A stretch of 64,000 nucleotides of DNA from Candidatus Scalindua sp. (GTDB lineage Bacteria; Planctomycetota; Brocadiia; Brocadiales; Scalinduaceae): assembly GCA_031316155.1 (NCBI GenBank), contig JALDRB010000008.1:62001-126000 (forward strand). Direction: 5' to 3'. Position 1 is the first letter of the stretch; each line of letters begins with the position of its first letter. The position numbers and the translations under genes were made by a program. Below are positions 1 through 64,000 of the stretch, piece after piece. The notes beneath the pieces were generated by a model that did not search any database, was not told the DNA's origin, and worked only from the letters and a program-made list of their open reading frames with translations.

Positions 1-648
1 CTGCTGAAATCTCGCGATATGGTAGTAACGAATGAGTTGACTGAACTTTATGTCCGGAAAGATAAGGCTATTATCGCGCTGGGTATGTTTCTGACCGTGA
101 CAATCTTGACTCTGTTCAATATAGTCCCGATCTTAGTCGCTGCTTTAATTGGAGCGGTTGGCATGGTCATGGGCAGATGTCTTACCATAGAGGAAGCATA
201 TCAGTCCATAGATTGGAAGATTGTCTTCCTGCTTGGAGGTATTATACCCCTGGGGCTTGCCATGGAGCAGAGCGGAGCGGCTCTCTGGCTGGTAAATACG
301 GTATTGAATCCTTTTGTCTGTTTTGGTCCTCTCGCCGTTCTGACAGTTCTCTATTTAGTCACTGCGGTGCTGACAAGTTTTATGTCAAATAATGCCGCCG
401 CTGTGATAATCGCGCCTATTGGTCTGTCTATTGCAGCTTCCATGGGTGTAGACCCCAGGCCGTTTCTGGTGGCGATCACATTTGCTGCTTCCACCAGCTT
501 TGCAACACCGATAGGTTACCAGACAAATACCATGATATACGCCCCCGGAGGGTACCGATTCAGTGATTTTACGCGTGTTGGCACGCCCCTTAATCTGATA
601 TTCTGGGGCCTGGCCGTGCTTCTTATACCAATACTATGGCCATTCTGA
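1..648 (+). CDS. SLC13/DASS-family permease, C-terminal part (5' truncated by window edge)
   Basis: The frame is open to the first base, so the true start lies outside the window; the first ATG at 19 is internal. What remains is hydrophobic with about six membrane segments. It carries the second family half-signature: the SNNAAAVIIAP stretch near residue 128, then TPIGYQTNTMIYAPGGY near residues 170-186, which is typical of SLC13/DASS (divalent anion:sodium symporter) proteins, including the bacterial kind with TrkA-C domains in the middle. The charged leader before the first helix may be the end of such a cytosolic domain. The substrate (sulfate, dicarboxylate or other anion) cannot be told. 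The protein ends in a hydrophobic tail (LLIPILWPF). It is on the same strand as the next gene but 417 bases separate them, so co-transcription is uncertain. Confidence 0.85.
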   Translation: MLKSRDMVVTNELTELYVRKDKAIIALGMFLTVTILTLFNIVPILVAALIGAVGMVMGRCLTIEEAYQSIDWKIVFLLGGIIPLGLAMEQSGAALWLVNTVLNPFVCFGPLAVLTVLYLVTAVLTSFMSNNAAAVIIAPIGLSIAASMGVDPRPFLVAITFAASTSFATPIGYQTNTMIYAPGGYRFSDFTRVGTPLNLIFWGLAVLLIPILWPF

Positions 649-1065
649 TTTACTAATCTACAAATGCCAGTTGCATTTTACCACTTGTTGTTTTACCATG
701 CCCCCTTCTGAAATAACCATCTATCACCAAAACGCATTGTCTCTGAATGAAACAAAAACTCCAAATCTGAACTAATAATTTCAGCAGATCATTTATCTCA
801 ATATAGATCTTTCTATTTGAATTTAATAAGTGTTTCTTATTGACGCAAATTACTATTTAATATAACGTATATAAGTCTTATAATTTTCTTTAATTAAATA
901 CCAATCCAAAGTGCTTGCTTGAAAGAATACTCCATGGAAATTGGTGAACTGATTCTTCAAATCGTCCATGAGCCTTACTTCGCTCGTACATAAAATTGAG
1001 AAGTATCAGAGACAGTAATAAATAGGAACACGGTTTAATTTCAATTTTTTATTAAAAAAACATCT
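649..1065. other. AT-rich intergenic region upstream of the GH15 gene
   Basis: 417 bases with no convincing ORF or RNA gene. It is very AT-rich from about 760 to 900. The only structure noticed is a weak promoter-like pair listed separately. Confidence 0.5.
840..866 (+). promoter_or_regulatory. candidate sigma-70-type promoter for the GH15 gene
   Basis: TTGACG at 840-845 and TATAAC at 861-866, separated by a short 15-base spacer, lie about 200 bases upstream of the GTG start at 1066. The hexamers are good but the spacing is suboptimal and the region is AT-rich, so a chance match is possible. Confidence 0.3.
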
Positions 1066-3408
1066 GTGCCAAGAGATATTCCCATAGGAAACGGGTCTTT
1101 ATTAGTAACTTTTGACGCAAACTATACTATTCGTGATATATACTATCCTTATGTTGGGAAGGAAAATCACTCCATGGGAAATCCGAGTAGATTCGGTGTG
1201 TGGACATCTAAAGGATTTTCATGGATTAACGCAAACGATTGGAAATTAAAACTTGAATATCAGAAGGAAACCCTTGTCACTTCCGTGCAAGCGATAAACG
1301 AATCCCTGCAGATTAAATTGACCTGCAACGACGTTGTAGATTTTGAGAAAAATATCTATCTGCGTAAGGTATTGGTGAGCAATATGAAAAACGAGGAAAG
1401 AGAAGTTCGCCTTTTCTTTCATCTGGATTTGAGTATCCTTGAAAATGATATTGGTGATACGGTTTTTTATGACGCCAAGCAAAATAGTCTTATCCACTAC
1501 AAAGGCTCCAGGTATTTTCTTGTTAATTGTTCTACTGAAGATTTTTGGGGTGTTCGTCAATACGCAACGGGAATAAAGAAGCTTCACGGAGCAGAAGGAA
1601 CTTGGCGTGATGCCGAAGATGGTATTCTTGGAGGAAATCCCATTGCTCAAGGTTCTGTGGATTCTATAATAGGAATTCCCCTGAAAATTTCACCCTTAGG
1701 AGAGTCTCTTGCGTATTATTGGATTGCTGCTGGTAATAATTATGGAGATGTTAATGCCCTGAATAACCTCCTTTTAAGCGAGAAACCTCAAGCGATTATA
1801 GACAGAACGGCGAGTTATTGGTGGCATTGGGTGAATAAAGAGGAATTCAACTTTGGTAATTTGCCTCTCGATGTAGTGGCTCTTTTTAAACGAAGTTTGC
1901 TCGTCATTGCGACACAGATTGATAGAGGAGGAGCCATCATCGCCGCAAATGACACCGATATCAGCCAATACGCAAGGGATACCTACAGTTATATGTGGCC
2001 TCGTGACGGCGCATTGGTAAGCTATGCACTAATGAAAGCGGGTTATACAATACAGTGCAGAAATTTTTTTGATTTCTGCTCACGGATAATTACGCCTTAC
2101 AATTTTTGCGCTAGTGTCATGGTTGAAGACGGGTTTTTATTGCATAAATATAATCCTGATGGTTCCTTTGGCAGCTCATGGCATCCATGGGTAATTGGAG
2201 AGGATATCCATATACCGATTCAGGAGGATGAGACGGCTTTGGTCCTCTGGGCTATCGGTCAATTCTACGACATATATAGAAATATTGAAGTAATACGATC
2301 ACTCTATCATACTTTCATAGAAAAGGCCGCAGATTTTCTTGTAAGTTATCGTGATGAACAGACAGGTCTTCCCCTTCCTTCCTATGACTTATGGGAGGAG
2401 AGGCGCGGGGTCTTATCGTTTACAACGGCGGCCGTATACGGCGGCCTGATAGCCGCAGCGAAACTTTCTGAAATATTTTGCCATACTGAAAAAGCCAGAT
2501 TGTACAGGCAGACTGCCGCACAAATGAGAAACGCTATTGGTCAATATCTTTATAGTGAAAAACACGAGAGGTTTGTGCGGATGATTTATCCCAAAAAAGA
2601 CGGAGGATATGAAATTGACGCAACCGTTGATGCCAGCTTATATGGGATGTTTGCCTTTGGTGTTTACCATCCGGATGACATTAAAGTAAAAAACACGATG
2701 AGGTCGATTGAGGAAAGCTTATGGGTTAAAACTAATGTAGGAGGAATAGCCAGATACGAGCGTGATCCATATCAACGTGTAAGTAATGATGAATCGATAC
2801 CGGGCAACCCGTGGATAATCTGTACAATGTGGTTGGCACAATACCAATCTTTGATAGCGAAATCTACAAAAGACCTTGAATGTGTGGTGCGACATCTAAA
2901 ATGGGTGGTATCACGGGCTTTACCTTCAGGCGTGCTCGCAGAGCAGATTAATCCATATACGGGCGAGCCTGTTTCTGTTTCTCCTTTAACATGGAGCCAT
3001 GCAACGGTAGTACAAACGGTGATTGATTATCTTGATAAGCTGCAGGAATTGCATATCTGTAATCAATGCGGACGCTCAATTTTTATTTATAACCGAAAAG
3101 GCCGCCAGCAATTAAAAAGGCGCGCTTCAGGATATACAGATGAAATTCCTGAGAAAGAACACTTTTACTACCTTGATCAGGCAAATATAATGAGTGGTGA
3201 TAAACCTGTTACGGTGAACGTAGATGAAACGAAATGTGTCGGCTGTGGAATATGCGTCGCGAATTCGGAAGGAGCTATGGAAGTGATTGCGGATAAGGCA
3301 AAGATAATTGCTGAAAAAACATCTGCATGGAATGTCCCGCCAGGTTTTGAAAAATGTTGTCCTTTAGGAGCTATCGCAGTAGTTGAGAACAATGAAGATA
3401 AGACATAA
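1066..3408 (+). CDS. GH15 glucoamylase/trehalase-like glycoside hydrolase fused to a C-terminal ferredoxin
   Basis: 780 residues starting at GTG; an in-frame stop lies at 1036 and no ATG intervenes. The opening MPRDIPIGNGSLLVTFD is the usual start of the bacterial GH15 beta-sandwich domain. The (alpha/alpha)6 barrel follows with YMWPRDGAL near 308-316 and SYDLWEERRG near 440, the catalytic-acid region. GH15 enzymes hydrolyse alpha-glucans or trehalose from the non-reducing end. After the barrel ends near 655 there is a lone Cys665-x2-Cys668 pair, then a single-cluster ferredoxin domain: Cys724, Cys727, Cys730 and Cys764/765 before PLGAI. This fits a [4Fe-4S] or [3Fe-4S] ferredoxin of the Fer4_13 type. 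There is no signal peptide, so it is cytosolic. The fused redox domain is unusual for GH15. The 3' end overlaps the kinase gene by 17 bases, suggesting one transcript. Confidence 0.85.
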   Translation: MPRDIPIGNGSLLVTFDANYTIRDIYYPYVGKENHSMGNPSRFGVWTSKGFSWINANDWKLKLEYQKETLVTSVQAINESLQIKLTCNDVVDFEKNIYLRKVLVSNMKNEEREVRLFFHLDLSILENDIGDTVFYDAKQNSLIHYKGSRYFLVNCSTEDFWGVRQYATGIKKLHGAEGTWRDAEDGILGGNPIAQGSVDSIIGIPLKISPLGESLAYYWIAAGNNYGDVNALNNLLLSEKPQAIIDRTASYWWHWVNKEEFNFGNLPLDVVALFKRSLLVIATQIDRGGAIIAANDTDISQYARDTYSYMWPRDGALVSYALMKAGYTIQCRNFFDFCSRIITPYNFCASVMVEDGFLLHKYNPDGSFGSSWHPWVIGEDIHIPIQEDETALVLWAIGQFYDIYRNIEVIRSLYHTFIEKAADFLVSYRDEQTGLPLPSYDLWEERRGVLSFTTAAVYGGLIAAAKLSEIFCHTEKARLYRQTAAQMRNAIGQYLYSEKHERFVRMIYPKKDGGYEIDATVDASLYGMFAFGVYHPDDIKVKNTMRSIEESLWVKTNVGGIARYERDPYQRVSNDESIPGNPWIICTMWLAQYQSLIAKSTKDLECVVRHLKWVVSRALPSGVLAEQINPYTGEPVSVSPLTWSHATVVQTVIDYLDKLQELHICNQCGRSIFIYNRKGRQQLKRRASGYTDEIPEKEHFYYLDQANIMSGDKPVTVNVDETKCVGCGICVANSEGAMEVIADKAKIIAEKTSAWNVPPGFEKCCPLGAIAVVENNEDKT

Positions 3409-5806
3409 ACTGGTAATCATCCTGGCGGCTTTACTGGTCACCCTTAATAGTATAGTTGCTTTCTTGGTTTATAACAGGACGCGCCAGGAATTTGTCAGAG
3501 AGATCCGGGAAAAGGCGCGGCTGATGGTTGTAGAACTGGAAACCACCAGGAACTACTTTGCATCCGTTTTCCATAATCAAAACATTGAAATTACTGACAA
3601 GACAAAATATTTTATCCCGGCGATTTCCACAAATGCAATTAGCAGGGGGTTTGCCGAAAAGACCGGCTATATTATCAAACAGACAAGTCTAAGATACCGA
3701 AATAAGGAAAATAAACCAGACGCCTTTGAGGAAGAAATGCTCAAGAAAATGGAAGCGGATCCCAACCTTCTGGAATATTGGGCCGATGATATTATAGAGG
3801 GGAAGAGAGTTGAACGTTATATGTACGCTTTATATGTAACAGATTCATGCATTACCTGCCATGGCCCTAAAGAACAAGCGCCCGCATTTATACAAAAAAA
3901 TTACAATGCGGGATATGATTATAAACTAGGGGAAATCAGGGGAGCTTTGAGCGTTGTTATACCAAAGGAAATAGACGAACAGAAGTTTGCATCAGATGTT
4001 ATCTTCTTTATAACAATCGGTTCTGTCAGTATCTTGTTGGTCGTGACAATTATTTTCCTGACAACAGGGAAACTTATGAGGCCTATTGAAAAACTAACAG
4101 CGGCTGTCGCGATTGTAACAAAAACCGGAGATCTTTCGACAAAGGTTGATATATCATCTAATGATGAAGTTGGACGACTCGGCATGGCCTTTAACGACAT
4201 GTCCAGCAAATTACGTTCTTCTTATGCACTGTTAGAGCAACGGATCGCCGAGAAAACCATTCATTTACAAAAGGCAATTCATGCCCTGGAACGTGCCAAT
4301 AAACTGAAATCGGAGTTTCTGGCCAACATGTCTCATGAGTTACGCACCCCCCTGAACGCAATAATTGGCTTCGCGGAGGTACTGAGGGACAAGATTTGCG
4401 GCGAGCTCAACGAAGAACAGTTGGATTTTGTAAAAGATATCCACAGCAGCGGCTATCATCTTTTGCAAATGATTAACGATATCCTCGATTTATCTAAAAT
4501 TGAGGCGGGGAAAATGGTTATTCAGCATGAGGTATTTCCTGTGACTGATGCCATTCAAGATGTGTACCATATAATACAGGGGCTTGCTGATAAAAAGCAT
4601 TTACACTTACAGAAAGACATACGTCCGGAGACAAAAGACATTGAAGCAGACCGGGTAAAATTTAAACAAATATTGTACAACCTGCTCTCAAACGCTATAA
4701 AATTCACTTCAGAGAACGGTAATATTGTTACAAAGGCGAGCATTATAGACGATATGTTACAGGTTTCGGTAGCGGACTCGGGAATTGGGATGAAACCTGA
4801 AGATCAGGAGAAGGTATTTAAAGAATTCTGGCAGGCTGATAGCTCATTTTCGCGAAAATACCAGGGTACCGGGTTGGGGCTCGCTTTGACAAAAAGGATT
4901 GTAGAAATGCATGGTGGGAAGATCTGGTTTGAAAGTGAATATGGGAAGGGAAGTACGTTTTATTTTATGTTACCTCTCAAGGCGATCTTTAGCATTCCAA
5001 AGTCAAAGGTGAATGAAGCCAGACTGCACAAGCCGGCAGGAAATGATGTGAAGGCTATTCTGGTAGTGGAGGACAACCGTATGGCGGCTGATCTTCTTAC
5101 GGTATATTTGACAAATGCGGGGTATAACGTAATTGTCGCAAAGGATGGCAAAGAAGCAATTAAAAAGGCAAAGGAGATGAAACCGCTTTTGATAACACTC
5201 GATATTATACTACCGAAGCTGGATGGGTGGGATGTTCTTTCAGAATTAAAAAATTCTCAGGACACAGCGGATATTCCGGTCATTATTGTGTCAGTCACAG
5301 AAAATAAGGATATCGGGTATAGTTTGGGGGCAGCCAGCTACCTGATGAAACCAGTTGACAGGAAAATACTCATCAACACGGTAAATATTATCACATCAAA
5401 TCTAAGCGCAAAGGATAAGCCGGTGGAAATATTGGTTGTAGATGATGAGGAAAAGGACGTCAAATACGTAAGCACCGTTCTTAATGGGGCAGGGTTCAAG
5501 GTGCTTACGGCGTATGGTGGCAAAGCCGGGATCGAGCTTGCAATAAGCAAAAATCCTGATCTTATCATTCTTGATCTGATGATGCCGGATATCAGCGGTT
5601 TTGATGTAGTTGAAAATCTCAGGAAACATCCGGTAGCAAGAAATATTCCCATTGTCATATGTTCCGCAAAGGATATTACCCCTGAAGACAAAAAAAAGTT
5701 AAATGGCAATATTATGGCAATCGTACAAAAGGGAAGCCATACAAAGGAAGAACTTCTTTTGGAGATTCAGAATATAGAAAAATACATGCAAAAAAATGGT
5801 AATTGA
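3392..5806 (+). CDS. c-haem-sensing hybrid histidine kinase (DUF3365/Tll0287-like sensor, HAMP, HisKA, HATPase, two REC)
   Basis: 804 residues from ATG 3392, which is preferred to the upstream TTG at 3383 because the sensor starts MKIRHKLVIIL. Order: membrane helix (about 7-27); periplasmic DUF3365-like sensor with a c-type haem motif CITCH at 153-157; second helix near 203-225; HAMP; HisKA with MSHELRTP (phosphoacceptor His315); HATPase with GTGLGLAL; receiver domain 1 (Asp604); receiver domain 2 (Asp728). DUF3365 domains with CxxCH bind haem c and are thought to sense redox state or diatomic ligands. Two trailing receivers point to a multistep phosphorelay, likely passing phosphate to the receiver proteins just downstream. 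Translationally overlapped with the GH15-ferredoxin gene. Confidence 0.9.
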   Translation: MKIRHKLVIILAALLVTLNSIVAFLVYNRTRQEFVREIREKARLMVVELETTRNYFASVFHNQNIEITDKTKYFIPAISTNAISRGFAEKTGYIIKQTSLRYRNKENKPDAFEEEMLKKMEADPNLLEYWADDIIEGKRVERYMYALYVTDSCITCHGPKEQAPAFIQKNYNAGYDYKLGEIRGALSVVIPKEIDEQKFASDVIFFITIGSVSILLVVTIIFLTTGKLMRPIEKLTAAVAIVTKTGDLSTKVDISSNDEVGRLGMAFNDMSSKLRSSYALLEQRIAEKTIHLQKAIHALERANKLKSEFLANMSHELRTPLNAIIGFAEVLRDKICGELNEEQLDFVKDIHSSGYHLLQMINDILDLSKIEAGKMVIQHEVFPVTDAIQDVYHIIQGLADKKHLHLQKDIRPETKDIEADRVKFKQILYNLLSNAIKFTSENGNIVTKASIIDDMLQVSVADSGIGMKPEDQEKVFKEFWQADSSFSRKYQGTGLGLALTKRIVEMHGGKIWFESEYGKGSTFYFMLPLKAIFSIPKSKVNEARLHKPAGNDVKAILVVEDNRMAADLLTVYLTNAGYNVIVAKDGKEAIKKAKEMKPLLITLDIILPKLDGWDVLSELKNSQDTADIPVIIVSVTENKDIGYSLGAASYLMKPVDRKILINTVNIITSNLSAKDKPVEILVVDDEEKDVKYVSTVLNGAGFKVLTAYGGKAGIELAISKNPDLIILDLMMPDISGFDVVENLRKHPVARNIPIVICSAKDITPEDKKKLNGNIMAIVQKGSHTKEELLLEIQNIEKYMQKNGN

Positions 5807-5833
5807 TGCAGATAATTGGCAAAGGGAAAATAT

Positions 5834-6208
5834 ATGTCTGATAAAAATGTAATGGTAGTAGAAGATAACGAGAAGAACAGAAAATTAATGCGAGTAGTAC
5901 TCAAATCAAAGGGCTACAATGTGATTGAGGCAACTACCGGTGAGGAGGCCATAAGTATGTTAAAGAAACAGAAACCAGATATTATCCTTATGGATATCCA
6001 ACTGCCCGGCATTGACGGCATTACTCTTGTAAAACAAATTAAGGCGGATGCAAATACAAATGATATCCCCATCATAGCCGTAACCGCATATGCTATGAAG
6101 GGTGATGAGCAGAAAATATTATCTTTCGGGTGTGACGGTTATATCAGCAAACCCATCGATACCCATGAGTTGCTAAACATCATAGAACAGTATTTAAGGA
6201 AAACTTGA
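5834..6208 (+). CDS. single-domain response regulator (DivK-like)
   Basis: 124 residues made of one receiver domain. The acidic pocket is in VVEDNEKN, the phosphoacceptor Asp in ILMDIQLPGIDG (about residue 53), and the switch Thr/Lys in VTAYAMKG and SKPID. ATG 5834 is preferred over the TTG at 5816 because AAAGGGA lies about 8 bases upstream. There is no output domain, so it probably acts as a phosphate shuttle or by protein contact, as DivK and CheY types do. It lies 27 bases after the hybrid kinase and 7 bases before the next receiver gene, so it is part of the same operon and is the natural partner of the haem kinase. Confidence 0.9.
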   Translation: MSDKNVMVVEDNEKNRKLMRVVLKSKGYNVIEATTGEEAISMLKKQKPDIILMDIQLPGIDGITLVKQIKADANTNDIPIIAVTAYAMKGDEQKILSFGCDGYISKPIDTHELLNIIEQYLRKT

Positions 6209-6215
6209 AAGAGAT

Positions 6216-6953
6216 ATGGGTAAAGCAAAAATATTAGTTGCGGATGATGTAAAACAGAATGTAAAATTATTGCGCGTAATCCTGACCGCATCCGAATATG
6301 ACGTCGTTGAGGCGTATGATGGTGAAGAAGCGCTGGAAAAGGTAAAAACAGAGAATCCGGATTTACTCTTGCTGGACATTATGATGCCAAAGCTTACAGG
6401 ATATGAAGTATGCGAAAAATTGCGCTCAGAGGAGAAAACCGGCAACCTGCCGATTGTGTTGATTACCTCTTTGCGCGAGATGGATGATCGCATTAAGGGT
6501 ATTGACGCGGGTGCGGATGATTTTATCAGCAAACCCTTTAATAAAGCAGAACTCCTGGCAAGGGTGAAGGCATTAATTCGCACAAAAAAAGGAACCACCC
6601 AAAAAAAGAATTCCATGATATTAGATGCTATCATCCCTCATTTAACAGAAGGCGTGATCGTTGCGGACGAAAAGTGGAAAGTTAAACATATAAATCAAGC
6701 GGCCAAAGACCTTTTAAATATCCGTGAAACAGAAAAGGAAAACTTGGATCTCCTTACGTTCCTGGCAGACATGAATCTATCAGAATGCTTAGATACAATA
6801 AAGAATGCGCAGGAGAAGATAAGCGATTTTTTTGTTTATTTTTCAAATAATCAGCATCCTTATGCTATAAACGTGAACCTGATAAAGTTGTTCAGTGAAG
6901 ACAGCGATTTAATTAATATCATATTAATCTTAAGAATAAAACAGGAAGCGTAA
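6216..6953 (+). CDS. response regulator with receiver domain and short PAS-like C-terminal domain
   Basis: 245 residues. The receiver domain (1-120) has VADDVKQN, LLLDIMMPKLTG (phosphoacceptor near 53) and the Lys in SKPFNKAEL. Residues about 135-245 read like a truncated PAS fold (GVIVADEKWKVKHINQAAKDLLNI). No kinase, cyclase, HD-GYP or DNA-binding domain follows, so the output is unknown; the PAS could serve in partner binding. GAAAGAG sits directly before the ATG. It is tightly spaced with the preceding receiver gene and is followed 9 bases later by a methyltransferase gene. Confidence 0.85.
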   Translation: MGKAKILVADDVKQNVKLLRVILTASEYDVVEAYDGEEALEKVKTENPDLLLLDIMMPKLTGYEVCEKLRSEEKTGNLPIVLITSLREMDDRIKGIDAGADDFISKPFNKAELLARVKALIRTKKGTTQKKNSMILDAIIPHLTEGVIVADEKWKVKHINQAAKDLLNIRETEKENLDLLTFLADMNLSECLDTIKNAQEKISDFFVYFSNNQHPYAINVNLIKLFSEDSDLINIILILRIKQEA

Positions 6954-6962
6954 GAAGCGTAA

Positions 6963-7574
6963 ATGGAAACAAATACTAATACAGGTCGTTTCAAGGGTTG
7001 TATTCCTTCCTATGAAGACGCAAACTTTTGTGCCGCGGTTATGGATACCAATCGAGCACAGTGGCAGAGACCTGACATCCTCAGCAGGCTGATCACTTTA
7101 CCAGACATGATCGTAGTAGATCTTGGCGCGGGTACCGGGTATTTTACGGATTTGTTTTCTAATCATCTTCCTGATGGTGAAATAATTGCGCTTGATCCAG
7201 AAAAATCATTAATTTCCTGGCTTGAAGAGCGGAAAAAGAGAGACTCTCTGGATAATGTGTCTATTCATCAGATTGAAAAAGAAGACCCGGGGCTTGATCA
7301 GTTGAATTATGAAATTGATTTGCTCTTTGTTGGTTATACTTATTTTCATTTCGATAAGCCGGTTGAATATTTTCGAGAAAAAGTCTATCCCTTTATTCTA
7401 GAAAAGACTGTTGTCGCAATTGTCGATATGGCTCCGGTTCCTGGCCAGGGACGTTATACAGTTTCTGAACAGCAGGTTATAGCTGAAATGAGAGAAGCCG
7501 GTTTTAGACTTAAGGATGAACCAACTACTCTTTTTGATCAGTACCTGCTTATATTCAAAAAAGAATCTCAGTAG
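6963..7574 (+). CDS. class I SAM-dependent methyltransferase
   Basis: 203 residues with a Rossmann-type SAM site: VVDLGAGTGYFTDLF (motif I, about 47-61) and an acidic residue ending beta 2 in IIALDPEKS. The overall length and order fit the small Methyltransf_25/31 group. The substrate cannot be predicted. It is the last gene of the phosphorelay operon, 9 bases after the REC-PAS gene, so it may modify a component of that signalling path. That link rests only on position. Confidence 0.8.
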   Translation: METNTNTGRFKGCIPSYEDANFCAAVMDTNRAQWQRPDILSRLITLPDMIVVDLGAGTGYFTDLFSNHLPDGEIIALDPEKSLISWLEERKKRDSLDNVSIHQIEKEDPGLDQLNYEIDLLFVGYTYFHFDKPVEYFREKVYPFILEKTVVAIVDMAPVPGQGRYTVSEQQVIAEMREAGFRLKDEPTTLFDQYLLIFKKESQ

Positions 7575-7636
7575 ATAACACCAATTTCCTGCTAGTTCCT
7601 TCATCTCTTGTCCTTCTGTCACAGAATCCTACTAAT

Positions 7637-7812
7637 GGGTGTCCCTTCGCCGTATAGGTTGAATGACTAGCTGGTTAAAGTCCATCCGTGGGAATTCGAC
7701 AGTTTACCCTCGTACCAAGGGGAAGGTGTTAAGGGTAAGCTGAAACACTATGTTTTCTGATAAAGGCTCATAAAGTGAGTCGAGTAATATGAAAACTGGT
7801 GTCACCTTGAAT
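7637..7812 (+). mobile_element. possible 5' fragment of a group II intron
   Basis: Non-coding, GC-richer than its flanks, with strings that resemble domain I of bacterial group II introns from memory: a GTGTCCC-type 5' end, GGTTGAATGACTAG, TAAAGTCCATCC, and GGGAAGGTGTTAAGGGTAAG followed by CTGAAACAC. No reverse transcriptase/maturase ORF and no domain V/VI could be found downstream, so if real it is a truncated relic. It sits in the same decayed patch as the transposase remnant. A covariance-model scan would settle it. Confidence 0.35.
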
Positions 7813-7853
7813 AGTAATTAATCAGTAATCAAGACTGCGCAAATCATATAGAT

Positions 7854-8060
7854 TTGATGGCAGAGTGGTGTAACCGTTGTGGTGTCAAAATATGTGCATA
7901 CTGTTTAATGCCAAATCATGTGTATCTAATTGCAGGCCCAAATAAAGAGGAGAGATCTGTTACCCTTTTTCGAATAGGAACTATCCAAAAAACCTTACAA
8001 TCATATGTACTTTTATATGGCATATTGAGAGCTAATAATGTTATAATTTCCGTGTGGTAA
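7854..8060 (+). pseudogene. remnant of a REP-associated tyrosine (Y1/IS200-like) transposase
   Basis: A 68-codon frame contains AYCLMPNHVYLIAGP, the hallmark segment of RAYT/Y1 transposases (normally CLMPNHVHLI). The second His of the HUH metal site has become Tyr. The N-terminal part, the catalytic Tyr and the C-terminal part are all missing, so this is a dead fragment. RAYT enzymes are associated with REP-type palindromes, and palindromic repeats occur nearby (8447-8503) and elsewhere in the window. About 450 bases after it (8061-8515) hold no gene. Confidence 0.7.
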
Positions 8061-8446
8061 GGACAAGATTCGAATGGGATGAGAAGAAAGACTGAGAAAA
8101 CAAAGAATTGTTTTTTTTAACAAAGAAGCCGGTAAGCATCACACATCATATCAAGCAATAATTCGTAACTTCTTGATTTTTGTGCAGCAAACATAAAAAG
8201 ACTTTACAAAGCGTTCAAACTGACTCCTTTATTCCCGGAGCTGCTTAATAGAAGTGTCGTTAACATTTCATGTGCTTATTGAAGTTTTCAGGCTTTGTAC
8301 CGACGCAGGTTTAAGTCAATTCTGCGTATTGCACAATCTCCACACACATCGGTTTCAATACAGATTTAAATGTTCGTATACCTTTTGTTAATAGACTTGT
8401 GGGCGTCGAAGGTTAAAGCTATTCCGCTACAGTTATTCATTGTAGT

Positions 8447-8503
8447 CCGCCCGGCATTTCATTCAGGCGGGCGGTACAGGTGGGCCAGGATGACCTAGTT
8501 TTC
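8447..8503 (+). repeat. GC-rich palindrome plus partial repeat-A tail
   Basis: An inverted repeat (CCGCCCG ... GGCGGGCGG, 8447-8474) is followed by GGCCAGGATGACCTAGTTTT, which matches the third hairpin of repeat family A (AGCCAGGATGGCCTAACTTG at 36011-36030). It lies just before the start of the glycosyltransferase gene at 8516 and could serve as its leader or be an insertion scar. Confidence 0.55.
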
Positions 8504-8515
8504 TGATATTTTGTT

Positions 8516-10096
8516 ATGAAGAAAATAGAACAAGATAAGGTAAAAAAACTTTTACAACAGAGATTTGGCATTCTTATGCCTGATACTATATCATTGCAAA
8601 GGATGAGTGAAAGGAAAAGAAAGGAGTGGATTGAGAGAGGAGATCGTGTAACCTATCTCTGGCCACAAGACTTTTTAACGACAAGGGAATCAAAGAAACC
8701 TTTTGTTTTAGATCCTGCCATTGTTCAGTTGGTGACAGACACTATTCAGCAGGAGGAATTGAGAATCTATTTTGGGATGTTGAGTTATCATGGACGAGGA
8801 AATGCTTCCCTGCATACCGGACTTAATGTATTTGACTCGCTTGAACTATACCGGGAGAAGTGGGGGCTTATATTCTTCCTGGGCTATCAGGGTAATCGGG
8901 AAACATCCCTCTGCAAGAAATTAAAAGAGAAGGGAATAAGTATTTTTTTTAATGACCAGGTGCAACTGGAAGATAAGGAAGGAAACATTCTCGTTGCTTA
9001 CAACGAGCCTGGGAAAGCGGCAAATTGTATCAAATCTATTAAGATGATTCAGGAAGAGGCAAATAAACTCAGGCTGAACACAAGAAAAACGTTTGTGGTC
9101 TTTGTGGATGACGATTACGTCATGCAGGATTCGCTGACGTATCTTATGATGATGATATCATGGGTTTTAAGTTTTGTATCGCCTCAAACAACGAAAGAAA
9201 AGGGCTTGCAGAAGCTGATTGAGAACTGTCAAAAGGTAGGGTTCGTAAAAAACGGAAGCTCCCGGCTCCAGTTCTCACGCCAGGTTACACGTGAAATTAC
9301 CTATGGGGAAAAACCCGTAATGAACTATAGGGATTTCCTCATTGAAATTCTCAAGCGCGAAATAAGAGAACTCGGAGAACGTTTTGAACGGGAAGAAAAA
9401 AAGAGTACGGTCGAAAAGATGATAAAGGAGTTAAGCCAGATGAAGACAGCTATCAGACAACTGGAGAAATTGCCGTCTGATGCGATCATGACGCCGGACA
9501 ACTTTTCTTCTGTTCTTTCTACATTTGAAAAAAGAACACAAAAAAGCTGTAAAATGATAAGGGAATTACTGCAGAGAAAAGTGAGATTAGGAGGCAGGGT
9601 GACAAGTTTGCTGACCACTCTTTTTCTCCGTCATTCGGAAAGAACTCTCCATCTCTGGCTCAGTGAGTTTACGTACATGCTCAACGGAGATCAGGGGATG
9701 TCTCTTTACAGCTGGCTGCGCTTGTTAATTGGACGCGGGTATGCTCTGGAGATATCACTTCTGGTGCAGGTACTTCTCGACAGACAGTTTCAGGATTACA
9801 AGGTTATTAATATTATTTCAAATCCTCATATTCATCAGTCACAGCAGGATATAAACGTAAACCGGATGCGGGATACTATCCTCTCATCATTAGATCTTTT
9901 TCGACTGTTATACGGAGAAATCAAGTCTTATGATTTCTTACAGCGTTACGATATGAGTTATAACAGCCGGAGACGGATAGTCAGGCACCCGGACGGCAGG
10001 ATCAGTTTTGATGATCAACTGCTTCAATTAGAAAAAGATCACCTTGTCCCGCCTTTGAAAGAGCTGTTGCTGGTTGAGAAACCGCTCAAGGTGTGA
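8516..10096 (+). CDS. GT-A fold glycosyltransferase, distantly GT81/glucosylglycerate-synthase-like
   Basis: 526 residues. A nucleotide-sugar type DxD is visible in VFVDDDYVMQDS (Asp198-200). The late motif GYALEISLL (about 408) followed by NPHIHQS (His438, His440) parallels GLEVATL...NYEHKHQ in the GT81-like protein encoded at 37058-38326, suggesting the same broad GT-A group. The middle (about 270-370) is a charged, probably helical insertion. There is no signal peptide or membrane helix. The neighbouring glycerate kinase and pyruvate kinase suggest a glycerate-derived acceptor, as in mannosyl- or glucosylglycerate synthesis. The exact donor and acceptor are inference. The start ATG lies right after the repeat-A tail with no clear Shine-Dalgarno. 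Confidence 0.6.
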   Translation: MKKIEQDKVKKLLQQRFGILMPDTISLQRMSERKRKEWIERGDRVTYLWPQDFLTTRESKKPFVLDPAIVQLVTDTIQQEELRIYFGMLSYHGRGNASLHTGLNVFDSLELYREKWGLIFFLGYQGNRETSLCKKLKEKGISIFFNDQVQLEDKEGNILVAYNEPGKAANCIKSIKMIQEEANKLRLNTRKTFVVFVDDDYVMQDSLTYLMMMISWVLSFVSPQTTKEKGLQKLIENCQKVGFVKNGSSRLQFSRQVTREITYGEKPVMNYRDFLIEILKREIRELGERFEREEKKSTVEKMIKELSQMKTAIRQLEKLPSDAIMTPDNFSSVLSTFEKRTQKSCKMIRELLQRKVRLGGRVTSLLTTLFLRHSERTLHLWLSEFTYMLNGDQGMSLYSWLRLLIGRGYALEISLLVQVLLDRQFQDYKVINIISNPHIHQSQQDINVNRMRDTILSSLDLFRLLYGEIKSYDFLQRYDMSYNSRRRIVRHPDGRISFDDQLLQLEKDHLVPPLKELLLVEKPLKV

Positions 10097-10246
10097 AACA
10101 AGTGTTTGACCGGGAATTTAACAATAGTGTTCTTTAACTGCCATGAATAAATCCGAATATTGAAATACGAACTTCTCATTTCGAATTTGTGAAAACATAA
10201 CATATGGCTTATTGTTGAAACGAAGCGCCAGATTAAGGAGTTTACC

Positions 10247-11587
10247 ATCACAATACCTAAACTGAGGCAGGATGCTATCGATATCTTTAAAGCAGGGCTG
10301 AAAGCTGTAGAACCAAGGACAGCGGTAAAGAAATATATGCAGAGGGACGGTCAAACCTTAATTTTAAACAGGAAAGAATATGACCTCAACCGATTTGATA
10401 AAATCTATGTTGTCGGCGGCGGCAAAGCCGGTGCTTCTATGGCTGCGGCAGTTGAAGACATAATTGGTGATATCGTTACAGAAGGAATTGTCAACGTTAA
10501 ATATGGTTACACCGCAGACCTGAAAAAGATAAGGATAAATGAAGCCGATCACCCCGTACCTGATGAAGCAGGATGCAGGGGAGCGAAGGAAATTATCAGA
10601 CTGGCAGAAAATGCAAAGGAAAATGATTTAGTAATCTGTCTTATTTCCGGAGGAGGTTCAGCGCTTCTTCCCTTACCGGTAAAGGGTATCTCTTTAAGTG
10701 AAAAGCAGGAGGTTACCAAAAAGCTTTTAGCATGTGGAGCCAGCATAAACGAAATAAATGCAGTACGTAAACACATATCCGGAATCAAGGGCGGTCAACT
10801 GGCGCGTTTTTCCTATCCTGCCACGCTGATTACGTTTATTCTTTCAGATGTTATTGGAAATTATCTGGATGTTATCTCCTCAGGTCCCACTGTGCCTGAC
10901 AGATCAACGTTTGCAGATGCAAAAGAAATATTGGAACGTTATGAAATGTTGAACACGATTCCTGAATCAGTGAAAAATTACCTTGAAAGTGGAATAAGAG
11001 GAGAAACACCAGAGACTCCAAAGGCGGGGGAAGATGTTTTTACAAAGACTCAGAATATCATAGTGGGGAGCAATATACAGGCGGTTATGGCTGCTAAGCA
11101 AAAAGCAGGGGAACTGGGGTATAATACAATGGTTCTCTCTTCTTTTATCGAAGGGGAGACGAAAGATGTGGCAAGGGTACACGCAGCCATTGCAAAAGAG
11201 ATTTTACAATCAGGGAATCCTGTTCCCGGACCTGCTTGTATCGTTTCAGGCGGAGAAACTACTGTAACTATCCGGGGCAAGGGAAAGGGTGGTCGTAATC
11301 AGGAATTTTGTCTCTCTGCGTCTCTGGACATTGCAGGCTTGGATTCTGTAGTGATCCTGAGCGGTGGTACTGATGGTACTGATGGACCGACGGATGCTGC
11401 TGGTGCCGTTTGCGATGGTAAGACAATAAGTCGTGCTGTGGACAAAGGTATGAAGGCGCATGACTATTTGTGTAACAATGATTCCTATACCTTTTTTAAA
11501 AGATTAGATGACCTGCTTATAACAGGTCCTACCAATACGAATGTAATGGACGTAAGATTGAGTCTGGTTGGAAAGAAACAGCGATAG
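10247..11587 (+). CDS. glycerate 2-kinase (MOFRL/GckA family), start probably non-AUG
   Basis: The family is clear: VVGGGKAGASMAAAVE, LISGGGSALLPLPV, NAVRKHISGIKGG, SGGETTVTI and the MOFRL-domain end GGTDGTDGPTDAAG. It phosphorylates D-glycerate to 2-phosphoglycerate, feeding pyruvate kinase through enolase. The first ATG (10337) would drop about 30 residues that look authentic (RQDAIDIFKAGLKAVEPRTAV matches the usual family N-terminus). The frame is open back to a stop at 10190 but holds no ATG, GTG or TTG there. A strong AAGGAG (10235-10240) stands 6 bases before an ATC at 10247, so translation may start at a rare codon or the start codon has mutated. Whichever start is used, the catalytic domains are intact. 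Confidence 0.85.
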   Translation: MTIPKLRQDAIDIFKAGLKAVEPRTAVKKYMQRDGQTLILNRKEYDLNRFDKIYVVGGGKAGASMAAAVEDIIGDIVTEGIVNVKYGYTADLKKIRINEADHPVPDEAGCRGAKEIIRLAENAKENDLVICLISGGGSALLPLPVKGISLSEKQEVTKKLLACGASINEINAVRKHISGIKGGQLARFSYPATLITFILSDVIGNYLDVISSGPTVPDRSTFADAKEILERYEMLNTIPESVKNYLESGIRGETPETPKAGEDVFTKTQNIIVGSNIQAVMAAKQKAGELGYNTMVLSSFIEGETKDVARVHAAIAKEILQSGNPVPGPACIVSGGETTVTIRGKGKGGRNQEFCLSASLDIAGLDSVVILSGGTDGTDGPTDAAGAVCDGKTISRAVDKGMKAHDYLCNNDSYTFFKRLDDLLITGPTNTNVMDVRLSLVGKKQR

Positions 11588-11935
11588 CAACCGCTTACTG
11601 GTTTTGTGTAACCATTTCAATTGTATAGGAATTTCCATTTTAACCGTGTTGACAACAGTATGTTATGTTAAATAGGTTTCTGGCAATAAACGTGAATAAG
11701 TTGGTAGAAATACTTGATGCATGGGAAATTCAATAATCGTTAAAGAGGGCTTACATTTATACATAGGAGAATCAAAACCATTTTGAAAGAGTTGCGCCAG
11801 CCCGACGAGCGGTTCTGGCGGGCAGGATGCGCTAACTCGATGGTAGAGTCCTTAATCTTACCCAAAATAACTTTCTTACCCTGGCAAAAATATTCACCGT
11901 TGTTATAGTTAATTATTTCCAAAGCGTGATTACTT
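11588..11935. other. intergenic region between glycerate kinase and pyruvate kinase
   Basis: 348 bases without a gene. It holds a short match to the left end of repeat family A (TATAGGAATTTC near 11624-11636) and the palindrome listed at 11791-11838. No promoter stands out. Confidence 0.45.
11791..11838 (+). repeat. GC-rich palindrome resembling the repeat-A tail
   Basis: CGCCAG and CTGGCG (11795-11820) form a stem around a GC-rich loop, followed by GGGCAGGATGCGCTAACTCG, which resembles the CCAGGATGGCCTAACTTG end of repeat family A. Probably a diverged or partial family member upstream of pyruvate kinase. Confidence 0.45.
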
Positions 11936-13357
11936 ATGTTTATACGCAGAACTAAAATAGTGTGCACGATTGGACCCGCAAGTGATTCTCTCGTCATGAT
12001 TGAAAGATTGATTGATGCGGGTATGAATGTAGCGCGTCTTAATTTTGCTCACAGCACACATGAATATCACGGCGATACAATAAAAAGGATTCGTTCAGTT
12101 TCAGAAAAGAAAGGTATTCCAATAGCTATTCTGCAGGATTTAGCCGGTCCCAAGATCAGGGTCGGTAAATTTGAAAAAGACTCAATCTATCTGGAGGTCG
12201 GCCAGATTTTTATCCTGACAAACGAAACTGTATTGGGGGATGAAAACAGGGCCTTTGTATCGTATCCAAAATTAACGGAAGAGGTAAAGGCCAACGACAG
12301 AATACTCCTGGCTGACGGTAGCGTTGAGCTCTACGTTATAAAGACAGATGCAAAAAATGTTACTTGTAAAGTTCTGGTGGGAGGTAAACTTTCTTCCAAT
12401 AAAGGCATAAATCTACCCGGAAGTTCTTTATCAGTACAGTCGTTTACAGATAAGGACCATAAAGATTTGGAGTTTGGTTTAGAGCAAGGTGTGGATTACG
12501 TTGCCATGTCATTTGTACGTCGAAAAGAAGATATATTGCGCATCAAAGAAGTTTTGAAAAACATACCTATGGAAGTTCCCATAATAGCAAAAATTGAAAA
12601 ACATGAGGCGCTGGAAAAAATCGATGAAATAATTGACATTGTAGATGGTATTATGGTTGCGCGAGGAGATTTGGCGGTAGAAACCGCTTTAGAGAGAGTT
12701 CCGCTTGTACAGAAAATGTTAATCAAAAAAAGTAATCTGGCACGCAAGCCGGTTATCACTGCTACGCAGATGTTAATGTCTATGGTAGAAAGTCCCCGGC
12801 CGACTCGAGCCGAGGCGAATGACGTGGCGAATGCAGTTCTGGATGGGACTGACGCGGTTATGCTTTCAGAAGAGACAACCGTCGGTAAATACCCGGTGGA
12901 ATCAGTACGTACTATGGCTAAGATTATAGAGTCAACAGAGTCCAACCGTGTATTAAAACATCAACATTACAAACCTGATGAAACAAAACCTGAATCTATC
13001 GTCAGTGCCGTAAGCCATGCTGCTTCAGATATAGCTCAAGATTTAAAAGCAGCAGCCATCATTACACCAACACAAAGTGGCAGCACAGCATGCATGGTAA
13101 GCTCGTATCGGCCGGGTCAGCCGATTATTGCCTTAAGCCCAAATCATCAAATTCTGCGACGTCTTAACTTAGTCTGGGGTATATGCCCAATTCTGTCTGA
13201 CAGGTATTACAATACCGAGGAGATGATAGAGCAGGTGAAAGAGAAGGCATTAAAGTCTGGTTTAGTAAAAAGGGGTGATGTGGTCGTTATTACGGCAGGT
13301 GTTCCAATAGGTATCGCAGGTACTACTAACCTGATCAAAGTTGAGATTTTGAAATAA
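11936..13357 (+). CDS. pyk: pyruvate kinase
   Basis: 473 residues, the normal length for bacterial pyruvate kinase, which converts phosphoenolpyruvate and ADP to pyruvate and ATP. Visible family marks: TKIVCTIGPAS at the N-terminus, NFAHSTHEYH with the substrate Arg just before (NVARLNFAH), the active-site IIAKIEKHEAL, GIMVARGDLAVE, and ITATQMLMSMVESPRPTRAE followed by DAVMLSEETTVGKYPVE. The C-terminal allosteric-type domain (about 355-473) is present. There is no clear ribosome-binding site before ATG 11936. The MscS gene follows 34 bases later on the same strand. Confidence 0.95.
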   Translation: MFIRRTKIVCTIGPASDSLVMIERLIDAGMNVARLNFAHSTHEYHGDTIKRIRSVSEKKGIPIAILQDLAGPKIRVGKFEKDSIYLEVGQIFILTNETVLGDENRAFVSYPKLTEEVKANDRILLADGSVELYVIKTDAKNVTCKVLVGGKLSSNKGINLPGSSLSVQSFTDKDHKDLEFGLEQGVDYVAMSFVRRKEDILRIKEVLKNIPMEVPIIAKIEKHEALEKIDEIIDIVDGIMVARGDLAVETALERVPLVQKMLIKKSNLARKPVITATQMLMSMVESPRPTRAEANDVANAVLDGTDAVMLSEETTVGKYPVESVRTMAKIIESTESNRVLKHQHYKPDETKPESIVSAVSHAASDIAQDLKAAAIITPTQSGSTACMVSSYRPGQPIIALSPNHQILRRLNLVWGICPILSDRYYNTEEMIEQVKEKALKSGLVKRGDVVVITAGVPIGIAGTTNLIKVEILK

Positions 13358-13391
13358 GAAATAACGGTTTCTATTTTTGATTCATAATAAA

Positions 13392-16300
13392 ATGAGTATA
13401 AGAAAAGCAATATCAATTATTATTTTGATTTCCGTATATTTCGGTTTAACTATTGGAGATCTTTGTGGTCAACCGACTGATGTTAAGGAAATATTACAAC
13501 AGGCAACACCACTGGAAGATATAAAGAAGACCCTTGCAAGTAACGGGCAAGACATTATTAACATTGAATTGAACTTAAAAGTTCTTAAAGAAGAATTAGA
13601 AACATTACATGCAGCAAGGGAGAAATTAATTGAAGATAAGGTAGAAGATTTAGATTCAGGCAGAAATCAAAAGATTGTTGTCGAGGAAAGGATTAATACC
13701 TTAAATGAAACAATAGGGGTTAGATCAGACATAAAAGACGTGGCTAGTAACTTAGCTAAGGACCTCGATATTATGTCAACCTTGACTGAAAGAAAAAACC
13801 GGATAAGTGATGAAGCTTCTCTGCTGCCTGCATCCCAATTTGAAAGTATTCAAAATGAACTGGAACTGCTTAAGGCACGTTTGGAGGCGACGACATCTTC
13901 AGTTAAAGAAAAGGGGACCTATCTTTCATCATTACAAGCATCTCTTGAGGCATCAAGATTAAAACTCGAAGAAGAAAGAAAGAAACTCAAGGATAAAATA
14001 AGAAAACTTACAATCCGGAAACCTTCAACACAGGAAGAATCTAACAAGATTGAGGCTATGAAGCGTAGTTTGGAAAGCGAGATAAAATTAAAAGATGAAA
14101 AAGTTAATTTGTTATTGAACCAAACCGAGCTGGCAAGACTTAATCTGCAAACTGCCCAGATTCAAGAAGTAAATATCCAGTCAGAAATTGATATCAATAC
14201 TCAGATTGTCGCTATTTTATCTCAAAGGTTCAAGGAGGAGGAAGCAACCAGAAAGAGAGCGGAAGAAGAAAAAGCGAGAAAAGCGGAAGAAGAAAGAAGA
14301 AGGGTCGCTGAAGAAGAGAAGGCAAGGGCAGAAATGGAGAAGATGATAGCGCTGAAGAAAGCAGAAGTCGCAGTGCAGAAGCAATTAGAAGCGACATCCC
14401 CTGAAAAGAAGAGGGTTCTGGAGGTTGAGGCTGACGTTCATAAACAGGAAGGAATTATTGCGACAATAAAGGATGAATTAATTAATGAAGACACCGTAAG
14501 GTACAAAGATCGTGAAGAACTTAAAAGGATACAAAATGATGTAGAAAAGATGCTTGGCGGAGAAAATACCTCCGGTGAAATTGATGAAGAGTTGAAAACC
14601 ATTGAAAACCTGTCAAATAGGATCCTGCACAAGATAGACATCATCCAGGGTTTTCTGGCTGCAGTGGAAAAGCAGAGATCCATCATCGGTGAAAGTATAG
14701 CGAGTGTGCGTGCAAGTCTTTCTCCCGCCACACCCGGAGAAAAATCAAGTATAGAAAAAGAGGCAGAGAGTTTCACAGACAGGACACAGGCAGAACAACT
14801 CGTAAAGCTTGAAAATATGCGCTTAAGACTCATGGAAGAGCAGGAAAAACTGATTCAGACCAAAAAAGAGAGGCTTAATGAAAGGCTTGAAATAAATAAT
14901 GCCCTGTCTGGGAAATTGTTGCTGGCCAAAAAGGAATTATCAGAAATACGTGCTGCAAATGTATGGGCAAGGCGTGAGAATACGATTTCAATACATACTT
15001 TCCGGTCAATACTTTCTGATATAAGGAGCCTGAAAAACAAGCCTGTTGATTTTTATAACGCATCAATCCAGAATGGGAAAAAACTCAGTCACTTTCTTTT
15101 AGAAACAAAAAATACACCACAATTTGTTACAAAACTCTTCATCATCATAGCCGTTATCTTGTTATCGTATTTTGGGAGAAGGTATCTGAAGAAATGGGCA
15201 AGAGAGAAGAAACAGAGCTATATAACGGTCACGCCTCAAACATTTTATACCTTCAAGCTCATACCTGGACTCCTGAAAATCATGCATGGAACATTAACGG
15301 TATTTTTTCTGTTTGTTATCACTTTCTCGATATCAGTAACCGTTCCTTCTCAAGCACCCTTACTTCTGTCCACCATGTATGGATTTGCTGTTTACTCGGT
15401 TTACAAAATTCTTAAAGGCTTTGTTAGCGAATCTTTCAGTCCCTACAGCGGGACTCGATGGACTACAATTCCCTATTTTTCCTCCAAGCTGTTGTTCAGA
15501 GATTTAAACATACTTCTCCTCTTTTCGGCTGTTTCTGTTACACTCCTGTCAGCCCTGTACGCTCACCAGTATGGTAAAAAGGATGTCATAGAACTGGTCT
15601 GGTTTCAATACCGAATCGGTTCGCTGTTTCTGATCATTCTCATTGCTGCCAAACAGAGATCGTATTTGCTCAGGTTATTGCCATATCCGGAAAGCGCTCT
15701 CGGCAAGATTATTAACAAAAGCAGTAACCTCCTTTACCCGCTGCTGATAGGGTTTGTTATCTCTCTTTTTGCCTTGCGAAGCCTTGGATTTGTCTTGCTG
15801 ACGTATACGCTCATAGGAGCTCTGATAAAGACCATATCTGTAGTAGTCATTATATACATAGCACATGAGTATCTCATAAAGCTGCTTTTGCATTCACAGA
15901 AAAACCGGTTAAAGGAGTGCAGACTGCTGGAAGCAAAAGAGATGGCAATTGAAGAGCGGGGGATAAATGTCAGGTTCAGGGTTTATCAAAAATTGTTACA
16001 CTATGGTACAGCAATCCTATCGGTAGTTATGGTTCTCGGGATATTGAATGAGACCTTTAAAGATGTCGTAAACTCTCCTGCTGCTCCAACGGTTTTTCTT
16101 GAAGTGTATCAAAGTATTTTGTTTGTGCTGGGTTCAATAAAGAGCAGTTTAACCCACAAATTTCCCCTTGCTGAGGGAAGATATACAACACCCTTTAAGA
16201 TGCTCTTTGGCATCCTGGTCCTGGTGCTGGCATTCATACTTGCAAGGTATTTGAGAAAAATCCTGCAAAAACGATTTGAAGAAAAAGCATTGATAGAAAA

Positions 16301-17054
16301 AGGGGCACAACAGGCAATTTCATCAGGGGTGAGATATTTTATAATCGGAATTGCTGCTATCATAGGATTAAATGTTGCGGGTATCCCTTTAAGGAGCCTT
16401 ACGATATTTGCCGGCGCATTCGGTATTGGGATTGGCTTTGGGATGCAGAATATCATCAACAATTTCGTTAGCGGCTTAATCCTGTTCGCTGAGCGTCCGA
16501 TAAAAATTGGAGACATAGTCGAAGTTGACAAGTTATATGGAGTAGTAGAACACATAGGAGCCAGGAGTACACGGGTCCGATCTTCCCAAAATACACACAT
16601 CATTGTACCGAACAGCTCTTTCCTGCAAAATAATGTATTGAACTGGACACTCTCTGATAATTTGATACGAGCAAGTATCAAGGTTGGTGTCATCTACGGA
16701 TCACCAACACGCGAGGTAGAACGTCTACTCTATAAGGTAGTACGTGAACATGAAAAGATATTAAAAATCCCTGAACCAGATTTACTCTTTAATGATTTTG
16801 GAGAGAACTCTCTGGACTTTGAGATGCATTTCTGGATAAAAGTGACTCGTATGTTTGATCGACGGAGAATAGAAAGCGACCTCCGCTATAAGATAGACAG
16901 CCTGTTTCGTGATGCAGGCATCGTGATAGCATTCCCTCAGCGTGATATTCATTTCAATTGCAATAAACCTATCGAAGTTCGTGTAGTTGGAGACAGAAAA
17001 GTAGAAGAGAAGTCTTTCACAGATATAGATTCTGCAAATAGGGAAATACCATGA
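13392..17054 (+). CDS. large mechanosensitive channel of the MscS family (MscK/KefA-like) with long periplasmic coiled coil
   Basis: 1,220 residues from ATG 13392 (MSIRKAISIIILISVYFG, a signal peptide), preferred over a TTG at 13377. Residues about 30-560 are charged and heptad-rich (KRAEEEKARKAEEERRRVAEEEK), predicted coiled coil outside the inner membrane. About ten membrane helices follow, then the pore helix and MscS beta domain: GAFGIGIGFGMQNIINNFVSG, ERPIKIGDIVEV, GARSTRVRS and NTHIIVPNSSF, ending with the alpha-beta C-terminal domain. Such channels release solutes on hypo-osmotic shock. That suits a genome region with osmolyte-type glycosyltransferases. Its stop overlaps the next gene's ATG (ATGA). 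Confidence 0.9.
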   Translation: MSIRKAISIIILISVYFGLTIGDLCGQPTDVKEILQQATPLEDIKKTLASNGQDIINIELNLKVLKEELETLHAAREKLIEDKVEDLDSGRNQKIVVEERINTLNETIGVRSDIKDVASNLAKDLDIMSTLTERKNRISDEASLLPASQFESIQNELELLKARLEATTSSVKEKGTYLSSLQASLEASRLKLEEERKKLKDKIRKLTIRKPSTQEESNKIEAMKRSLESEIKLKDEKVNLLLNQTELARLNLQTAQIQEVNIQSEIDINTQIVAILSQRFKEEEATRKRAEEEKARKAEEERRRVAEEEKARAEMEKMIALKKAEVAVQKQLEATSPEKKRVLEVEADVHKQEGIIATIKDELINEDTVRYKDREELKRIQNDVEKMLGGENTSGEIDEELKTIENLSNRILHKIDIIQGFLAAVEKQRSIIGESIASVRASLSPATPGEKSSIEKEAESFTDRTQAEQLVKLENMRLRLMEEQEKLIQTKKERLNERLEINNALSGKLLLAKKELSEIRAANVWARRENTISIHTFRSILSDIRSLKNKPVDFYNASIQNGKKLSHFLLETKNTPQFVTKLFIIIAVILLSYFGRRYLKKWAREKKQSYITVTPQTFYTFKLIPGLLKIMHGTLTVFFLFVITFSISVTVPSQAPLLLSTMYGFAVYSVYKILKGFVSESFSPYSGTRWTTIPYFSSKLLFRDLNILLLFSAVSVTLLSALYAHQYGKKDVIELVWFQYRIGSLFLIILIAAKQRSYLLRLLPYPESALGKIINKSSNLLYPLLIGFVISLFALRSLGFVLLTYTLIGALIKTISVVVIIYIAHEYLIKLLLHSQKNRLKECRLLEAKEMAIEERGINVRFRVYQKLLHYGTAILSVVMVLGILNETFKDVVNSPAAPTVFLEVYQSILFVLGSIKSSLTHKFPLAEGRYTTPFKMLFGILVLVLAFILARYLRKILQKRFEEKALIEKGAQQAISSGVRYFIIGIAAIIGLNVAGIPLRSLTIFAGAFGIGIGFGMQNIINNFVSGLILFAERPIKIGDIVEVDKLYGVVEHIGARSTRVRSSQNTHIIVPNSSFLQNNVLNWTLSDNLIRASIKVGVIYGSPTREVERLLYKVVREHEKILKIPEPDLLFNDFGENSLDFEMHFWIKVTRMFDRRRIESDLRYKIDSLFRDAGIVIAFPQRDIHFNCNKPIEVRVVGDRKVEEKSFTDIDSANREIP

Positions 17055-18427
17055 AAAAGAAGCTTCTGCTGTATTTTTTAATTTCTTCTCTTTTGGTAAT
17101 CACCAGTCATCGTATTGGTTTACCACGTGACCAGTCCTTTATCCTGACTATTTTTACATTTACTCTCCTTGGAACACTATTCTTCTGGGAGCTTAGATTA
17201 AGTTTTTTATTTATCGGTAGTGGTTTACTTGTTCTAACCCGTAGTGTAGATATAGAGCATTTTATAAGATTTGCCTCTTTAGATGTGATTCTTTTTCTCA
17301 TCGGCATGATGATAATTACAAGTATGCTGAAAGAAACAGGTGTCTTCCGCTGGCTATTAGCTCAAATTATGAGGATGAAGGATTTCGATGGAAGAAAGTT
17401 GTTTATAACCATTATGATACTTTCTGCAACGTTGTCCGCAATGATGGGTGAAGTTACCTCAATGATAATCATGATGGTAATTATTCTTGATATATGCGAT
17501 TCTCTTAAAATAAATCCGATACCTCTGGTAATATCTTCAGTGTTAACTACAAATATAGGTTCCGCCTCGACTTTGCTGGGCAATCCTATAGGTGTATTGA
17601 TCGCAATGCGCGGAGGGCTTACGTTTGAAGACTTTCTGACACACGCATTGCCTGTGTCGGCGATCGTTCTCTTGATTACAATGTTTATTCTCTGCATATG
17701 GTACAGGGAGGATATAAAAAAAATTTCTTATAAACTTCTCGAACAGAGAAAAGATAAAAATCTTTTAAATTCCCATTCTATAGATTTCAATGCCAGGGTG
17801 AGTATTGCAATATTTGCTATTACAATCGCTCTCATTGTTTTCCATAACAGATTGGAGATGCTGTTCGGAATAGAGGAAAATAACCTGTTAATCATCTTGC
17901 CGATTATTTCTGCTGGTGTATCCATGTTATACCGGAGAGACAAGGCGAGATTTTATATAGAACATGAAATTGAGTGGAGATCATTATTATTTTTTATGTT
18001 TTTATTTGCGCAGGCCGGAGTCCTCCAATCGTCTGGTATAGCTCAGTTTTTTGCTGAGAAACTCGTACATATTGTCGGTAATCATCCAAGAGCTTTATCA
18101 GGAGCAGTCTTGTTTTCCAGCGGTATTTTATCCGGCATACTCGATAATACTGTTGTTGTTGCATCGTATATTCCTATAGTGAAAAGCTTGAATATGTTAC
18201 ACATCGGTTCAAATTCTCTGTGGTGGGGCATATTATTTGGTGCATGTTACGGGGGTAACATCACTGCTATAGGTTCTACTGCAAACATCATTGCCCTGGG
18301 AATCCTGGAAAAACAGCAGAATAGTAAGATCAGATTTTTTGACTGGTTTAAGATTGGGTGTATTATCAGTCTATTATCTTTGTTGATTTCGTATCTTATA
18401 ATTGTTTTGTATATGTATTTCTTTTAA
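17051..18427 (+). CDS. SLC13/ArsB/NhaD-type ion permease (IT superfamily)
   Basis: 458 residues with about 11-12 membrane helices. Two inverted-repeat style signatures can be seen: [18 protein letters not shown] with [20 protein letters not shown] (about 165-185) in the first half, and [18 protein letters not shown] with [19 protein letters not shown] in the second. This layout fits the P-protein/ArsB/NhaD group rather than the SLC13 group of the gene at the left edge. It could export arsenite or exchange Na+/H+; the sequence does not decide. The ATGA overlap with the MscS gene implies coupled translation and a shared role in ion or osmotic homeostasis. Confidence 0.8.
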
Positions 18428-18438
18428 TAATAAATGCT

Positions 18439-18531
18439 ATGAGGAAAAGAATTGCAATACTCACAGGCGGTGGAGATTGTCCGGGAATAAACTCTGTTAT
18501 ACGGGCAATCACAAAGAAAGCAATCCTTTAA
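18439..18531 (+). pseudogene. N-terminal remnant of 6-phosphofructokinase (pfkA-like)
   Basis: A 30-codon frame from ATG 18439 to TAA 18529-18531 reads [20 protein letters not shown] followed by [10 protein letters not shown]. This is the standard phosphofructokinase N-terminus (GGGDCPGxNxVIR is the ATP-binding loop). Everything after about residue 30 of the usual 320-400 is gone, and the following 45 bases lead straight to the P-type ATPase gene. It is either a deletion scar of a former pfk gene in this glycolytic neighbourhood or a displaced duplicate. It cannot encode a working enzyme. Confidence 0.75.
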
Positions 18532-18577
18532 ATAAAGCCATGAACATTTTTTCAATAATTTCAGATTTGTAATTCTA

Positions 18578-21136
18578 ATGCCTAAATCCGAAACAATTAA
18601 CCAAACTAACCGTATTAATCTTTACTGGAATTGTCCTGCAGAAGAGGTACTTAATTCAGTGGGCAGCAGTATTGAAGGCCTCAGTTCTGAAACCGCGTCA
18701 AAACGTTTGAAAACCTATGGGAGAAATATTCTTATTACTTCGCAGAGCGGCAATACCTTAAAGTTATTCCTGAACCGGTTTCGTAACCCATTGATTCTTA
18801 TTCTGGTAATTGCAGCGTTTGTTTCTGTTCTTGTGCATGATTGGGTGGATGCACTGATTATACTGGGTATAATTTTCATCAGTGCTGTACTGAGTTTCGT
18901 TCAGGAGTACAGGGCCTCAAACGCCGTAGAAAAACTTCGACAGCGTGTGTCTGTTAAAACCACCGTAGTAAGGAATGGTCAAATTCAGGTTTGTTCTCAT
19001 GAGGAAATTGTGCAAGGCGACGTTGTAAAACTGTCAGCCGGCAGCCTTATTCCCGGAGACGGGATACTGCTCGAAGCAAGAGACTTCTTTGTTTCACAGG
19101 CATTGTTGACAGGAGAGACATTTCCGGTAGAAAAACAGCCTGGCGTCGTGTCTGAAAGCGCAGGCCTTGCTGAGCGGAGTAATTGTGTTTTTATGGGTAC
19201 ATCGGTACGGAGTGGCACTGCTACCTCCTTGATTGTAAATACTGCACAGGAAACTTACTATGGACAGATTGCCGGAAAATTGTTGCTGCAACCACCTGAA
19301 ACTGATTTTGAGCGTGGACTTAGACACTTCAGCGGTCTGCTTCTCAGAATAATGGTTGCTGTTGTTATCTCCGTACTTGCGGTGAATATTATTCTTCACC
19401 GTTCAACAATGGATACCCTTTTGTTCGCTATGGCATTAGCAGTCGGTCTATCACCAGAACTTCTTCCCGCCATTCTCAGTATCACATTGGCACATGGCGC
19501 ACATGAAATGGCCAAGTGTGGCGTAATCGTAAGACGTCTGAATTCCATCGAAAACCTGGGCAGTATGAATGTGCTCTGTACAGACAAAACTGGTACTTTG
19601 ACCGAGGGGGTAATTCATTTGGACGGGGCTCTGGATATTAATGGACAACCTTCGGAAATCGTAATGAGACAAGCCTATTTAAACTCTTCGTTTCAGAGTG
19701 GATTGAATAATCCTCTGGATGAGGCAGTTGTTAAAGCAGCAGAAGCAGTTAGATTGGATATTTCTGATTACCACAAAGTCGATGAAATACCGTATGATTT
19801 TATTCGCAAACGACTGAGTGTAGTGCTGAAAACTAACCACGATACACAACCTTTAATGATCACCAAAGGGGCCCTTCAAAACATCATAAAGATATGTAAT
19901 CGTTTTCAGTGTGGCAATGGTCTTGAATTGTTGGATGATTCTGCACGCTCTGAGATCCAGGAGAAATACGCGGATTGGAGCCAACAAGGATATCGGGTGC
20001 TGGGCGTCGCACAAACTACTCTGCCTCAAAAAAAACGTTACGGACGGGATGACGAAAATACACTGGTATTTATTGGTTTCCTGCTTTTTTTTGACCCACC
20101 TGCTGACGGTGTGCAACACACCCTGAATGGGTTACAAAAAATGGGTGTTAATGTTAAAATCATCACGGGAGATAATCACCTCGTTGCACGTCACGTTGCA
20201 GAGAAGGTCGGCATGAAAGACTATCTGACGGTAACTGGTACAGAACTGGCAACGATGAATGACGAGGCCCTGTGGCATTTGGCTCCCAAAGTTGCAATTT
20301 TTGCTGAAGTCGATCCCAACCAGAAAGAACGTATCATACTGGCTATACAGAAAAGTGGATATGTAGTAGGATACCTTGGTGACGGCATCAATGACGCTCC
20401 TGCGCTTCATGTTGCCGATGTGGGTATTTCGGTTGACAAGGCCGTGGACGTGGCCAAAGAGGCGGCAGATCTCGTGTTGCTGGAGCATGATTTAGAAGTG
20501 GTTCGAAAGGGTATAGATGAAGGACGGAGAACCTTTGCTAATACGATTAAATATATTTTCCTTACAACCAGCGCCAATTTTGGCAATATGATCAGTATGG
20601 CGCTGGCTTCCCTGTATCTACCCTTTTTGCCACTGCTTGCCAAACAAATCCTGCTAAACAATTTCCTGTCTGATATTCCGGCAATGGGTATGGCTACTGA
20701 CAAAGTTGATGATGAGTGGAAGAGTACTCCGCATCGTTGGAATATTCGATTATTGACCAATTATATGATTACATTCGGGTTGATTAGCACCATTTTCGAT
20801 ATCCTCACATTTGCTGTTCTGCTGTACCTGCTCAAAGCATCACCTGATCTGTTTCGCACAGGATGGTTTGTGGAATCGCTGTTGACCGAATTGATCATCG
20901 CCATGGTGTTGCGTACCTATAAACCATTTTACCGTAGTCGCCCCGGCCGATTGTTGTTGTGGACAACGCTGGTTGTTATGGTCGTCTCAATAATTATGCC
21001 TTTTCTGCCTGTGACCACAATTTTCGGATTTGTACCTTTGCCACCAACAGTAATGATAGTACTGGGCGGGATCACGGTTCTTTATGTGATCGCTATAGAA
21101 TTAGCCAAACGAGCCATGCATTGGCGTATCGGATAA
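18578..21136 (+). CDS. mgtA: P-type ATPase, Mg2+-importing MgtA/MgtB-like (P-IIIB)
   Basis: 852 residues. Order: N-terminal cation-ATPase domain, two helices, actuator domain with LLTGETFPVEK, helices with AVGLSPELLP (the MgtA-type form of the ion-site helix), phosphorylation site CTDKTGTLTEG (Asp336), nucleotide domain, GDGINDAPAL hinge, and six C-terminal helices. The segment AYLNSSFQSGLNNPLD matches MgtA-type pumps, supporting Mg2+ import over Ca2+ or H+ transport. No M-box-like leader was recognised upstream, where the short gap holds a phosphofructokinase remnant. It is followed 12 bases later by a flippase-like gene and then mprF, probably one operon. Confidence 0.85.
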   Translation: MPKSETINQTNRINLYWNCPAEEVLNSVGSSIEGLSSETASKRLKTYGRNILITSQSGNTLKLFLNRFRNPLILILVIAAFVSVLVHDWVDALIILGIIFISAVLSFVQEYRASNAVEKLRQRVSVKTTVVRNGQIQVCSHEEIVQGDVVKLSAGSLIPGDGILLEARDFFVSQALLTGETFPVEKQPGVVSESAGLAERSNCVFMGTSVRSGTATSLIVNTAQETYYGQIAGKLLLQPPETDFERGLRHFSGLLLRIMVAVVISVLAVNIILHRSTMDTLLFAMALAVGLSPELLPAILSITLAHGAHEMAKCGVIVRRLNSIENLGSMNVLCTDKTGTLTEGVIHLDGALDINGQPSEIVMRQAYLNSSFQSGLNNPLDEAVVKAAEAVRLDISDYHKVDEIPYDFIRKRLSVVLKTNHDTQPLMITKGALQNIIKICNRFQCGNGLELLDDSARSEIQEKYADWSQQGYRVLGVAQTTLPQKKRYGRDDENTLVFIGFLLFFDPPADGVQHTLNGLQKMGVNVKIITGDNHLVARHVAEKVGMKDYLTVTGTELATMNDEALWHLAPKVAIFAEVDPNQKERIILAIQKSGYVVGYLGDGINDAPALHVADVGISVDKAVDVAKEAADLVLLEHDLEVVRKGIDEGRRTFANTIKYIFLTTSANFGNMISMALASLYLPFLPLLAKQILLNNFLSDIPAMGMATDKVDDEWKSTPHRWNIRLLTNYMITFGLISTIFDILTFAVLLYLLKASPDLFRTGWFVESLLTELIIAMVLRTYKPFYRSRPGRLLLWTTLVVMVVSIIMPFLPVTTIFGFVPLPPTVMIVLGGITVLYVIAIELAKRAMHWRIG

Positions 21137-21148
21137 AAGAGCATCTTT

Positions 21149-22162
21149 ATGTTACAATTAAGCGGAAAACAGAGCACAAATGAAACTTTGCCAAAGCAGT
21201 TTCAGGTGGCAACACAACCTCACCGTTATGGGTCATTGATTACAGGATTGATATTTCTTTCAGGTCTGGTTTTAGCTGTGACACACTTCGGTGAGATCGA
21301 ACACTTTGTCAAGCTTATGCGTGAAGCTGAGCCAGTGTGGCTGGTTTATGGAGTGCTTCTGCAAATCGCCACTTATTTCGTTATAGCCGGCGCCTGGCAT
21401 CAAACGCTGAGATATGCAGGTGTACGGTATTCCATGTTGTCACTGGTGCCGATGGGTATAGCCAAGCTTTTTTCAGATCAGGCACTCCCCAGCGGGGGTA
21501 TGAGTGGAGCGGCCTTCTTTGTAACAGCCTTGAGTCGGAGAGGAATTTCAACTCAACATTGCATGGCCGTAATGTTAGTAAATTTAGTAGCATATTATAT
21601 TGCCTATTTTCTTGCGGCAATTGCAAGTGTGATATTATTGTGGTTTTACCATGCTATTCATGTCTGGATTGTAGTTGTCGCTATTGTTTTCAGCCTGGTT
21701 GCTGTCGTGATCCCAATTGGAGCCCTGTGGATCAGCCATAGGGGCAAGAGTCAAATTCCAAAACTTTTTATGCGCATTCCTGGCTTAACAAATATGTTAG
21801 ATGCACTTGGGAATGCGCCTGATTACCTTCTCCGTAATCCCAGGCTTATTACCGAGATAACCTTATTGCAATTGACTATTTTCTTATTAGATTCAGCTAC
21901 CTTGTGGTGCATGCTGCATGCCATAGGGCAGAATGTATCATTTCTGGCGGCATTTCCGAGTTTTATCATTGCTTCAATGGTAGCAACAATCTCACCACTT
22001 CCATTGGGGTTGGGTGTATTTGAGACAGCTTGTGTCCTCATTCTCGGCTTCCTCAATGTGTACAATGAAGCGGCACTTACAGCCACCCTGCTATTACGTG
22101 GTATTACAATGTGGCTGCCAATGCTACCAGGTATGTGGCTGGCAAGACGGGAACTTCGATGA
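21149..22162 (+). CDS. flippase-like membrane protein (LPG_synthase_TM / UPF0104)
   Basis: 337 residues with about eight membrane helices and no soluble catalytic domain. The family mark SDQALPSGGMSGAAFFVTAL (about 109-128) and the late SPLPLGLGVFETACVLIL (about 284-301) are typical of the lysyl-phosphatidylglycerol synthase membrane domain, UPF0104. Such stand-alone proteins are thought to move or flip lipids. The same fold forms the N-terminal half of the next gene's product. Placed 12 bases after mgtA and 95 bases before mprF. Confidence 0.8.
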   Translation: MLQLSGKQSTNETLPKQFQVATQPHRYGSLITGLIFLSGLVLAVTHFGEIEHFVKLMREAEPVWLVYGVLLQIATYFVIAGAWHQTLRYAGVRYSMLSLVPMGIAKLFSDQALPSGGMSGAAFFVTALSRRGISTQHCMAVMLVNLVAYYIAYFLAAIASVILLWFYHAIHVWIVVVAIVFSLVAVVIPIGALWISHRGKSQIPKLFMRIPGLTNMLDALGNAPDYLLRNPRLITEITLLQLTIFLLDSATLWCMLHAIGQNVSFLAAFPSFIIASMVATISPLPLGLGVFETACVLILGFLNVYNEAALTATLLLRGITMWLPMLPGMWLARRELR

Positions 22163-22257
22163 AAAAAAACAGAACTAAAGAATTTCTAAAAAAAGACACA
22201 ATAATCAACAGGTAAATTCAACTTGCAAGTGCACCACGTAAGACTGGATGCTGGAAA

Positions 22258-24858
22258 ATGATGAACTCCGTCAAATCTACAACAAAGGTTTTTTTGCTCT
22301 TTCCTGCGCGGAAATTGCTTAAGTTAACTATAGCCCTGATACTTTTAGGTGCAGCCGTCTTTATTCTGCACCGGCTGTTGCAGCAGTATCATCTGAATGA
22401 GATCAGGCACGCCTTCCGGAGTATTCCGGCACATCGTCTTTTTTTCTGTTCCATCCTGTCAGGCATGAGTTATTTGGCGCTCAGCGGATATGATACCCTT
22501 GCATTTCGGTATATAGAGAGACCATTATCGTACAGAAAAGTTCTTTTCACGTCCTTTCTGAGCTACGCCTTTGCCAACAATACCGGAAGTCTATCGATCA
22601 TCGCCAGCGGCGGGGTACGTTATCGACTCTACGGCGGCTGGGGTTTCTCCGGTGTTGAGATCGCGCGAATTATCGGGTTCTGTATGATCACCTTCTGGCT
22701 CGGTATTCTTTGTCTTGGAGGTTTCGCTTTTTTTTTCGAACCGATAGCACTGCCATCGATGCTACATCTGCCAGCCTTTTCTTCTCTCCGATTTGTTGGT
22801 ATATTTTGCCTTGCCACGGGGATGGGTTATTTGTTTACCTGCTTCTTTCTGAAACACCCGGTGAAGGTGAAAGGCATTGAGATAACTCTCCCTAAACCGG
22901 CACTTGCTCTAGGGCAGATTTTTATAGCATCTGCGGATCTACTTTTCGTCTGCAGTGCGCTTTTTATGTTGTTGCCGGAGAGTGGGCATTTAAGTTTCTT
23001 TTTTTTTATCGCATTGTACATTCTGGCGCTGATAATCGGGCTGGCAAGCAATGTCCCGGGAGGGCTCGGGGTATTTGAATCCGTCATGCTGCTTCTCCTG
23101 GCCCCATTTACGCCTGGTCTTGAGACAATAGGAGCTCTCTTAGTCTTCCGAGTGATTTATTATTTGCTGCCGCTCGGAATTGCCGTTCTTTTGCTGGGAG
23201 CCGTCGAACTTCGTCATCACCTAGCCGGAATAAACGTTATTGCCTCCAGTATCAATAAGATTAATTCAACTCTTATACCGCAGATCATGGCCCTGTCTGT
23301 ATTCGTTAGCGGTGCATTACTTATTCTTTCAGGAACAATGCCCGCAGTGGGTTCACGATTTGCCTGGCTCACTGAACTGGTTCCTCTACCGGTAGTAGAA
23401 TTCTCTCATTTGCTGGGAAGTATGGCCGGCATGGGCCTCCTGATCCTCGCGGCTGGGCTTTGCAGACGGTTGAGGATGGCCTATTTCTTTTCCCTGGCGC
23501 TGCTGGCTTCTGGAATTATCTCTTGCCTGCTCAAATCCCTGGATTATGAAAAGGCAATCTGGCTGACCATTCTGTTCTTTGCCTTATACATCTGCCGTAG
23601 TCAGTTTTACCGACAGGCTTCTTTGATGAAAGAATCATTGTCGCTGGAATGGTTTGGTGCAGTATTCATTGTCCTCTGTGGCAGCGTTTGGCTTGGGCTG
23701 TTTGTTTATCGACATCAGAATTATTCTCATGATCTCTGGTGGCGTTTTGCACTTCATGGAGATGCCCCACGTTTCTTGAGGGCGGCAGTAGGTGCGGCGG
23801 CGATCATGCTTTTCTTTTCTGCCGCTAGACTTTTCAGGCCGTTTCAACCTGTACCTTATACACCGGGGCCCGAGGATATGGAGCGCGCCGCCATAATTGT
23901 CCGGCAGTCAAAAAATACAACTGCCAACCTGGCTCTTCTCGGAGATAAATCTTTATTGTTCAATCATAGTAAGAATGCCTTTTTGATGTTTGCCGTTAAA
24001 GGCAGAAGTTGGATCGTCATGGGTGATCCAATAGGTCCGGAACATGAGATGAATGAACTTCTCTGGCAGTTCAGAAACCTTTGCGACCACTATGGTGGGT
24101 GGCCTGTTTTCTATGAGGTAGGCAAAGATCAATTAGGCAAGTATATCGATATCGGTCTTAGCGCACTTAAAATCGGTGAAAACGCTATGGTGCCGCTGGA
24201 TATCTTCTCACTTGCCGGCGCCGGAAGGAAAAGGCTGCGTTATATTCATAGCCGTCTTATCAAGGAAGGTTATGCCATTGAGATCATTCCTGTAGAACAA
24301 GTTCCTGACCTGCTTCCTGAAATGAAAAGGGTATCCGATGCCTGGTTGGCGAATAAGAAAACACAGGAAATAGGATTTTCGTTAGGATTTTTCAATGAAC
24401 AGTATTTAAGCCGTTTCCCGGCGGCAATAGTTCGTCAAGGCGGTAAACTCCTGGCCTTTGCCAATCTATTACCCGGGGCAGATCTTCACGAACTTTCTAT
24501 AGATTTAATGCGTTATCGCTCCGAAGCCCCGCCTGGGGTTATGGATTTCCTTTTTATTGAAATCATGATATGGGGCAGAGAACATGGCTATAAGTGGTTT
24601 AATTTGGGTATGGCCCCCCTGGCTGGTCTTGATCACCAGAAACTCACCTCGTTGTGGAACAATTTAGGGACCTTTGTCTATCGTCATGGTCGGCATTTTT
24701 ATAATTTCAAGGGCGTCCGCGAATATAAAAACAAATTCGATCCGGTATGGGAACCAAGATATTTGATTTCACCGGGAGGATTCAAGTTGCCGACTGTTTT
24801 TGCCAATCTCACCTCCTTGATTCGTGGTGGTATGAAGGGATTTTCATCAAGTGAGTGA
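22258..24858 (+). CDS. mprF: MprF-like phosphatidylglycerol aminoacyltransferase with flippase domain
   Basis: 866 residues. The first half (about 1-330) is the flippase fold with NNTGSLSIIASGGVRYRLYGGWG and SNVPGGLGVFESVMLLLL, followed by more helices to about 530. The C-terminal soluble part (about 540-860) is the DUF2156/GNAT-like aminoacyl transfer domain: GDKSLLFN, WIVMGDPIGP, FYEVGKDQLG, FNLGMAPLAGL, and YNFKGVREYKNKFDPVWEPRY at the end. The family transfers lysine or alanine from aminoacyl-tRNA to phosphatidylglycerol, lowering membrane negative charge and giving resistance to cationic peptides and acid. Two adjacent ATGs (22258, 22261) could serve as start. The tandem of two flippase domains in one operon is notable. 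Confidence 0.88.
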   Translation: MMNSVKSTTKVFLLFPARKLLKLTIALILLGAAVFILHRLLQQYHLNEIRHAFRSIPAHRLFFCSILSGMSYLALSGYDTLAFRYIERPLSYRKVLFTSFLSYAFANNTGSLSIIASGGVRYRLYGGWGFSGVEIARIIGFCMITFWLGILCLGGFAFFFEPIALPSMLHLPAFSSLRFVGIFCLATGMGYLFTCFFLKHPVKVKGIEITLPKPALALGQIFIASADLLFVCSALFMLLPESGHLSFFFFIALYILALIIGLASNVPGGLGVFESVMLLLLAPFTPGLETIGALLVFRVIYYLLPLGIAVLLLGAVELRHHLAGINVIASSINKINSTLIPQIMALSVFVSGALLILSGTMPAVGSRFAWLTELVPLPVVEFSHLLGSMAGMGLLILAAGLCRRLRMAYFFSLALLASGIISCLLKSLDYEKAIWLTILFFALYICRSQFYRQASLMKESLSLEWFGAVFIVLCGSVWLGLFVYRHQNYSHDLWWRFALHGDAPRFLRAAVGAAAIMLFFSAARLFRPFQPVPYTPGPEDMERAAIIVRQSKNTTANLALLGDKSLLFNHSKNAFLMFAVKGRSWIVMGDPIGPEHEMNELLWQFRNLCDHYGGWPVFYEVGKDQLGKYIDIGLSALKIGENAMVPLDIFSLAGAGRKRLRYIHSRLIKEGYAIEIIPVEQVPDLLPEMKRVSDAWLANKKTQEIGFSLGFFNEQYLSRFPAAIVRQGGKLLAFANLLPGADLHELSIDLMRYRSEAPPGVMDFLFIEIMIWGREHGYKWFNLGMAPLAGLDHQKLTSLWNNLGTFVYRHGRHFYNFKGVREYKNKFDPVWEPRYLISPGGFKLPTVFANLTSLIRGGMKGFSSSE

Positions 24859-24995
24859 TAGCCGCAATTCCTATAAGGGTAAGGGTCCTTAAGCTTTGTT
24901 AAATCCAAAGTTATGAATTTTCGTGCAACAGTTATCAAGGCGATTGTGAAAATAACTTCAACGTGTATCTGGTCTTCCGTCAAATATGTTCTGAT

Positions 24996-25162
24996 ATACT
25001 AAAACCGATTTGGTTTTCGGTTTTACCCGTCCGAACGGCTGACAGGCCGGGCAGGCTGGAAACCAAATCTTGGTGAAGGTATCCCCTGACAAAAGGAGCC
25101 GAGGACTTTACTCGTTCAATTTTATCTCGGATTTTATCTGAAAATCATTATGAGATGAGTAT
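24996..25162 (+). repeat. repeat family B, copy 1 (contains a nested GC palindrome)
   Basis: About 137 bases here align with the reverse complement of 49578-49752. Shared blocks include CGATTTGGTTTTC, GGAAACCAAATC, TGGTGAAGGTATCCCC, GAGGACTTTACTCG-type sequence and AGATGAGTAT at the right end. This copy has an extra 30 bases (25027-25056, GC-rich, with CCGT/ACGG arms) absent from copy 2. Copy 2 has its own extra hairpin elsewhere. Both copies point towards the downstream gene. The rest of the 515-base gap (24859-25373) holds no gene. Confidence 0.85.
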
Positions 25163-25373
25163 AGATTCAAATGAATGAATTTTTTTGATCATAGTAAAAC
25201 TTTTCCTGTTCTCCTAAATTTTTCTTGCTCTCAATAAGATTTAGTATATAAATAAAAAAATAACAGATAATTTATTCTTCTACCCATATAAGAATAATCA
25301 CATAAGAGCGGAGTCTGGCCAATTTTTATGATTAGTAATGTTATACTTATATATTTTGGAGATTAACTAAGAA

Positions 25374-27308
25374 ATGGCGATAAAAAAACCTAAATCTAAA
25401 ATCGGTAAACAGCGAAGCGCTGGACTATTGCAGTCGATAGGCCCTGTTGAGAATCTTGAAAGCTATGTCAAGGCGGATTGGTGGAGAGAAATCTTCAATG
25501 CTAATTATTTAAGAACCGATGGTGATGTTGTTGAAGATAAAGCTGTTACTAAAACCGAAATTGATCTGTTCCTGGATGTATTGTCCCCGTCAAAAGAGAG
25601 TGTGATTTTGGATTTGTGCTGTGGACAGGGCCGTCACTCCCTGGAACTGGCAATGTACGGATTCAAAAATGTTTTCGGACTGGATCGTTCCCATTATCTG
25701 GTTAATAGAGCAAGATCACTCAACAGAAAAGAAGGACTTAACGTTATCTACAAGGAAGGGGATGCCAGGAAAATGCCATTTCTCCCTGATACCTTCGACT
25801 ATGTACTTATAGCCGGCAATAGTTTTGGTTATTTTGAAACCATTGAGGATGATGTAGCCATTCTTCGAGAGGTAATGCGGGTTCTTAAACCATCCGGCAA
25901 ATTACTGATCGATATTACAGACGGCTGCTTCATGAAAGACAACTTTCAGCCCCGGAGCTGGGAATGGATTAATAAGAACTTTTTTGTGTGCAGGGAGCGT
26001 TCTTTATCGGAAGATGGTGAACGATTAATATCGCGAGAAGTGATTAGCGATGTAAGAAAAGGCGTAATCGCGGATCAGTTCTATGCGGAAAGGCTTTACA
26101 CCAAAGAAAGCGTAAGTAATCTGCTGAAAAGATCAGGATTTGTAGACATAGATATCCATGCTGAACTGTCTACTGATTCACAAAGAAAACAGGACCTGGG
26201 AATGATGGAAAGACGTATCATTATTACTTGCGTGGCCAGAAAGGAATATACTCCTGTAAAAAAAAGGCAGAAAGTCACGAAGATAATCGCCGTGGCGATG
26301 GGTGACCACCGGAAACTTGACAGAGTGAAGCCCAACGGAAACTTTGATGAAGACGATTTTTTCACAATCAATGAATTGAAAAAAAGTTTGGCAGGATTGA
26401 AGGAATATACTTTTATCTACTTCGACAAACATGACACACTGATTAATGATCTCAGTAAGAATACGAACAAATTTGATTTTGTCTTCAATCTGTGTGATGA
26501 AGGCTTCAATAATGATGCTACAAAAGAGCTGCATGTTCCTTCCTTACTGGAAATCCTCAATATTAAATATACGGGAGGAACTCCTCAATGCCTTGCGTAT
26601 TGTTATGACAAATCACTAGTCAGAGGGATTGCCAAAGAGATTGATATTCCTGTTCCCCGTGCTTTTATTATCAATCCGGAAGACACGAATTTTATTGAGT
26701 TGCAAATCGGTTTCCCGGTGATTGTAAAGCCGAATTTCGGGGATTCCAGTTTTGGAATCAATCAAAACAGCGTCTGCAATAATTTAGAAGAATTGGAAAA
26801 CGCTCTTTCACATGTGCGCAGGACTGTGGGCTATGAAAAGCCTATTATCGTAGAAGAATTTCTTGAAGGAGAAGACATCAGCGTTGGCATTATTGGTAAT
26901 CCTCCTGAATCATATTTAGCTCTTCCTATTATCAAGGAAGACTATTCAACATTACCACCTCATCTCCCAAAAATTTGTGGATACGAGGCTAAATGGAAAC
27001 CTGATTCTCCATACGGCAAGATAGACTCTGTTCAAGCGAATTTACCTGAAGATACAGAGAGGTTCCTGGTTGCAAGCAGTGTTAAACTTTTTGAAAGACT
27101 TGAATGTCGTGATTATGCCAGGTTTGACTGGCGATTGGACTCAAATGGAACACCAAGACTGCTTGAAGCAAACCCGAATCCGGGCTGGTGCTGGGATGGC
27201 CACCTGGCAAAAATGGCTAACTTCGCGGGACTTACATACGCTGAAATGTTAGAAAATATTTTAAAAGCAAGTGAAGAGCGGTTTATGAAAGCGGACAAAA
27301 ATATATAA
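25374..27308 (+). CDS. fusion of a class I SAM methyltransferase and a D-Ala-D-Ala ligase-like ATP-grasp enzyme
   Basis: 644 residues. Residues about 35-290 form a methyltransferase with ILDLCCGQGRHSLELA (motif I) and FDYVLIAGNSFGYFE (motif IV region). From about 305 comes an ATP-grasp ligase: NLCDEGFNND, KYTGGTPQCLAYCYDKSLVR, FPVIVKPNFGDSSFGINQ, PIIVEEFLEGEDISVGIIG, RFDWRL and LLEANPNPGW, as in the Ddl family. Such ligases join a carboxylate to an amine, usually forming a dipeptide. The fusion suggests that one peptide-like product is both ligated and methylated. The gene is convergent, with only 6 bases between, to an M14 hydrolase that could cleave or recycle the product. A cell-wall role is less likely, as no mur genes are nearby. 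Confidence 0.85.
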   Translation: MAIKKPKSKIGKQRSAGLLQSIGPVENLESYVKADWWREIFNANYLRTDGDVVEDKAVTKTEIDLFLDVLSPSKESVILDLCCGQGRHSLELAMYGFKNVFGLDRSHYLVNRARSLNRKEGLNVIYKEGDARKMPFLPDTFDYVLIAGNSFGYFETIEDDVAILREVMRVLKPSGKLLIDITDGCFMKDNFQPRSWEWINKNFFVCRERSLSEDGERLISREVISDVRKGVIADQFYAERLYTKESVSNLLKRSGFVDIDIHAELSTDSQRKQDLGMMERRIIITCVARKEYTPVKKRQKVTKIIAVAMGDHRKLDRVKPNGNFDEDDFFTINELKKSLAGLKEYTFIYFDKHDTLINDLSKNTNKFDFVFNLCDEGFNNDATKELHVPSLLEILNIKYTGGTPQCLAYCYDKSLVRGIAKEIDIPVPRAFIINPEDTNFIELQIGFPVIVKPNFGDSSFGINQNSVCNNLEELENALSHVRRTVGYEKPIIVEEFLEGEDISVGIIGNPPESYLALPIIKEDYSTLPPHLPKICGYEAKWKPDSPYGKIDSVQANLPEDTERFLVASSVKLFERLECRDYARFDWRLDSNGTPRLLEANPNPGWCWDGHLAKMANFAGLTYAEMLENILKASEERFMKADKNI

Positions 27309-27314
27309 TTCTTT

Positions 27315-28301
27315 TCAGATTATGCCGAATGCCATGATTGGCATACCGGGGAAAACAACAGACGAATCAGAATGACCAAGAACAATAGCATCATTGATGG
27401 CCGTAAGGGTTTCCTGATGCTTTCCAAATGTATTGACGATCTTGGCAAATGGCTGATCTTTCCTGACCTCTTCTCCCGGTTTAGCTATGAACCTGATAAT
27501 GCCACTCCTGGAGCTGTATGGTTTATCTGAATATCTGAGCAGCTTTCCCGCTTTGTAAGCAGCTGGCGCCGGGCAACTGAAGCGTTCTTCCAAAGGTTTT
27601 ATCATACCGAGATATGACAGGATATTCGAGATAGCATCCAATCCATATCTAACATTCTTTTCGTTAATGAGGTAAGGTTCACATATTTCAAACGTCAACG
27701 CCGGGATGTTGTTCAAGAGAAGATTATAAGAAAGGGTATTGGTCATTTTATCTGTATCCACGATAGATACAAATCCTGATTGTCTGGTAAAAATCTTTGC
27801 TTTATCATATGCTGTTTTATGAGAAAGTCCGGGATTATGGTCTATGAGAGAATAAGGAATAGAGTTTATCCAGTCATTATGCAGATCTATCACAAGGCTG
27901 GGAGATGTCTCTCGTATTGTGCAAAAAATACTGCTAGCAAGCCTTTCTCCCAAAGTACCCGTCTGTTTACCCGGGAAAGATCTGTTAAGGTCCTCTCTGC
28001 TCACCGTGATATTGCGTGAGACTGTCTCAAACCCTATAGGATTCATGAGCGGAAACGCATAAATTGTTCCGCACAAAAGTTTTTTCCTGATATTTTTAAA
28101 TATTTCCTGAACAATAATAATACCACACACCTCGTCACCGTGACCGCAGGCAGTGAGCCAGACAACTGGTCCGGGATTTACGCTTTTCGCAGACATAAGA
28201 GGCAATCGTCTAAGTGATAAGTCAGATCCCGTCATTATTTTAATGAAGGAATAGCTTACTTTAACAGAAGCGGTATTGTGTTTTAGGTTATTTCTCATCA
28301 T
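27315..28301 (-). CDS. M14-family succinylglutamate desuccinylase/aspartoacylase-like zinc hydrolase
   Basis: 328 residues. Zinc-site candidates are His and Glu in TACGHGDEVCG (HxxE) and the later His in LVIDLHNDW. FPLMNPIGFETVSRN and REDLNRSFPG, with the substrate Arg, are typical of the AstE/AspA group of M14. A C-terminal beta region (SRSGIIRFIAKPGEEVRKDQPFAKI) resembles a biotinyl-like hairpin found in related proteins. These enzymes cleave N-acyl or amide bonds of amino-acid derivatives. The 3' end meets the methyltransferase-ATP-grasp gene head-on, so the two are probably linked in function: ligase makes, hydrolase breaks. Confidence 0.85.
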   Translation of the reverse strand: MMRNNLKHNTASVKVSYSFIKIMTGSDLSLRRLPLMSAKSVNPGPVVWLTACGHGDEVCGIIIVQEIFKNIRKKLLCGTIYAFPLMNPIGFETVSRNITVSREDLNRSFPGKQTGTLGERLASSIFCTIRETSPSLVIDLHNDWINSIPYSLIDHNPGLSHKTAYDKAKIFTRQSGFVSIVDTDKMTNTLSYNLLLNNIPALTFEICEPYLINEKNVRYGLDAISNILSYLGMIKPLEERFSCPAPAAYKAGKLLRYSDKPYSSRSGIIRFIAKPGEEVRKDQPFAKIVNTFGKHQETLTAINDAIVLGHSDSSVVFPGMPIMAFGII

Positions 28302-28400
28302 ATTCCTGCCTTCTCATACGACATATAAATAGTTTTATATTTAATTGTAACGTATCTCAGTTATTTCTACCATATTTAAAGTCAGAGTTAGTTCATGCAG

Positions 28401-28505
28401 AGGAATTTCACTATTCCCTTATTTTTTACGCTGCAGGTGCAAGTTTATTCAAAAGACCGTAAAAACTGCGATAGACGGCAGTTTTTCGCCCGGTCTGACT
28501 TGAAT
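28401..28505 (+). repeat. repeat family A, copy 1
   Basis: Shares with copies at 35911 and 38577 the left end GGAATTTCA, the TTATTTTTT-CGCTG-AGGTGCAAGTT block, and a long hairpin: AGACCGTAAAAACTGC pairs with GCAGTTTTT...CGGTCT. It ends in TGACTTGAA like the other copies but lacks their third hairpin. The surrounding gap (28302-29138, 837 bases) holds no gene. It contains this repeat, a sigma-54-type promoter and a repeat-C copy. Confidence 0.8.
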
Positions 28506-28782
28506 TGTACAGGTAATTCTATTTTAAATATAAATAAATCAATTGGTTCCATTCCAATGAAAATAATGTGTCTGAATGGAATTTGGTTGTTTGTGTTTTA
28601 TATTAGTGTTATCATTAATTTCAGACATTTCATTTCCATAGGTTTTTCACTCATAGATACTTCGATTGTTTATCAATCAAGATGGTAACTTAAGAAAGAC
28701 ACAACTCATATACTCTCTTTGGTTTAGGTTCTTTTGCGGGGAGGCTGGAGGAGCTTGAATGATCCCTTTCTCATATGACCGC

Positions 28783-28798
28783 TGGCATTAACCTTGCT
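28783..28798 (+). promoter_or_regulatory. sigma-54 (RpoN)-type promoter
   Basis: TGGCAT followed by 5 bases and TTGCT is a near-perfect -24/-12 element with the correct 10-base spacing between the conserved GG and GC. It points at the CBM48 gene starting at 29139 and the NtrB/NtrC-type pair beyond. An NtrC-family activator encoded in the same cluster (31837-33528) is the obvious candidate regulator. Confidence 0.65.
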
Positions 28799-28810
28799 TT
28801 TATGGTTATC

Positions 28811-28860
28811 TCCCAACCCGGCCAAGCCAGGACCAGAATGGAATTAATTTCTGAAGTGAA
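28811..28860 (+). repeat. repeat family C, copy 1
   Basis: CTCCCAACCCGGCCAAGCCA and, after a short gap, GGAATTAATTTC resemble 49816-49862 and, less closely, 60321-60360. Possibly a degenerate member of a short palindromic element; here the right arm is poorly kept. Confidence 0.45.
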
Positions 28861-29138
28861 CCCGGGTTTCCAGGCTGTTCAATCTGAGGATTTAACCAAA
28901 TTACAAAAACAATTGATGGTTTGCTAACAAAGAAGCCAGGAGCTACCTGAATCAAAATTTAAAATACGTAATCTTAAATTAGCAAATACCTGCGAGGCTA
29001 ATTTATTTTCCAGGAGCATCTTAAAAATGAGAAACATATATAACCGCTCAATAGGTTTGCTTAAGGCAGGGAGTGTGTTATGGATTCTGAGAATTTTAAC
29101 ATCTCTATTTATGGTAACTTTTTTTGAGGAGTGGAATA

Positions 29139-29567
29139 ATGGCAAAAAATTTGAAAAAGAAAAGTACAAATTTGGAAACGAAAAGTACCAGGGAAAACAA
29201 CGTCAGCAAAAAAACAGTTGAAAAAGAATCGCGACCGGTGAAAGAGACATCAAGGAGCGGTGGGATACGAAAAGAGTACCTTAATAATGCAAATTTATGC
29301 AGGGTTACGTTTAAACTTTCAAAAGAGGCTGCAAAAGGGGCGGAGAGCGTTTATATCGCAGGGGATTTTAATAATTGGGATATCAGTGCAAATCCGATGA
29401 CAAAAACAGAAAGCGGAGATTATACTGCCAGGCTGGATCTTGAGACAGGAAGGGAATACCAGTTTCGTTATCTTATAGATGAATCGAGATGGGAAAATGA
29501 CTGGAACGCTGACAGGTATGTTAAGAGCTGTTATGGTGACTGTGACAATTCAGTAGTTGTAACGTAA
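29139..29567 (+). CDS. small glycogen-binding (CBM48/AMPK1-CBM) protein, paralogue 1
   Basis: 142 residues from ATG 29139, with GAGGAG 8 bases upstream; the TTG at 29124 is not needed. A basic, disordered leader of about 45 residues precedes a single CBM48/isoamylase N-terminal-like domain: CRVTFKL, VYIAGDFNNWD, YQFRYLIDESRWENDWNADRY and a VVVT end. Trp residues in FNNWD and RWENDW are typical of glucan contact. There is no catalytic domain, so it likely acts as an alpha-glucan-binding adaptor or scaffold. It is close to the product of 34650-35081 across nearly its whole length. It precedes the PAS kinase gene by 107 bases. Confidence 0.88.
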   Translation: MAKNLKKKSTNLETKSTRENNVSKKTVEKESRPVKETSRSGGIRKEYLNNANLCRVTFKLSKEAAKGAESVYIAGDFNNWDISANPMTKTESGDYTARLDLETGREYQFRYLIDESRWENDWNADRYVKSCYGDCDNSVVVT

Positions 29568-29674
29568 GGTTATCTTACTTAAGAAGAACGACAATTATTT
29601 CGTAAAATACTCTGTGGTAACAAAAAGGTAATTCTCCTAGCTTTTGAGGATGCTGCTGCTAGGGGAAAGAGCAT

Positions 29675-31840
29675 ATGAAAAAAAGAACCTCTGAACAGAA
29701 GAAAAAAGCTGAACTTCGAAAGAGAGCGGAGTCAAAGCTCAAATCCGGTGTACCGGTATCAGAAGAAATATCGAATACTGATATGAAAAAACTGATTCAT
29801 GAACTGGAGGTACATCAGATTGAGCTGGAGATGCAGAATGATGAACTCCTTAAAACCCAGATAAAACTTGAAAAGTCTAAAGAGAGATATGCCAACCTTT
29901 ACGACTTTGCACCAGTTGGTTACCTTACTTTTGACGAGGAAGGGTTGATACGAGAGGCAAACCTCACCATTGCTGATATGTTAGATGTGCCGAGAACACT
30001 TCTTATCAATAGCCGATTTCACTATTTTGTTAAAGGTGAGGGCCAGGATATATTTTATCTGCATACGAAGAGGGTCTTTGAAGGAAAAAAAGCAGAGACA
30101 CGCGAAGTCAGAGTAAAGGGAAAGAGCGGTAGAGAGTTTTACGTTCGATTGGATAGCAGGCGGGTGCAGGAGACTATGAACAATATCACATGTAGAACCG
30201 CTGTAACGGATATTACCGAACAGAAAAAGATGGAGAATCTATTAAAAGAATCTGAAGAAAAGCACCGTAAACTTATTGAAACGGCACAAGACGCAATTGT
30301 TTGCGATGTTAATCAGGTAATTACCGACTGGAACAGATCAGCAGAGAAGATTTTCGGGTATTCAAGACGGGAGATAATAGGCAAACCAATATCACTCCTT
30401 ATTCCTGAGAAATACAGGAGAGATCATGATGAGGGATTAAAGCGATATTTCAAGACAGGTGAATCCAGAATAATCGGTAAAACAGTAGAAGTCTCAGGAA
30501 TCACGAAAGAGGGTATCGAAATACCATTAGAAATGTCTTTAGCTCATCAAAAGCTGAGGAAAGGGCAAGATCTTTTTACGGCGATCATCCGGGATATCAC
30601 TAAGCGCAGGAATACCATTATGGCATTGCAGCAAAGCGAAGAAAAATATAGAACCCTTGTACAGGCCATACCTGAAATAGTATACAAAATCGATGAAAAT
30701 GGCTATTTTACCTTTTTAAACAATGCTATTAGGAATTTGGGGTATGAGCCGGAAGAGCTCATAGGGAAACATTTTAGTAAGATCTTACACCCGGATGACG
30801 TTAAAAACTTTAGCCGGTCAAGAGTTTTGCAGAAATATTCAGGTGTTAAGGCAAAAGAGGGAGAAACACCAAAACTCTTTGATGAACGAAGGTCTAATAA
30901 GAGAATGACACGAAACCTTGAGGTGCGGTTAGTAGCAAAGAGTCAAGATAGTGTAAAAGGTGATAGAGAAGGAAGAAAGGGTTTATTAACTTCCTTTGGG
31001 GAAATAATAGCTACCGGCCATTATTACGATAAAGCGTACAATCATACCAGGAGATTCGGAGGAACTGTGGGAATTATTATAGACATTACAGAAAAAGTAA
31101 AATTGCAGGCAGAAATGATACATGCAGGTCAATTGGCATTGATAGGAGAGCTTGCGGCAGGTGTAGCTCACGAGATTAACAATCCCATATTCTCCATAAT
31201 AAATTTTGCCCAACTTATTGCGGATGAAAGTGACAGGGACAGCAGGGCGCATACGTTTGGCAAATTAATTATGGAAGAAGGGAATCGTATAGCGGATTTA
31301 ACCAAAAACCTTGTCTCTTTGTCGAGAAGTCCGGCTGGCCCAAAAATCTCTGTCAACATACATGAATTAATCTCCAACTCCTTAAAAGTGGTTAAGATCC
31401 AGTTGAAAAAAGATCATATCATTATTAAAGATACTATCCCAAAAGATATACCCCTCATCATTGCAAATCCTCAGGAGATTCATCAGGTATTTTTGAATCT
31501 AACACTAAATGCACGATACGCCTTAAATAAGAAATATCCCTGTAAAGATAAAGACAAAATACTTGAAATTTCATGTAACACTGATTTGATCGAAGGGCAT
31601 CAGTATGTCAGAATTACCTTCTATGACCGCGGAATTGGAATCCCGGAAGAGATCTTACACAAAGTAAAAAGTTTCTTCTTTACTACGAAACCATTTAACA
31701 AGGGAACAGGTTTAGGTTTAAGTTTGTGTGAAAACATTATTAATAATCATGGCGGAAAAATTGCGGTAGACAGCATTCAGGGAGAATATACAAAGGTTGT
31801 AATTAGTTTACCGGCAACAGAGTGTACAACAGAAAAATGA
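29675..31840 (+). CDS. cytosolic PAS-domain histidine kinase (NtrB-like)
   Basis: 721 residues with no membrane helix. A basic start and a helical region (about 30-70, ELEVHQIELEMQNDEL) precede three PAS domains: about 72-185 (YANLYDFAPVGYLTF), about 200-310 (KLIETAQDAIV), and about 325-475 (YRTLVQAIPEIVYKI), the last with an insertion. HisKA has GVAHEINNPI (His499), as in NtrB-type kinases, then HATPase with GIGIPEE and GTGLGLSLCENII. A strong GGGGAAAGAG precedes the ATG. The stop overlaps the ATG of the NtrC-type gene (ATGA), marking the pair as cognate. Confidence 0.92.
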   Translation: MKKRTSEQKKKAELRKRAESKLKSGVPVSEEISNTDMKKLIHELEVHQIELEMQNDELLKTQIKLEKSKERYANLYDFAPVGYLTFDEEGLIREANLTIADMLDVPRTLLINSRFHYFVKGEGQDIFYLHTKRVFEGKKAETREVRVKGKSGREFYVRLDSRRVQETMNNITCRTAVTDITEQKKMENLLKESEEKHRKLIETAQDAIVCDVNQVITDWNRSAEKIFGYSRREIIGKPISLLIPEKYRRDHDEGLKRYFKTGESRIIGKTVEVSGITKEGIEIPLEMSLAHQKLRKGQDLFTAIIRDITKRRNTIMALQQSEEKYRTLVQAIPEIVYKIDENGYFTFLNNAIRNLGYEPEELIGKHFSKILHPDDVKNFSRSRVLQKYSGVKAKEGETPKLFDERRSNKRMTRNLEVRLVAKSQDSVKGDREGRKGLLTSFGEIIATGHYYDKAYNHTRRFGGTVGIIIDITEKVKLQAEMIHAGQLALIGELAAGVAHEINNPIFSIINFAQLIADESDRDSRAHTFGKLIMEEGNRIADLTKNLVSLSRSPAGPKISVNIHELISNSLKVVKIQLKKDHIIIKDTIPKDIPLIIANPQEIHQVFLNLTLNARYALNKKYPCKDKDKILEISCNTDLIEGHQYVRITFYDRGIGIPEEILHKVKSFFFTTKPFNKGTGLGLSLCENIINNHGGKIAVDSIQGEYTKVVISLPATECTTEK

Positions 31841-33528
31841 AAACAAAAATCCTCATAGTCGATGATGAAAAATCCATTCGATTTACCATCAGGGAGTTTC
31901 TTTTAAAAGAGGGATATGAAGTATGTACAGCTGAGAATTTTAACGAAGCAATGAAAATGATTACAACTGAACATCTGGACGCTATTTTGTCAGATATTGT
32001 TCTCGAAGGCAAGACGGGTATCGATCTCTTAAAAGTGGTTAAGGGGAATTGTCTAAATTGTCCTGTGATTCTGTTTACAGGATACCCGGATGTCGATACC
32101 GCATCTGAAGCAGTTCGTCATGGAGCCTACGACTATTTAAAAAAGCCCATTGAAAAAGAGGCATTGTTACATACCGTTTCCAGGGCGTTACGGTATAAAA
32201 CCGTGGCAGAAGAGAGAGATAATATTCGTACCAATCTAGAAGCTATTTTCAAGAGTGTCACAGATGCCATCATAACCGTGGATAAGGATTTGAAAGTTAT
32301 TGAGGTGAATGAAGCGGCGAAAACGATCTGTGGTCTTTCACGGGAAGAAGTCATAGGAAGATCTGTTGATTCTCTTCCAGAAACATGTTGCAGGAAATGT
32401 ATTGAGGCCATAAAAAGAACGATAACAGAGAAACGACCCGTTGAAATGTATCGTATCGAATGTAAGCATAATGTCCGCAATGGACAGGTTGTGACTCTGA
32501 AAACCTTTCCTTTAATGGACAAGAGGAACGGAATGTCCGGTTGTGTTATGGTGGTTAAAGATGAGACGCGTACCTTTGATTTAGAGAAAGAGTTAAAAGT
32601 GCGACAGCGTTTTTTCAATATTATAGGCAAAGACGACAAGATGCAGACGCTCTATACTTTGATAGACACCTTAAAAGATATTGATACAACGGTACTTATT
32701 ACCGGTGAGAGTGGCACAGGGAAAGAGCTTATAGCCGAAGCACTTCATTACGGGGGTGTACGTGGTAAGGGGCCATTAGTAAAGGTAAATTGTTCCGCTT
32801 TACCGGAAACCCTACTTGAAAGTGAGCTGTTCGGGCATGTTAAGGGTGCATTTACGAGTGCCGTTATCGATAAGGTAGGCCGGTTCAAAAAAGCCGATGG
32901 AGGTACGATATTTCTGGATGAAATTGGTGATGTATCTTTAAATGTGCAGCAGAGACTTCTCAGGGTGCTTCAGGAGAAAGAGTTTGAACGTGTGGGGGAA
33001 TCTACACCGATGAAGGTAGATGTGCGCATCGTGACGGCTACCAACCAAAACCTTCAGGAAAAGGTCAGGTTGAGAAAATTTCGGGAAGACCTCTTTTATC
33101 GGTTGAAGGTAATGGTACTGTCTCCACCGCCACTGAGAGACAGGACAAAAGATATTCCGCTACTGATTGAACATTTCATAAAAAAATTCAATCAAAAGTT
33201 AAATAAGAGTATAGAAAATATTTCTCGAGAAGTCTGTAAGATTTTTATGGATTATGAGTGGCCGGGAAATGTCCGAGAGCTTGAGAATGCACTGGAGCAC
33301 TCCTTTGTCCTCTGTAATAAGAGCATTATTACCGTTGAAGACCTTCCAAATGAGTTAAAAGCAATGAAAACTGCTCCTTCAGAGAAAGAAAAGAGTAACG
33401 AGTACAACATAATCCTGCAGGCGCTGGAAAAAAGCCGTTGGAATAAGACCAAGGCAGCCAATTTCCTCGGCATTTCCCGGAGAACCATCTACAATAAAAT
33501 CAAAGAACATAACATACGTTCAAAATAA
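31837..33528 (+). CDS. sigma-54-dependent response regulator (NtrC family, REC-PAS-AAA+-Fis)
   Basis: 563 residues from ATG 31837; the GTG at 31822 lies inside the kinase gene. The receiver domain has ILIVDDEKS and phospho-Asp53 ([11 protein letters not shown]). A PAS domain (about 130-255) lies between receiver and AAA+, which is less usual and may add a ligand input. AAA+: GESGTGKEL (Walker A), [13 protein letters not shown] (about 337-342, where the consensus is GAFTGA), [20 protein letters not shown] (Walker B). The C-terminal Fis helix-turn-helix is [19 protein letters not shown]. It activates sigma-54 promoters, for which candidates lie at 28783 and 33709. Confidence 0.95.
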
Positions 33529-33558
33529 TTCCCCTTTAGAGCGACACATTGTAAAAAG

Positions 33559-33571
33559 TGTGCATTGCACA
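33559..33571. promoter_or_regulatory. palindromic activator-binding-site candidate
   Basis: TGTGCATTGCACA is a perfect 13-base dyad. AGTGTGCA also recurs at 33557-33564 and 33573-33580. The dyad lies about 150 bases before the sigma-54-like element at 33709 and resembles the dyads bound by NtrC-family proteins. The NtrC-type gene ends just upstream. No other gene-like feature occurs in 33529-33800. Confidence 0.45.
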
Positions 33572-33708
33572 AAGTGTGCAAGTTTCACATTTTACCAAAG
33601 TTTCATGCAACCCTCAACGAGAACCAGCTTTCCTGATCACCCGATTCTTTCACCCTATAACCCCATTTAACAGCAGTACATAATAATTCTGATTACCTTA
33701 CCTCTCAA

Positions 33709-33725
33709 TGGCATATGTTTTGATA
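33709..33725 (+). promoter_or_regulatory. sigma-54-like promoter candidate
   Basis: TGGCAT, five bases, then TTGA: the -24 element is good and the spacing correct, but the -12 GC is GA. It lies about 75 bases before the receiver gene at 33801. Confidence 0.4.
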
Positions 33726-33800
33726 TATTAATATTCAGCAGGATGAAAAATGGATAAAAAGATGCGAGGCGTAACAACAAAAGAAAGGGTGTAGCTTACC

Positions 33801-34172
33801 ATGAAGAGTGTTCTTATTGTAGAGGACGATAAAAACCAGCGTTTACTGTATGAGCAGGAATTAGGATTTGAAGGATATGAAGTCATAACAGCAGTTGATG
33901 GAAGGGATGCATTAGATAAAGTTCTGGAGATACATCCAGATATAATTGTAATGGACATAAACATGCCAAATATGGACGGTATTGAGGCAATAGGCAGGAT
34001 TATCGGTAAAAACAAGAGCACCCCGATTATTATCCATACTGCTTATAGCCAATACAAGGATAACTTCATGTCATGGGCTGCTGATGCCTACGTTGTTAAA
34101 TCCTCAGATTTAGCCGAATTAAAAAAAACAATGAATGATCTGCTTGCACAGAAACAGCAGTGGTTTGAATAG
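33801..34172 (+). CDS. single-domain response regulator
   Basis: 123 residues, one receiver domain: VLIVEDDKNQ (acidic pocket), IIVMDINMPNMDG (phospho-Asp near 53), IHTAYSQYKD (switch Thr) and a Lys in VVKSSDLAEL (the usual KP is KS here). No output domain. It probably takes part in the signalling of the adjacent PAS kinase. It lies downstream of a candidate sigma-54 promoter and starts with the weak run AAGAAAGGGTG some 10 bases upstream. Confidence 0.9.
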   Translation: MKSVLIVEDDKNQRLLYEQELGFEGYEVITAVDGRDALDKVLEIHPDIIVMDINMPNMDGIEAIGRIIGKNKSTPIIIHTAYSQYKDNFMSWAADAYVVKSSDLAELKKTMNDLLAQKQQWFE

Positions 34173-34244
34173 GAATTTAGACTACGTAATATCAACCAGA
34201 AAAGAGCTTTGAGATCAGTATTGCTTTTTAGGAGCGTCTTGAGA

Positions 34245-34547
34245 ATGAGAAATACGCATAACAACTTAAATGCAAAGAAAAAAGAAGGGGAAATAAAAGG
34301 CAAACCTTATCATTTTCAAGTACCACCGGAGACTGGAGAGCATAATAAAAGGTTATGCCTAACATGTGGAAAGAGATTCAATAGCAAAAACCCTCATAAT
34401 CGTATATGTGTTAATTGTAGTTTGAACAATGAAGCAGTAAGAGCTGAAGAATACTCTGTCAGTTTCAAAAGTGAGGATGTAACACACATGATGGAAGAGA
34501 ATATATGCGAGTTCATTGAAACACGTATAGGTGGAAAGTCGCCATAA
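34245..34547 (+). CDS. small zinc-ribbon-like hypothetical protein
   Basis: 100 residues from ATG 34245 (AGGAG about 10 bases upstream). One zinc-ribbon motif, CLTCGKRF ... CVNC (two CxxC pairs about 16 residues apart), is centred near residue 52, with a charged tail. Function unknown; the motif would suit nucleic-acid or protein binding. The leader around its start (AGGAGCGTCTTGAGAATGAG) matches the leader at 29013-29036 upstream of CBM48 paralogue 1, where no such gene remains. It therefore belongs to a duplicated segment, one copy of which lost this gene. Confidence 0.6.
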   Translation: MRNTHNNLNAKKKEGEIKGKPYHFQVPPETGEHNKRLCLTCGKRFNSKNPHNRICVNCSLNNEAVRAEEYSVSFKSEDVTHMMEENICEFIETRIGGKSP

Positions 34548-34649
34548 TACGGAAGGAGCCATATGTTCGTGTTTGCTCAAGGCAAGACGTGTGTTATGCG
34601 TGCTTAGGATTTTAACGTATTTATTTATTTGACTTTTTAGGAGAGTATA

Positions 34650-35081
34650 ATGATGGCAAAAACTTTTGGAGAGAAAGGCACAACTTTTGAAACGAGAACT
34701 ATCAGGGAAAACAGCGTCAACAAAAAACCTGTTGCAGCAGAATCGCAACCGGTAAAAGAGACAACAGGGGATGGTGGGATAAGAAAAGAGTATCTGAACG
34801 ATGTAAATCTATGCAGGGTTACGTTTAAACTTCCAAAAGAAGCTGCCAACGGGTCTGAGAGTGTTTATGTTGTAGGTGATTTTAATAATTGGGATATCAA
34901 TGCAAATCAGATGACTAAAACAAAAAACGGAGACAACACTGCCATACTTGAGCTTGAAAGAGGAAGGGAATACCAGTTTCGTTATCTCATAGATGGATCG
35001 AGATGGGAGAATGACTGGAACGCTGACAGGTATGTTAAGAGCTGTTATGGTGACAGTGACAATTCAGTGGTTGTAACGTAA
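34650..35081 (+). CDS. small glycogen-binding (CBM48/AMPK1-CBM) protein, paralogue 2
   Basis: 143 residues (ATG 34650; a second ATG at 34653 matches the start of the paralogue; AGGAG 7-10 bases upstream). The layout matches the protein at 29139-29567: a Lys/Glu-rich leader, then CRVTFKL, VYVVGDFNNWD, YQFRYLIDGSRWENDWNADRY and SVVVT. Most differences are conservative, so both copies appear to be under selection. No catalytic domain. It may bind glycogen and tether a partner. Confidence 0.88.
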   Translation: MMAKTFGEKGTTFETRTIRENSVNKKPVAAESQPVKETTGDGGIRKEYLNDVNLCRVTFKLPKEAANGSESVYVVGDFNNWDINANQMTKTKNGDNTAILELERGREYQFRYLIDGSRWENDWNADRYVKSCYGDSDNSVVVT

Positions 35082-35208
35082 GGTTATTTTACTTTGACCT
35101 GAAGCTTTCGCTGTGCGAGAAGTGTAAATCACCTTTATACCTGGTAGGCTCTAAGGAGATGTAGGTCATGTAAGGTGCAATACCTAATATTTAATTAAGG
35201 AATAAAGA

Positions 35209-35433
35209 ATGAAATCGATGGATGATTTTCAAGAGTTTAATATATTAAGGTTAGCACATGCAATTAATGAGGATGTTCGGAACGGGGAATTTGGACATGC
35301 CCATGAAAGGATTAATGAATCAATAGAACAATGGAAGGAGAAAGTTAACTACGAGTTGCTTTGTGATGAGGCGCAAATTATGGTAGAACTCATATTGTGT
35401 AACATAGTATTTTCTAACTGTTTAATCAGGTGA
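35209..35433 (+). CDS. hypothetical protein, 74 residues
   Basis: Starts MKSMDDFQEFNILRL with TAAGGAA just upstream of the ATG. It is acidic and mostly helical in composition, with a hydrophobic C-terminus (ELILCNIVFSNCLI). No family recognised. It sits between CBM48 paralogue 2 and a receiver gene, on the same strand, so probably belongs to the regulatory island. Confidence 0.45.
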   Translation: MKSMDDFQEFNILRLAHAINEDVRNGEFGHAHERINESIEQWKEKVNYELLCDEAQIMVELILCNIVFSNCLIR

Positions 35434-35467
35434 TACTCTCAAACTGTGTTAATGAAAGAGTGTATGA

Positions 35468-35869
35468 TTGAAGGAAAAAATACTGATAATTGATGACATG
35501 GAATTTATTTTAACTTCGCTTGAAATATTTTTTTCACAAGAGGGCTACGATGTCTCTACGGCTTGCAGCTACCGTGAAGCAATGGAAAAGATGTCCGGGA
35601 CAGATTTCAATTTAGTGCTTACAGACATAGGTCTGGGAGGCAAAACAGGAATTGATGTCCTGAAAGAGGTAAGAAAAAAAGACCGATTCTGTCCGGTAAT
35701 TTTATTCACTGGAGCCCCTGATACCAAGACTGAGACTGAAGCCAAACGAATGGGCGCTTATGACTACCTGTCCAAGCCGGTCGAACGAGCGACCTTATTA
35801 CGGAGTGTTCGTATGGCATTGAGGCATAGGATTATTTATAATGATGAGTGTACCGGAGAAAATAGGTAA
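35468..35869 (+). CDS. single-domain response regulator, TTG start
   Basis: 133 residues: ILIIDDMEFI (acidic pocket), VLTDIGLGGKTG (phospho-Asp near 53), ILFTGAPDTKT (switch Thr) and YLSKPVERATL (conserved Lys). The receiver closely resembles that of the NtrC-type protein at 31837 (GGKTGIDVL versus [14 protein letters not shown] versus FTGYPD; AYDYL in both), suggesting it arose from it. An in-frame stop directly precedes the TTG at 35468 and the next ATG would remove the acidic pocket, so TTG is the start. Confidence 0.85.
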   Translation: MKEKILIIDDMEFILTSLEIFFSQEGYDVSTACSYREAMEKMSGTDFNLVLTDIGLGGKTGIDVLKEVRKKDRFCPVILFTGAPDTKTETEAKRMGAYDYLSKPVERATLLRSVRMALRHRIIYNDECTGENR

Positions 35870-35910
35870 AGGAGAGAAAGCAAACAATATAAAATCTAAC
35901 TTATTTAAAA

Positions 35911-36032
35911 GAGAAATTTCAATAGGTCCTTATTTTTTGCGCTGAAGGCGCAAGTTCAAAAGACCGTAAAAACTGCCATGGACGGCAGTTTTAGGGATTT
36001 TGGAAAAGTTAGCCAGGATGGCCTAACTTGAG
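35911..36032 (+). repeat. repeat family A, copy 2 (chimeric hairpin)
   Basis: Left end GAAATTTCAATA, a small hairpin (TTGCGC/GCGCAA), then a large hairpin, then AGCCAGGATGGCCTAACTTG (third hairpin). The left arm of the large hairpin (AGACCGTAAAAACTGCC) is of the copy-1 type while the right arm (GGCAGTTTTAGGGATTTT) is of the copy-3 type, so the outer base pairs are lost. It lies directly upstream of the secreted protein gene at 36064. Confidence 0.85.
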
Positions 36033-36063
36033 CGAAAGCAAATCCAAAGAAAGGAAGATTAAA

Positions 36064-36924
36064 GTGAAAAAATTAGTTACTTTACTGGTTGTACTCTCTG
36101 TTCCGTGCATGGTCTTTGCCGCAGACTCTTTTGCTCAGCGAGGAATGGGATGGAGAGGAAGAGGTTGGGAGCCTGGCAATCCCTGCTGTGGAATGTATAA
36201 TCCGGAAACAACTGAAACCATCAGTGGTGAGGTTGTGAGCGTAGATGAGATACCACACGGGAAAGAGGGGTTTTACGGCATCCATGTATCATTGAAAACT
36301 GACAAGGAAACCCTTCCTGTCCATTTAGGACCGGGATGGTATATCGAATATCAGGATACAAAGATTGAACCGGGTGATAAGGTTGAAGTAACCGGTTCAA
36401 AAATCACGTATGCCGGTAAAGCTGCTATCATTGCTTACGAAGTAAAAAAGGGAGATGTAATATTGGTACTCAGGGACAATGACGGTTTTCCCGCCTGGTG
36501 TGGCTGGCGAATGCGCCCGGACACTCAACTTTCCACACAACAAGAAATGAGATGGAAGGGAAGCGGCGGCTGGGGACCTAAGACCGATTACGGGAGGATG
36601 TATAACCCCGAAACAGTTGAAACCATCATTGGAGAAATAGTCAGCGTTGACAAAATTACTCCTCGTCAAGGTATGTTTTATGGAATCCATATAGTAGTCA
36701 AAACGAACGAAATGACTCTTCCTGTTCATTTAGGGCCTGGTTGGTACATAGAAAATCAGGATATAACGTTTGAACAGAATGGCAAAGTTGAGGTCACCGG
36801 TTCAAAAATCACCTTCGAGGGGAAGCCTGCTATCGTTGCCGCTGAGATAAAAAAGGGTGATGAATTCTTAATACTCAGAGATAATAATGGCTTTCCTGCC
36901 TGGAGCGGTTGGAGGAGACGTTAG
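36064..36924 (+). CDS. secreted protein with two tandem copies of an approximately 125-residue domain
   Basis: 286 residues from GTG 36064 (AAAGGAAG about 9 bases upstream). The TTG at 36028 would start within repeat A. MKKLVTLLVVLSVPCMVFA is a Sec signal peptide. Two repeats follow, about 38-155 and 170-285. Each has MYNPET(V/T)ETI.GE(I/V)VSVD, FYGIH, LPVHLGPGWYIE, VEVTGSKIT, KPAIVA/KAAIIA, LRDN and a GFPAW end. The core pattern (a beta-rich unit around a cofactor-free GPGWYI) resembles periplasmic DNA-binding/OB-like annotated proteins in other environmental bacteria, but no function is recognised. Two Cys occur in the N-terminal CCGMY. No cytochrome motif. Confidence 0.75.
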   Translation: MKKLVTLLVVLSVPCMVFAADSFAQRGMGWRGRGWEPGNPCCGMYNPETTETISGEVVSVDEIPHGKEGFYGIHVSLKTDKETLPVHLGPGWYIEYQDTKIEPGDKVEVTGSKITYAGKAAIIAYEVKKGDVILVLRDNDGFPAWCGWRMRPDTQLSTQQEMRWKGSGGWGPKTDYGRMYNPETVETIIGEIVSVDKITPRQGMFYGIHIVVKTNEMTLPVHLGPGWYIENQDITFEQNGKVEVTGSKITFEGKPAIVAAEIKKGDEFLILRDNNGFPAWSGWRRR

Positions 36925-37057
36925 TTTTACTGGAGATTACTCACTTCGGTCAAGATAGGGATTCCCATTATAACTTGTTAGCATCTCTTTTTTATAAGGA
37001 TAATGGATCTGGAGAGGCAATTACAAAGTAAAGAGTAAGATGTCTGAAATTTTGTAA

Positions 37058-38326
37058 TTACTCTATTTGATTATCAGCTTCCACCGCTTTCAGAAGTTGA
37101 TCTGAGATCTCAGGAAGACTGTAATTTACTCGGTTCCATGAGGGGAGTAGTTTTGCTTCGTGCGGTCCCTTACTCTGCTCCCATGCGGTCCACAGGAATG
37201 CCCGGAAGTGTCTCACCGTGAGTTCTTCCTGATACCTGTCGTAGATAAGGTCATTAACATCAGCATCATCGCTGTAAGCCTTAATGAATTTGAGGGCGTT
37301 ATCATAATAAGTATGCAGCATCATATCTACAAAAGCGTCATCCATGGCGACACCGTGAGACCTCATATAAGTGAAGTAGAATTTAGCGATGTCTACCACC
37401 ATTCTGTGAAGTCCTTTGCTTGCATCTTCCGTTGATATATCCTGGTGTTTGTGTTCATAGTTAGGCACCAGATCTATCTGTGCAATCTTTCGGGGCATAA
37501 CTCTATTGTAAACTTCTGACAGAGTAGCGACCTCCAGACCCCAGTCGTAGGCGATATTAATCTCCCTGGCAAGCTGTTCTGTGAAACTGAACTCACCCGC
37601 TAACGGGTAGTTGAAAGTACGGTGGTATTTGAAGAAACGCCCCAATTCATGATGGCCCCGTCCAAACACAATATCGCTCATGACGTCAACAAAGGGGGTA
37701 ACAAAAAGCCGGGTTACCCTCCCCTTCATGACTCTTTCTGTAGGTGATATACGGGTATAGTAGCCCTTACAGAACTCAAAATCTCCGTTCGGATTGGCTG
37801 TGGGTTCGATGAGTCTTCCGAGGAGGATTCTATCATAGGTGACGATGTCGCAATCGTGAAGGGCAATTACATCACAATCTTCCCGTGCGAAGATATAACC
37901 AAGTGCAATCCAGACAGACTGCCCCTTTCCTTTTTCCCCCGTGGTGATATCCCGGTTTTGAATTTCCTGAAAGATTTGCTGGATACTGGGGCCGTCGATC
38001 CAGACTACCCGAACAAAACGTTTTGAGTTCGAGAGTCTGCTGAAGTATTCTTTTGCATGTTGATACTGGCTCTCCTCGGTGGTGCCTCCCAGTGCCACAA
38101 CAACATTGTAAAGGTAGCGAACCTGATCAATACTATCCATGATCCGATCCATCACTGCCGGATTTTCAAGTTCTGAAAAAAGGCATGGAAGAAGGAGGGT
38201 AATCCTGCAGTGTCTCGCATGTTCCTCCAGTTTGCGTTCAAGGTTTACCAGATACTCTTTTCGATCAAAAGAATCGTAAAGAGAATGGATAGTCGTGATC
38301 ATACCTTCCTGGTGAAAGTCGGCCAT
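37058..38326 (-). CDS. GT81-like glycosyltransferase (glucosyl-3-phosphoglycerate synthase type)
   Basis: 422 residues from ATG 38326 (AAAGGGA about 9 bases upstream); the TTG at 38344 is not needed. GT-A motifs: a metal-binding HDCDIV (157-162), PLAGEFSFTEQLAREI (about 241-256), WGLEVATL (about 262-269) and NYEHKHQD (289-296). This set matches the GT81/GpgS family, which transfers glucose from NDP-glucose to 3-phosphoglycerate. The dephosphorylated product, glucosylglycerate, is a compatible solute. No matching phosphatase is seen nearby. The next gene on the same strand upstream is glycogen phosphorylase, which could supply glucose-1-phosphate for the donor. Confidence 0.75.
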   Translation of the reverse strand: MADFHQEGMITTIHSLYDSFDRKEYLVNLERKLEEHARHCRITLLLPCLFSELENPAVMDRIMDSIDQVRYLYNVVVALGGTTEESQYQHAKEYFSRLSNSKRFVRVVWIDGPSIQQIFQEIQNRDITTGEKGKGQSVWIALGYIFAREDCDVIALHDCDIVTYDRILLGRLIEPTANPNGDFEFCKGYYTRISPTERVMKGRVTRLFVTPFVDVMSDIVFGRGHHELGRFFKYHRTFNYPLAGEFSFTEQLAREINIAYDWGLEVATLSEVYNRVMPRKIAQIDLVPNYEHKHQDISTEDASKGLHRMVVDIAKFYFTYMRSHGVAMDDAFVDMMLHTYYDNALKFIKAYSDDADVNDLIYDRYQEELTVRHFRAFLWTAWEQSKGPHEAKLLPSWNRVNYSLPEISDQLLKAVEADNQIE

Positions 38327-38685
38327 ATCATTTGTCCCTTTCAATAACTCTTTAAAATTATGTCTTGAGGACGGAGCTTATTCGTCTTTAAAGAATCTAC
38401 GCGTCTCTCTCCACATCGAGGGATGATTATACGTGGAAGCCTGCAAAAATTCAATAACAAAACAGTAAGGAAAATCGGAACAATAAGTTTGAAACGGTCG
38501 GGAAGAAAGCAGATTTGTATGTTTGAATAAACAATTATGGTCAAGAGAAAAAGCACAGAATCTATTGTTCATGTATAGGAATTTCAATATTTTTTTATTT
38601 TTTGCGCTGAAGGTGCAAGTTCAAAATCCCTAAAACTGCCATGGAAGGCAGTTTTAGGGATTTTGGAAAAGTTGGTCAGGATAGC
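38327..38685. other. intergenic region between GT81-like gene and glycogen phosphorylase
   Basis: 359 bases; no gene. The right half is filled by repeat-A copy 3. The left half shows no recognisable promoter. Confidence 0.5.
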
Positions 38686-38695
38686 CTAACTTGAG
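38577..38695 (+). repeat. repeat family A, copy 3 (overlaps the 3' end of glycogen phosphorylase)
   Basis: Same architecture as copy 2: TATAGGAATTTCAATA left end, small hairpin TTGCGC/GTGCAA, large hairpin 38623-38664 with a perfect 18-base stem (AAAATCCCTAAAACTGCC and its complement), then GTCAGGATAGCCTAACTTGAG. The right end supplies the stop codon and the last residues of the glycogen phosphorylase gene, read on the opposite strand. The long stem could also work as a terminator for either strand. Confidence 0.85.
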
Positions 38696-40800
38696 ACTTC
38701 TTTCAGTGCAGGCCGATAATACTTTAAAGCGTATTCTTTCACCATCCGGCGCGCGCTGAATGCCGCCCCGGAGCTTTTTATAGATTCCTTCATTAATCTG
38801 ACCCACTCTTGAGGAACTCCGTCCTGATCCTGATTGTAATAGAGAGGAACAACATCATTCTCCAGCAGCCGATAAATTGATTCAGCATCTCCGGTATCTG
38901 ATCCGCTTTCCTTAAAGGCCCAGCCGTTTTTACCGTTGTACCCCTCCAGCCACCATCCGTCAAGTATACTGAGCTGTGGAACACCATTGAGAGAAGCCTT
39001 CATTCCGCTTGTCCCTGAAGCTTCCATCGGCGGAACGGGATTATTAAGCCAGACATCAACACCGTGCACAAGATATTGGGCAAGTTGTTCATTATAATTC
39101 TCAATAAAGGCGATATGGCCGCCCATGGCTGGGTCGCAAACCTTATTAAAGACTTTCTGAAGTATTCTTTTACCCTCGTCATCAGCGGGATGTGCCTTTC
39201 CCGCGAATATTATCTGCACCGGCCTCCACCGGTTATTCAGGAGCCGTTTCAGACGCTCCAGATCTGAAAAGATCAGGAATGATCTCTTATAGGTTGCAAA
39301 GCGGCGCGCGAATCCGATGGTTAAGGCGAGAGGATCCAGAAGCGTGCCTCCCGAAATTACTTTCAGCGGATCAGCCCTCTCTTCTACCCACTCTTTGCGT
39401 GCAAGTTCCCTCACCGCATTTACCAGTTTTGTCTTCGTCCAACTATAAACCTGCCATAGATCCTGGTTCGGAATGTCCTCAACAGCCTTCCACAGGTCGG
39501 GACTATCGTGATGCTGTTTCCAGTCCGGGCCGAGATACTTGTTGAAAAGAAGTTCCATCTTCGGCTCTAACCAGGTAGGCACATGCACACCGTTGGTTAT
39601 GTAATCAATAGGAACATCATCTACTTTTTTATCGGGCCACAATGAATTCCACATTTGACGAGAAACTTCTCCATGTTTTTTACTGACACCGTTATGATAT
39701 GCCGTCAGATTCAAGGCAAGCACAGCCATATTGAATCCGGCAGTAGGATTTTCAGGGTGTAACCCCAGACGGAAGAAAGAGTCACGGCTCAATCCGAAAT
39801 GGGAATAGTAACTGCTGAAATACTTGTCCATGAGATGGAACGGGAAAACGTCAATTCCTGCAGGAACCGGGGTATGGGTTGTAAAAATTGATGTTTTCCG
39901 GGTGTTTTGGACAGCATCATCATAACTCATACCTTTGTTTATTCGGGTTCTTACTCTCTCAAGCAGTGCAAATGAGGTGTGTCCTTCATTAAGATGCAAA
40001 AGGTAATCATCTATTCCAACTGCCCGCAGGACTTCGCTGCCGCCAATTCCGAGAACAAGTTCCTGCAACAGCCTGTGCTCGATATCGCCAACATACAGTT
40101 GTGATGAAATTGATCTGTGCCAGGGGACATTTATTTCAACATCGGTATCCATGAGATAGAGAGTAACCCGGCCGACATGGACTTTCCAGAGGGCAATATG
40201 GATCGGGGGATCAGTAAATGGAACTTTAACTACTAACTGTTCTCCCTGTTTATCCAGTGCTCTCGTAATAGGGGTTACGTCTCTGTCCAGGGTTTCATCG
40301 ACACTTTCCTGCCAGCCGTCAATACGGATTTTCTGTCGGAAATAACCTTCGGGATACATAAATCCGATTGCAACCAGCGGAATACCGAGGTCGCTGCACT
40401 CCTTGATATGGTCTCCGGCCAGAAAACCCAGTCCTCCGGCATAAAAGGGAAGGGAGTGATGGAGGCCGTACTCCGCAGAAAAATACGCAACTGGCAGGCA
40501 GACTGAACCGGCAATGTTCTCAGTGAACCAGCAATTATTTATTCCCATGTAACGGTTGAATTCAGTCATGGCTTCATCATACTGTTTCAAATATTGAGAA
40601 TTATTGGCAGCTGATTCCAGAATCTCAGATGGAATTTCTCTGAGCATCTTGACAGGATTGTGAACGCACTCTTTCCATACCTGCCTGTCCAGCGATTTAA
40701 AAAGCATCCTCGCTGCCGGATTCCAGCTCCACCAAAGGTTATACGCCATCTCGCCGAGACCGGCTATTCTTTCCGGCATTTTAGAGAAATTTTTTGCCAT
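38686..40800 (-). CDS. glgP: glycogen/alpha-glucan phosphorylase (GT35, short bacterial type)
   Basis: 704 residues, the length of the short phosphorylases (Thermotoga/archaeal type), not the 800+ of E. coli GlgP. It starts MAKNFSKMPERIAGLGEMAY with WWSWNPAARMLF near 24. GLHHSLPFYAGGLGFLAGDH and the PLP site SGTSGMKASLNGVPQLSILDGWWLEG (Lys in GMKAS) are clear. It releases glucose-1-phosphate from alpha-glucans with phosphate. The last residues (VSS) and stop lie in repeat-A copy 3, so the natural C-terminus may have been replaced. Its start is divergent, 116 bases, from the acyl-CoA synthetase gene; the gap is AT-rich and likely holds both promoters. Confidence 0.93.
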   Translation of the reverse strand: MAKNFSKMPERIAGLGEMAYNLWWSWNPAARMLFKSLDRQVWKECVHNPVKMLREIPSEILESAANNSQYLKQYDEAMTEFNRYMGINNCWFTENIAGSVCLPVAYFSAEYGLHHSLPFYAGGLGFLAGDHIKECSDLGIPLVAIGFMYPEGYFRQKIRIDGWQESVDETLDRDVTPITRALDKQGEQLVVKVPFTDPPIHIALWKVHVGRVTLYLMDTDVEINVPWHRSISSQLYVGDIEHRLLQELVLGIGGSEVLRAVGIDDYLLHLNEGHTSFALLERVRTRINKGMSYDDAVQNTRKTSIFTTHTPVPAGIDVFPFHLMDKYFSSYYSHFGLSRDSFFRLGLHPENPTAGFNMAVLALNLTAYHNGVSKKHGEVSRQMWNSLWPDKKVDDVPIDYITNGVHVPTWLEPKMELLFNKYLGPDWKQHHDSPDLWKAVEDIPNQDLWQVYSWTKTKLVNAVRELARKEWVEERADPLKVISGGTLLDPLALTIGFARRFATYKRSFLIFSDLERLKRLLNNRWRPVQIIFAGKAHPADDEGKRILQKVFNKVCDPAMGGHIAFIENYNEQLAQYLVHGVDVWLNNPVPPMEASGTSGMKASLNGVPQLSILDGWWLEGYNGKNGWAFKESGSDTGDAESIYRLLENDVVPLYYNQDQDGVPQEWVRLMKESIKSSGAAFSARRMVKEYALKYYRPALKEVSS

Positions 40801-40916
40801 CTGTTAAAACAAAAAGAAATTTTATCTTTCCAAAAGTAAATATAACTATATAATTTTTTTTATACTTTGTATAGTGATTTTTGTAATTTTGTCATAAGAG
40901 AGAAAATATTGTAACC

Positions 40917-43607
40917 ATGTCTAATCCTAAGAAAAGGCTTCGCAATCCTGTAAAAAGCATATTTAATCCTTCAACAATAGCGCTCATTGGCGCTACTGAG
41001 AGAGACGGTTCTGTCGGGAAGACAATCATGGAAAACCTCCTGCTCAACAAGGAGAGAAAAATCTTTCCGGTAAATCCGAACAGGGACAAAGTGCTTGGTG
41101 TGAAGTGCTATAAAAATATTTGTGATGTTCCTGAGCAGATTGATCTGGCAGTAGTCGTAACTCCGGCACGAATAGTTCCGGAGTCAGTGGAAGAGTGTGG
41201 TAGGGCAGGAGTTGAGGGTATCATAATAATCTCTGCAGGTTTCAGAGAGATCGGTAAGGAAGGGAGAGATCTTGAATACCGGATAGATACAATCCGGAAG
41301 CAACACGGGATGAGAATCATAGGACCAAACTGCATGGGAATAATACGTCCTAATATAGGCTTAAATGCATCATTTTTCAAGGCGAATCCCGAGCCCGGCA
41401 ACATCGCCTTTATTTCTCAGAGTGGTGCACTCGGGAGTGCCATACTGGATTGGGCTATCAGCTCGAATATAGGCTTCAGTATGTTTACTTCCCTCGGTTC
41501 AATGCTTGATGTTGATGTAAGCGATCTGATTGATTTTCTGGGAGACGACCCTGATACAAAAAGCATTATGATTTACATGGAGAGTGTCGGCAATGCAAAA
41601 AAATTCATGAGTGCTGCAAAGGGGTATGCACGGAACAAACCCATTATAATTGTAAAACCGGGAAGATATGCAGAAAGCGCGAAGGCTGCTCTCTCACATA
41701 CCGGTGCAATAGCAGGAGATGATCAGGTGTATGATGCCGCATTCAAAAGGGTTGGTGTTGTCAGGGTAAAAAACGTCGCAGAATTATTTGACGTTGCTGC
41801 CGTTCTTGACTCAAAGAATCTTCCCAAAAGCCAGAGACTGGCAATTATTACCAATGCCGGTGGACCGGGAGTTATGGCTACCGATGCACTCATTGAACTG
41901 GGAGGGGAACTTGCAGATCTCTCTGAAAAAAGTTTGACAGACTTGAATGCATCCCTGCCACCTTACTGGAGTAAGGGTAATCCCGTAGATGTGTTGGGAG
42001 ACGCAGACAAAGAGAGGTATTTGAAAGCCATCAATATCTGTTTACATGACTCAGGTGTTGACGGAGTTTTAATCATCTATACACCTCAGGGAGCAACAGA
42101 ACCGCAGGAGCTTGCAGAAACCGTTGTTGAAATTTCCAGAAATGCATGGAAACCAATCTTAACTGCATGGATTGGTGGGGAGGATATTCAGAAAGCGAGA
42201 AAGAATTTGCTGCAAAACGGTATCCCTACGTATGAAACACCCGAGGATGCCGTTAAGACCTATCTCTACATGTACAGCTATTTCAGAAATCTCAAATTAT
42301 TGTACGAAACACCGGTCGAACTGCCTACAGATCTTGCACCTCCAAAACATAATTTAAAAGCACTCATCAGAAAGTCGGTTGCGGAAGGGAGATATATTCT
42401 TACCGAAGAGGAATCCAAACGGTTTTTAATCAACTACGGGATTCCAACGACAAGGCCCTATATGAGCAGAGATGTTGACGATGCGGTATCCATTGCGCAT
42501 ACAATCGGTTATCCGGTTGTACTGAAAATCGCATCTCCGGACATTACTCACAAAAGTGACGTAGGCGGTATTATGGCGGGAATCCATACTGAGGAAGGTT
42601 TAAGGGAGGGATATGCAGTTTTACTGAAGAATGTGAGGGAAAGCGTTCCGCAAGCAAGGATTTCAGGCGTAACAGTTCAGAAGATGCTGCTGAATCTGGA
42701 TTATGAGCTTATCCTGGGGGTAAAGAAGGATAAAGACTTCGGTTCTGTTATCATCTTTGGTATGGGAGGTACAGCAGTAGAAATATTCAAGGATGTTTCT
42801 ATAGGGCTCCCTCCGCTCAATCAGACTCTTGCAAAAAGGCTCATGGAAGAGACAAAGGTGTACCAAATGCTGAAAGGGTTCAGGGGAAGAACTCCGGCTG
42901 ATATGAGACTGCTGGAGCAGATTCTGGTAAATTTTTCAGATTTGATCGCAGATTTCCCGGAGATTGCAGAGATGGACATAAACCCGCTCGCGGTATCGAA
43001 TGGCAAACCCTGTGCCCTCGATGCCAGAATCATTCTTGAAAGAGAACCGTTTTCTCATCCTCTTCCATATCCTCATCTGGTGATTACCCCCTATCCCACG
43101 AGATACGTTACCCCCTGGAAACTCTCAGATGGAACGGAAGTAACCCTGAGGCCGATCAGGCCGGAAGACGAACCGATGGAACAGGAAATGCTTAAGTCGC
43201 TGTCAAAAGAAGCTCTGGTAGGGAGATTTTTTCAGGCGATCAAGGATATCACGCATGAGATGCTCATCCGGTTCTGCAACATTGATTACGACAGGGAAAT
43301 GGCTATTGTGGCAGAATTGAAAGAAGACAAAAAGAGAAGGATCATTGGTATCGGGAGATTGATTATTGAGCCTGATTTGAAGAATGCCGAGTTTGCCGTT
43401 GTTGTCCATGATATCTATCAGGGGAAAGGTCTGGGCCATAAGCTCATAGATACATTGATAGGGATCGCACAGGAAAAAGAGATCGAGAAGATATATGGCA
43501 TTGTTCTGACAGACAATGACAGGATGATAATGCTCTGCAGGGAACTGGGATTTACGGTAAAACCTCTGCCGGATGGAATCAGCATCGTTGAATTAGAGTT
43601 AAAGTAA
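40917..43607 (+). CDS. ADP-forming acetyl/acyl-CoA synthetase fused to a GNAT acetyltransferase
   Basis: 896 residues. Order: CoA-binding domain (about 12-145, STIALIGATERDGSVGK), succinyl-CoA-ligase-like domains (about 150-460) with the phospho-His region KAALSHTGAIAGDD, ATP-grasp domain (about 480-705, PVVLKIASPDITHKSDVGG), and a C-terminal GNAT domain (about 735-890, GTEVTLRPIRPEDE, QGKGLGHKLIDTLI). The ADP-forming enzymes make ATP from acyl-CoA or run in reverse. When GNAT-fused, as in the Pat/YfiQ family, they can be protein lysine acetyltransferases with a non-catalytic synthetase part. The conserved His suggests catalysis here, but that is not certain. Divergent from glgP. Confidence 0.88.
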   Translation: MSNPKKRLRNPVKSIFNPSTIALIGATERDGSVGKTIMENLLLNKERKIFPVNPNRDKVLGVKCYKNICDVPEQIDLAVVVTPARIVPESVEECGRAGVEGIIIISAGFREIGKEGRDLEYRIDTIRKQHGMRIIGPNCMGIIRPNIGLNASFFKANPEPGNIAFISQSGALGSAILDWAISSNIGFSMFTSLGSMLDVDVSDLIDFLGDDPDTKSIMIYMESVGNAKKFMSAAKGYARNKPIIIVKPGRYAESAKAALSHTGAIAGDDQVYDAAFKRVGVVRVKNVAELFDVAAVLDSKNLPKSQRLAIITNAGGPGVMATDALIELGGELADLSEKSLTDLNASLPPYWSKGNPVDVLGDADKERYLKAINICLHDSGVDGVLIIYTPQGATEPQELAETVVEISRNAWKPILTAWIGGEDIQKARKNLLQNGIPTYETPEDAVKTYLYMYSYFRNLKLLYETPVELPTDLAPPKHNLKALIRKSVAEGRYILTEEESKRFLINYGIPTTRPYMSRDVDDAVSIAHTIGYPVVLKIASPDITHKSDVGGIMAGIHTEEGLREGYAVLLKNVRESVPQARISGVTVQKMLLNLDYELILGVKKDKDFGSVIIFGMGGTAVEIFKDVSIGLPPLNQTLAKRLMEETKVYQMLKGFRGRTPADMRLLEQILVNFSDLIADFPEIAEMDINPLAVSNGKPCALDARIILEREPFSHPLPYPHLVITPYPTRYVTPWKLSDGTEVTLRPIRPEDEPMEQEMLKSLSKEALVGRFFQAIKDITHEMLIRFCNIDYDREMAIVAELKEDKKRRIIGIGRLIIEPDLKNAEFAVVVHDIYQGKGLGHKLIDTLIGIAQEKEIEKIYGIVLTDNDRMIMLCRELGFTVKPLPDGISIVELELK

Positions 43608-43609
43608 TC

Positions 43610-46567
43610 TTAAAGATTTTTAACTTTCAGTTCCTTAATCATCTGACCCAATTCACCCATTTTCTTTAATGCGATGAGATCCTGGCCGGCTACTGCTCCG
43701 GCATTTTTTCCGAAACGTTTTTTTCTTTTTTCAGGATCAACCACTTCATCGAGTGCCTTAATACCTTCTTTCAGTAATTCAGCTTTACCAAGACGTTTCC
43801 CGAACTCTTTGTAAAGATCGACCTTGTTTTTATGCTGATATACATAGGGAAGGTATCCGTGTGACTTGTCAATCATCCGATCTAATGCTTTAATAGCCCT
43901 GAAAAGAAATTCTTCCGCCCCTTTCGGATGTCCTAACACAATCAGTTCACGTGCATGATAAGCGTGTATTACCGCTTCAAAAAGGAAGATTCCCTGTTCC
44001 AGGTTATAATCCAGAACATTATTTTGTTCCTGCTGTATTTTTCCTCTCTGTTTATGCTGGTTGATAATCTGCTCTTCGATGGTTAAACTGGTAGGGCGCA
44101 CAAATTTTGCTTCAACCTCCACTAAAAGATCATCTGTTTCCTGAAGCTGCCTCTTCGTTGGAACGAGGGCTGAGAGAAATTGCAGAATGAAACCATCCTG
44201 TAAGAGAATCGGGATTTCAAAAAGCTGAGCGATGCTGGTGATCTTTCCGGAATGTTGTCTGTCTTGATATTCAATAATTGCCTGAACCATTTTTCCGGAT
44301 AAACCATATCCGGATTCAAATTGAGAAGAGAGTAATGGTGTATGAAAATTTTTTCCGTTTGCTTGATCATGTTTCTCCTCATTAATCAGATCTAGAAGTC
44401 TGAAATAGGCCTCCATCAGACCGTTACGTATAGATGGAGGTGATTCTCTGAAAACCGTTACCAGTAATAAACTCATCCAGATATCACCATGCTCTTTGTG
44501 CAATTCTTTTTCGTAGTTACTGACCAGTTTTGTCTTGCGCAGTTTTGTAAATACCTCGTAAGCTTTCTTGAACCTGTAGAGTAAACTCTGTTCTTTTTCC
44601 TCGGGAGTCTCTTTCCTTTCCCACATGCTGAAGACTTCATCATGATAACAATGGATTATCTCCCACAGGTAAAGTTCGTTATACCTTTCCATCAGATCAA
44701 TCTCATGGTTGGTATATTTACCTGCTTCACTCCAGAATTCGAGGGCCTCCGGAATTAATTTGAGAGCTTTTTCTTTTCCTTCTATTCCCTTCCTCCAGTA
44801 GGCTTCTGCACATTGAATGGTCCTGTCCATTTTATCAATAGCTATTCTTCTCAGAAAACGGCGTATGTGCAGAGAATCGTTATTCTTAATAGAGAGCAAT
44901 GCTTTTTTTAGTAATTCTGTTGCCTTATTGATAGCAACATCAGGTTTTCCTATTCCCAGGGCTTCTGATCCCCTGATATATAACTGTGCGATGGTTATAT
45001 TTCTTTGAATTGTTTCCGAACGACAATTTACGGAATACTTTAGCGAATTCTTAATGGTTTCTTTGGCCTTCTTCCATTTCCCAAATTCTGCATAGGCAAG
45101 ACTCAAGTGATAGAGGTCTTCTGCTTTTTTCTCTTCCGGCTTGGATATCTGGACCTCTGACAGGTAGTGAGTTATACTTGTTTCAAACTCTAACTCCAGG
45201 TTAATAATTCCTTTCTCTTTAGGCCCGAGCCACAGTACATTCACCAGGGCCTTGCCTGATTTTTCATTGATCCGTAAGGGTTGAATTCCACCTCCCAAAT
45301 ATGGATTCTCCCTGATTACGCCAATGGCCATTACACTTTCGTTGAGATCAGTCTTAATCATGTCATGGTGAGTATAGATTTTATTTCGGCCGGTGAGAGG
45401 GTCTATCAAAACAAAGTTGAAACGCTTTGCATTACATTTTTCACGTGGTGAGAAATTATCAACATTATCAAAATGGGTGTAGGCCACACCCTGATAAAGA
45501 TACTCTGTCGAAATAGGGATACTGGCAAAATTGCCTCCATATTTTGCTACGAGCCAGGCACTGTTAAGGGTTCCCGGCATCCCGCCTGAACCAATCAGCA
45601 TATCAATATCACCTAAAGCTATCTCTAAGCCTTGTGACCAGTCATCATTTAAGACCCAGGTAATATTTCCTTCGGTAAGCACTCCAGAACCTTCGCTGAG
45701 CTCTTGGCCGATTTTGAAGAAATCTTTTTTACCCACATTAAAACCATTGTTTTTCAGTGCCTTATAAATATCCTCATGTCGTTTCCGCCAGAGAACAGCG
45801 ATTTTCACATTCCACCTGCTTTTGCCGTCTTTCTTTCCGGTAGAATCAAATCCTTCACCCAGTAATTTTACCATGAGATTAATATCCAGACTCCTGCTGA
45901 TTGAATGAAGAGCTTGTTCAAAAATCTTCTTTAAATCAATTTCCTTAAATTTTTCACTCACAATGATCTTAAACATATAATCATCCGGAAGATCCTGAAA
46001 GGCATAGATCTCACCTTCCTTAACAGATCCAAAGAGCACCGACGTAAGTGTTCTGATCTTCTCAGGATTGACAATGCCTTGCTGGGATTCTAATATATTT
46101 AAAACAAGATCAATTTGCCTTCCTTCAAAACAGTAACCCAGGGTTTCTCCATGAATCAGGGTGGGCCGTACAACCAGGGTAATGCTCTTTCGTTCGCCTT
46201 CGGTACCTTTCACTACAATGAACACATGCCGGGTATTCATCAATTCCCTCAACCACCAGACCTGCATTCCGCGATATCGAGATAAATTAATCGGATTGCC
46301 ATTCGTAACAATATATTTGCCGGCATGGGCAGAAATTCTTCCTACCATGATAGCCGATCCTACTACAAGCTCTCCCAGTGGTCCGTTTAGATCAACTAAT
46401 ATCTCCTCAGGGGCAATTTTCTCTTGTCGATTACCTGTCAGCAGACGGTTGGCATCCTTGACTTTAAGCCTGCGCAGATTAAGATCCCGCTTTGGTTCAA
46501 AAGAGATCTCTATTGCCTCTATTAAAGGTAGTATTTCTGCTTTATGTTCTGGAATGGCGGAGTTCAT
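43610..46567 (-). CDS. large protein with GlpX-like N-terminal domain and TPR/helical C-terminal half
   Basis: 985 residues, no signal peptide. Residues about 1-500: a segment GDIDMLIGSGGMPGTLNSAW followed by LVAKYGG looks like the class II fructose-1,6-bisphosphatase (GlpX) motif region (GxxGVDxxxGxGGxPEGVxxAAALxxxGG), but the upstream GlpX metal/phosphate motifs were not recognised. Residues about 510-985 are helical with TPR-like units (EDLYHLSLAYAEFGKWKKAKETI; ALGIGKPDVAINKATELLKKAL) and a conserved-looking HhH-like stretch near 770. The function could be a sugar-phosphate phosphatase with a scaffold, or a regulatory descendant of GlpX. Convergent with the acyl-CoA synthetase gene (2 bases apart). 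Confidence 0.45.
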   Translation of the reverse strand: MNSAIPEHKAEILPLIEAIEISFEPKRDLNLRRLKVKDANRLLTGNRQEKIAPEEILVDLNGPLGELVVGSAIMVGRISAHAGKYIVTNGNPINLSRYRGMQVWWLRELMNTRHVFIVVKGTEGERKSITLVVRPTLIHGETLGYCFEGRQIDLVLNILESQQGIVNPEKIRTLTSVLFGSVKEGEIYAFQDLPDDYMFKIIVSEKFKEIDLKKIFEQALHSISRSLDINLMVKLLGEGFDSTGKKDGKSRWNVKIAVLWRKRHEDIYKALKNNGFNVGKKDFFKIGQELSEGSGVLTEGNITWVLNDDWSQGLEIALGDIDMLIGSGGMPGTLNSAWLVAKYGGNFASIPISTEYLYQGVAYTHFDNVDNFSPREKCNAKRFNFVLIDPLTGRNKIYTHHDMIKTDLNESVMAIGVIRENPYLGGGIQPLRINEKSGKALVNVLWLGPKEKGIINLELEFETSITHYLSEVQISKPEEKKAEDLYHLSLAYAEFGKWKKAKETIKNSLKYSVNCRSETIQRNITIAQLYIRGSEALGIGKPDVAINKATELLKKALLSIKNNDSLHIRRFLRRIAIDKMDRTIQCAEAYWRKGIEGKEKALKLIPEALEFWSEAGKYTNHEIDLMERYNELYLWEIIHCYHDEVFSMWERKETPEEKEQSLLYRFKKAYEVFTKLRKTKLVSNYEKELHKEHGDIWMSLLLVTVFRESPPSIRNGLMEAYFRLLDLINEEKHDQANGKNFHTPLLSSQFESGYGLSGKMVQAIIEYQDRQHSGKITSIAQLFEIPILLQDGFILQFLSALVPTKRQLQETDDLLVEVEAKFVRPTSLTIEEQIINQHKQRGKIQQEQNNVLDYNLEQGIFLFEAVIHAYHARELIVLGHPKGAEEFLFRAIKALDRMIDKSHGYLPYVYQHKNKVDLYKEFGKRLGKAELLKEGIKALDEVVDPEKRKKRFGKNAGAVAGQDLIALKKMGELGQMIKELKVKNL

Positions 46568-46879
46568 TTTGTTGCTTATAAATATGTGTTTAGGAATTTT
46601 TTTATAATTACCGATTATGCAATGAGTTATAGTTTTGCAAATGCAGATTCCAATTGTAGAACGTTTTTCATGCTGGATGAGCTTAACTCGTTGCTTTCAA
46701 ACGTTAATAAATCATTTATAATACAGCAGTTCCTATATCCTTGAATTGTAACATTTAATCAAATACTAATGTTCTGAAGGTAAGATCCCTTTAAAAGAAT
46801 AATATGGTTAGATAAAACCATAGATAAATTTCCTTTTGTTTCATTGCACTACAATTTTACATTTTTACCTGAGAAGACC
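46568..46879. other. intergenic region
   Basis: 312 AT-rich bases upstream of the 985-residue protein gene. No gene, and no clear Shine-Dalgarno for that gene. Nothing structured was recognised. Confidence 0.45.
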
Positions 46880-48148
46880 TCATTCTATTTTTTCAATAAA
46901 TAAATCCCATATCGTCAGGAACAGGATTTCGCAATTTTTTCTTGTTACGGTCTCTTTAAGGTTTCTGTTTATGACAATACACTTCCTGGGATTGTATTTT
47001 TTTATAAAGCCATCAAATGATCTTGGAATCATTGGCTTCATATGTTCACTGTATTTGACTTCGATGGGGATAATTTCTCTGCCTGTTTTTACAAGAAAAT
47101 CAATTTCCGCTCCTGATTTTGTTCGCCAGTAATGGATCTTGGTATTTGTCCAATGGAGCTTTTCCCTGAGAGTCATAAAGACGAGATTCTGAAATGCAAA
47201 ACCCAGGTCATCTTGACGGATGAGATTACCAAAAATACCGAGCATATAATTTCTCAAGCCGAGATCATTCAAATAAACGGTTGGTGATTTACTGATCTCA
47301 GTACGAACATTTCTATAATAAGGTGTCAACCTCTGCAGGATGTAGGTTTGCTCAGCATACCAGATGTAGTTTTTTAAAGTCGGTAACGAGATACCGAGAG
47401 TATTGGAAAGCTCTGAATTATTAAGCAGTCTGCCTATCTGATCTGCGAGAATCTTGATTAGCTGAGCAAAAGCGTCGATTTTCTCCACCTTTAATAAGTA
47501 TGCAATATCTTTCTCAATATATCCCTGATAAATCTCATCAATTGCCCTCAATTTTTCTTTCAGCTCATCTTCAAGAATTACCCTGGGATACCCTCCAAAA
47601 TTCAGATATTCCAGAAGCAGGTTGTCCAGTTCAATACCTTTTAGTGAAAAAAGCTCATTCAGGCGATTCTCGTATTTATAGCTGGTTTTGAAATTTATAA
47701 ATTCCGGAAGTGAAACGGGGTAAAGCTCATAAACCCTTTTACGTCCGAGCATCGACTCCTTTATATTGGCTTTCAAATCTACACTTCCCGATCCGGATAC
47801 GATAAATTTATAAGGTAATCCAATATCATGGATGCCTTTTAAAAACAGGCCAGCATCTTCTTTTCTCTGTATTTCATCAATAAAAACAAAGCCTCTCGTT
47901 TTACCTATTTCTAGTTCTATCTTTTGTATCAGATCATGCTGTGAACTGAAATGCTGCCTGTCATACTCAAAATCGAGACTGAGATACAGTGTCGGTTCTC
48001 CCTTGTCTTTGAGTCGATCTTGAATGATTTTCATCAGTGTTGTTTTTCCGGACTGTCTCGGTCCAAGGAGAAATACTACCTCTTTCCGACTCAGATCGTC
48101 CCATAAAGCCTGATAAATAGACCTCTTTATTAACTTACCTAAAACCAT
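46880..48148 (-). CDS. AAA+ ATPase of the AAA_14/DUF4143 type
   Basis: 422 residues. Walker A FLLGPRQSGKTTLM (about 26-39), Walker B GFVFIDEIQRKED (about 91-103), sensor VSGSGSVDLKANI. The winged-helix-like middle (LGISLPTLKNYIWYAEQ) precedes the DUF4143 nuclease-like domain with SGAEIDFLV and IPIEVKYSEH, a PD-(D/E)xK pattern. These ATPases are common, often single-gene accessory elements of unknown function, sometimes linked with toxins or mobile DNA. No partner gene is nearby. Confidence 0.85.
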   Translation of the reverse strand: MVLGKLIKRSIYQALWDDLSRKEVVFLLGPRQSGKTTLMKIIQDRLKDKGEPTLYLSLDFEYDRQHFSSQHDLIQKIELEIGKTRGFVFIDEIQRKEDAGLFLKGIHDIGLPYKFIVSGSGSVDLKANIKESMLGRKRVYELYPVSLPEFINFKTSYKYENRLNELFSLKGIELDNLLLEYLNFGGYPRVILEDELKEKLRAIDEIYQGYIEKDIAYLLKVEKIDAFAQLIKILADQIGRLLNNSELSNTLGISLPTLKNYIWYAEQTYILQRLTPYYRNVRTEISKSPTVYLNDLGLRNYMLGIFGNLIRQDDLGFAFQNLVFMTLREKLHWTNTKIHYWRTKSGAEIDFLVKTGREIIPIEVKYSEHMKPMIPRSFDGFIKKYNPRKCIVINRNLKETVTRKNCEILFLTIWDLFIEKIE

Positions 48149-48535
48149 TGTTATATATTAGCAGGGGATTTTGTAAAGTAAAGTTATATATTAGTATATT
48201 TTATCCGACATCCAAAATACTTTCCATCACCTGTAGTTGAAATGTGAATTACGACCTTCCTGTTAATTCTGGTGATTCCTGTTGAGTGCAGAAAATTTGA
48301 TTATTTCTCCACCATTGAGCTCTTGAGTAGGTTTAGCTCTTAAACCATTAATAGGAGTTTAGCCGATACCGTAATTGAACAAGTGATTATTTAATCGAAT
48401 CAAAATGTATAATTTATACAAATTGTTTTTAAAGATTTCTATTGTAAATAAGGAGGGGATAGAATAAAAAAACCTTTTGAGTTGCAATTTACAGGTCAAT
48501 GGACAATGTTCTTAACATAAAAGACCGAATCGTTT
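48149..48535. other. intergenic region
   Basis: 387 AT-rich bases between the AAA ATPase start and the aldolase stop. AAGGAGG occurs near 48450 on the plus strand but no start codon or frame follows. No terminator-like hairpin was seen for the aldolase gene. Confidence 0.45.
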
Positions 48536-49546
48536 CTATTCCATTTCTTCTCTATACTTTCCTTGCGATGCCAGGCCATTAAGTTTTGCCCGTTTCAGGA
48601 AGGCATCCTGACCGGCTTTGAAATTTTTCTGCTTACCCTGCCATGCCTTTAATGCAGGTTCCTGTAAAGCACGGGCAAAGGAAAAGCTGACATACCAAGG
48701 CAGGTTTTTTCCTAACATGTTTATCCTGTTAAGATGGGCAGTTGCCTCAACAGGAGTTTGTCCTCCAGACAAGAAATTTATACTTGGCAGCACAGAGGGA
48801 ACCGTTGCTTTAAGGCATTTGATAGTCTGCTCTGCAACCTCATCTACGTCTGCACGACTCACCGCTTCTTTTCCTGAAATAACCATGCTTGGTTTTAACA
48901 CACAGAGATCAACCCTCACATTATCTCTCTTCAAAGCTTCAAATACTTCCCTTAAGACTTTTTCCGTTGCTTCATAACTCTGCCCAATCGAGTGTGTTCC
49001 ATCAATCAGCACCTCTGGTTCAACAATGGGAACAAAGCCATGTTCATGACATATTTTTGCGTACATGGTAAGATCCTGAGCATTTCTTTGTATAGCCTCA
49101 GCACTTGGAGTGTTTTCTGAAATAGTGTAAACGGCTCTCCATTTTGCAAATCTTACCCCTGATTTTTTATAAGCTTTCAGTCGATCTCCTAAACCTTCTA
49201 ACCCTTTCGTGTATTTTTCTCCGTCTTCGTTTAAATCTGCCAAACCCTGATCAACTTTTATTCCAGGCACTATTCCATTTTTTTGTAAAACTTCAGGAAA
49301 AAAAACACCAGTATCAGATTTCTGATGTAACGTTTCCTCAAAAAGAATTACCCCGGAAATATAATTTTCCATTCCTGGTGTCGTTAAAATCAAATTCCTG
49401 TATTGTCTCCTCGTCTCCTCAGTTGATTCAACGTTAATGGAAGCCAGTCTTTTTGCAGCAGTTTTTTCACTTTCATCGGCAGCCAGTATCCCTTTTCCTC
49501 TGATGACCATATCCTTGACTGTTTGTTTTAATTTTTCTTCGTCCAT
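48536..49546 (-). CDS. fructose-bisphosphate aldolase, class I (eukaryote-like type)
   Basis: 336 residues from ATG 49546, the usual start of this family (MDEEKLKQTV...GKGILAADES). AAGGGG lies about 10 bases upstream. The frame stays open upstream to 49759, but that part is repeat-B copy 2 and not protein. Motifs: GILAADESEKTAAKRL, GVRFAKWRAVY, PIVEPEVLIDG, VLKPSMVI with the Schiff-base Lys, and FLSGGQ. It cleaves fructose-1,6-bisphosphate to triose phosphates. The C-terminal SQGKYREEME differs from the vertebrate Tyr end. Together with pyruvate kinase and glgP it fits a glucan-to-pyruvate path. Confidence 0.92.
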   Translation of the reverse strand: MDEEKLKQTVKDMVIRGKGILAADESEKTAAKRLASINVESTEETRRQYRNLILTTPGMENYISGVILFEETLHQKSDTGVFFPEVLQKNGIVPGIKVDQGLADLNEDGEKYTKGLEGLGDRLKAYKKSGVRFAKWRAVYTISENTPSAEAIQRNAQDLTMYAKICHEHGFVPIVEPEVLIDGTHSIGQSYEATEKVLREVFEALKRDNVRVDLCVLKPSMVISGKEAVSRADVDEVAEQTIKCLKATVPSVLPSINFLSGGQTPVEATAHLNRINMLGKNLPWYVSFSFARALQEPALKAWQGKQKNFKAGQDAFLKRAKLNGLASQGKYREEME

Positions 49547-49577
49547 AATTTTATACCCCTTCATTTTATGTTTTTTG

Positions 49578-49752
49578 ATACTCATCTGATAATGGTTTTC
49601 GGACCTGTCTGTGCGTAAGGAAAGGAACGCACGCAGACAGGTAAAATTCGAGATAAAATTGAGCGAGTAAAGTCCTTGGCGCCTTTTGTCCGGGGATACC
49701 TTCACCAGGATTTGGTTTCCAGTAAAACTGAAAACCAAATCGATTTTAGTAT
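49578..49752 (-). repeat. repeat family B, copy 2 (contains a different nested palindrome)
   Basis: Its reverse complement matches 24996-25162 with a few substitutions. It lacks copy 1's 30-base insert but carries its own, near 49602-49639: a strong hairpin with arms CCTGTCTG...CAGACAGG. The repeat ends 32 bases before the aldolase start and points towards it, just as copy 1 points towards the 25374 gene, so it forms most of the aldolase leader. Confidence 0.85.
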
Positions 49753-49815
49753 ATTCCACAATAAACCTACAGATACTCTATTACATAGCTTTATCATCAG
49801 CAAGTAAAAATTTCA

Positions 49816-49881
49816 CCCAACCTGGCCGAGCCAGAACTAAATAAGGAATAAATTTCATATGTGTTCTTGTTCGGCCAGGTT
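49816..49881. repeat. repeat family C, copy 2 (inverted repeat)
   Basis: AACCTGGCCGAGCCAGAAC (49819-49837) and GTTCTTGTTCGGCCAGGTT (49863-49881) form an imperfect inverted repeat around an AT-rich centre. The left arm and AT block resemble 28811-28860, and the overall plan (CCAACC...GGTTGG arms, AT-rich centre) resembles 60321-60393. Confidence 0.55.
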
Positions 49882-50542
49882 GTCAAATGAAAACCTTCGG
49901 TTTTCAAACTTTCCCTTATTGGTATAATGAATAATTAAATTAGAAAGTTGTTTGATTTTGGACCAACCGGTTTGTTACTTAAAAAAACTTTTTATTTATG
50001 AGTATAGCTTTCAATATCATGTTTTTTGTGCGTAAGCATAAGCCCAAACTTGTGCTGAACTTGATTCAGTAATGGCGTGAAGTAAAGATAGGGGTGCGCT
50101 TAACTCATTTGGTCTACTGATAGGCTCAACTTGATAAATCAACTTGAAGAGGTAAGTAAACTACTTGAGTCATAGTCAATTACTATTCTGAATTCTTTCT
50201 TCTGGCTTCTGAATTCAACTCATAAAATGAAAGACTTAAAAAACAATTCGTAAATCTGAAATCCTTTCCTGACTCGTTCGGGTTAGGTAAGTAGAGAAGA
50301 AAAAATTTAGCAGTATCTGAGATGCTGACAGGGGGTGGTAGACGGAAGTTCAGTAACAAATCAATGGCTTACTTCTTCAATCCTTTCATATTTTATGTTT
50401 AAGTCCTTACCTTAAGTTTTAATCTGTAGTTATGACCGTTCACAGAGGGAGTAAGGTGTCGGTTTAAATCGGGATGGAGAAGATGCTGATAAGGAGACTT
50501 GGAATTTGCAGAATCATCATCTTCTCCATCTCTATCCTTATC
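49882..50542. other. non-coding stretch between aldolase leader and zinc-ribbon gene
   Basis: About 660 bases with no supported ORF. Low complexity is not extreme. No RNA gene or promoter was recognised. Confidence 0.45.
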
Positions 50543-50758
50543 TTAATTATGTACTTCCCTGAGTTCTAACAAACTTGTCCCGCATTGATAACAAGTCCTT
50601 GCATACTGAGGATTGGAAGATAAACAGTCTTCGCATTTTTTTGTGAGTAATGTACCACAAAGCAAGCAAAAGTTTGCTCCTTCCAGATGATGATCATACT
50701 CACATTCTGAATTGGGACACAGTACATCACTCGTTGACTTTTTTGTTTCTGCATTCAT
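50543..50758 (-). CDS. double zinc-ribbon protein, 71 residues
   Basis: A perfect AAGGAGG stands about 8 bases before the ATG at 50758. Two zinc-ribbon units: CPNSECEY...CLLCG (about 18-41) and CEDCLSSNPQYARTCYQCG (about 46-64). Such proteins usually bind protein or nucleic-acid partners. Function unknown. It sits alone between non-coding stretches. Confidence 0.7.
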   Translation of the reverse strand: MNAETKKSTSDVLCPNSECEYDHHLEGANFCLLCGTLLTKKCEDCLSSNPQYARTCYQCGTSLLELREVHN

Positions 50759-51302
50759 TTCAATTGCCTCCTTATGATTGGTAAAAATATCAGCCAGAAA
50801 AGTAAAAAAATGAAAATCAGTTATTGTCAGTTATGTGATAACCTGCAGGAAACTCCAATCTTTTGTGGTGATTTGTCTTGCCAATAAACCTGTGTACAGA
50901 AGAGTTCTTTCCTGTTGCTTTTTGAAAAGGTACAATAAACATGCCAATCGTTGCTGCATCAGAATATATTTTTTCCGGTAAAGGTTAAGTATATATTCTT
51001 AAACTAGATGTAAAAAAAATTTTTTATGAGGCTCAGGCATATGATAATTGCAGGAGGTAAGAATTGTTGAAAAATTGGATATTGTGAGGTGTTTTGCAAT
51101 GTACGAAAGCGTAAGATTCTGGGCTGAGCCCGCAAAAACAGGGCATGACAAATTACCACCGGTTTTGTTGTGTCATGTTAGTGGATTTACCGATGACGTA
51201 TCTCTCTTTTTGCTCCCCGAATGAATTGGGTTGAGGAGATGCGAAAGGTTATATTTCTTCCTGAATATATTTTCGTTCTCTCCTTCGATTACCCTTTACT
51301 GA
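50759..51302. other. intergenic region with one possible small ORF
   Basis: 544 bases. Apart from the possible 41-residue ORF at 51099-51224, nothing recognisable. No terminator-like hairpin with a T run was found for the flanking genes. Confidence 0.4.
51099..51224 (+). CDS. possible small protein, 41 residues
   Basis: ATG with GAGGT about 9 bases upstream opens MYESVRFWAEPAKTGHDKLP and continues to a TGA at 51222-51224. The composition is protein-like, but the length gives no statistical support and no family is recognised. Confidence 0.2.
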   Translation: MYESVRFWAEPAKTGHDKLPPVLLCHVSGFTDDVSLFLLPE

Positions 51303-52244
51303 CTACCTGTTTTCCTTGATCTCTTTTATTAACTCGAAGATTTGACTGGCTATGTCAGTATGAGGCGCAACCTCTGCAGCCTTCGTTAGATTCTCAAACC
51401 AGGCTATCTCATCTTTTTTTCCTTCCCGGTATAACTCGGCCATTTTAAGGTATATGGTCTGTACGATTTCGGGTACCGGCCGGGAAACTTCGGCTAATGC
51501 AACAAGTTCCTTGAGGGCACTGTCATGTTCTCTGGAGATATTGCGGTTGAGAGTGCTCATAATATCAAAGATTCGTTTCGTACTTTCGTACCTGATTTTG
51601 AGTATCTCATAATTGGCTTTAAGGCCAAGTGCATTGTCTCTGTCATTTTCTATGATGTTATCAATAATGTCAGTGTACTCATTGAGGTTTTCTATCCCGC
51701 TGCTTTGGAGGTAATTTAGTGCCTGATCTAGAAGTTTCGCCTTCTCGGCACCCTGCGCACTCGCTGCTTCTTTAAACAGAGCATCCCGTTTCAACTTAAT
51801 GGAGAGAAGTTCGTTGAGATGGCGGAGGAAATTGTCGGGGCCTCCCTCCATGTAACCGGTCTTTGCGTAAGGCCGGCCTTGGGAATCTGTCAGTATAATA
51901 GTTGGAAAACCCTCAACCTGATAAAGTGTTTCCAATTCCTGATTCTGTTCTCTTACCTTTTCAGGCTGTTTCTTCTTTCTTGGGAAATCGACTTCTACGA
52001 GTACAAAGTGCTTGGGAGACTCTTTCTTAAACAACTCTTGGCTGAGTACCTCTTTATGAAGCTTAATGCACCATGGGCACCAATCCGAGCCTGTAAAGTG
52101 AAGGAGAAGATCCTTTCCTTCCGTCGTTGCCAGATTTTTAGCGGCCTCAAAATCATCCGTCCATTCTGCAACAGAGGCTCCTGTTGCCTTGCCCCATAAG
52201 AGGAGGGACGCCAAAACTATGATGGTAAAAATTGTTTTTTTCAT
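51303..52244 (-). CDS. exported thioredoxin-fold protein with CPWC motif
   Basis: 313 residues when started at MKKTIFTIIVLASLLLWG (ATG 52244), a Sec signal peptide; a further ATG at 52274 adds ten residues ahead of it. The thioredoxin-like domain (about 25-150) has GSDWCPWCIKLHKEV (CxxC) and the cis-Pro region EGFPTIILTD. The rest (about 160-310) is helical, TPR-like. The fit is a periplasmic DUF255/thioredoxin_7-like reductase or chaperone; the partner is unknown. It is downstream of lysA on the same strand, 142 or more bases away, so probably a separate unit. Confidence 0.75.
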   Translation of the reverse strand: MKKTIFTIIVLASLLLWGKATGASVAEWTDDFEAAKNLATTEGKDLLLHFTGSDWCPWCIKLHKEVLSQELFKKESPKHFVLVEVDFPRKKKQPEKVREQNQELETLYQVEGFPTIILTDSQGRPYAKTGYMEGGPDNFLRHLNELLSIKLKRDALFKEAASAQGAEKAKLLDQALNYLQSSGIENLNEYTDIIDNIIENDRDNALGLKANYEILKIRYESTKRIFDIMSTLNRNISREHDSALKELVALAEVSRPVPEIVQTIYLKMAELYREGKKDEIAWFENLTKAAEVAPHTDIASQIFELIKEIKENR

Positions 52245-52416
52245 GTTATATACATTAAAAAGATTTGTATTCATAAAAACTATCTTACGGTTTATATTGG
52301 ATGATTCAAGTGTTTTTATATCAGTTTTTAAAAGAGGCCGGAAAAGCTGTCATTTAACGGGTGTTCTCAATGTATCGATAAACAGAGGATGATGTTATGC
52401 GAACCGTGATCAATGC

Positions 52417-53712
52417 TTACAGATACTCTTTCTCAATAGCAATCAAATCTTCGTAGGTTTCTCTCCTCCTGATGGTTGAGACAGTACCACCGTCTACGAG
52501 TATTTCGCAGGCACGCGGTCTTGAGTTGTAATTTGAACTCATCGTAAAACCATATGCACCGCTACTGAAAACAGCAATAAGGTCACCCGCTTTCACCACA
52601 GGAAACCATCTCCCTTTTGCTAAAACATCACTGCTTTCACATACAGGACCTACGATATCAACAATCTCTAGATTTCCATTCGTTTGGGGTTTTTGATTCG
52701 GAAGTTCTATTTCCGGCCTGGGGACGGAAGTGCAGACAGGCCAGATCCTATGAAAAGCATCGTAAAGAGAGGGGCGAATTAAATCATTCATTGCAGCATC
52801 ACAGATAACATGCTTCTTTCCGCCGATTGAAGCTTTTGAATAGGTAACCCTGCTTACCAGAATTCCTGCATTTCCGACGATAAAACGTCCCGGTTCCATT
52901 ATCAGCCTGGCTCCTAATTTCTTGGTGATGGGGAGAATGTCTCTTGCGAAGTCTTCAGGTCTTTTAACGGATTCTCCCGTATATGATATACAGTAACCGC
53001 CTCCGATATTGAGATATTCAATTTTGTGCAGCTTTCGGACTTTTTGAAGAAATTCGTCCACTTTTTTTAACGCAAGAACATAAGGTTCCGGGTCATAAAT
53101 AGGCGAACCGAGATGGACGTGTATACCTCTCAAATCAATATTTTTATAGGAATCAATATTATTGATGATCTGTTCTGATGTTTCAAAATCTATTCCAAAC
53201 TTATTTTCCTTTTTACCCGTGGTAGTCTTGGCATGCGTCCGGGCGTCTATATCCGGATTGATACGCAAGGCTACGCGGGCCTTTTTGCTTAAGTCTCCGG
53301 CAACAGTATTGATATTTTCGAGCTCGGCTTTTGATTCAACATTGAACATGAATATATTGTTTTTCAGTGCATATTTTATTTCTTCAGTAGTCTTACCAAC
53401 ACCCGCAAAAACAATCTTGTCAGGATGTACTCCGATCTTCAGGGCCCGGTAAAGCTCTCCACCGGAAACAACATCAAATCCTGCTCCTGCATCGGACAGG
53501 ATTTTCAGTATTGTCAAATTAGAATTGGACTTGACTGAAAAACAGATTAACGGTTTTGCTTCTGCAAATGCGTCCTTTATTTCAGTGAAATGTTTGAGAA
53601 TAGAATTTTTGCTGTATATGTATGCAGGGGTGTTCTCCTTTTGAATTATTTCCTTTACGCTTGTGTCTTCACAAAATAACTCATTGTCTTTATAATGAAA
53701 AAAATTAGACAA
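52417..53712 (-). CDS. lysA: diaminopimelate decarboxylase
   Basis: 431 residues, the normal length. It decarboxylates meso-diaminopimelate to lysine with PLP. The PLP Lys is in CFSVKSNSNLTIL (usual YAVKAN), followed by GAGFDVVSGGELYRAL, RINPDIDARTHAKTTTGKKENKFGID, GIHVHLGSP, LNIGGGYCISY, EPGRFIVGNAG, and the late CESSDVLAKGR with the active-site Cys. The start overlaps the end of argH by 8 bases, so the two amino-acid genes are translationally coupled. Confidence 0.95.
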   Translation of the reverse strand: MSNFFHYKDNELFCEDTSVKEIIQKENTPAYIYSKNSILKHFTEIKDAFAEAKPLICFSVKSNSNLTILKILSDAGAGFDVVSGGELYRALKIGVHPDKIVFAGVGKTTEEIKYALKNNIFMFNVESKAELENINTVAGDLSKKARVALRINPDIDARTHAKTTTGKKENKFGIDFETSEQIINNIDSYKNIDLRGIHVHLGSPIYDPEPYVLALKKVDEFLQKVRKLHKIEYLNIGGGYCISYTGESVKRPEDFARDILPITKKLGARLIMEPGRFIVGNAGILVSRVTYSKASIGGKKHVICDAAMNDLIRPSLYDAFHRIWPVCTSVPRPEIELPNQKPQTNGNLEIVDIVGPVCESSDVLAKGRWFPVVKAGDLIAVFSSGAYGFTMSSNYNSRPRACEILVDGGTVSTIRRRETYEDLIAIEKEYL

Positions 53713-55111
53713 ATTTTTTCTCCCGTGTTGTAATATGTTTTTGAAGTTTTCTCTCCCAAGCCCTTATCTTTTTTCGTACCGATGCGGGGGAGGTGGAACC
53801 CGGACTTTTATACTGTTTAATATAATTTTTTACACCAATTGTTTCATAAATATCTTTGTCAATCAGAGGCGAAAATTTCTTGAAATCTTTTATACTGACA
53901 TCCTGCAGACGCTTGCCGTCACCGCTGTATTTCTTAACCATAGTACCAACAATTTCATGAGACTCACGGAAAGGAATCCCTTTCTTTACCAGATAATCTG
54001 CGATCCCTGTGGCGTCGAGAAACCCCTTTTCACAACTTTTTTCCATATTTTCAAACTTTAAGGCGGTCTTCTTAATCAGCTCTTTGAGGATTAACAGGCA
54101 CTCCTTTATCGTATCTGAAGTATCAAAAATTGCTTCCTTATCTTCCTGCATATCTCTGTTATAGGAGAGAGGCAGCCCTTTCATGATCGTGAGTAATGAA
54201 AATAGATTTCCGTAAACGCGACCGCATTTACCCCTGATAAGCTCAAGTACATCAGGGTTTTTCTTTTGGGGCATGATACTTGAACCGGTACAATAAGAAT
54301 CATCTATGTCGAGAAAGTCAAATCCCTGACTGGACCAGACAATCCACTCTTCACAAAATCGGGAGAGGTGCACCGAAATTATAGCCAGTACAGATGCAAA
54401 CTCCAGACAGAAATCCCGGTCACTGACGGCATCGATGCTGTTTTCAAATGTCGAATCGAAATCAAGCAGCTTCGCAGTAATTTCAGGCTTTATGTCAAGA
54501 GTTGTTCCTGCTAATGCACAAGCCCCAAGAGGCGATACATTGACGCGTTTTCGGCAATCAACGAGCCGTGTGCGGTCTCTCTCCAGCATTTCGACGTAAG
54601 CCAGGAAGTAATGGCCAGCCATGACAGGTTGTGCGTGTTGAAAGTGGGTGAATCCGGGAAGTATGTGTTTATCTGCGGTTTTTGCCTGCATGATGAATTC
54701 AGACTGGAGAGCGGTAATTGCCTCAATTATTTCCAGAATCTGATCACGCATCCATAGCCGGAGGTCGAGTGCTATCTGATCATTCCTGCTTCTGGCAGTA
54801 TGAAGTTTTTTCGCCACATCACCAATCCTCTCTACCAAAGCAGACTCAATATTCATATGGATGTCTTCTTGCTCAGTCTTAAACTGAAATGTTCCGGATT
54901 CAATCTCTTTATGAATACCCCTTAAACCTTTAATAATGGCGTTGCACTCGCTGAGCGTAATCAGGCTGCATTGCGCCAGCATGCGGGCATGTGCAATGCT
55001 CCCTTCAATATCGTATTTATACAATCGCTGATCAAACGATATTGATTCTGTAAATGCCTCGACCAGTGAAGCAGTTTTCTTGGTGAATCTACCTCCCCAT
55101 GCCTTTTTCAT
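53705..55111 (-). CDS. argH: argininosuccinate lyase
   Basis: 468 residues. It splits argininosuccinate into arginine and fumarate, the last step of arginine synthesis. It starts MKKAWGGRFTKKTASLVEAF as in the family; RSRNDQIALDLRLW, GFTHFQHAQPVMAGHY, and the fumarase-superfamily signature GSSIMPQKKNPD (about 283-294) are present. It lies 20 bases after lon and overlaps lysA. Confidence 0.95.
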   Translation of the reverse strand: MKKAWGGRFTKKTASLVEAFTESISFDQRLYKYDIEGSIAHARMLAQCSLITLSECNAIIKGLRGIHKEIESGTFQFKTEQEDIHMNIESALVERIGDVAKKLHTARSRNDQIALDLRLWMRDQILEIIEAITALQSEFIMQAKTADKHILPGFTHFQHAQPVMAGHYFLAYVEMLERDRTRLVDCRKRVNVSPLGACALAGTTLDIKPEITAKLLDFDSTFENSIDAVSDRDFCLEFASVLAIISVHLSRFCEEWIVWSSQGFDFLDIDDSYCTGSSIMPQKKNPDVLELIRGKCGRVYGNLFSLLTIMKGLPLSYNRDMQEDKEAIFDTSDTIKECLLILKELIKKTALKFENMEKSCEKGFLDATGIADYLVKKGIPFRESHEIVGTMVKKYSGDGKRLQDVSIKDFKKFSPLIDKDIYETIGVKNYIKQYKSPGSTSPASVRKKIRAWERKLQKHITTREKKFV

Positions 55112-55131
55112 AGCTGAGAATTGAGCTCCTT

Positions 55132-57540
55132 TTATTTATTTGATGTGCCAAAGACAGTGGTTAACATGTCTTCCACCTTTTCTACAAATATGAATGTTAA
55201 TTTTTCTTTTGCCTTTTCCGGGACTTCCGCTAAATCGTTTTCGTTTCTTTTTGGGAGGATAACCGTTGTGATTCCCGCCCTTTTTGCAGCCAGCACCTTT
55301 TCTTTAATCCCTCCCACAGGTAATACTCTGCCCCGTAATGTTATTTCTCCCGTCATTGCTACGTGAGGTTGAGTTGACTTACCCTTGAGTAGTGAGATCA
55401 GAGAAATTGCCATGGTAACTCCGGCAGAAGGGCCGTCCTTCGGAATGGCGCCTGAGGGGACATGGATATGATAATCATACTCTGAAAATTTCTTTACCGA
55501 AATGCCTAATGCCTTTTCATTTGAGCGGACATAACTCATAGCGGCTTCTGCTGACTCTTTCATGATGTTACCGAGTTGTCCTGTTAACATTAATTTTCCA
55601 CTTCCGATCATCCTCGTAGACTCTATAAATAATATTTCACCTCCGGACTGAGTCCATGCAAGCCCTGTTGCTACACCTGACTCAATTGTTCTTTCTGCGA
55701 CTTCTGCAAAGAACTTAACCGGGCCTAAAAATTCATTAATCATTTCTGCATTTACTTCAACAAGCTCTGTCTTACCTGAAGCGACCTCTTTGGCAACCTT
55801 TCTGCAAACGGTGCCAATCTCACGTTCAAGATTTCTTAAACCTGCCTCTCTGGTATAATCGCTTATTATTACCTTTACGGCATTATCCGTAATTGTTAGG
55901 TTTTCTATTTTTAAACCGTGAGCATCAAACTGCTTTGGGATAAGATATTTCTTTGCTATTTCCAGTTTTTCTTCTGTTGTGTAACCCGGCAGATCCAATA
56001 CCTCCATTCTATCCTTCAGGGCAGGCGGTATTGTATCAAGGATGTTGGCTGTCGTGATGAACATTACCTTTGAGAGATCAAAAGGGACATCAAGATAATG
56101 GTCAGAGAAGGAGTAATTTTGCTCGGGATCAAGTACTTCCAGCAATGCGGAAGAGGGATCTCCGTGGAAGTCTGATACCAGCTTATCTATCTCGTCGAGC
56201 ATATAGAGAGGGTTATTCGAAGAAGCCTTACGCAGACCCTGGATAATCCTCCCCGGTAAGGCACCGACATACGTGCGTCGATGACCGCGGATTTCAGCTT
56301 CATCCCGTATGCCTCCCAGAGACATTCTCACAAATTTTCTCCCCATTGCCTTGGCAATTGATTTACCAACAGATGTTTTGCCTGTACCCGGTGGTCCGAC
56401 AAAGCAAAGGATAGGACCTTTCATATCATTCTTCAGTTTCCTGACTGCTAAGTATTCAAGGATTCTCTCCTTTACCTTTTTTAGATTGTAATGATCTTCA
56501 TCGAGGACCTTTTTGGCGCTGGGAATATCGAGATTGTCTTCTGTAGAGATTGCCCACGGAAGGGCAATGAGCCAGTCCAGATATGTTCGTGCAACTGTAT
56601 ATTCAGCTGAAGATGGGTGCATCTTTGAAAGACGTGAAAGTTCGCGGTCAGCTTCATCTTGAGCCTCTTTTGATAATTTTGCCTGCTTTATTTTTTCTCT
56701 CAATTCATTTAATTCAACCGCATGTTCGTCACCTTCCCCAAGTTCATCTTGAATAGCCTTGAGCTGTTGGCGAAGATAATATTCCCGTTGCCCTTTTTCC
56801 ATTTCGTTTTTTACCTGTGACTGGATCTTGCTTGCGAGTTCAAGTACCTGCAACTCATTATTGATAAAAGCATTTACCTTCTGTAATCTTTTCTTCACAT
56901 TTACGAGCTCAAGGATTTCCTGTTTTTCCGGAACACTGATGTTTAAGTGTGAGGTGATAAGATCCGCAAGTCTCCCCGGGGGCTCAATATTAACGACTAC
57001 AATCTTCAGTTCTTCCGGTAAGTGTGATGAAATGGATACCATTTTGGTAAATTGAGTCTTCGCATTTGTAGCCAATGCTTCAATCTCAACGCCTGCTTTA
57101 TCGAGGACATCTTCTACTACTGTTACCTTTGCTTTAAAAAAGGGGTCTGTCTGGGTAAATTTCCTGATTCGTACTCTCGCAATACCCTGTACCAGCATCT
57201 TTGCGGTATTATCAGGCATCCTTAACATCTGCAGAACGATAGAGGCTGTACCAAGCTCATAGAGGTCTGAGGTGTCCAATTTTTCTTTATCTGGATCTTT
57301 CTGGGCAACAAGTACCACAAACCTGTTCGTAGCTAAAACAGTATCCAATAGTTTTAGCTCATTCTTTGTTGTGACACCCAGGGCTGTCACCATTTGTGGA
57401 AAAACTACTACATCTTTAAGGGCCAGGGTCGGTATTTCTTCCGGAATCTCCATAGATTCCGGTTTGGGTTTATCAGAAACGTTTGTTTTATCAGGAAGCA
57501 ACTCTTCTTTTGTTTTTTCGGATTTTTTTTCCATCGTCAT
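55132..57540 (-). CDS. lon: ATP-dependent protease Lon
   Basis: 802 residues. The N-terminal substrate domain (about 30-220) begins [20 protein letters not shown]+ has [15 protein letters not shown] (Walker A), MLDEIDKL (Walker B) and [19 protein letters not shown]; the protease domain has [15 protein letters not shown] (catalytic Ser) and [26 protein letters not shown] (catalytic Lys). ATG 57540 and 57534 are both possible. It is downstream of hsp20 and probably part of a heat-stress group; 98 bases separate them. No HrcA/CIRCE element was seen. Confidence 0.96.
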
Positions 57541-57638
57541 GATTTTTGTGATTTACAGGGTACTGGCAGTCAACATGAAAAGAGCCTTGGTCCGACATGG
57601 ACAGGTGGGGACGGGAGTCGGTACGAAGAACCCGGGTT

Positions 57639-58088
57639 TTAATATGCAATCTTAATAGATATTGTGGAAGTAAAAGCTTTTTCAGATTTAGGAATAACAA
57701 TTACTATGAATCCATCTTCATAGGTAGCCTGGATATTGTTTGCATCAACATACTTTGGAATCTTTATCTTTCTTTCAAAATATCCGTATCTTATCTCAAC
57801 TTGATAAAAACAGACCTTTTGATGGTCAGAGCTTTCGTTTCTCTTCCCGCTTACGGTAAGTATGTAATCAGAAAAAACAACAGAAATGTCTTCGGGGCGA
57901 ACTCCTGAAACTGCAATTTTTATGATAATATCTTTTTCTGTCTCGTAAACGTCGGTAGGGGGTTGCCATGGGGTAGATGAAGTAATATCGTAACTTTTGT
58001 TCATAAAAAAAAATTCTTCAAAAAGCTTTTCAATACTACCATGTTTTGCCATGAATTCACGTGTCAATTTATCTGTAATAAAAGTCAT
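57639..58088 (-). CDS. small heat-shock protein, Hsp20/alpha-crystallin family
   Basis: 149 residues. Alpha-crystallin domain about 45-140: PPTDVYETEKDIIIKIAVSG, RPEDISVVFSDYILTVSGKR, YGYFERKIKIP and GFIVIVIPK. A clear GGGGAG precedes the ATG. It holds unfolding proteins as an oligomer. Preceded by the groEL terminator and followed by lon. Confidence 0.92.
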   Translation of the reverse strand: MTFITDKLTREFMAKHGSIEKLFEEFFFMNKSYDITSSTPWQPPTDVYETEKDIIIKIAVSGVRPEDISVVFSDYILTVSGKRNESSDHQKVCFYQVEIRYGYFERKIKIPKYVDANNIQATYEDGFIVIVIPKSEKAFTSTISIKIAY

Positions 58089-58193
58089 TGTCTCCCCTCT
58101 TCTCTTTTTTATCTATTAAGACAGACTAAAACGAAACCAAACTGCTATAGAATTGTACCCGCAAATATAACAGGTTTATAAATTCCATTCAAT

Positions 58194-58235
58194 AAAAAAA
58201 AGCCGCTCTTATTAATAGGTAAGAGCGGCTTTTTT
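58194..58235 (-). terminator. rho-independent terminator of groEL
   Basis: Perfect 11-base stem AGCCGCTCTTA / TAAGAGCGGCT (58201-58211, 58220-58230), flanked by an A run (58194-58200) and a T run (58231-58235). On the minus strand the run of T after the stem ends groEL; the structure is nearly symmetrical and could stop both strands. Confidence 0.9.
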
Positions 58236-58276
58236 ACGATAAATTTTCTATCCGGGATGTTGGTGAAAAGAAACGG

Positions 58277-59920
58277 TTAGTACATATCTCCGTAACCACC
58301 ATAACCTCCACCACCAGGCGGCATGGCCGGCATCTTTTTCTTTTCGGGTATCCTTCCAATCATTGCATCGGTAGTTAACAACAGGGCGGCTACACTTGCG
58401 GCGTTCTGCAGCGCCGTCCTTACAACTTTTGTGGGGTCGACTATCCCTTCTTTAACCATATCACAATATCTATCGAGCGCAGCATCATAACCCTCATTCC
58501 CTTTGGCCTCAATAACTTTTTCAACAATAATCTCTGCGTTAGCGCCTGCATTTTTAGCAATTTGCCTTAAGGGAGCAGATAATGCTCTGTAGACAATATC
58601 AACACCGATTGCTTCATCACCTTCCAGTTTAAGTGTTTTCAGCTTATCTATTGCACGAAGATAGGCTACTCCGCCACCTGGCAGGATACCTTCCTCAACT
58701 GCTGCTCTAGTCGCATGCAAAGCATCTTCTACTCTTGCCTTTTTTTCTTTCATTTCACTTTCGGTTGCAGCTCCGACGTTAATCATCGCTACACCACCGG
58801 TTAATTTTGCAAGTCTCTCTTCCAGCTTCTCACGATCGTAGTCAGATGTAGTAGACCGGATCTCTGTACGAATCTGCTCTATCTTACCCTGAATTGCCTT
58901 GCTTGAACCGGCACCTTCGATAATGGTGGTATTGTCTTTATCGATCTCTATCTTCTTTGCATTCCCTAAATCCTTTAGTTCCAACTTTTCTAAAGTAATG
59001 CCAAGATCTTCAAATATTGCCTGCCCTCCGGTTAGTATCGCAATATCTTCCAACATTGCTTTTCGTCTATCACCAAACCCTGGAGCCTTAACGGCTGCAC
59101 ATTTTATCGTACCGCGGAGTTTGTTTACCACAAGCAGGGTTAATGCTTCACCTTCAACATCTTCTGCAATTATCAATAAAGGTTTTCCTTTTTGTGCAAC
59201 CTTTTCTAAGACGGGTAATATGCTTTTAGCGGAGGAGATTTTTTTCTCATGGATAAGGATATACGGATCATCCAGCACAACCTGCATTTTTGATGGATTT
59301 GTCACAAAATAGGGAGAAAGGTAACCTTTGTCAAACTGTAATCCCTCTATCCATTTTGAATCAGTCTCCAGGCTCTTTCCTTCTTCAACCGTAATGACAC
59401 CATCTTTACCTACCTTTTCCATCGCATCTGCGATGATCTTACCGATTTCAGCATCATGATTTGCCGATACCGTTCCGACCTGCTCAATTTCTTTTCTTCC
59501 TTTAACGGGAATACTTGTCGCCTTCAAGACCTCTACTACTTTGATAACGGCTTTTTCAATTCCACGCTTAATTGCCATGGCATTTGAGCCGGCAACAACA
59601 TTCTTCAGGCCTTCAAGAAAAATAGATTCTGCCAAAACCGTTGCCGTCGTAGTGCCGTCGCCGGCAACATCACTGGTCTTTGAAGCTACAGACTTTACCA
59701 TCTGTGCCCCTATGTTTTGTATGTGGTCCTCAAGTTCAATCTCTTTTGCAACGGTAACTCCGTCTTTTGTTATTATTGGTGACCCAAAACTCTTTTGTAA
59801 TATTACATTTCTCCCTCTTGGGCCTAAGGTTATCTTGACTGCAGAAGCAAGCTGATTAATACCTTTTTTCAGTGCCTCGAATGCATCCAGATCGTATACA
59901 ATTTTTTTCTTATCACCCAT
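58277..59920 (-). CDS. groL: 60 kDa chaperonin GroEL
   Basis: 547 residues, typical length. GroEL marks: [66 protein letters not shown] and the flexible tail [12 protein letters not shown] in place of the usual GGM repeat. The N-terminus [17 protein letters not shown] is divergent. No groES lies next to it; the upstream gap runs to a divergent dioxygenase gene. It is followed by a strong terminator. Confidence 0.96.
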
Positions 59921-60134
59921 CCTTAAAATCCTCCTTCTTTGGACTGTAAATAGAATAACCTGAAAACTTTTTTAATATGAAGCAAATTAAATGCCTAAAA
60001 CTGGTTTCGTGATAAATTATTACTCAATTGTTCCCTGTATCTCAGGTAAAATGTATGGGATAAATGTAGTGTAAGATGCATATTTATAGTAATTTAGAAA
60101 AATCTGCTTTCAGGAAAAAAATTTTTTAAAGTAC

Positions 60135-60151
60135 GCTGTCACAGTGACAGC
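60135..60151. promoter_or_regulatory. operator-like palindrome
   Basis: GCTGTCACAGTGACAGC, two 8-base arms around one A, is a perfect dyad too tight for a hairpin and so typical of a protein-binding site. A shorter dyad TGCCAGACTGGCA follows at 60178-60190. Both lie between the divergent groEL and dioxygenase genes. Confidence 0.4.
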
Positions 60152-60320
60152 CGGTAAAGAAGCGGTTATTTCAGATATGCCAGACTGGCAGTTTGGGAAA
60201 CTCATTTGCTAATTGGTTAAATTGTATATACAATAACGCTTAAACGGGAAATAATTCTGGTAAAAAACTTGCAGAAGAGGGGGCAAATCCTGGTGACACA
60301 ACCACAATTGTAGCTGATTT

Positions 60321-60393
60321 CTCCCAACCCAATCTGGCAGAACACGAATATCTATGAAATTTATCCCTTTTTAAACTGCCTAGGCAAGGTTGG
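60321..60393. repeat. repeat family C, copy 3
   Basis: CTCCCAACCCAATCTGGCAG on the left and GCCTAGGCAAGGTTGG on the right give CCAACC/GGTTGG ends around an AT-rich centre, the same plan as 49816-49881. Similarity to the other copies is moderate. Confidence 0.4.
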
Positions 60394-60458
60394 AATGGTT
60401 TATGAGAGAAAGTGAGAGACATACAAGAGCGAAAAGAGGAATGGAAAGGAGGACATTC

Positions 60459-61217
60459 ATGAAATCCAATACTATCATTAACAGTCGAAGGCAGTTTCTG
60501 AAAAACCTTTCGTTTGGAACTATTGCCTTTGCCACTGCCGGAGCATTTGCTGAAAACATTACACGCACCGCATCTGAAGCATTAGCCAAAGTGCTGATGA
60601 TTACGCCAGGGCAGACTGAGGGGCCGTTCTACCCGAACAGGCTGCCATCGGATTCCGATAATGATCTGGTGCTCATCGGCAATTCCATGGCATCTGCCGC
60701 AGGAGAGATAACCCACCTCACGGGACGAGTTCTCGGTCAGAGTGGAGAACCTATCGAAGACGCGGTTGTTGAAATATGGCATGTTGACAGCAAAGGGATC
60801 TATCTTCACACGAGATGTCCCAATAGAGACCAGCGCGACAGGAACTTCCAGGGCTATGGACGTACCGTTACCGGTTTATCAGGCGAGTATTATTTTCGCA
60901 CGATAAAGCCTGTGCCATACGATCTTGGGGTAAAACGCACACCACACATTCACTTCATTGTCAGGAAAGGCGACAAACGTTTTCTTACGACTCAGATGTA
61001 TATTAAAGGACATCCGTTGAATAAAGATGATTTCATATTTCAGAGAATTCAGGGGAAAGAGGAACGGGAGGCCGTCCTCGTTGATTTCAAGCCGGTCAAT
61101 CTTTCAAAAAAAGGTGAATTAAAGGCAAATTTTGACATAGTGATCGGAATAACTCCCGAAAAACCATCAAAAGATCTGTTTCGTCATCACGATGGACATC
61201 CGGTTGAAAATCTGTAA
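60459..61217 (+). CDS. Tat-exported intradiol ring-cleavage dioxygenase-like protein
   Basis: 252 residues from ATG 60459 (AAGGAGG 6 bases upstream); earlier starts at 60402 or 60441 add an unneeded leader. NSRRQFLKNLSFGTIAFATA is a twin-arginine signal. The catalytic domain has TEGPFYP, GRVLGQSGEPIEDAVVEIWH, Tyr in GIYLH, NFQGYGR, GEYYFRTIKPVPY and RTPHIHF. Fe(III) in protocatechuate 3,4-dioxygenases is held by two Tyr and two His; all appear available. It would cleave catechol-type rings outside the cytoplasm. The substrate is unknown; secreted relatives are poorly studied. No aromatic-degradation genes are nearby. Confidence 0.85.
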   Translation: MKSNTIINSRRQFLKNLSFGTIAFATAGAFAENITRTASEALAKVLMITPGQTEGPFYPNRLPSDSDNDLVLIGNSMASAAGEITHLTGRVLGQSGEPIEDAVVEIWHVDSKGIYLHTRCPNRDQRDRNFQGYGRTVTGLSGEYYFRTIKPVPYDLGVKRTPHIHFIVRKGDKRFLTTQMYIKGHPLNKDDFIFQRIQGKEEREAVLVDFKPVNLSKKGELKANFDIVIGITPEKPSKDLFRHHDGHPVENL

Positions 61218-61625
61218 TCAGGCCATACAATTGTACCCGTTCATTTGATTGGAGTGAACGTATAGTTCAGCAGTGACGATCTGGTGACGCACGTGTTTTT
61301 AGATTTTAATTCGTAAGACTCTAATTCTATTTAGCATGAAAATACCGAAGCGGGGATTCGAACCCCGATTATAAAAATGCTAAGCTGCTTTATGTAAAAT
61401 ATTTAATGTTTCAAAAGGGCCGTTTTTTGTCTCTGTCGTCTCTGGAATTGGATTTTGCAAGGCAAACTTACATTCTGGATAAGTCAGGAGGCAGACACAT
61501 TTTTCCCATTCAGACATTTCCCAACACACAACGAAAATGTACTTGTTAGGCTTTCGGTTTCATGGGTTTTTGAGTGTTTATATAACTTCGGCAATCACAC
61601 AGAAACATAGTATGATCTTGCTATT
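61218..61625. other. intergenic region at the start of the accessory end
   Basis: 408 bases. A small stem, CGTTCA/TGAACG, follows the dioxygenase gene without a T run. The tRNA 3' fragment at 61343-61380 is the main feature. No ORF. Confidence 0.5.
61343..61380 (-). other. tRNA 3' fragment (T-arm and acceptor strand), possible attachment site
   Basis: On the minus strand CGGGG-TTCGAAT-CCCCG (61367-61351) is a canonical T-arm, followed by CTTCGGT plus A, a 7-base acceptor strand with discriminator. The matching 5' half (ACCGAAG, D-arm, anticodon arm) is not found in the next 150 bases. A 3' tRNA piece without a 5' half is the typical trace of integrase-mediated insertion. It marks the boundary between housekeeping genes and the accessory end. 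Confidence 0.6.
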
Positions 61626-61841
61626 ATGCGCACTGCAATGGAAGATAAAAAAATATCCGATATGACAGGCAGGGAGCTCAGGGAACTAATAAGGGATACC
61701 GTATTAGAAGTTATTGATCCTGATTATGGACTTGAGTTAAGGTCGGAGGTAGAGGAAAGCCTTAAAGATTCTATACAGGATAAAGAGGCTGGCAAAGGGA
61801 TAACGCTTGATGCAGCAAAAAAAGAATTAGGGATTGAGTAG
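61626..61841 (+). CDS. small orphan antitoxin-like protein
   Basis: 71 residues (ATG 61626 or, more likely, 61638): acidic, with the MTGRELRELIRDTVLEVIDPDYGLEL pattern seen in many small proteins associated with toxin-antitoxin loci. It ends with KGITLDAAKKELGIE. No RelE/HigB-type toxin gene lies next to it, so if an antitoxin it is an orphan. Function not shown by the sequence. Confidence 0.6.
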   Translation: MRTAMEDKKISDMTGRELRELIRDTVLEVIDPDYGLELRSEVEESLKDSIQDKEAGKGITLDAAKKELGIE

Positions 61842-62089
61842 AAAAGAGATTTACAATCTTTAAAGCATTGCACGTAGCGTTAAACATTCCGGAATCTTAT
61901 TATCTTAGCGGTCATACCTTTACGAATTAATTCGACACATCCCCACATAGTAAAACTATACTCCTTAGATCGTTTTGCATTCCCTTATTTTGCGACAGTC
62001 TGCCAAATAATTCATTCAATGAATTATTTATTTTGATGAATCACGGTGTTAACTTTATTATTATCATGGTCTAAGGGAGGCGTTAAACC

Positions 62090-62281
62090 ATGATCAATCT
62101 TGATTTCAGTAACAGGCCTGACGCAACAAGGTCTTTATCGTTGAGCATTCCATTTAGAGATTTTGTCTATCTCGAAGGGTTGGCCAGGGCTCAGGGATCT
62201 TCGCTTAACAAACTGGTCAAGAGATCAATTCAAGAGAGTCTTAAACGAGAGGTTGCAGGATACATAATCCCGGAAGTTTGA
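62090..62281 (+). CDS. ribbon-helix-helix/HicB-like small protein
   Basis: 63 residues with GGGAGG about 10 bases before the ATG. SLSLSIPFRDFVYLEGLARAQGSSLNKLVKRSIQESL resembles the beta-strand-helix-helix of RHH DNA-binding antitoxins. No toxin partner recognised. Confidence 0.6.
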   Translation: MINLDFSNRPDATRSLSLSIPFRDFVYLEGLARAQGSSLNKLVKRSIQESLKREVAGYIIPEV

Positions 62282-62412
62282 AGCGATACCCGAAAGACGC
62301 AAAAAATTTACTACATGACCGGAAATAGCTGAGAGGCGAATTAAGGTACATATTTATGAGAATTGGATGTGGTCTATTTAAATATTAACCGTAAGAGAGG
62401 ACGCATGAATCA

Positions 62413-62733
62413 ATGAATTACATACTGACAATTACAACAGATTTTTTGCTCTTGTTGCTTGCCACACCGCTCGTGTTCGCTCAGGGCGCAGGCATTGAAT
62501 GGGAAATCCTTAATCAGGAGGTTATGGATCTTTATCGTACGGGCAAATATGGCCGTGCCGTCGTTGTCGCCAAGAAGGCCCTCGAAGTAGCCGAGAAAAA
62601 CGTAGGTCTTAATCATCCCGATGTGGCCTCATGCCTTGAGAACTTGGCGGCGCTGTATCGAGATACGAAACGGAACGAAGACGCCAAAACACTGGAGCAA
62701 CGTGCGGCCCGTATCCGATCTATCCAACGATAA
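62413..62733 (+). CDS. exported short TPR protein
   Basis: 106 residues: signal peptide about 1-23 (TTDFLLLLLATPLVFA), then one and a half tetratricopeptide repeats of the kinesin-light-chain type (LYRTGKYGRAVVVAKKALEVAEKNVGLNHPDVASCLENLAALY). Members of this family usually have many repeats, so this looks like a shortened version. It may bind peptides or partners in the periplasm. Confidence 0.7.
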   Translation: MNYILTITTDFLLLLLATPLVFAQGAGIEWEILNQEVMDLYRTGKYGRAVVVAKKALEVAEKNVGLNHPDVASCLENLAALYRDTKRNEDAKTLEQRAARIRSIQR

Positions 62734-62891
62734 AGTAAACGGTTAACAAGAGGCTCCTTGAGTGAGTCTTAAGATAGCAATTAACATCAAATACCCAAGA
62801 AAAGCAAAAGTATTATATGTACTAACAGCCGTAAAATAGGGCGGTTATTAGTACGGATAATTCATGTTATACATGAAAAGGGGTATCAATC

Positions 62892-63584
62892 ATGGCGTTG
62901 TATGAAAAATCAGTCAAACTTCTTTTCCGAGACATGATAAAAGACCTCGATATTCAAAAAGGCGACGTTATAGAACAAGACAAAATAAATTCCTGGTTCA
63001 ACAAAAAATATCCCCTTATAAAGCCTGGCACAATTTCAGCTCATTTGCTTAAGCTATCAATAAATGCCCCTAGCCGAATACATTACAGCGTTGATCCAAA
63101 TGGTAAAGACGATCTTCTTTTCCAGATTGATAGCAAAAAATTTCGTCTTTACGACCAAGCTTCAGATCCAGACCCTATTTATTTACGACAAAAAGAAGAT
63201 GAGAAAGATCTTCAGAATTTCTTGGCAAAGAATCTATCCCTTATTGAGCCGGGCCTAACCTTATATATGGAAGAGGAAATTAGCGGTATCGAGTTTCCCG
63301 TAGGGAACCGGTTCATCGATATATTGGCAATCGATAGTAACAACAATTATGTGGTCATAGAACTTAAAGTATCGCGCGGGTACGATAGGGTTGTAGGCCA
63401 AATCCTTCGCTATATGGCATAGATCAGAAAAAACCATGCAGAAGAAAGTCAGAAAGTGCGAGGCATAATAATCGCCCGTGAGATTTCGGATGATCTTCTG
63501 CTGGCATGTTCTGAGACGAATAATGTTGAACTGTACGAATACAACCTATCGATAACATTGAACAAAATAAAGATGAATGTATAA
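62892..63584 (+). pseudogene. NucS/DUF91-like endonuclease interrupted by one in-frame TAG
   Basis: From ATG 62892 (AGGGG about 9 bases upstream) the frame runs 176 codons to TAG 63420-63422 and continues in frame for 54 codons to TAA 63582-63584. The two parts form one DUF91/NucS-like protein: RFIDILAID and VVIELKVSRG (the D...ExK nuclease site), GQILRYMA, stop, then IRKNHAEESQKVRGIIIARE and NVELYEYNLSITL. Relatives normally have Trp (TGG) where the TAG is, so one G-to-A change explains it. The catalytic residues come before the stop. The final TAA overlaps the attC-like site, as in integron cassettes. Confidence 0.8.
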
Positions 63585-63654
63585 CAACCGCATCAACTCG
63601 GACTGGCAAATCCGCTGCGCTCCTTTGCCAGCCGGTTATGCGGAGCCGTTAACT
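63579..63654 (+). repeat. integron attC-like recombination site
   Basis: 76 bases. The left end has TATAAC (63580-63585), then CGCATCAACTCGGACTGGCAAA; the right end is TTTGCCAGCCGGTTATGCGG and then GTTAACT (63648-63654). CTGGCAAA/TTTGCCAG and CGCAT/ATGCG pair across a short GC-rich loop, and AAC/GTT close the ends. AACTCGGAC is a very common string in attC sites. The left end overlaps the NucS-like stop and the next gene starts 5 bases after the right end, the spacing expected of cassettes. No integrase gene is in the window. Confidence 0.75.
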
Positions 63655-63659
63655 GCCAT

Positions 63660-64000
63660 ATGAAAATTGTTACCTGGAACTGTAATAGAGCACTTAGAAA
63701 GAAATTAGCAAAAGCTGATTCTTTAGGTGCTGATGTTTTAGTAATTCAAGAATGTGAAGATCCTTCACAGTCCACAAAAGAATATCGCAAATGGGCTGGT
63801 GAATATCTCTGGGCAGGAACATCAAAAAACAAGGGTATTGGTATATTTCCCAAAAAAGGAAATATCATCTCAAGATTAGAATGGTCCGGTAGGTTTGAAT
63901 TAAAAGGTTTAAAAACCAAAAGCTTTTCTACTAGCTGGAAAACCGAAGATTTAAAGCTGTTTTTCCCCTTTTGCTTAAACAACAAATTCAATATTCTAGC
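63660..64000 (+). CDS. endonuclease/exonuclease/phosphatase (EEP) family protein, 3' truncated by window edge
   Basis: Starts MKIVTWNCNRALRKKLAKAD and runs open to the last base (113 codons seen). TWNCN and VLVIQECEDP, with the metal-binding Asn and Glu, are the N-terminal signature of the EEP/exodeoxyribonuclease III superfamily; GIGIFPKK follows. The downstream His and Asp motifs lie outside the window. The ATG is 5 bases after the attC-like site, suggesting a gene cassette. Confidence 0.8.
   Translation, partial: MKIVTWNCNRALRKKLAKADSLGADVLVIQECEDPSQSTKEYRKWAGEYLWAGTSKNKGIGIFPKKGNIISRLEWSGRFELKGLKTKSFSTSWKTEDLKLFFPFCLNNKFNIL

Follow-up and report, generated by a model that had tools for sequence, protein, structure and literature searches.

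The locus at the right end of the window, a stretch of 64,000 nucleotides from a 245-kb Candidatus Scalindua contig (C25) that runs on past it, is very probably what remains of the proximal end of a sedentary chromosomal integron, now decayed, whose host is a planctomycete of the order Brocadiales, the anammox order. With a putative attI remnant at 62799-62869, the window holds attI, cassette 1, its attC site (attC1) and the start of cassette 2; beyond the window lie more attCs, and cassettes 2-6 make five further cassettes after cassette 1. Coordinates downstream are given in the overlapping stretch L005, where position n corresponds to window position n + 63000.

The attC1 palindrome is imperfect, 76 bases long, and lies exactly at 63579-63654 (+ strand). 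Its R'' core, GTATAAC (63579-63585), and its R' core, GTTAACT (63648-63654), each agree with the consensus at six of seven bases (RYYYAAC and GTTRRRY, respectively). The initial annotation had pointed to the string AACTCGGAC, to overlap with the upstream stop codon and to a start codon 5 bases after the palindrome, and all are present: the TAA of the upstream frame (63582-63584) overlaps R'', and an ATG at 63660 stands 5 bases 3' of R'. Folded as single-stranded DNA the site reaches -18 to -18.7 kcal/mol (z = -3.4 to -3.6, equaled by 1 of 200 shuffles), and its core-plus-arm score of 23.5 exceeds the best score, 22.5, in 416 kb of Markov null sequence. Because the core-plus-arm scan is unspecific at low scores (~19 null matches per 100 kb at score 18), a covariance model, R1, was built from 20 attCs taken beside other arrays and intI genes, with attC1 and its near-identical relatives excluded and no training site from the window's contig. 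R1, whose training sites were picked by the same scan and hence are enriched for its criteria, gives attC1 27.7 bits (E 0.0015 for 262 kb searched). Its search of the window returned no match besides 63579-63654, and an Rfam scan of the window matched nothing. Three diverged relatives of attC1 were found elsewhere in the same genome. The attC plan first proposed for this palindrome is thus upheld by its cores, a fold z near -3.5 and the R1 score. Judged by fold, core scan, covariance model and recurrence elsewhere, 63579-63654 is a genuine integron attC site, with recombination by IntI predicted.

The attC1 type occurs far beyond this genome. A search of genome contigs found its left-half pattern, nearly unchanged, in 64 genome stretches, most of which have the whole palindrome, and the sequence right after GTT varies by copy. 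The hosts range over sulfate reducers, Syntrophales, Nitrospirae, Chloroflexi, Cyanobacteria, Planctomycetes and one archaeal bin; the stretches come mostly from MAGs, so that single taxonomic labels may be wrong, and include the isolates Desulfosarcina cetonica and Desulfacinum hydrothermale. Other, dissimilar attCs lie a few kb from many of these sites. The type was not found in viral contigs, searched with the exact pattern, nor in plasmids or phages. In Planctomycetia bacterium H5_AMX3 an attC1-type site closes the gene directly after an intact 344-aa IntI. At that locus (L037:5070-7381) the intact intI and the first cassette gene are co-directional, in the order intI, cassette, attC, instead of showing the usual divergent layout.

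The 160 bases 5' of cassette 1 hold an element with further copies both in this genome and in relatives. A sequence model, R2, made from 22 other copies with the window copy left out, matches 62799-62869 (+ strand, E 1.7e-18) at model positions 54-124 of 125, i.e. the right half of the element. When the copies are aligned in orientation, they are conserved through ...TTCATGTTA and not beyond: conservation drops from 86% to 50% directly 3' of GTTA, and the median end point of homology lies at -1 base relative to GTTA (5-95% range -17 to +6, 669 pairwise alignments). Seventeen of 41 copies are accompanied by IntI pieces on the other strand, between -120 and -920, usually beginning near residue 27 at about -190 to -250; no uninterrupted full-length IntI occurs among the pieces at these 41 copies. 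The attCs lie downstream on the same strand, both at the first 20 attI loci (16/16 with E < 0.03) and at a second set (all 14 listed), giving 30/30 where random position and strand would put about a quarter. Two further genomes, G010 and G042, have diverged GTTA-ending versions at the same position beside an intact intI, with weak matches (E 9e-4 and 0.29). We identify the element as attI because of its fixed spacing from intI, the end of homology at GTTA, the attCs that all lie downstream, and the diverged forms beside intact intI. At those 17 copies it stands where attI is expected, next to the intI start, pointing away from intI and at the array head; the window copy is without intI. From the R2 match, the geometry and the sharp homology end, we conclude that 62799-62869 is probably an attI remnant with its left half missing, and we infer a crossover between G62866 and T62867. 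The initial annotation had suggested the edge of a CALIN lying just beyond the window. The attCs without intI fit that suggestion, but the array's proximal end lies inside the window, and since the attI remnant is there too, the locus probably was once a complete integron, which makes it more than an array edge.

To the left of the remnant lies a ~0.7-kb segment (61572-62288, + strand) with two small ribbon-helix-helix or antitoxin-like ORFs. It is repeated at C22:151502-152220 and in part at C25:142297-142655 and C21:159238-159576, and it stands directly left of attI twice, in the window and at C22:151-152 kb (86% identical). Because these two attI copies share their left segment, one place may duplicate the other, and such a duplication may postdate the loss of intI there. 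A TPR-repeat gene (62413-62733, + strand; Pfam TPR_10, TPR_12) lies between the segment and the attI remnant, roughly where intI would be expected.

No similarity to IntI was found anywhere in the window or in L005, in agreement with the earlier remark that no integrase was in view. In this genome R2 picks out about 12 places, from 17 matches that include echoes of the inverted repeat on the opposite strand; across the survey it matches in 29 of 98 genomes and in none of the 36 outside Brocadiales. This genome and several Brocadiales relatives hold many such decayed integrons. Here intI survives in broken pieces only, on C1 and C22 and, in short fragments, at additional attI copies of C22 and C26. 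The C1 piece (222 aa) is without its middle segment, in which the GLRL box I motif contains a catalytic Arg; it belongs to a second integron (L013:7909-11792), which shows the usual divergent layout and has four attCs, and the cassettes there include, as read by eye, an SDR-family gene and a BrnT/BrnA-like pair. On C22 the C-terminal part of IntI survives. Two same-orientation attI copies lie ~3.3 kb apart on that contig (L012:7724-11168), the second diverged, and the C-terminal intI piece beside this pair shares 88% identity with an intact IntI from a different genus. With the assembly at 92% completeness, the genome may still have an intact intI elsewhere. A tyrosine recombinase 31 kb downstream was rejected as an IntI type (21% identity), and tyrosine recombinases at C5, C21 and C25 were rejected as integron integrases (weak IntI match, or XerD/phage-integrase-like). 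An empty site was sought in a congeneric genome through the groEL flank and the downstream ABC transporter, and none was resolved; the groEL region was located there, and the ABC transporter gene is without a close counterpart.

Cassette 1 (62867-63648, + strand) starts with the TT of the attI core and ends with the G of the R' core of attC1, its bounds set by both cores. Its gene (62892-63584, + strand) has DUF7669 and NucS_C matches (Pfam E 2e-13 and 6e-13) and is PD-(D/E)XK-type nuclease-like. An in-frame TAG at 63420-63422, where homologues have Trp, reflects a nonsense mutation, an assembly error being the less likely cause, and this TAG breaks the frame that ends in attC1. The closest homologue, in a congeneric genome, lies directly 5' of an attC (L138 1389-1473), which supports the window gene being a cassette gene; an intact intI (C22:5196-6134 of the congeneric genome) lies ~3 kb from this homologue. 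Cassette 2 (63649-64000, continuing to L005:1473, window-equivalent 64473; + strand) carries a 250-aa gene of the endonuclease/exonuclease/phosphatase family (63660-64000, + strand, exiting the window; full ORF L005:660-1412, Pfam Exo_endo_phos E 1.6e-9). The description of attC1 as flanked by two cassette-like genes thus stands as to the cassette context, but the upstream gene is broken.

Further attCs past 64000, and matches on this contig to an attC covariance model, were what the initial annotation had proposed to look for, and both were found, R1 matching attC1 and downstream sites. attC2 (L005 1407-1479) comes from the core-plus-arm scan and has a weak R1 match (15.2 bits, E 1.7); attC3 (L005 ~1990-2075), with its degenerate R'', was recognized by eye; the attC4 region (L005 2814-3033), matched by R1 at 2814-2899 and 2976-3033, is partly similar to a Smithella array (L039); and attC5 (L005 ~3438-3562), whose R'' is degenerate, shows 71% identity over 115 bases to an attC of a relative. 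Their spacing from attC1 is +0.83, ~+1.4, +2.2 and +2.9 kb. The cassette 3 gene (167 aa) gives a weak PD-(D/E)XK hint, no family was found for that of cassette 4 (244 aa), and that of cassette 5 is a small membrane protein with an apparent frameshift, as read by eye. Cassette 6 encodes an Mrr type IV restriction enzyme (PADLOC mREase_IV E 2e-85; Mrr_cat match), split by an IS1380-family element with similar ends and flanking CCTAGC repeats. The locus is decaying, as seen in the nonsense codon of cassette 1, the apparent frameshift of cassette 5 and the IS1380 insertion in cassette 6. The suggestion of nuclease-type genes that could serve in defence is clearly borne out for one cassette only, the IS-split Mrr; the rest are nuclease-like or without an assigned family. 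Further along (L005:12818-14539, minus strand) lies a 573-aa ORF that, as read by eye, seems to fuse a radical-SAM-like part with a cupin-like C-terminal part, and the ORF next to it is likewise cupin-like.

The layout suggests the following history. IntI, a tyrosine recombinase, would once have put circular gene cassettes into attI, a use of these sites that we infer, and each insertion would have linked the cassette, at its TT, to the G of the GTT core in attI. Recognition of attC through its bottom strand is established for integrons; each cassette here would likewise have brought its own attC, recognized as a folded single (bottom) strand. Successive captures would have produced the array attI - cassette 1 - attC1 - cassette 2 - attC2 and so on. 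Both intI and the left half of attI would have been lost later at this locus, and the array would now be static unless integrase is supplied in trans.

Three other readings have to be weighed against this history. That the palindrome is a transcription terminator or another hairpin that merely resembles attC is extremely unlikely: it does sit between two genes of the same orientation, but it has no T run and does have specific core sites, an independent attC model matches it, the same site recurs in arrays across phyla with different genes behind the GTT, and more attCs follow downstream. The element at 62799-62869 might instead be a mobile hairpin repeat of the MITE or REP type that accompanies integrons, in which case the window would hold no more than the inner part of a CALIN. 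Its inverted repeat, its presence at about a dozen places in the genome and the 24 of 41 copies without a recognizable adjacent intI piece would suit such a repeat; yet its position and orientation are fixed relative to intI and attC, homology stops right at the GTTA core and what follows is cassette-type sequence, and diverged forms occupy the attI position of intact integrons, so that we consider the mobile repeat very unlikely.

The third reading is a CALIN that never had a platform, whose cassettes an integrase working in trans put into a secondary site by chance. CALINs reportedly outnumber complete integrons and have a wider distribution (PMC9668308), and no intI piece is left at the window locus. 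Against this, cassette 1 is headed directly by a partial attI of the type proper to this clade, and the same attI element carries intI remnants elsewhere; we judge this reading very unlikely, and keep to a decayed integron with its own platform. A more far-reaching proposal, which we put forward tentatively and with somewhat less than even confidence, is that one intI-attI platform lineage multiplied, inside the anammox order, to at least a dozen chromosomal places per genome and then lost its integrase nearly everywhere; it would have left attI-headed arrays on which intact IntIs encoded at other loci or in other strains may still act in trans.

Among known systems, the array falls under what IntegronFinder terms a CALIN, an attC cluster that lacks an integron integrase, because no integrase gene is near: several attCs lie within 4 kb of one another, all oriented alike and separated by cassette-sized genes, and intI is absent from the vicinity. 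It differs from a CALIN in being headed by a partial attI, which ordinary CALIN calls do not identify. A complete integron has a functional intI beside attI, and the window locus has none. With attI followed by unidirectional cassettes that each end in an attC, the locus resembles a sedentary chromosomal integron, the intact form of which occurs in relatives of the same order, but it is without intI and the left half of attI, and several of its cassette genes are broken. In the survey of Nemergut et al. 2008 (PMC2426708), close to a third of the intI genes were scored as pseudogenes, and 20% of the bacteria with integrons had more than one integrase gene. Their pseudo-integrons are like ours in that integrase genes have decayed and a genome may hold more than a single integron; here, in contrast, there are ~12 attI places in a genome and no intact intI, and recognition comes through attI, not intI. 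No description of integrons in anammox bacteria was found in the literature searched, which does not prove that there is none. A decayed integron is of a known kind, and the clade-specific, many-copy attI without integrase appears to be new. Near-identical attCs have been reported in different phyla and even in different domains (Ghaly et al. 2022, PMC9668308), and attC clustering is said to follow environment more than phylogeny (Ghaly et al. 2021, PMC8352920). The attC1 type, near-identical in unrelated phyla, agrees with both reports, the difference perhaps being the particular attC type named here, and its spread is consistent with cassettes drawn from a widely exchanged gene pool. Tools that use only attC and intact intI would class the window locus as a CALIN with no known origin; an attI model specific to the clade reveals it as a probable dead integron, and enables the counting of integron gain and loss in the order that contains the anammox bacteria. 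Whether CALINs are the corpses of integrons or arrays inserted in trans is thereby made testable for one clade.
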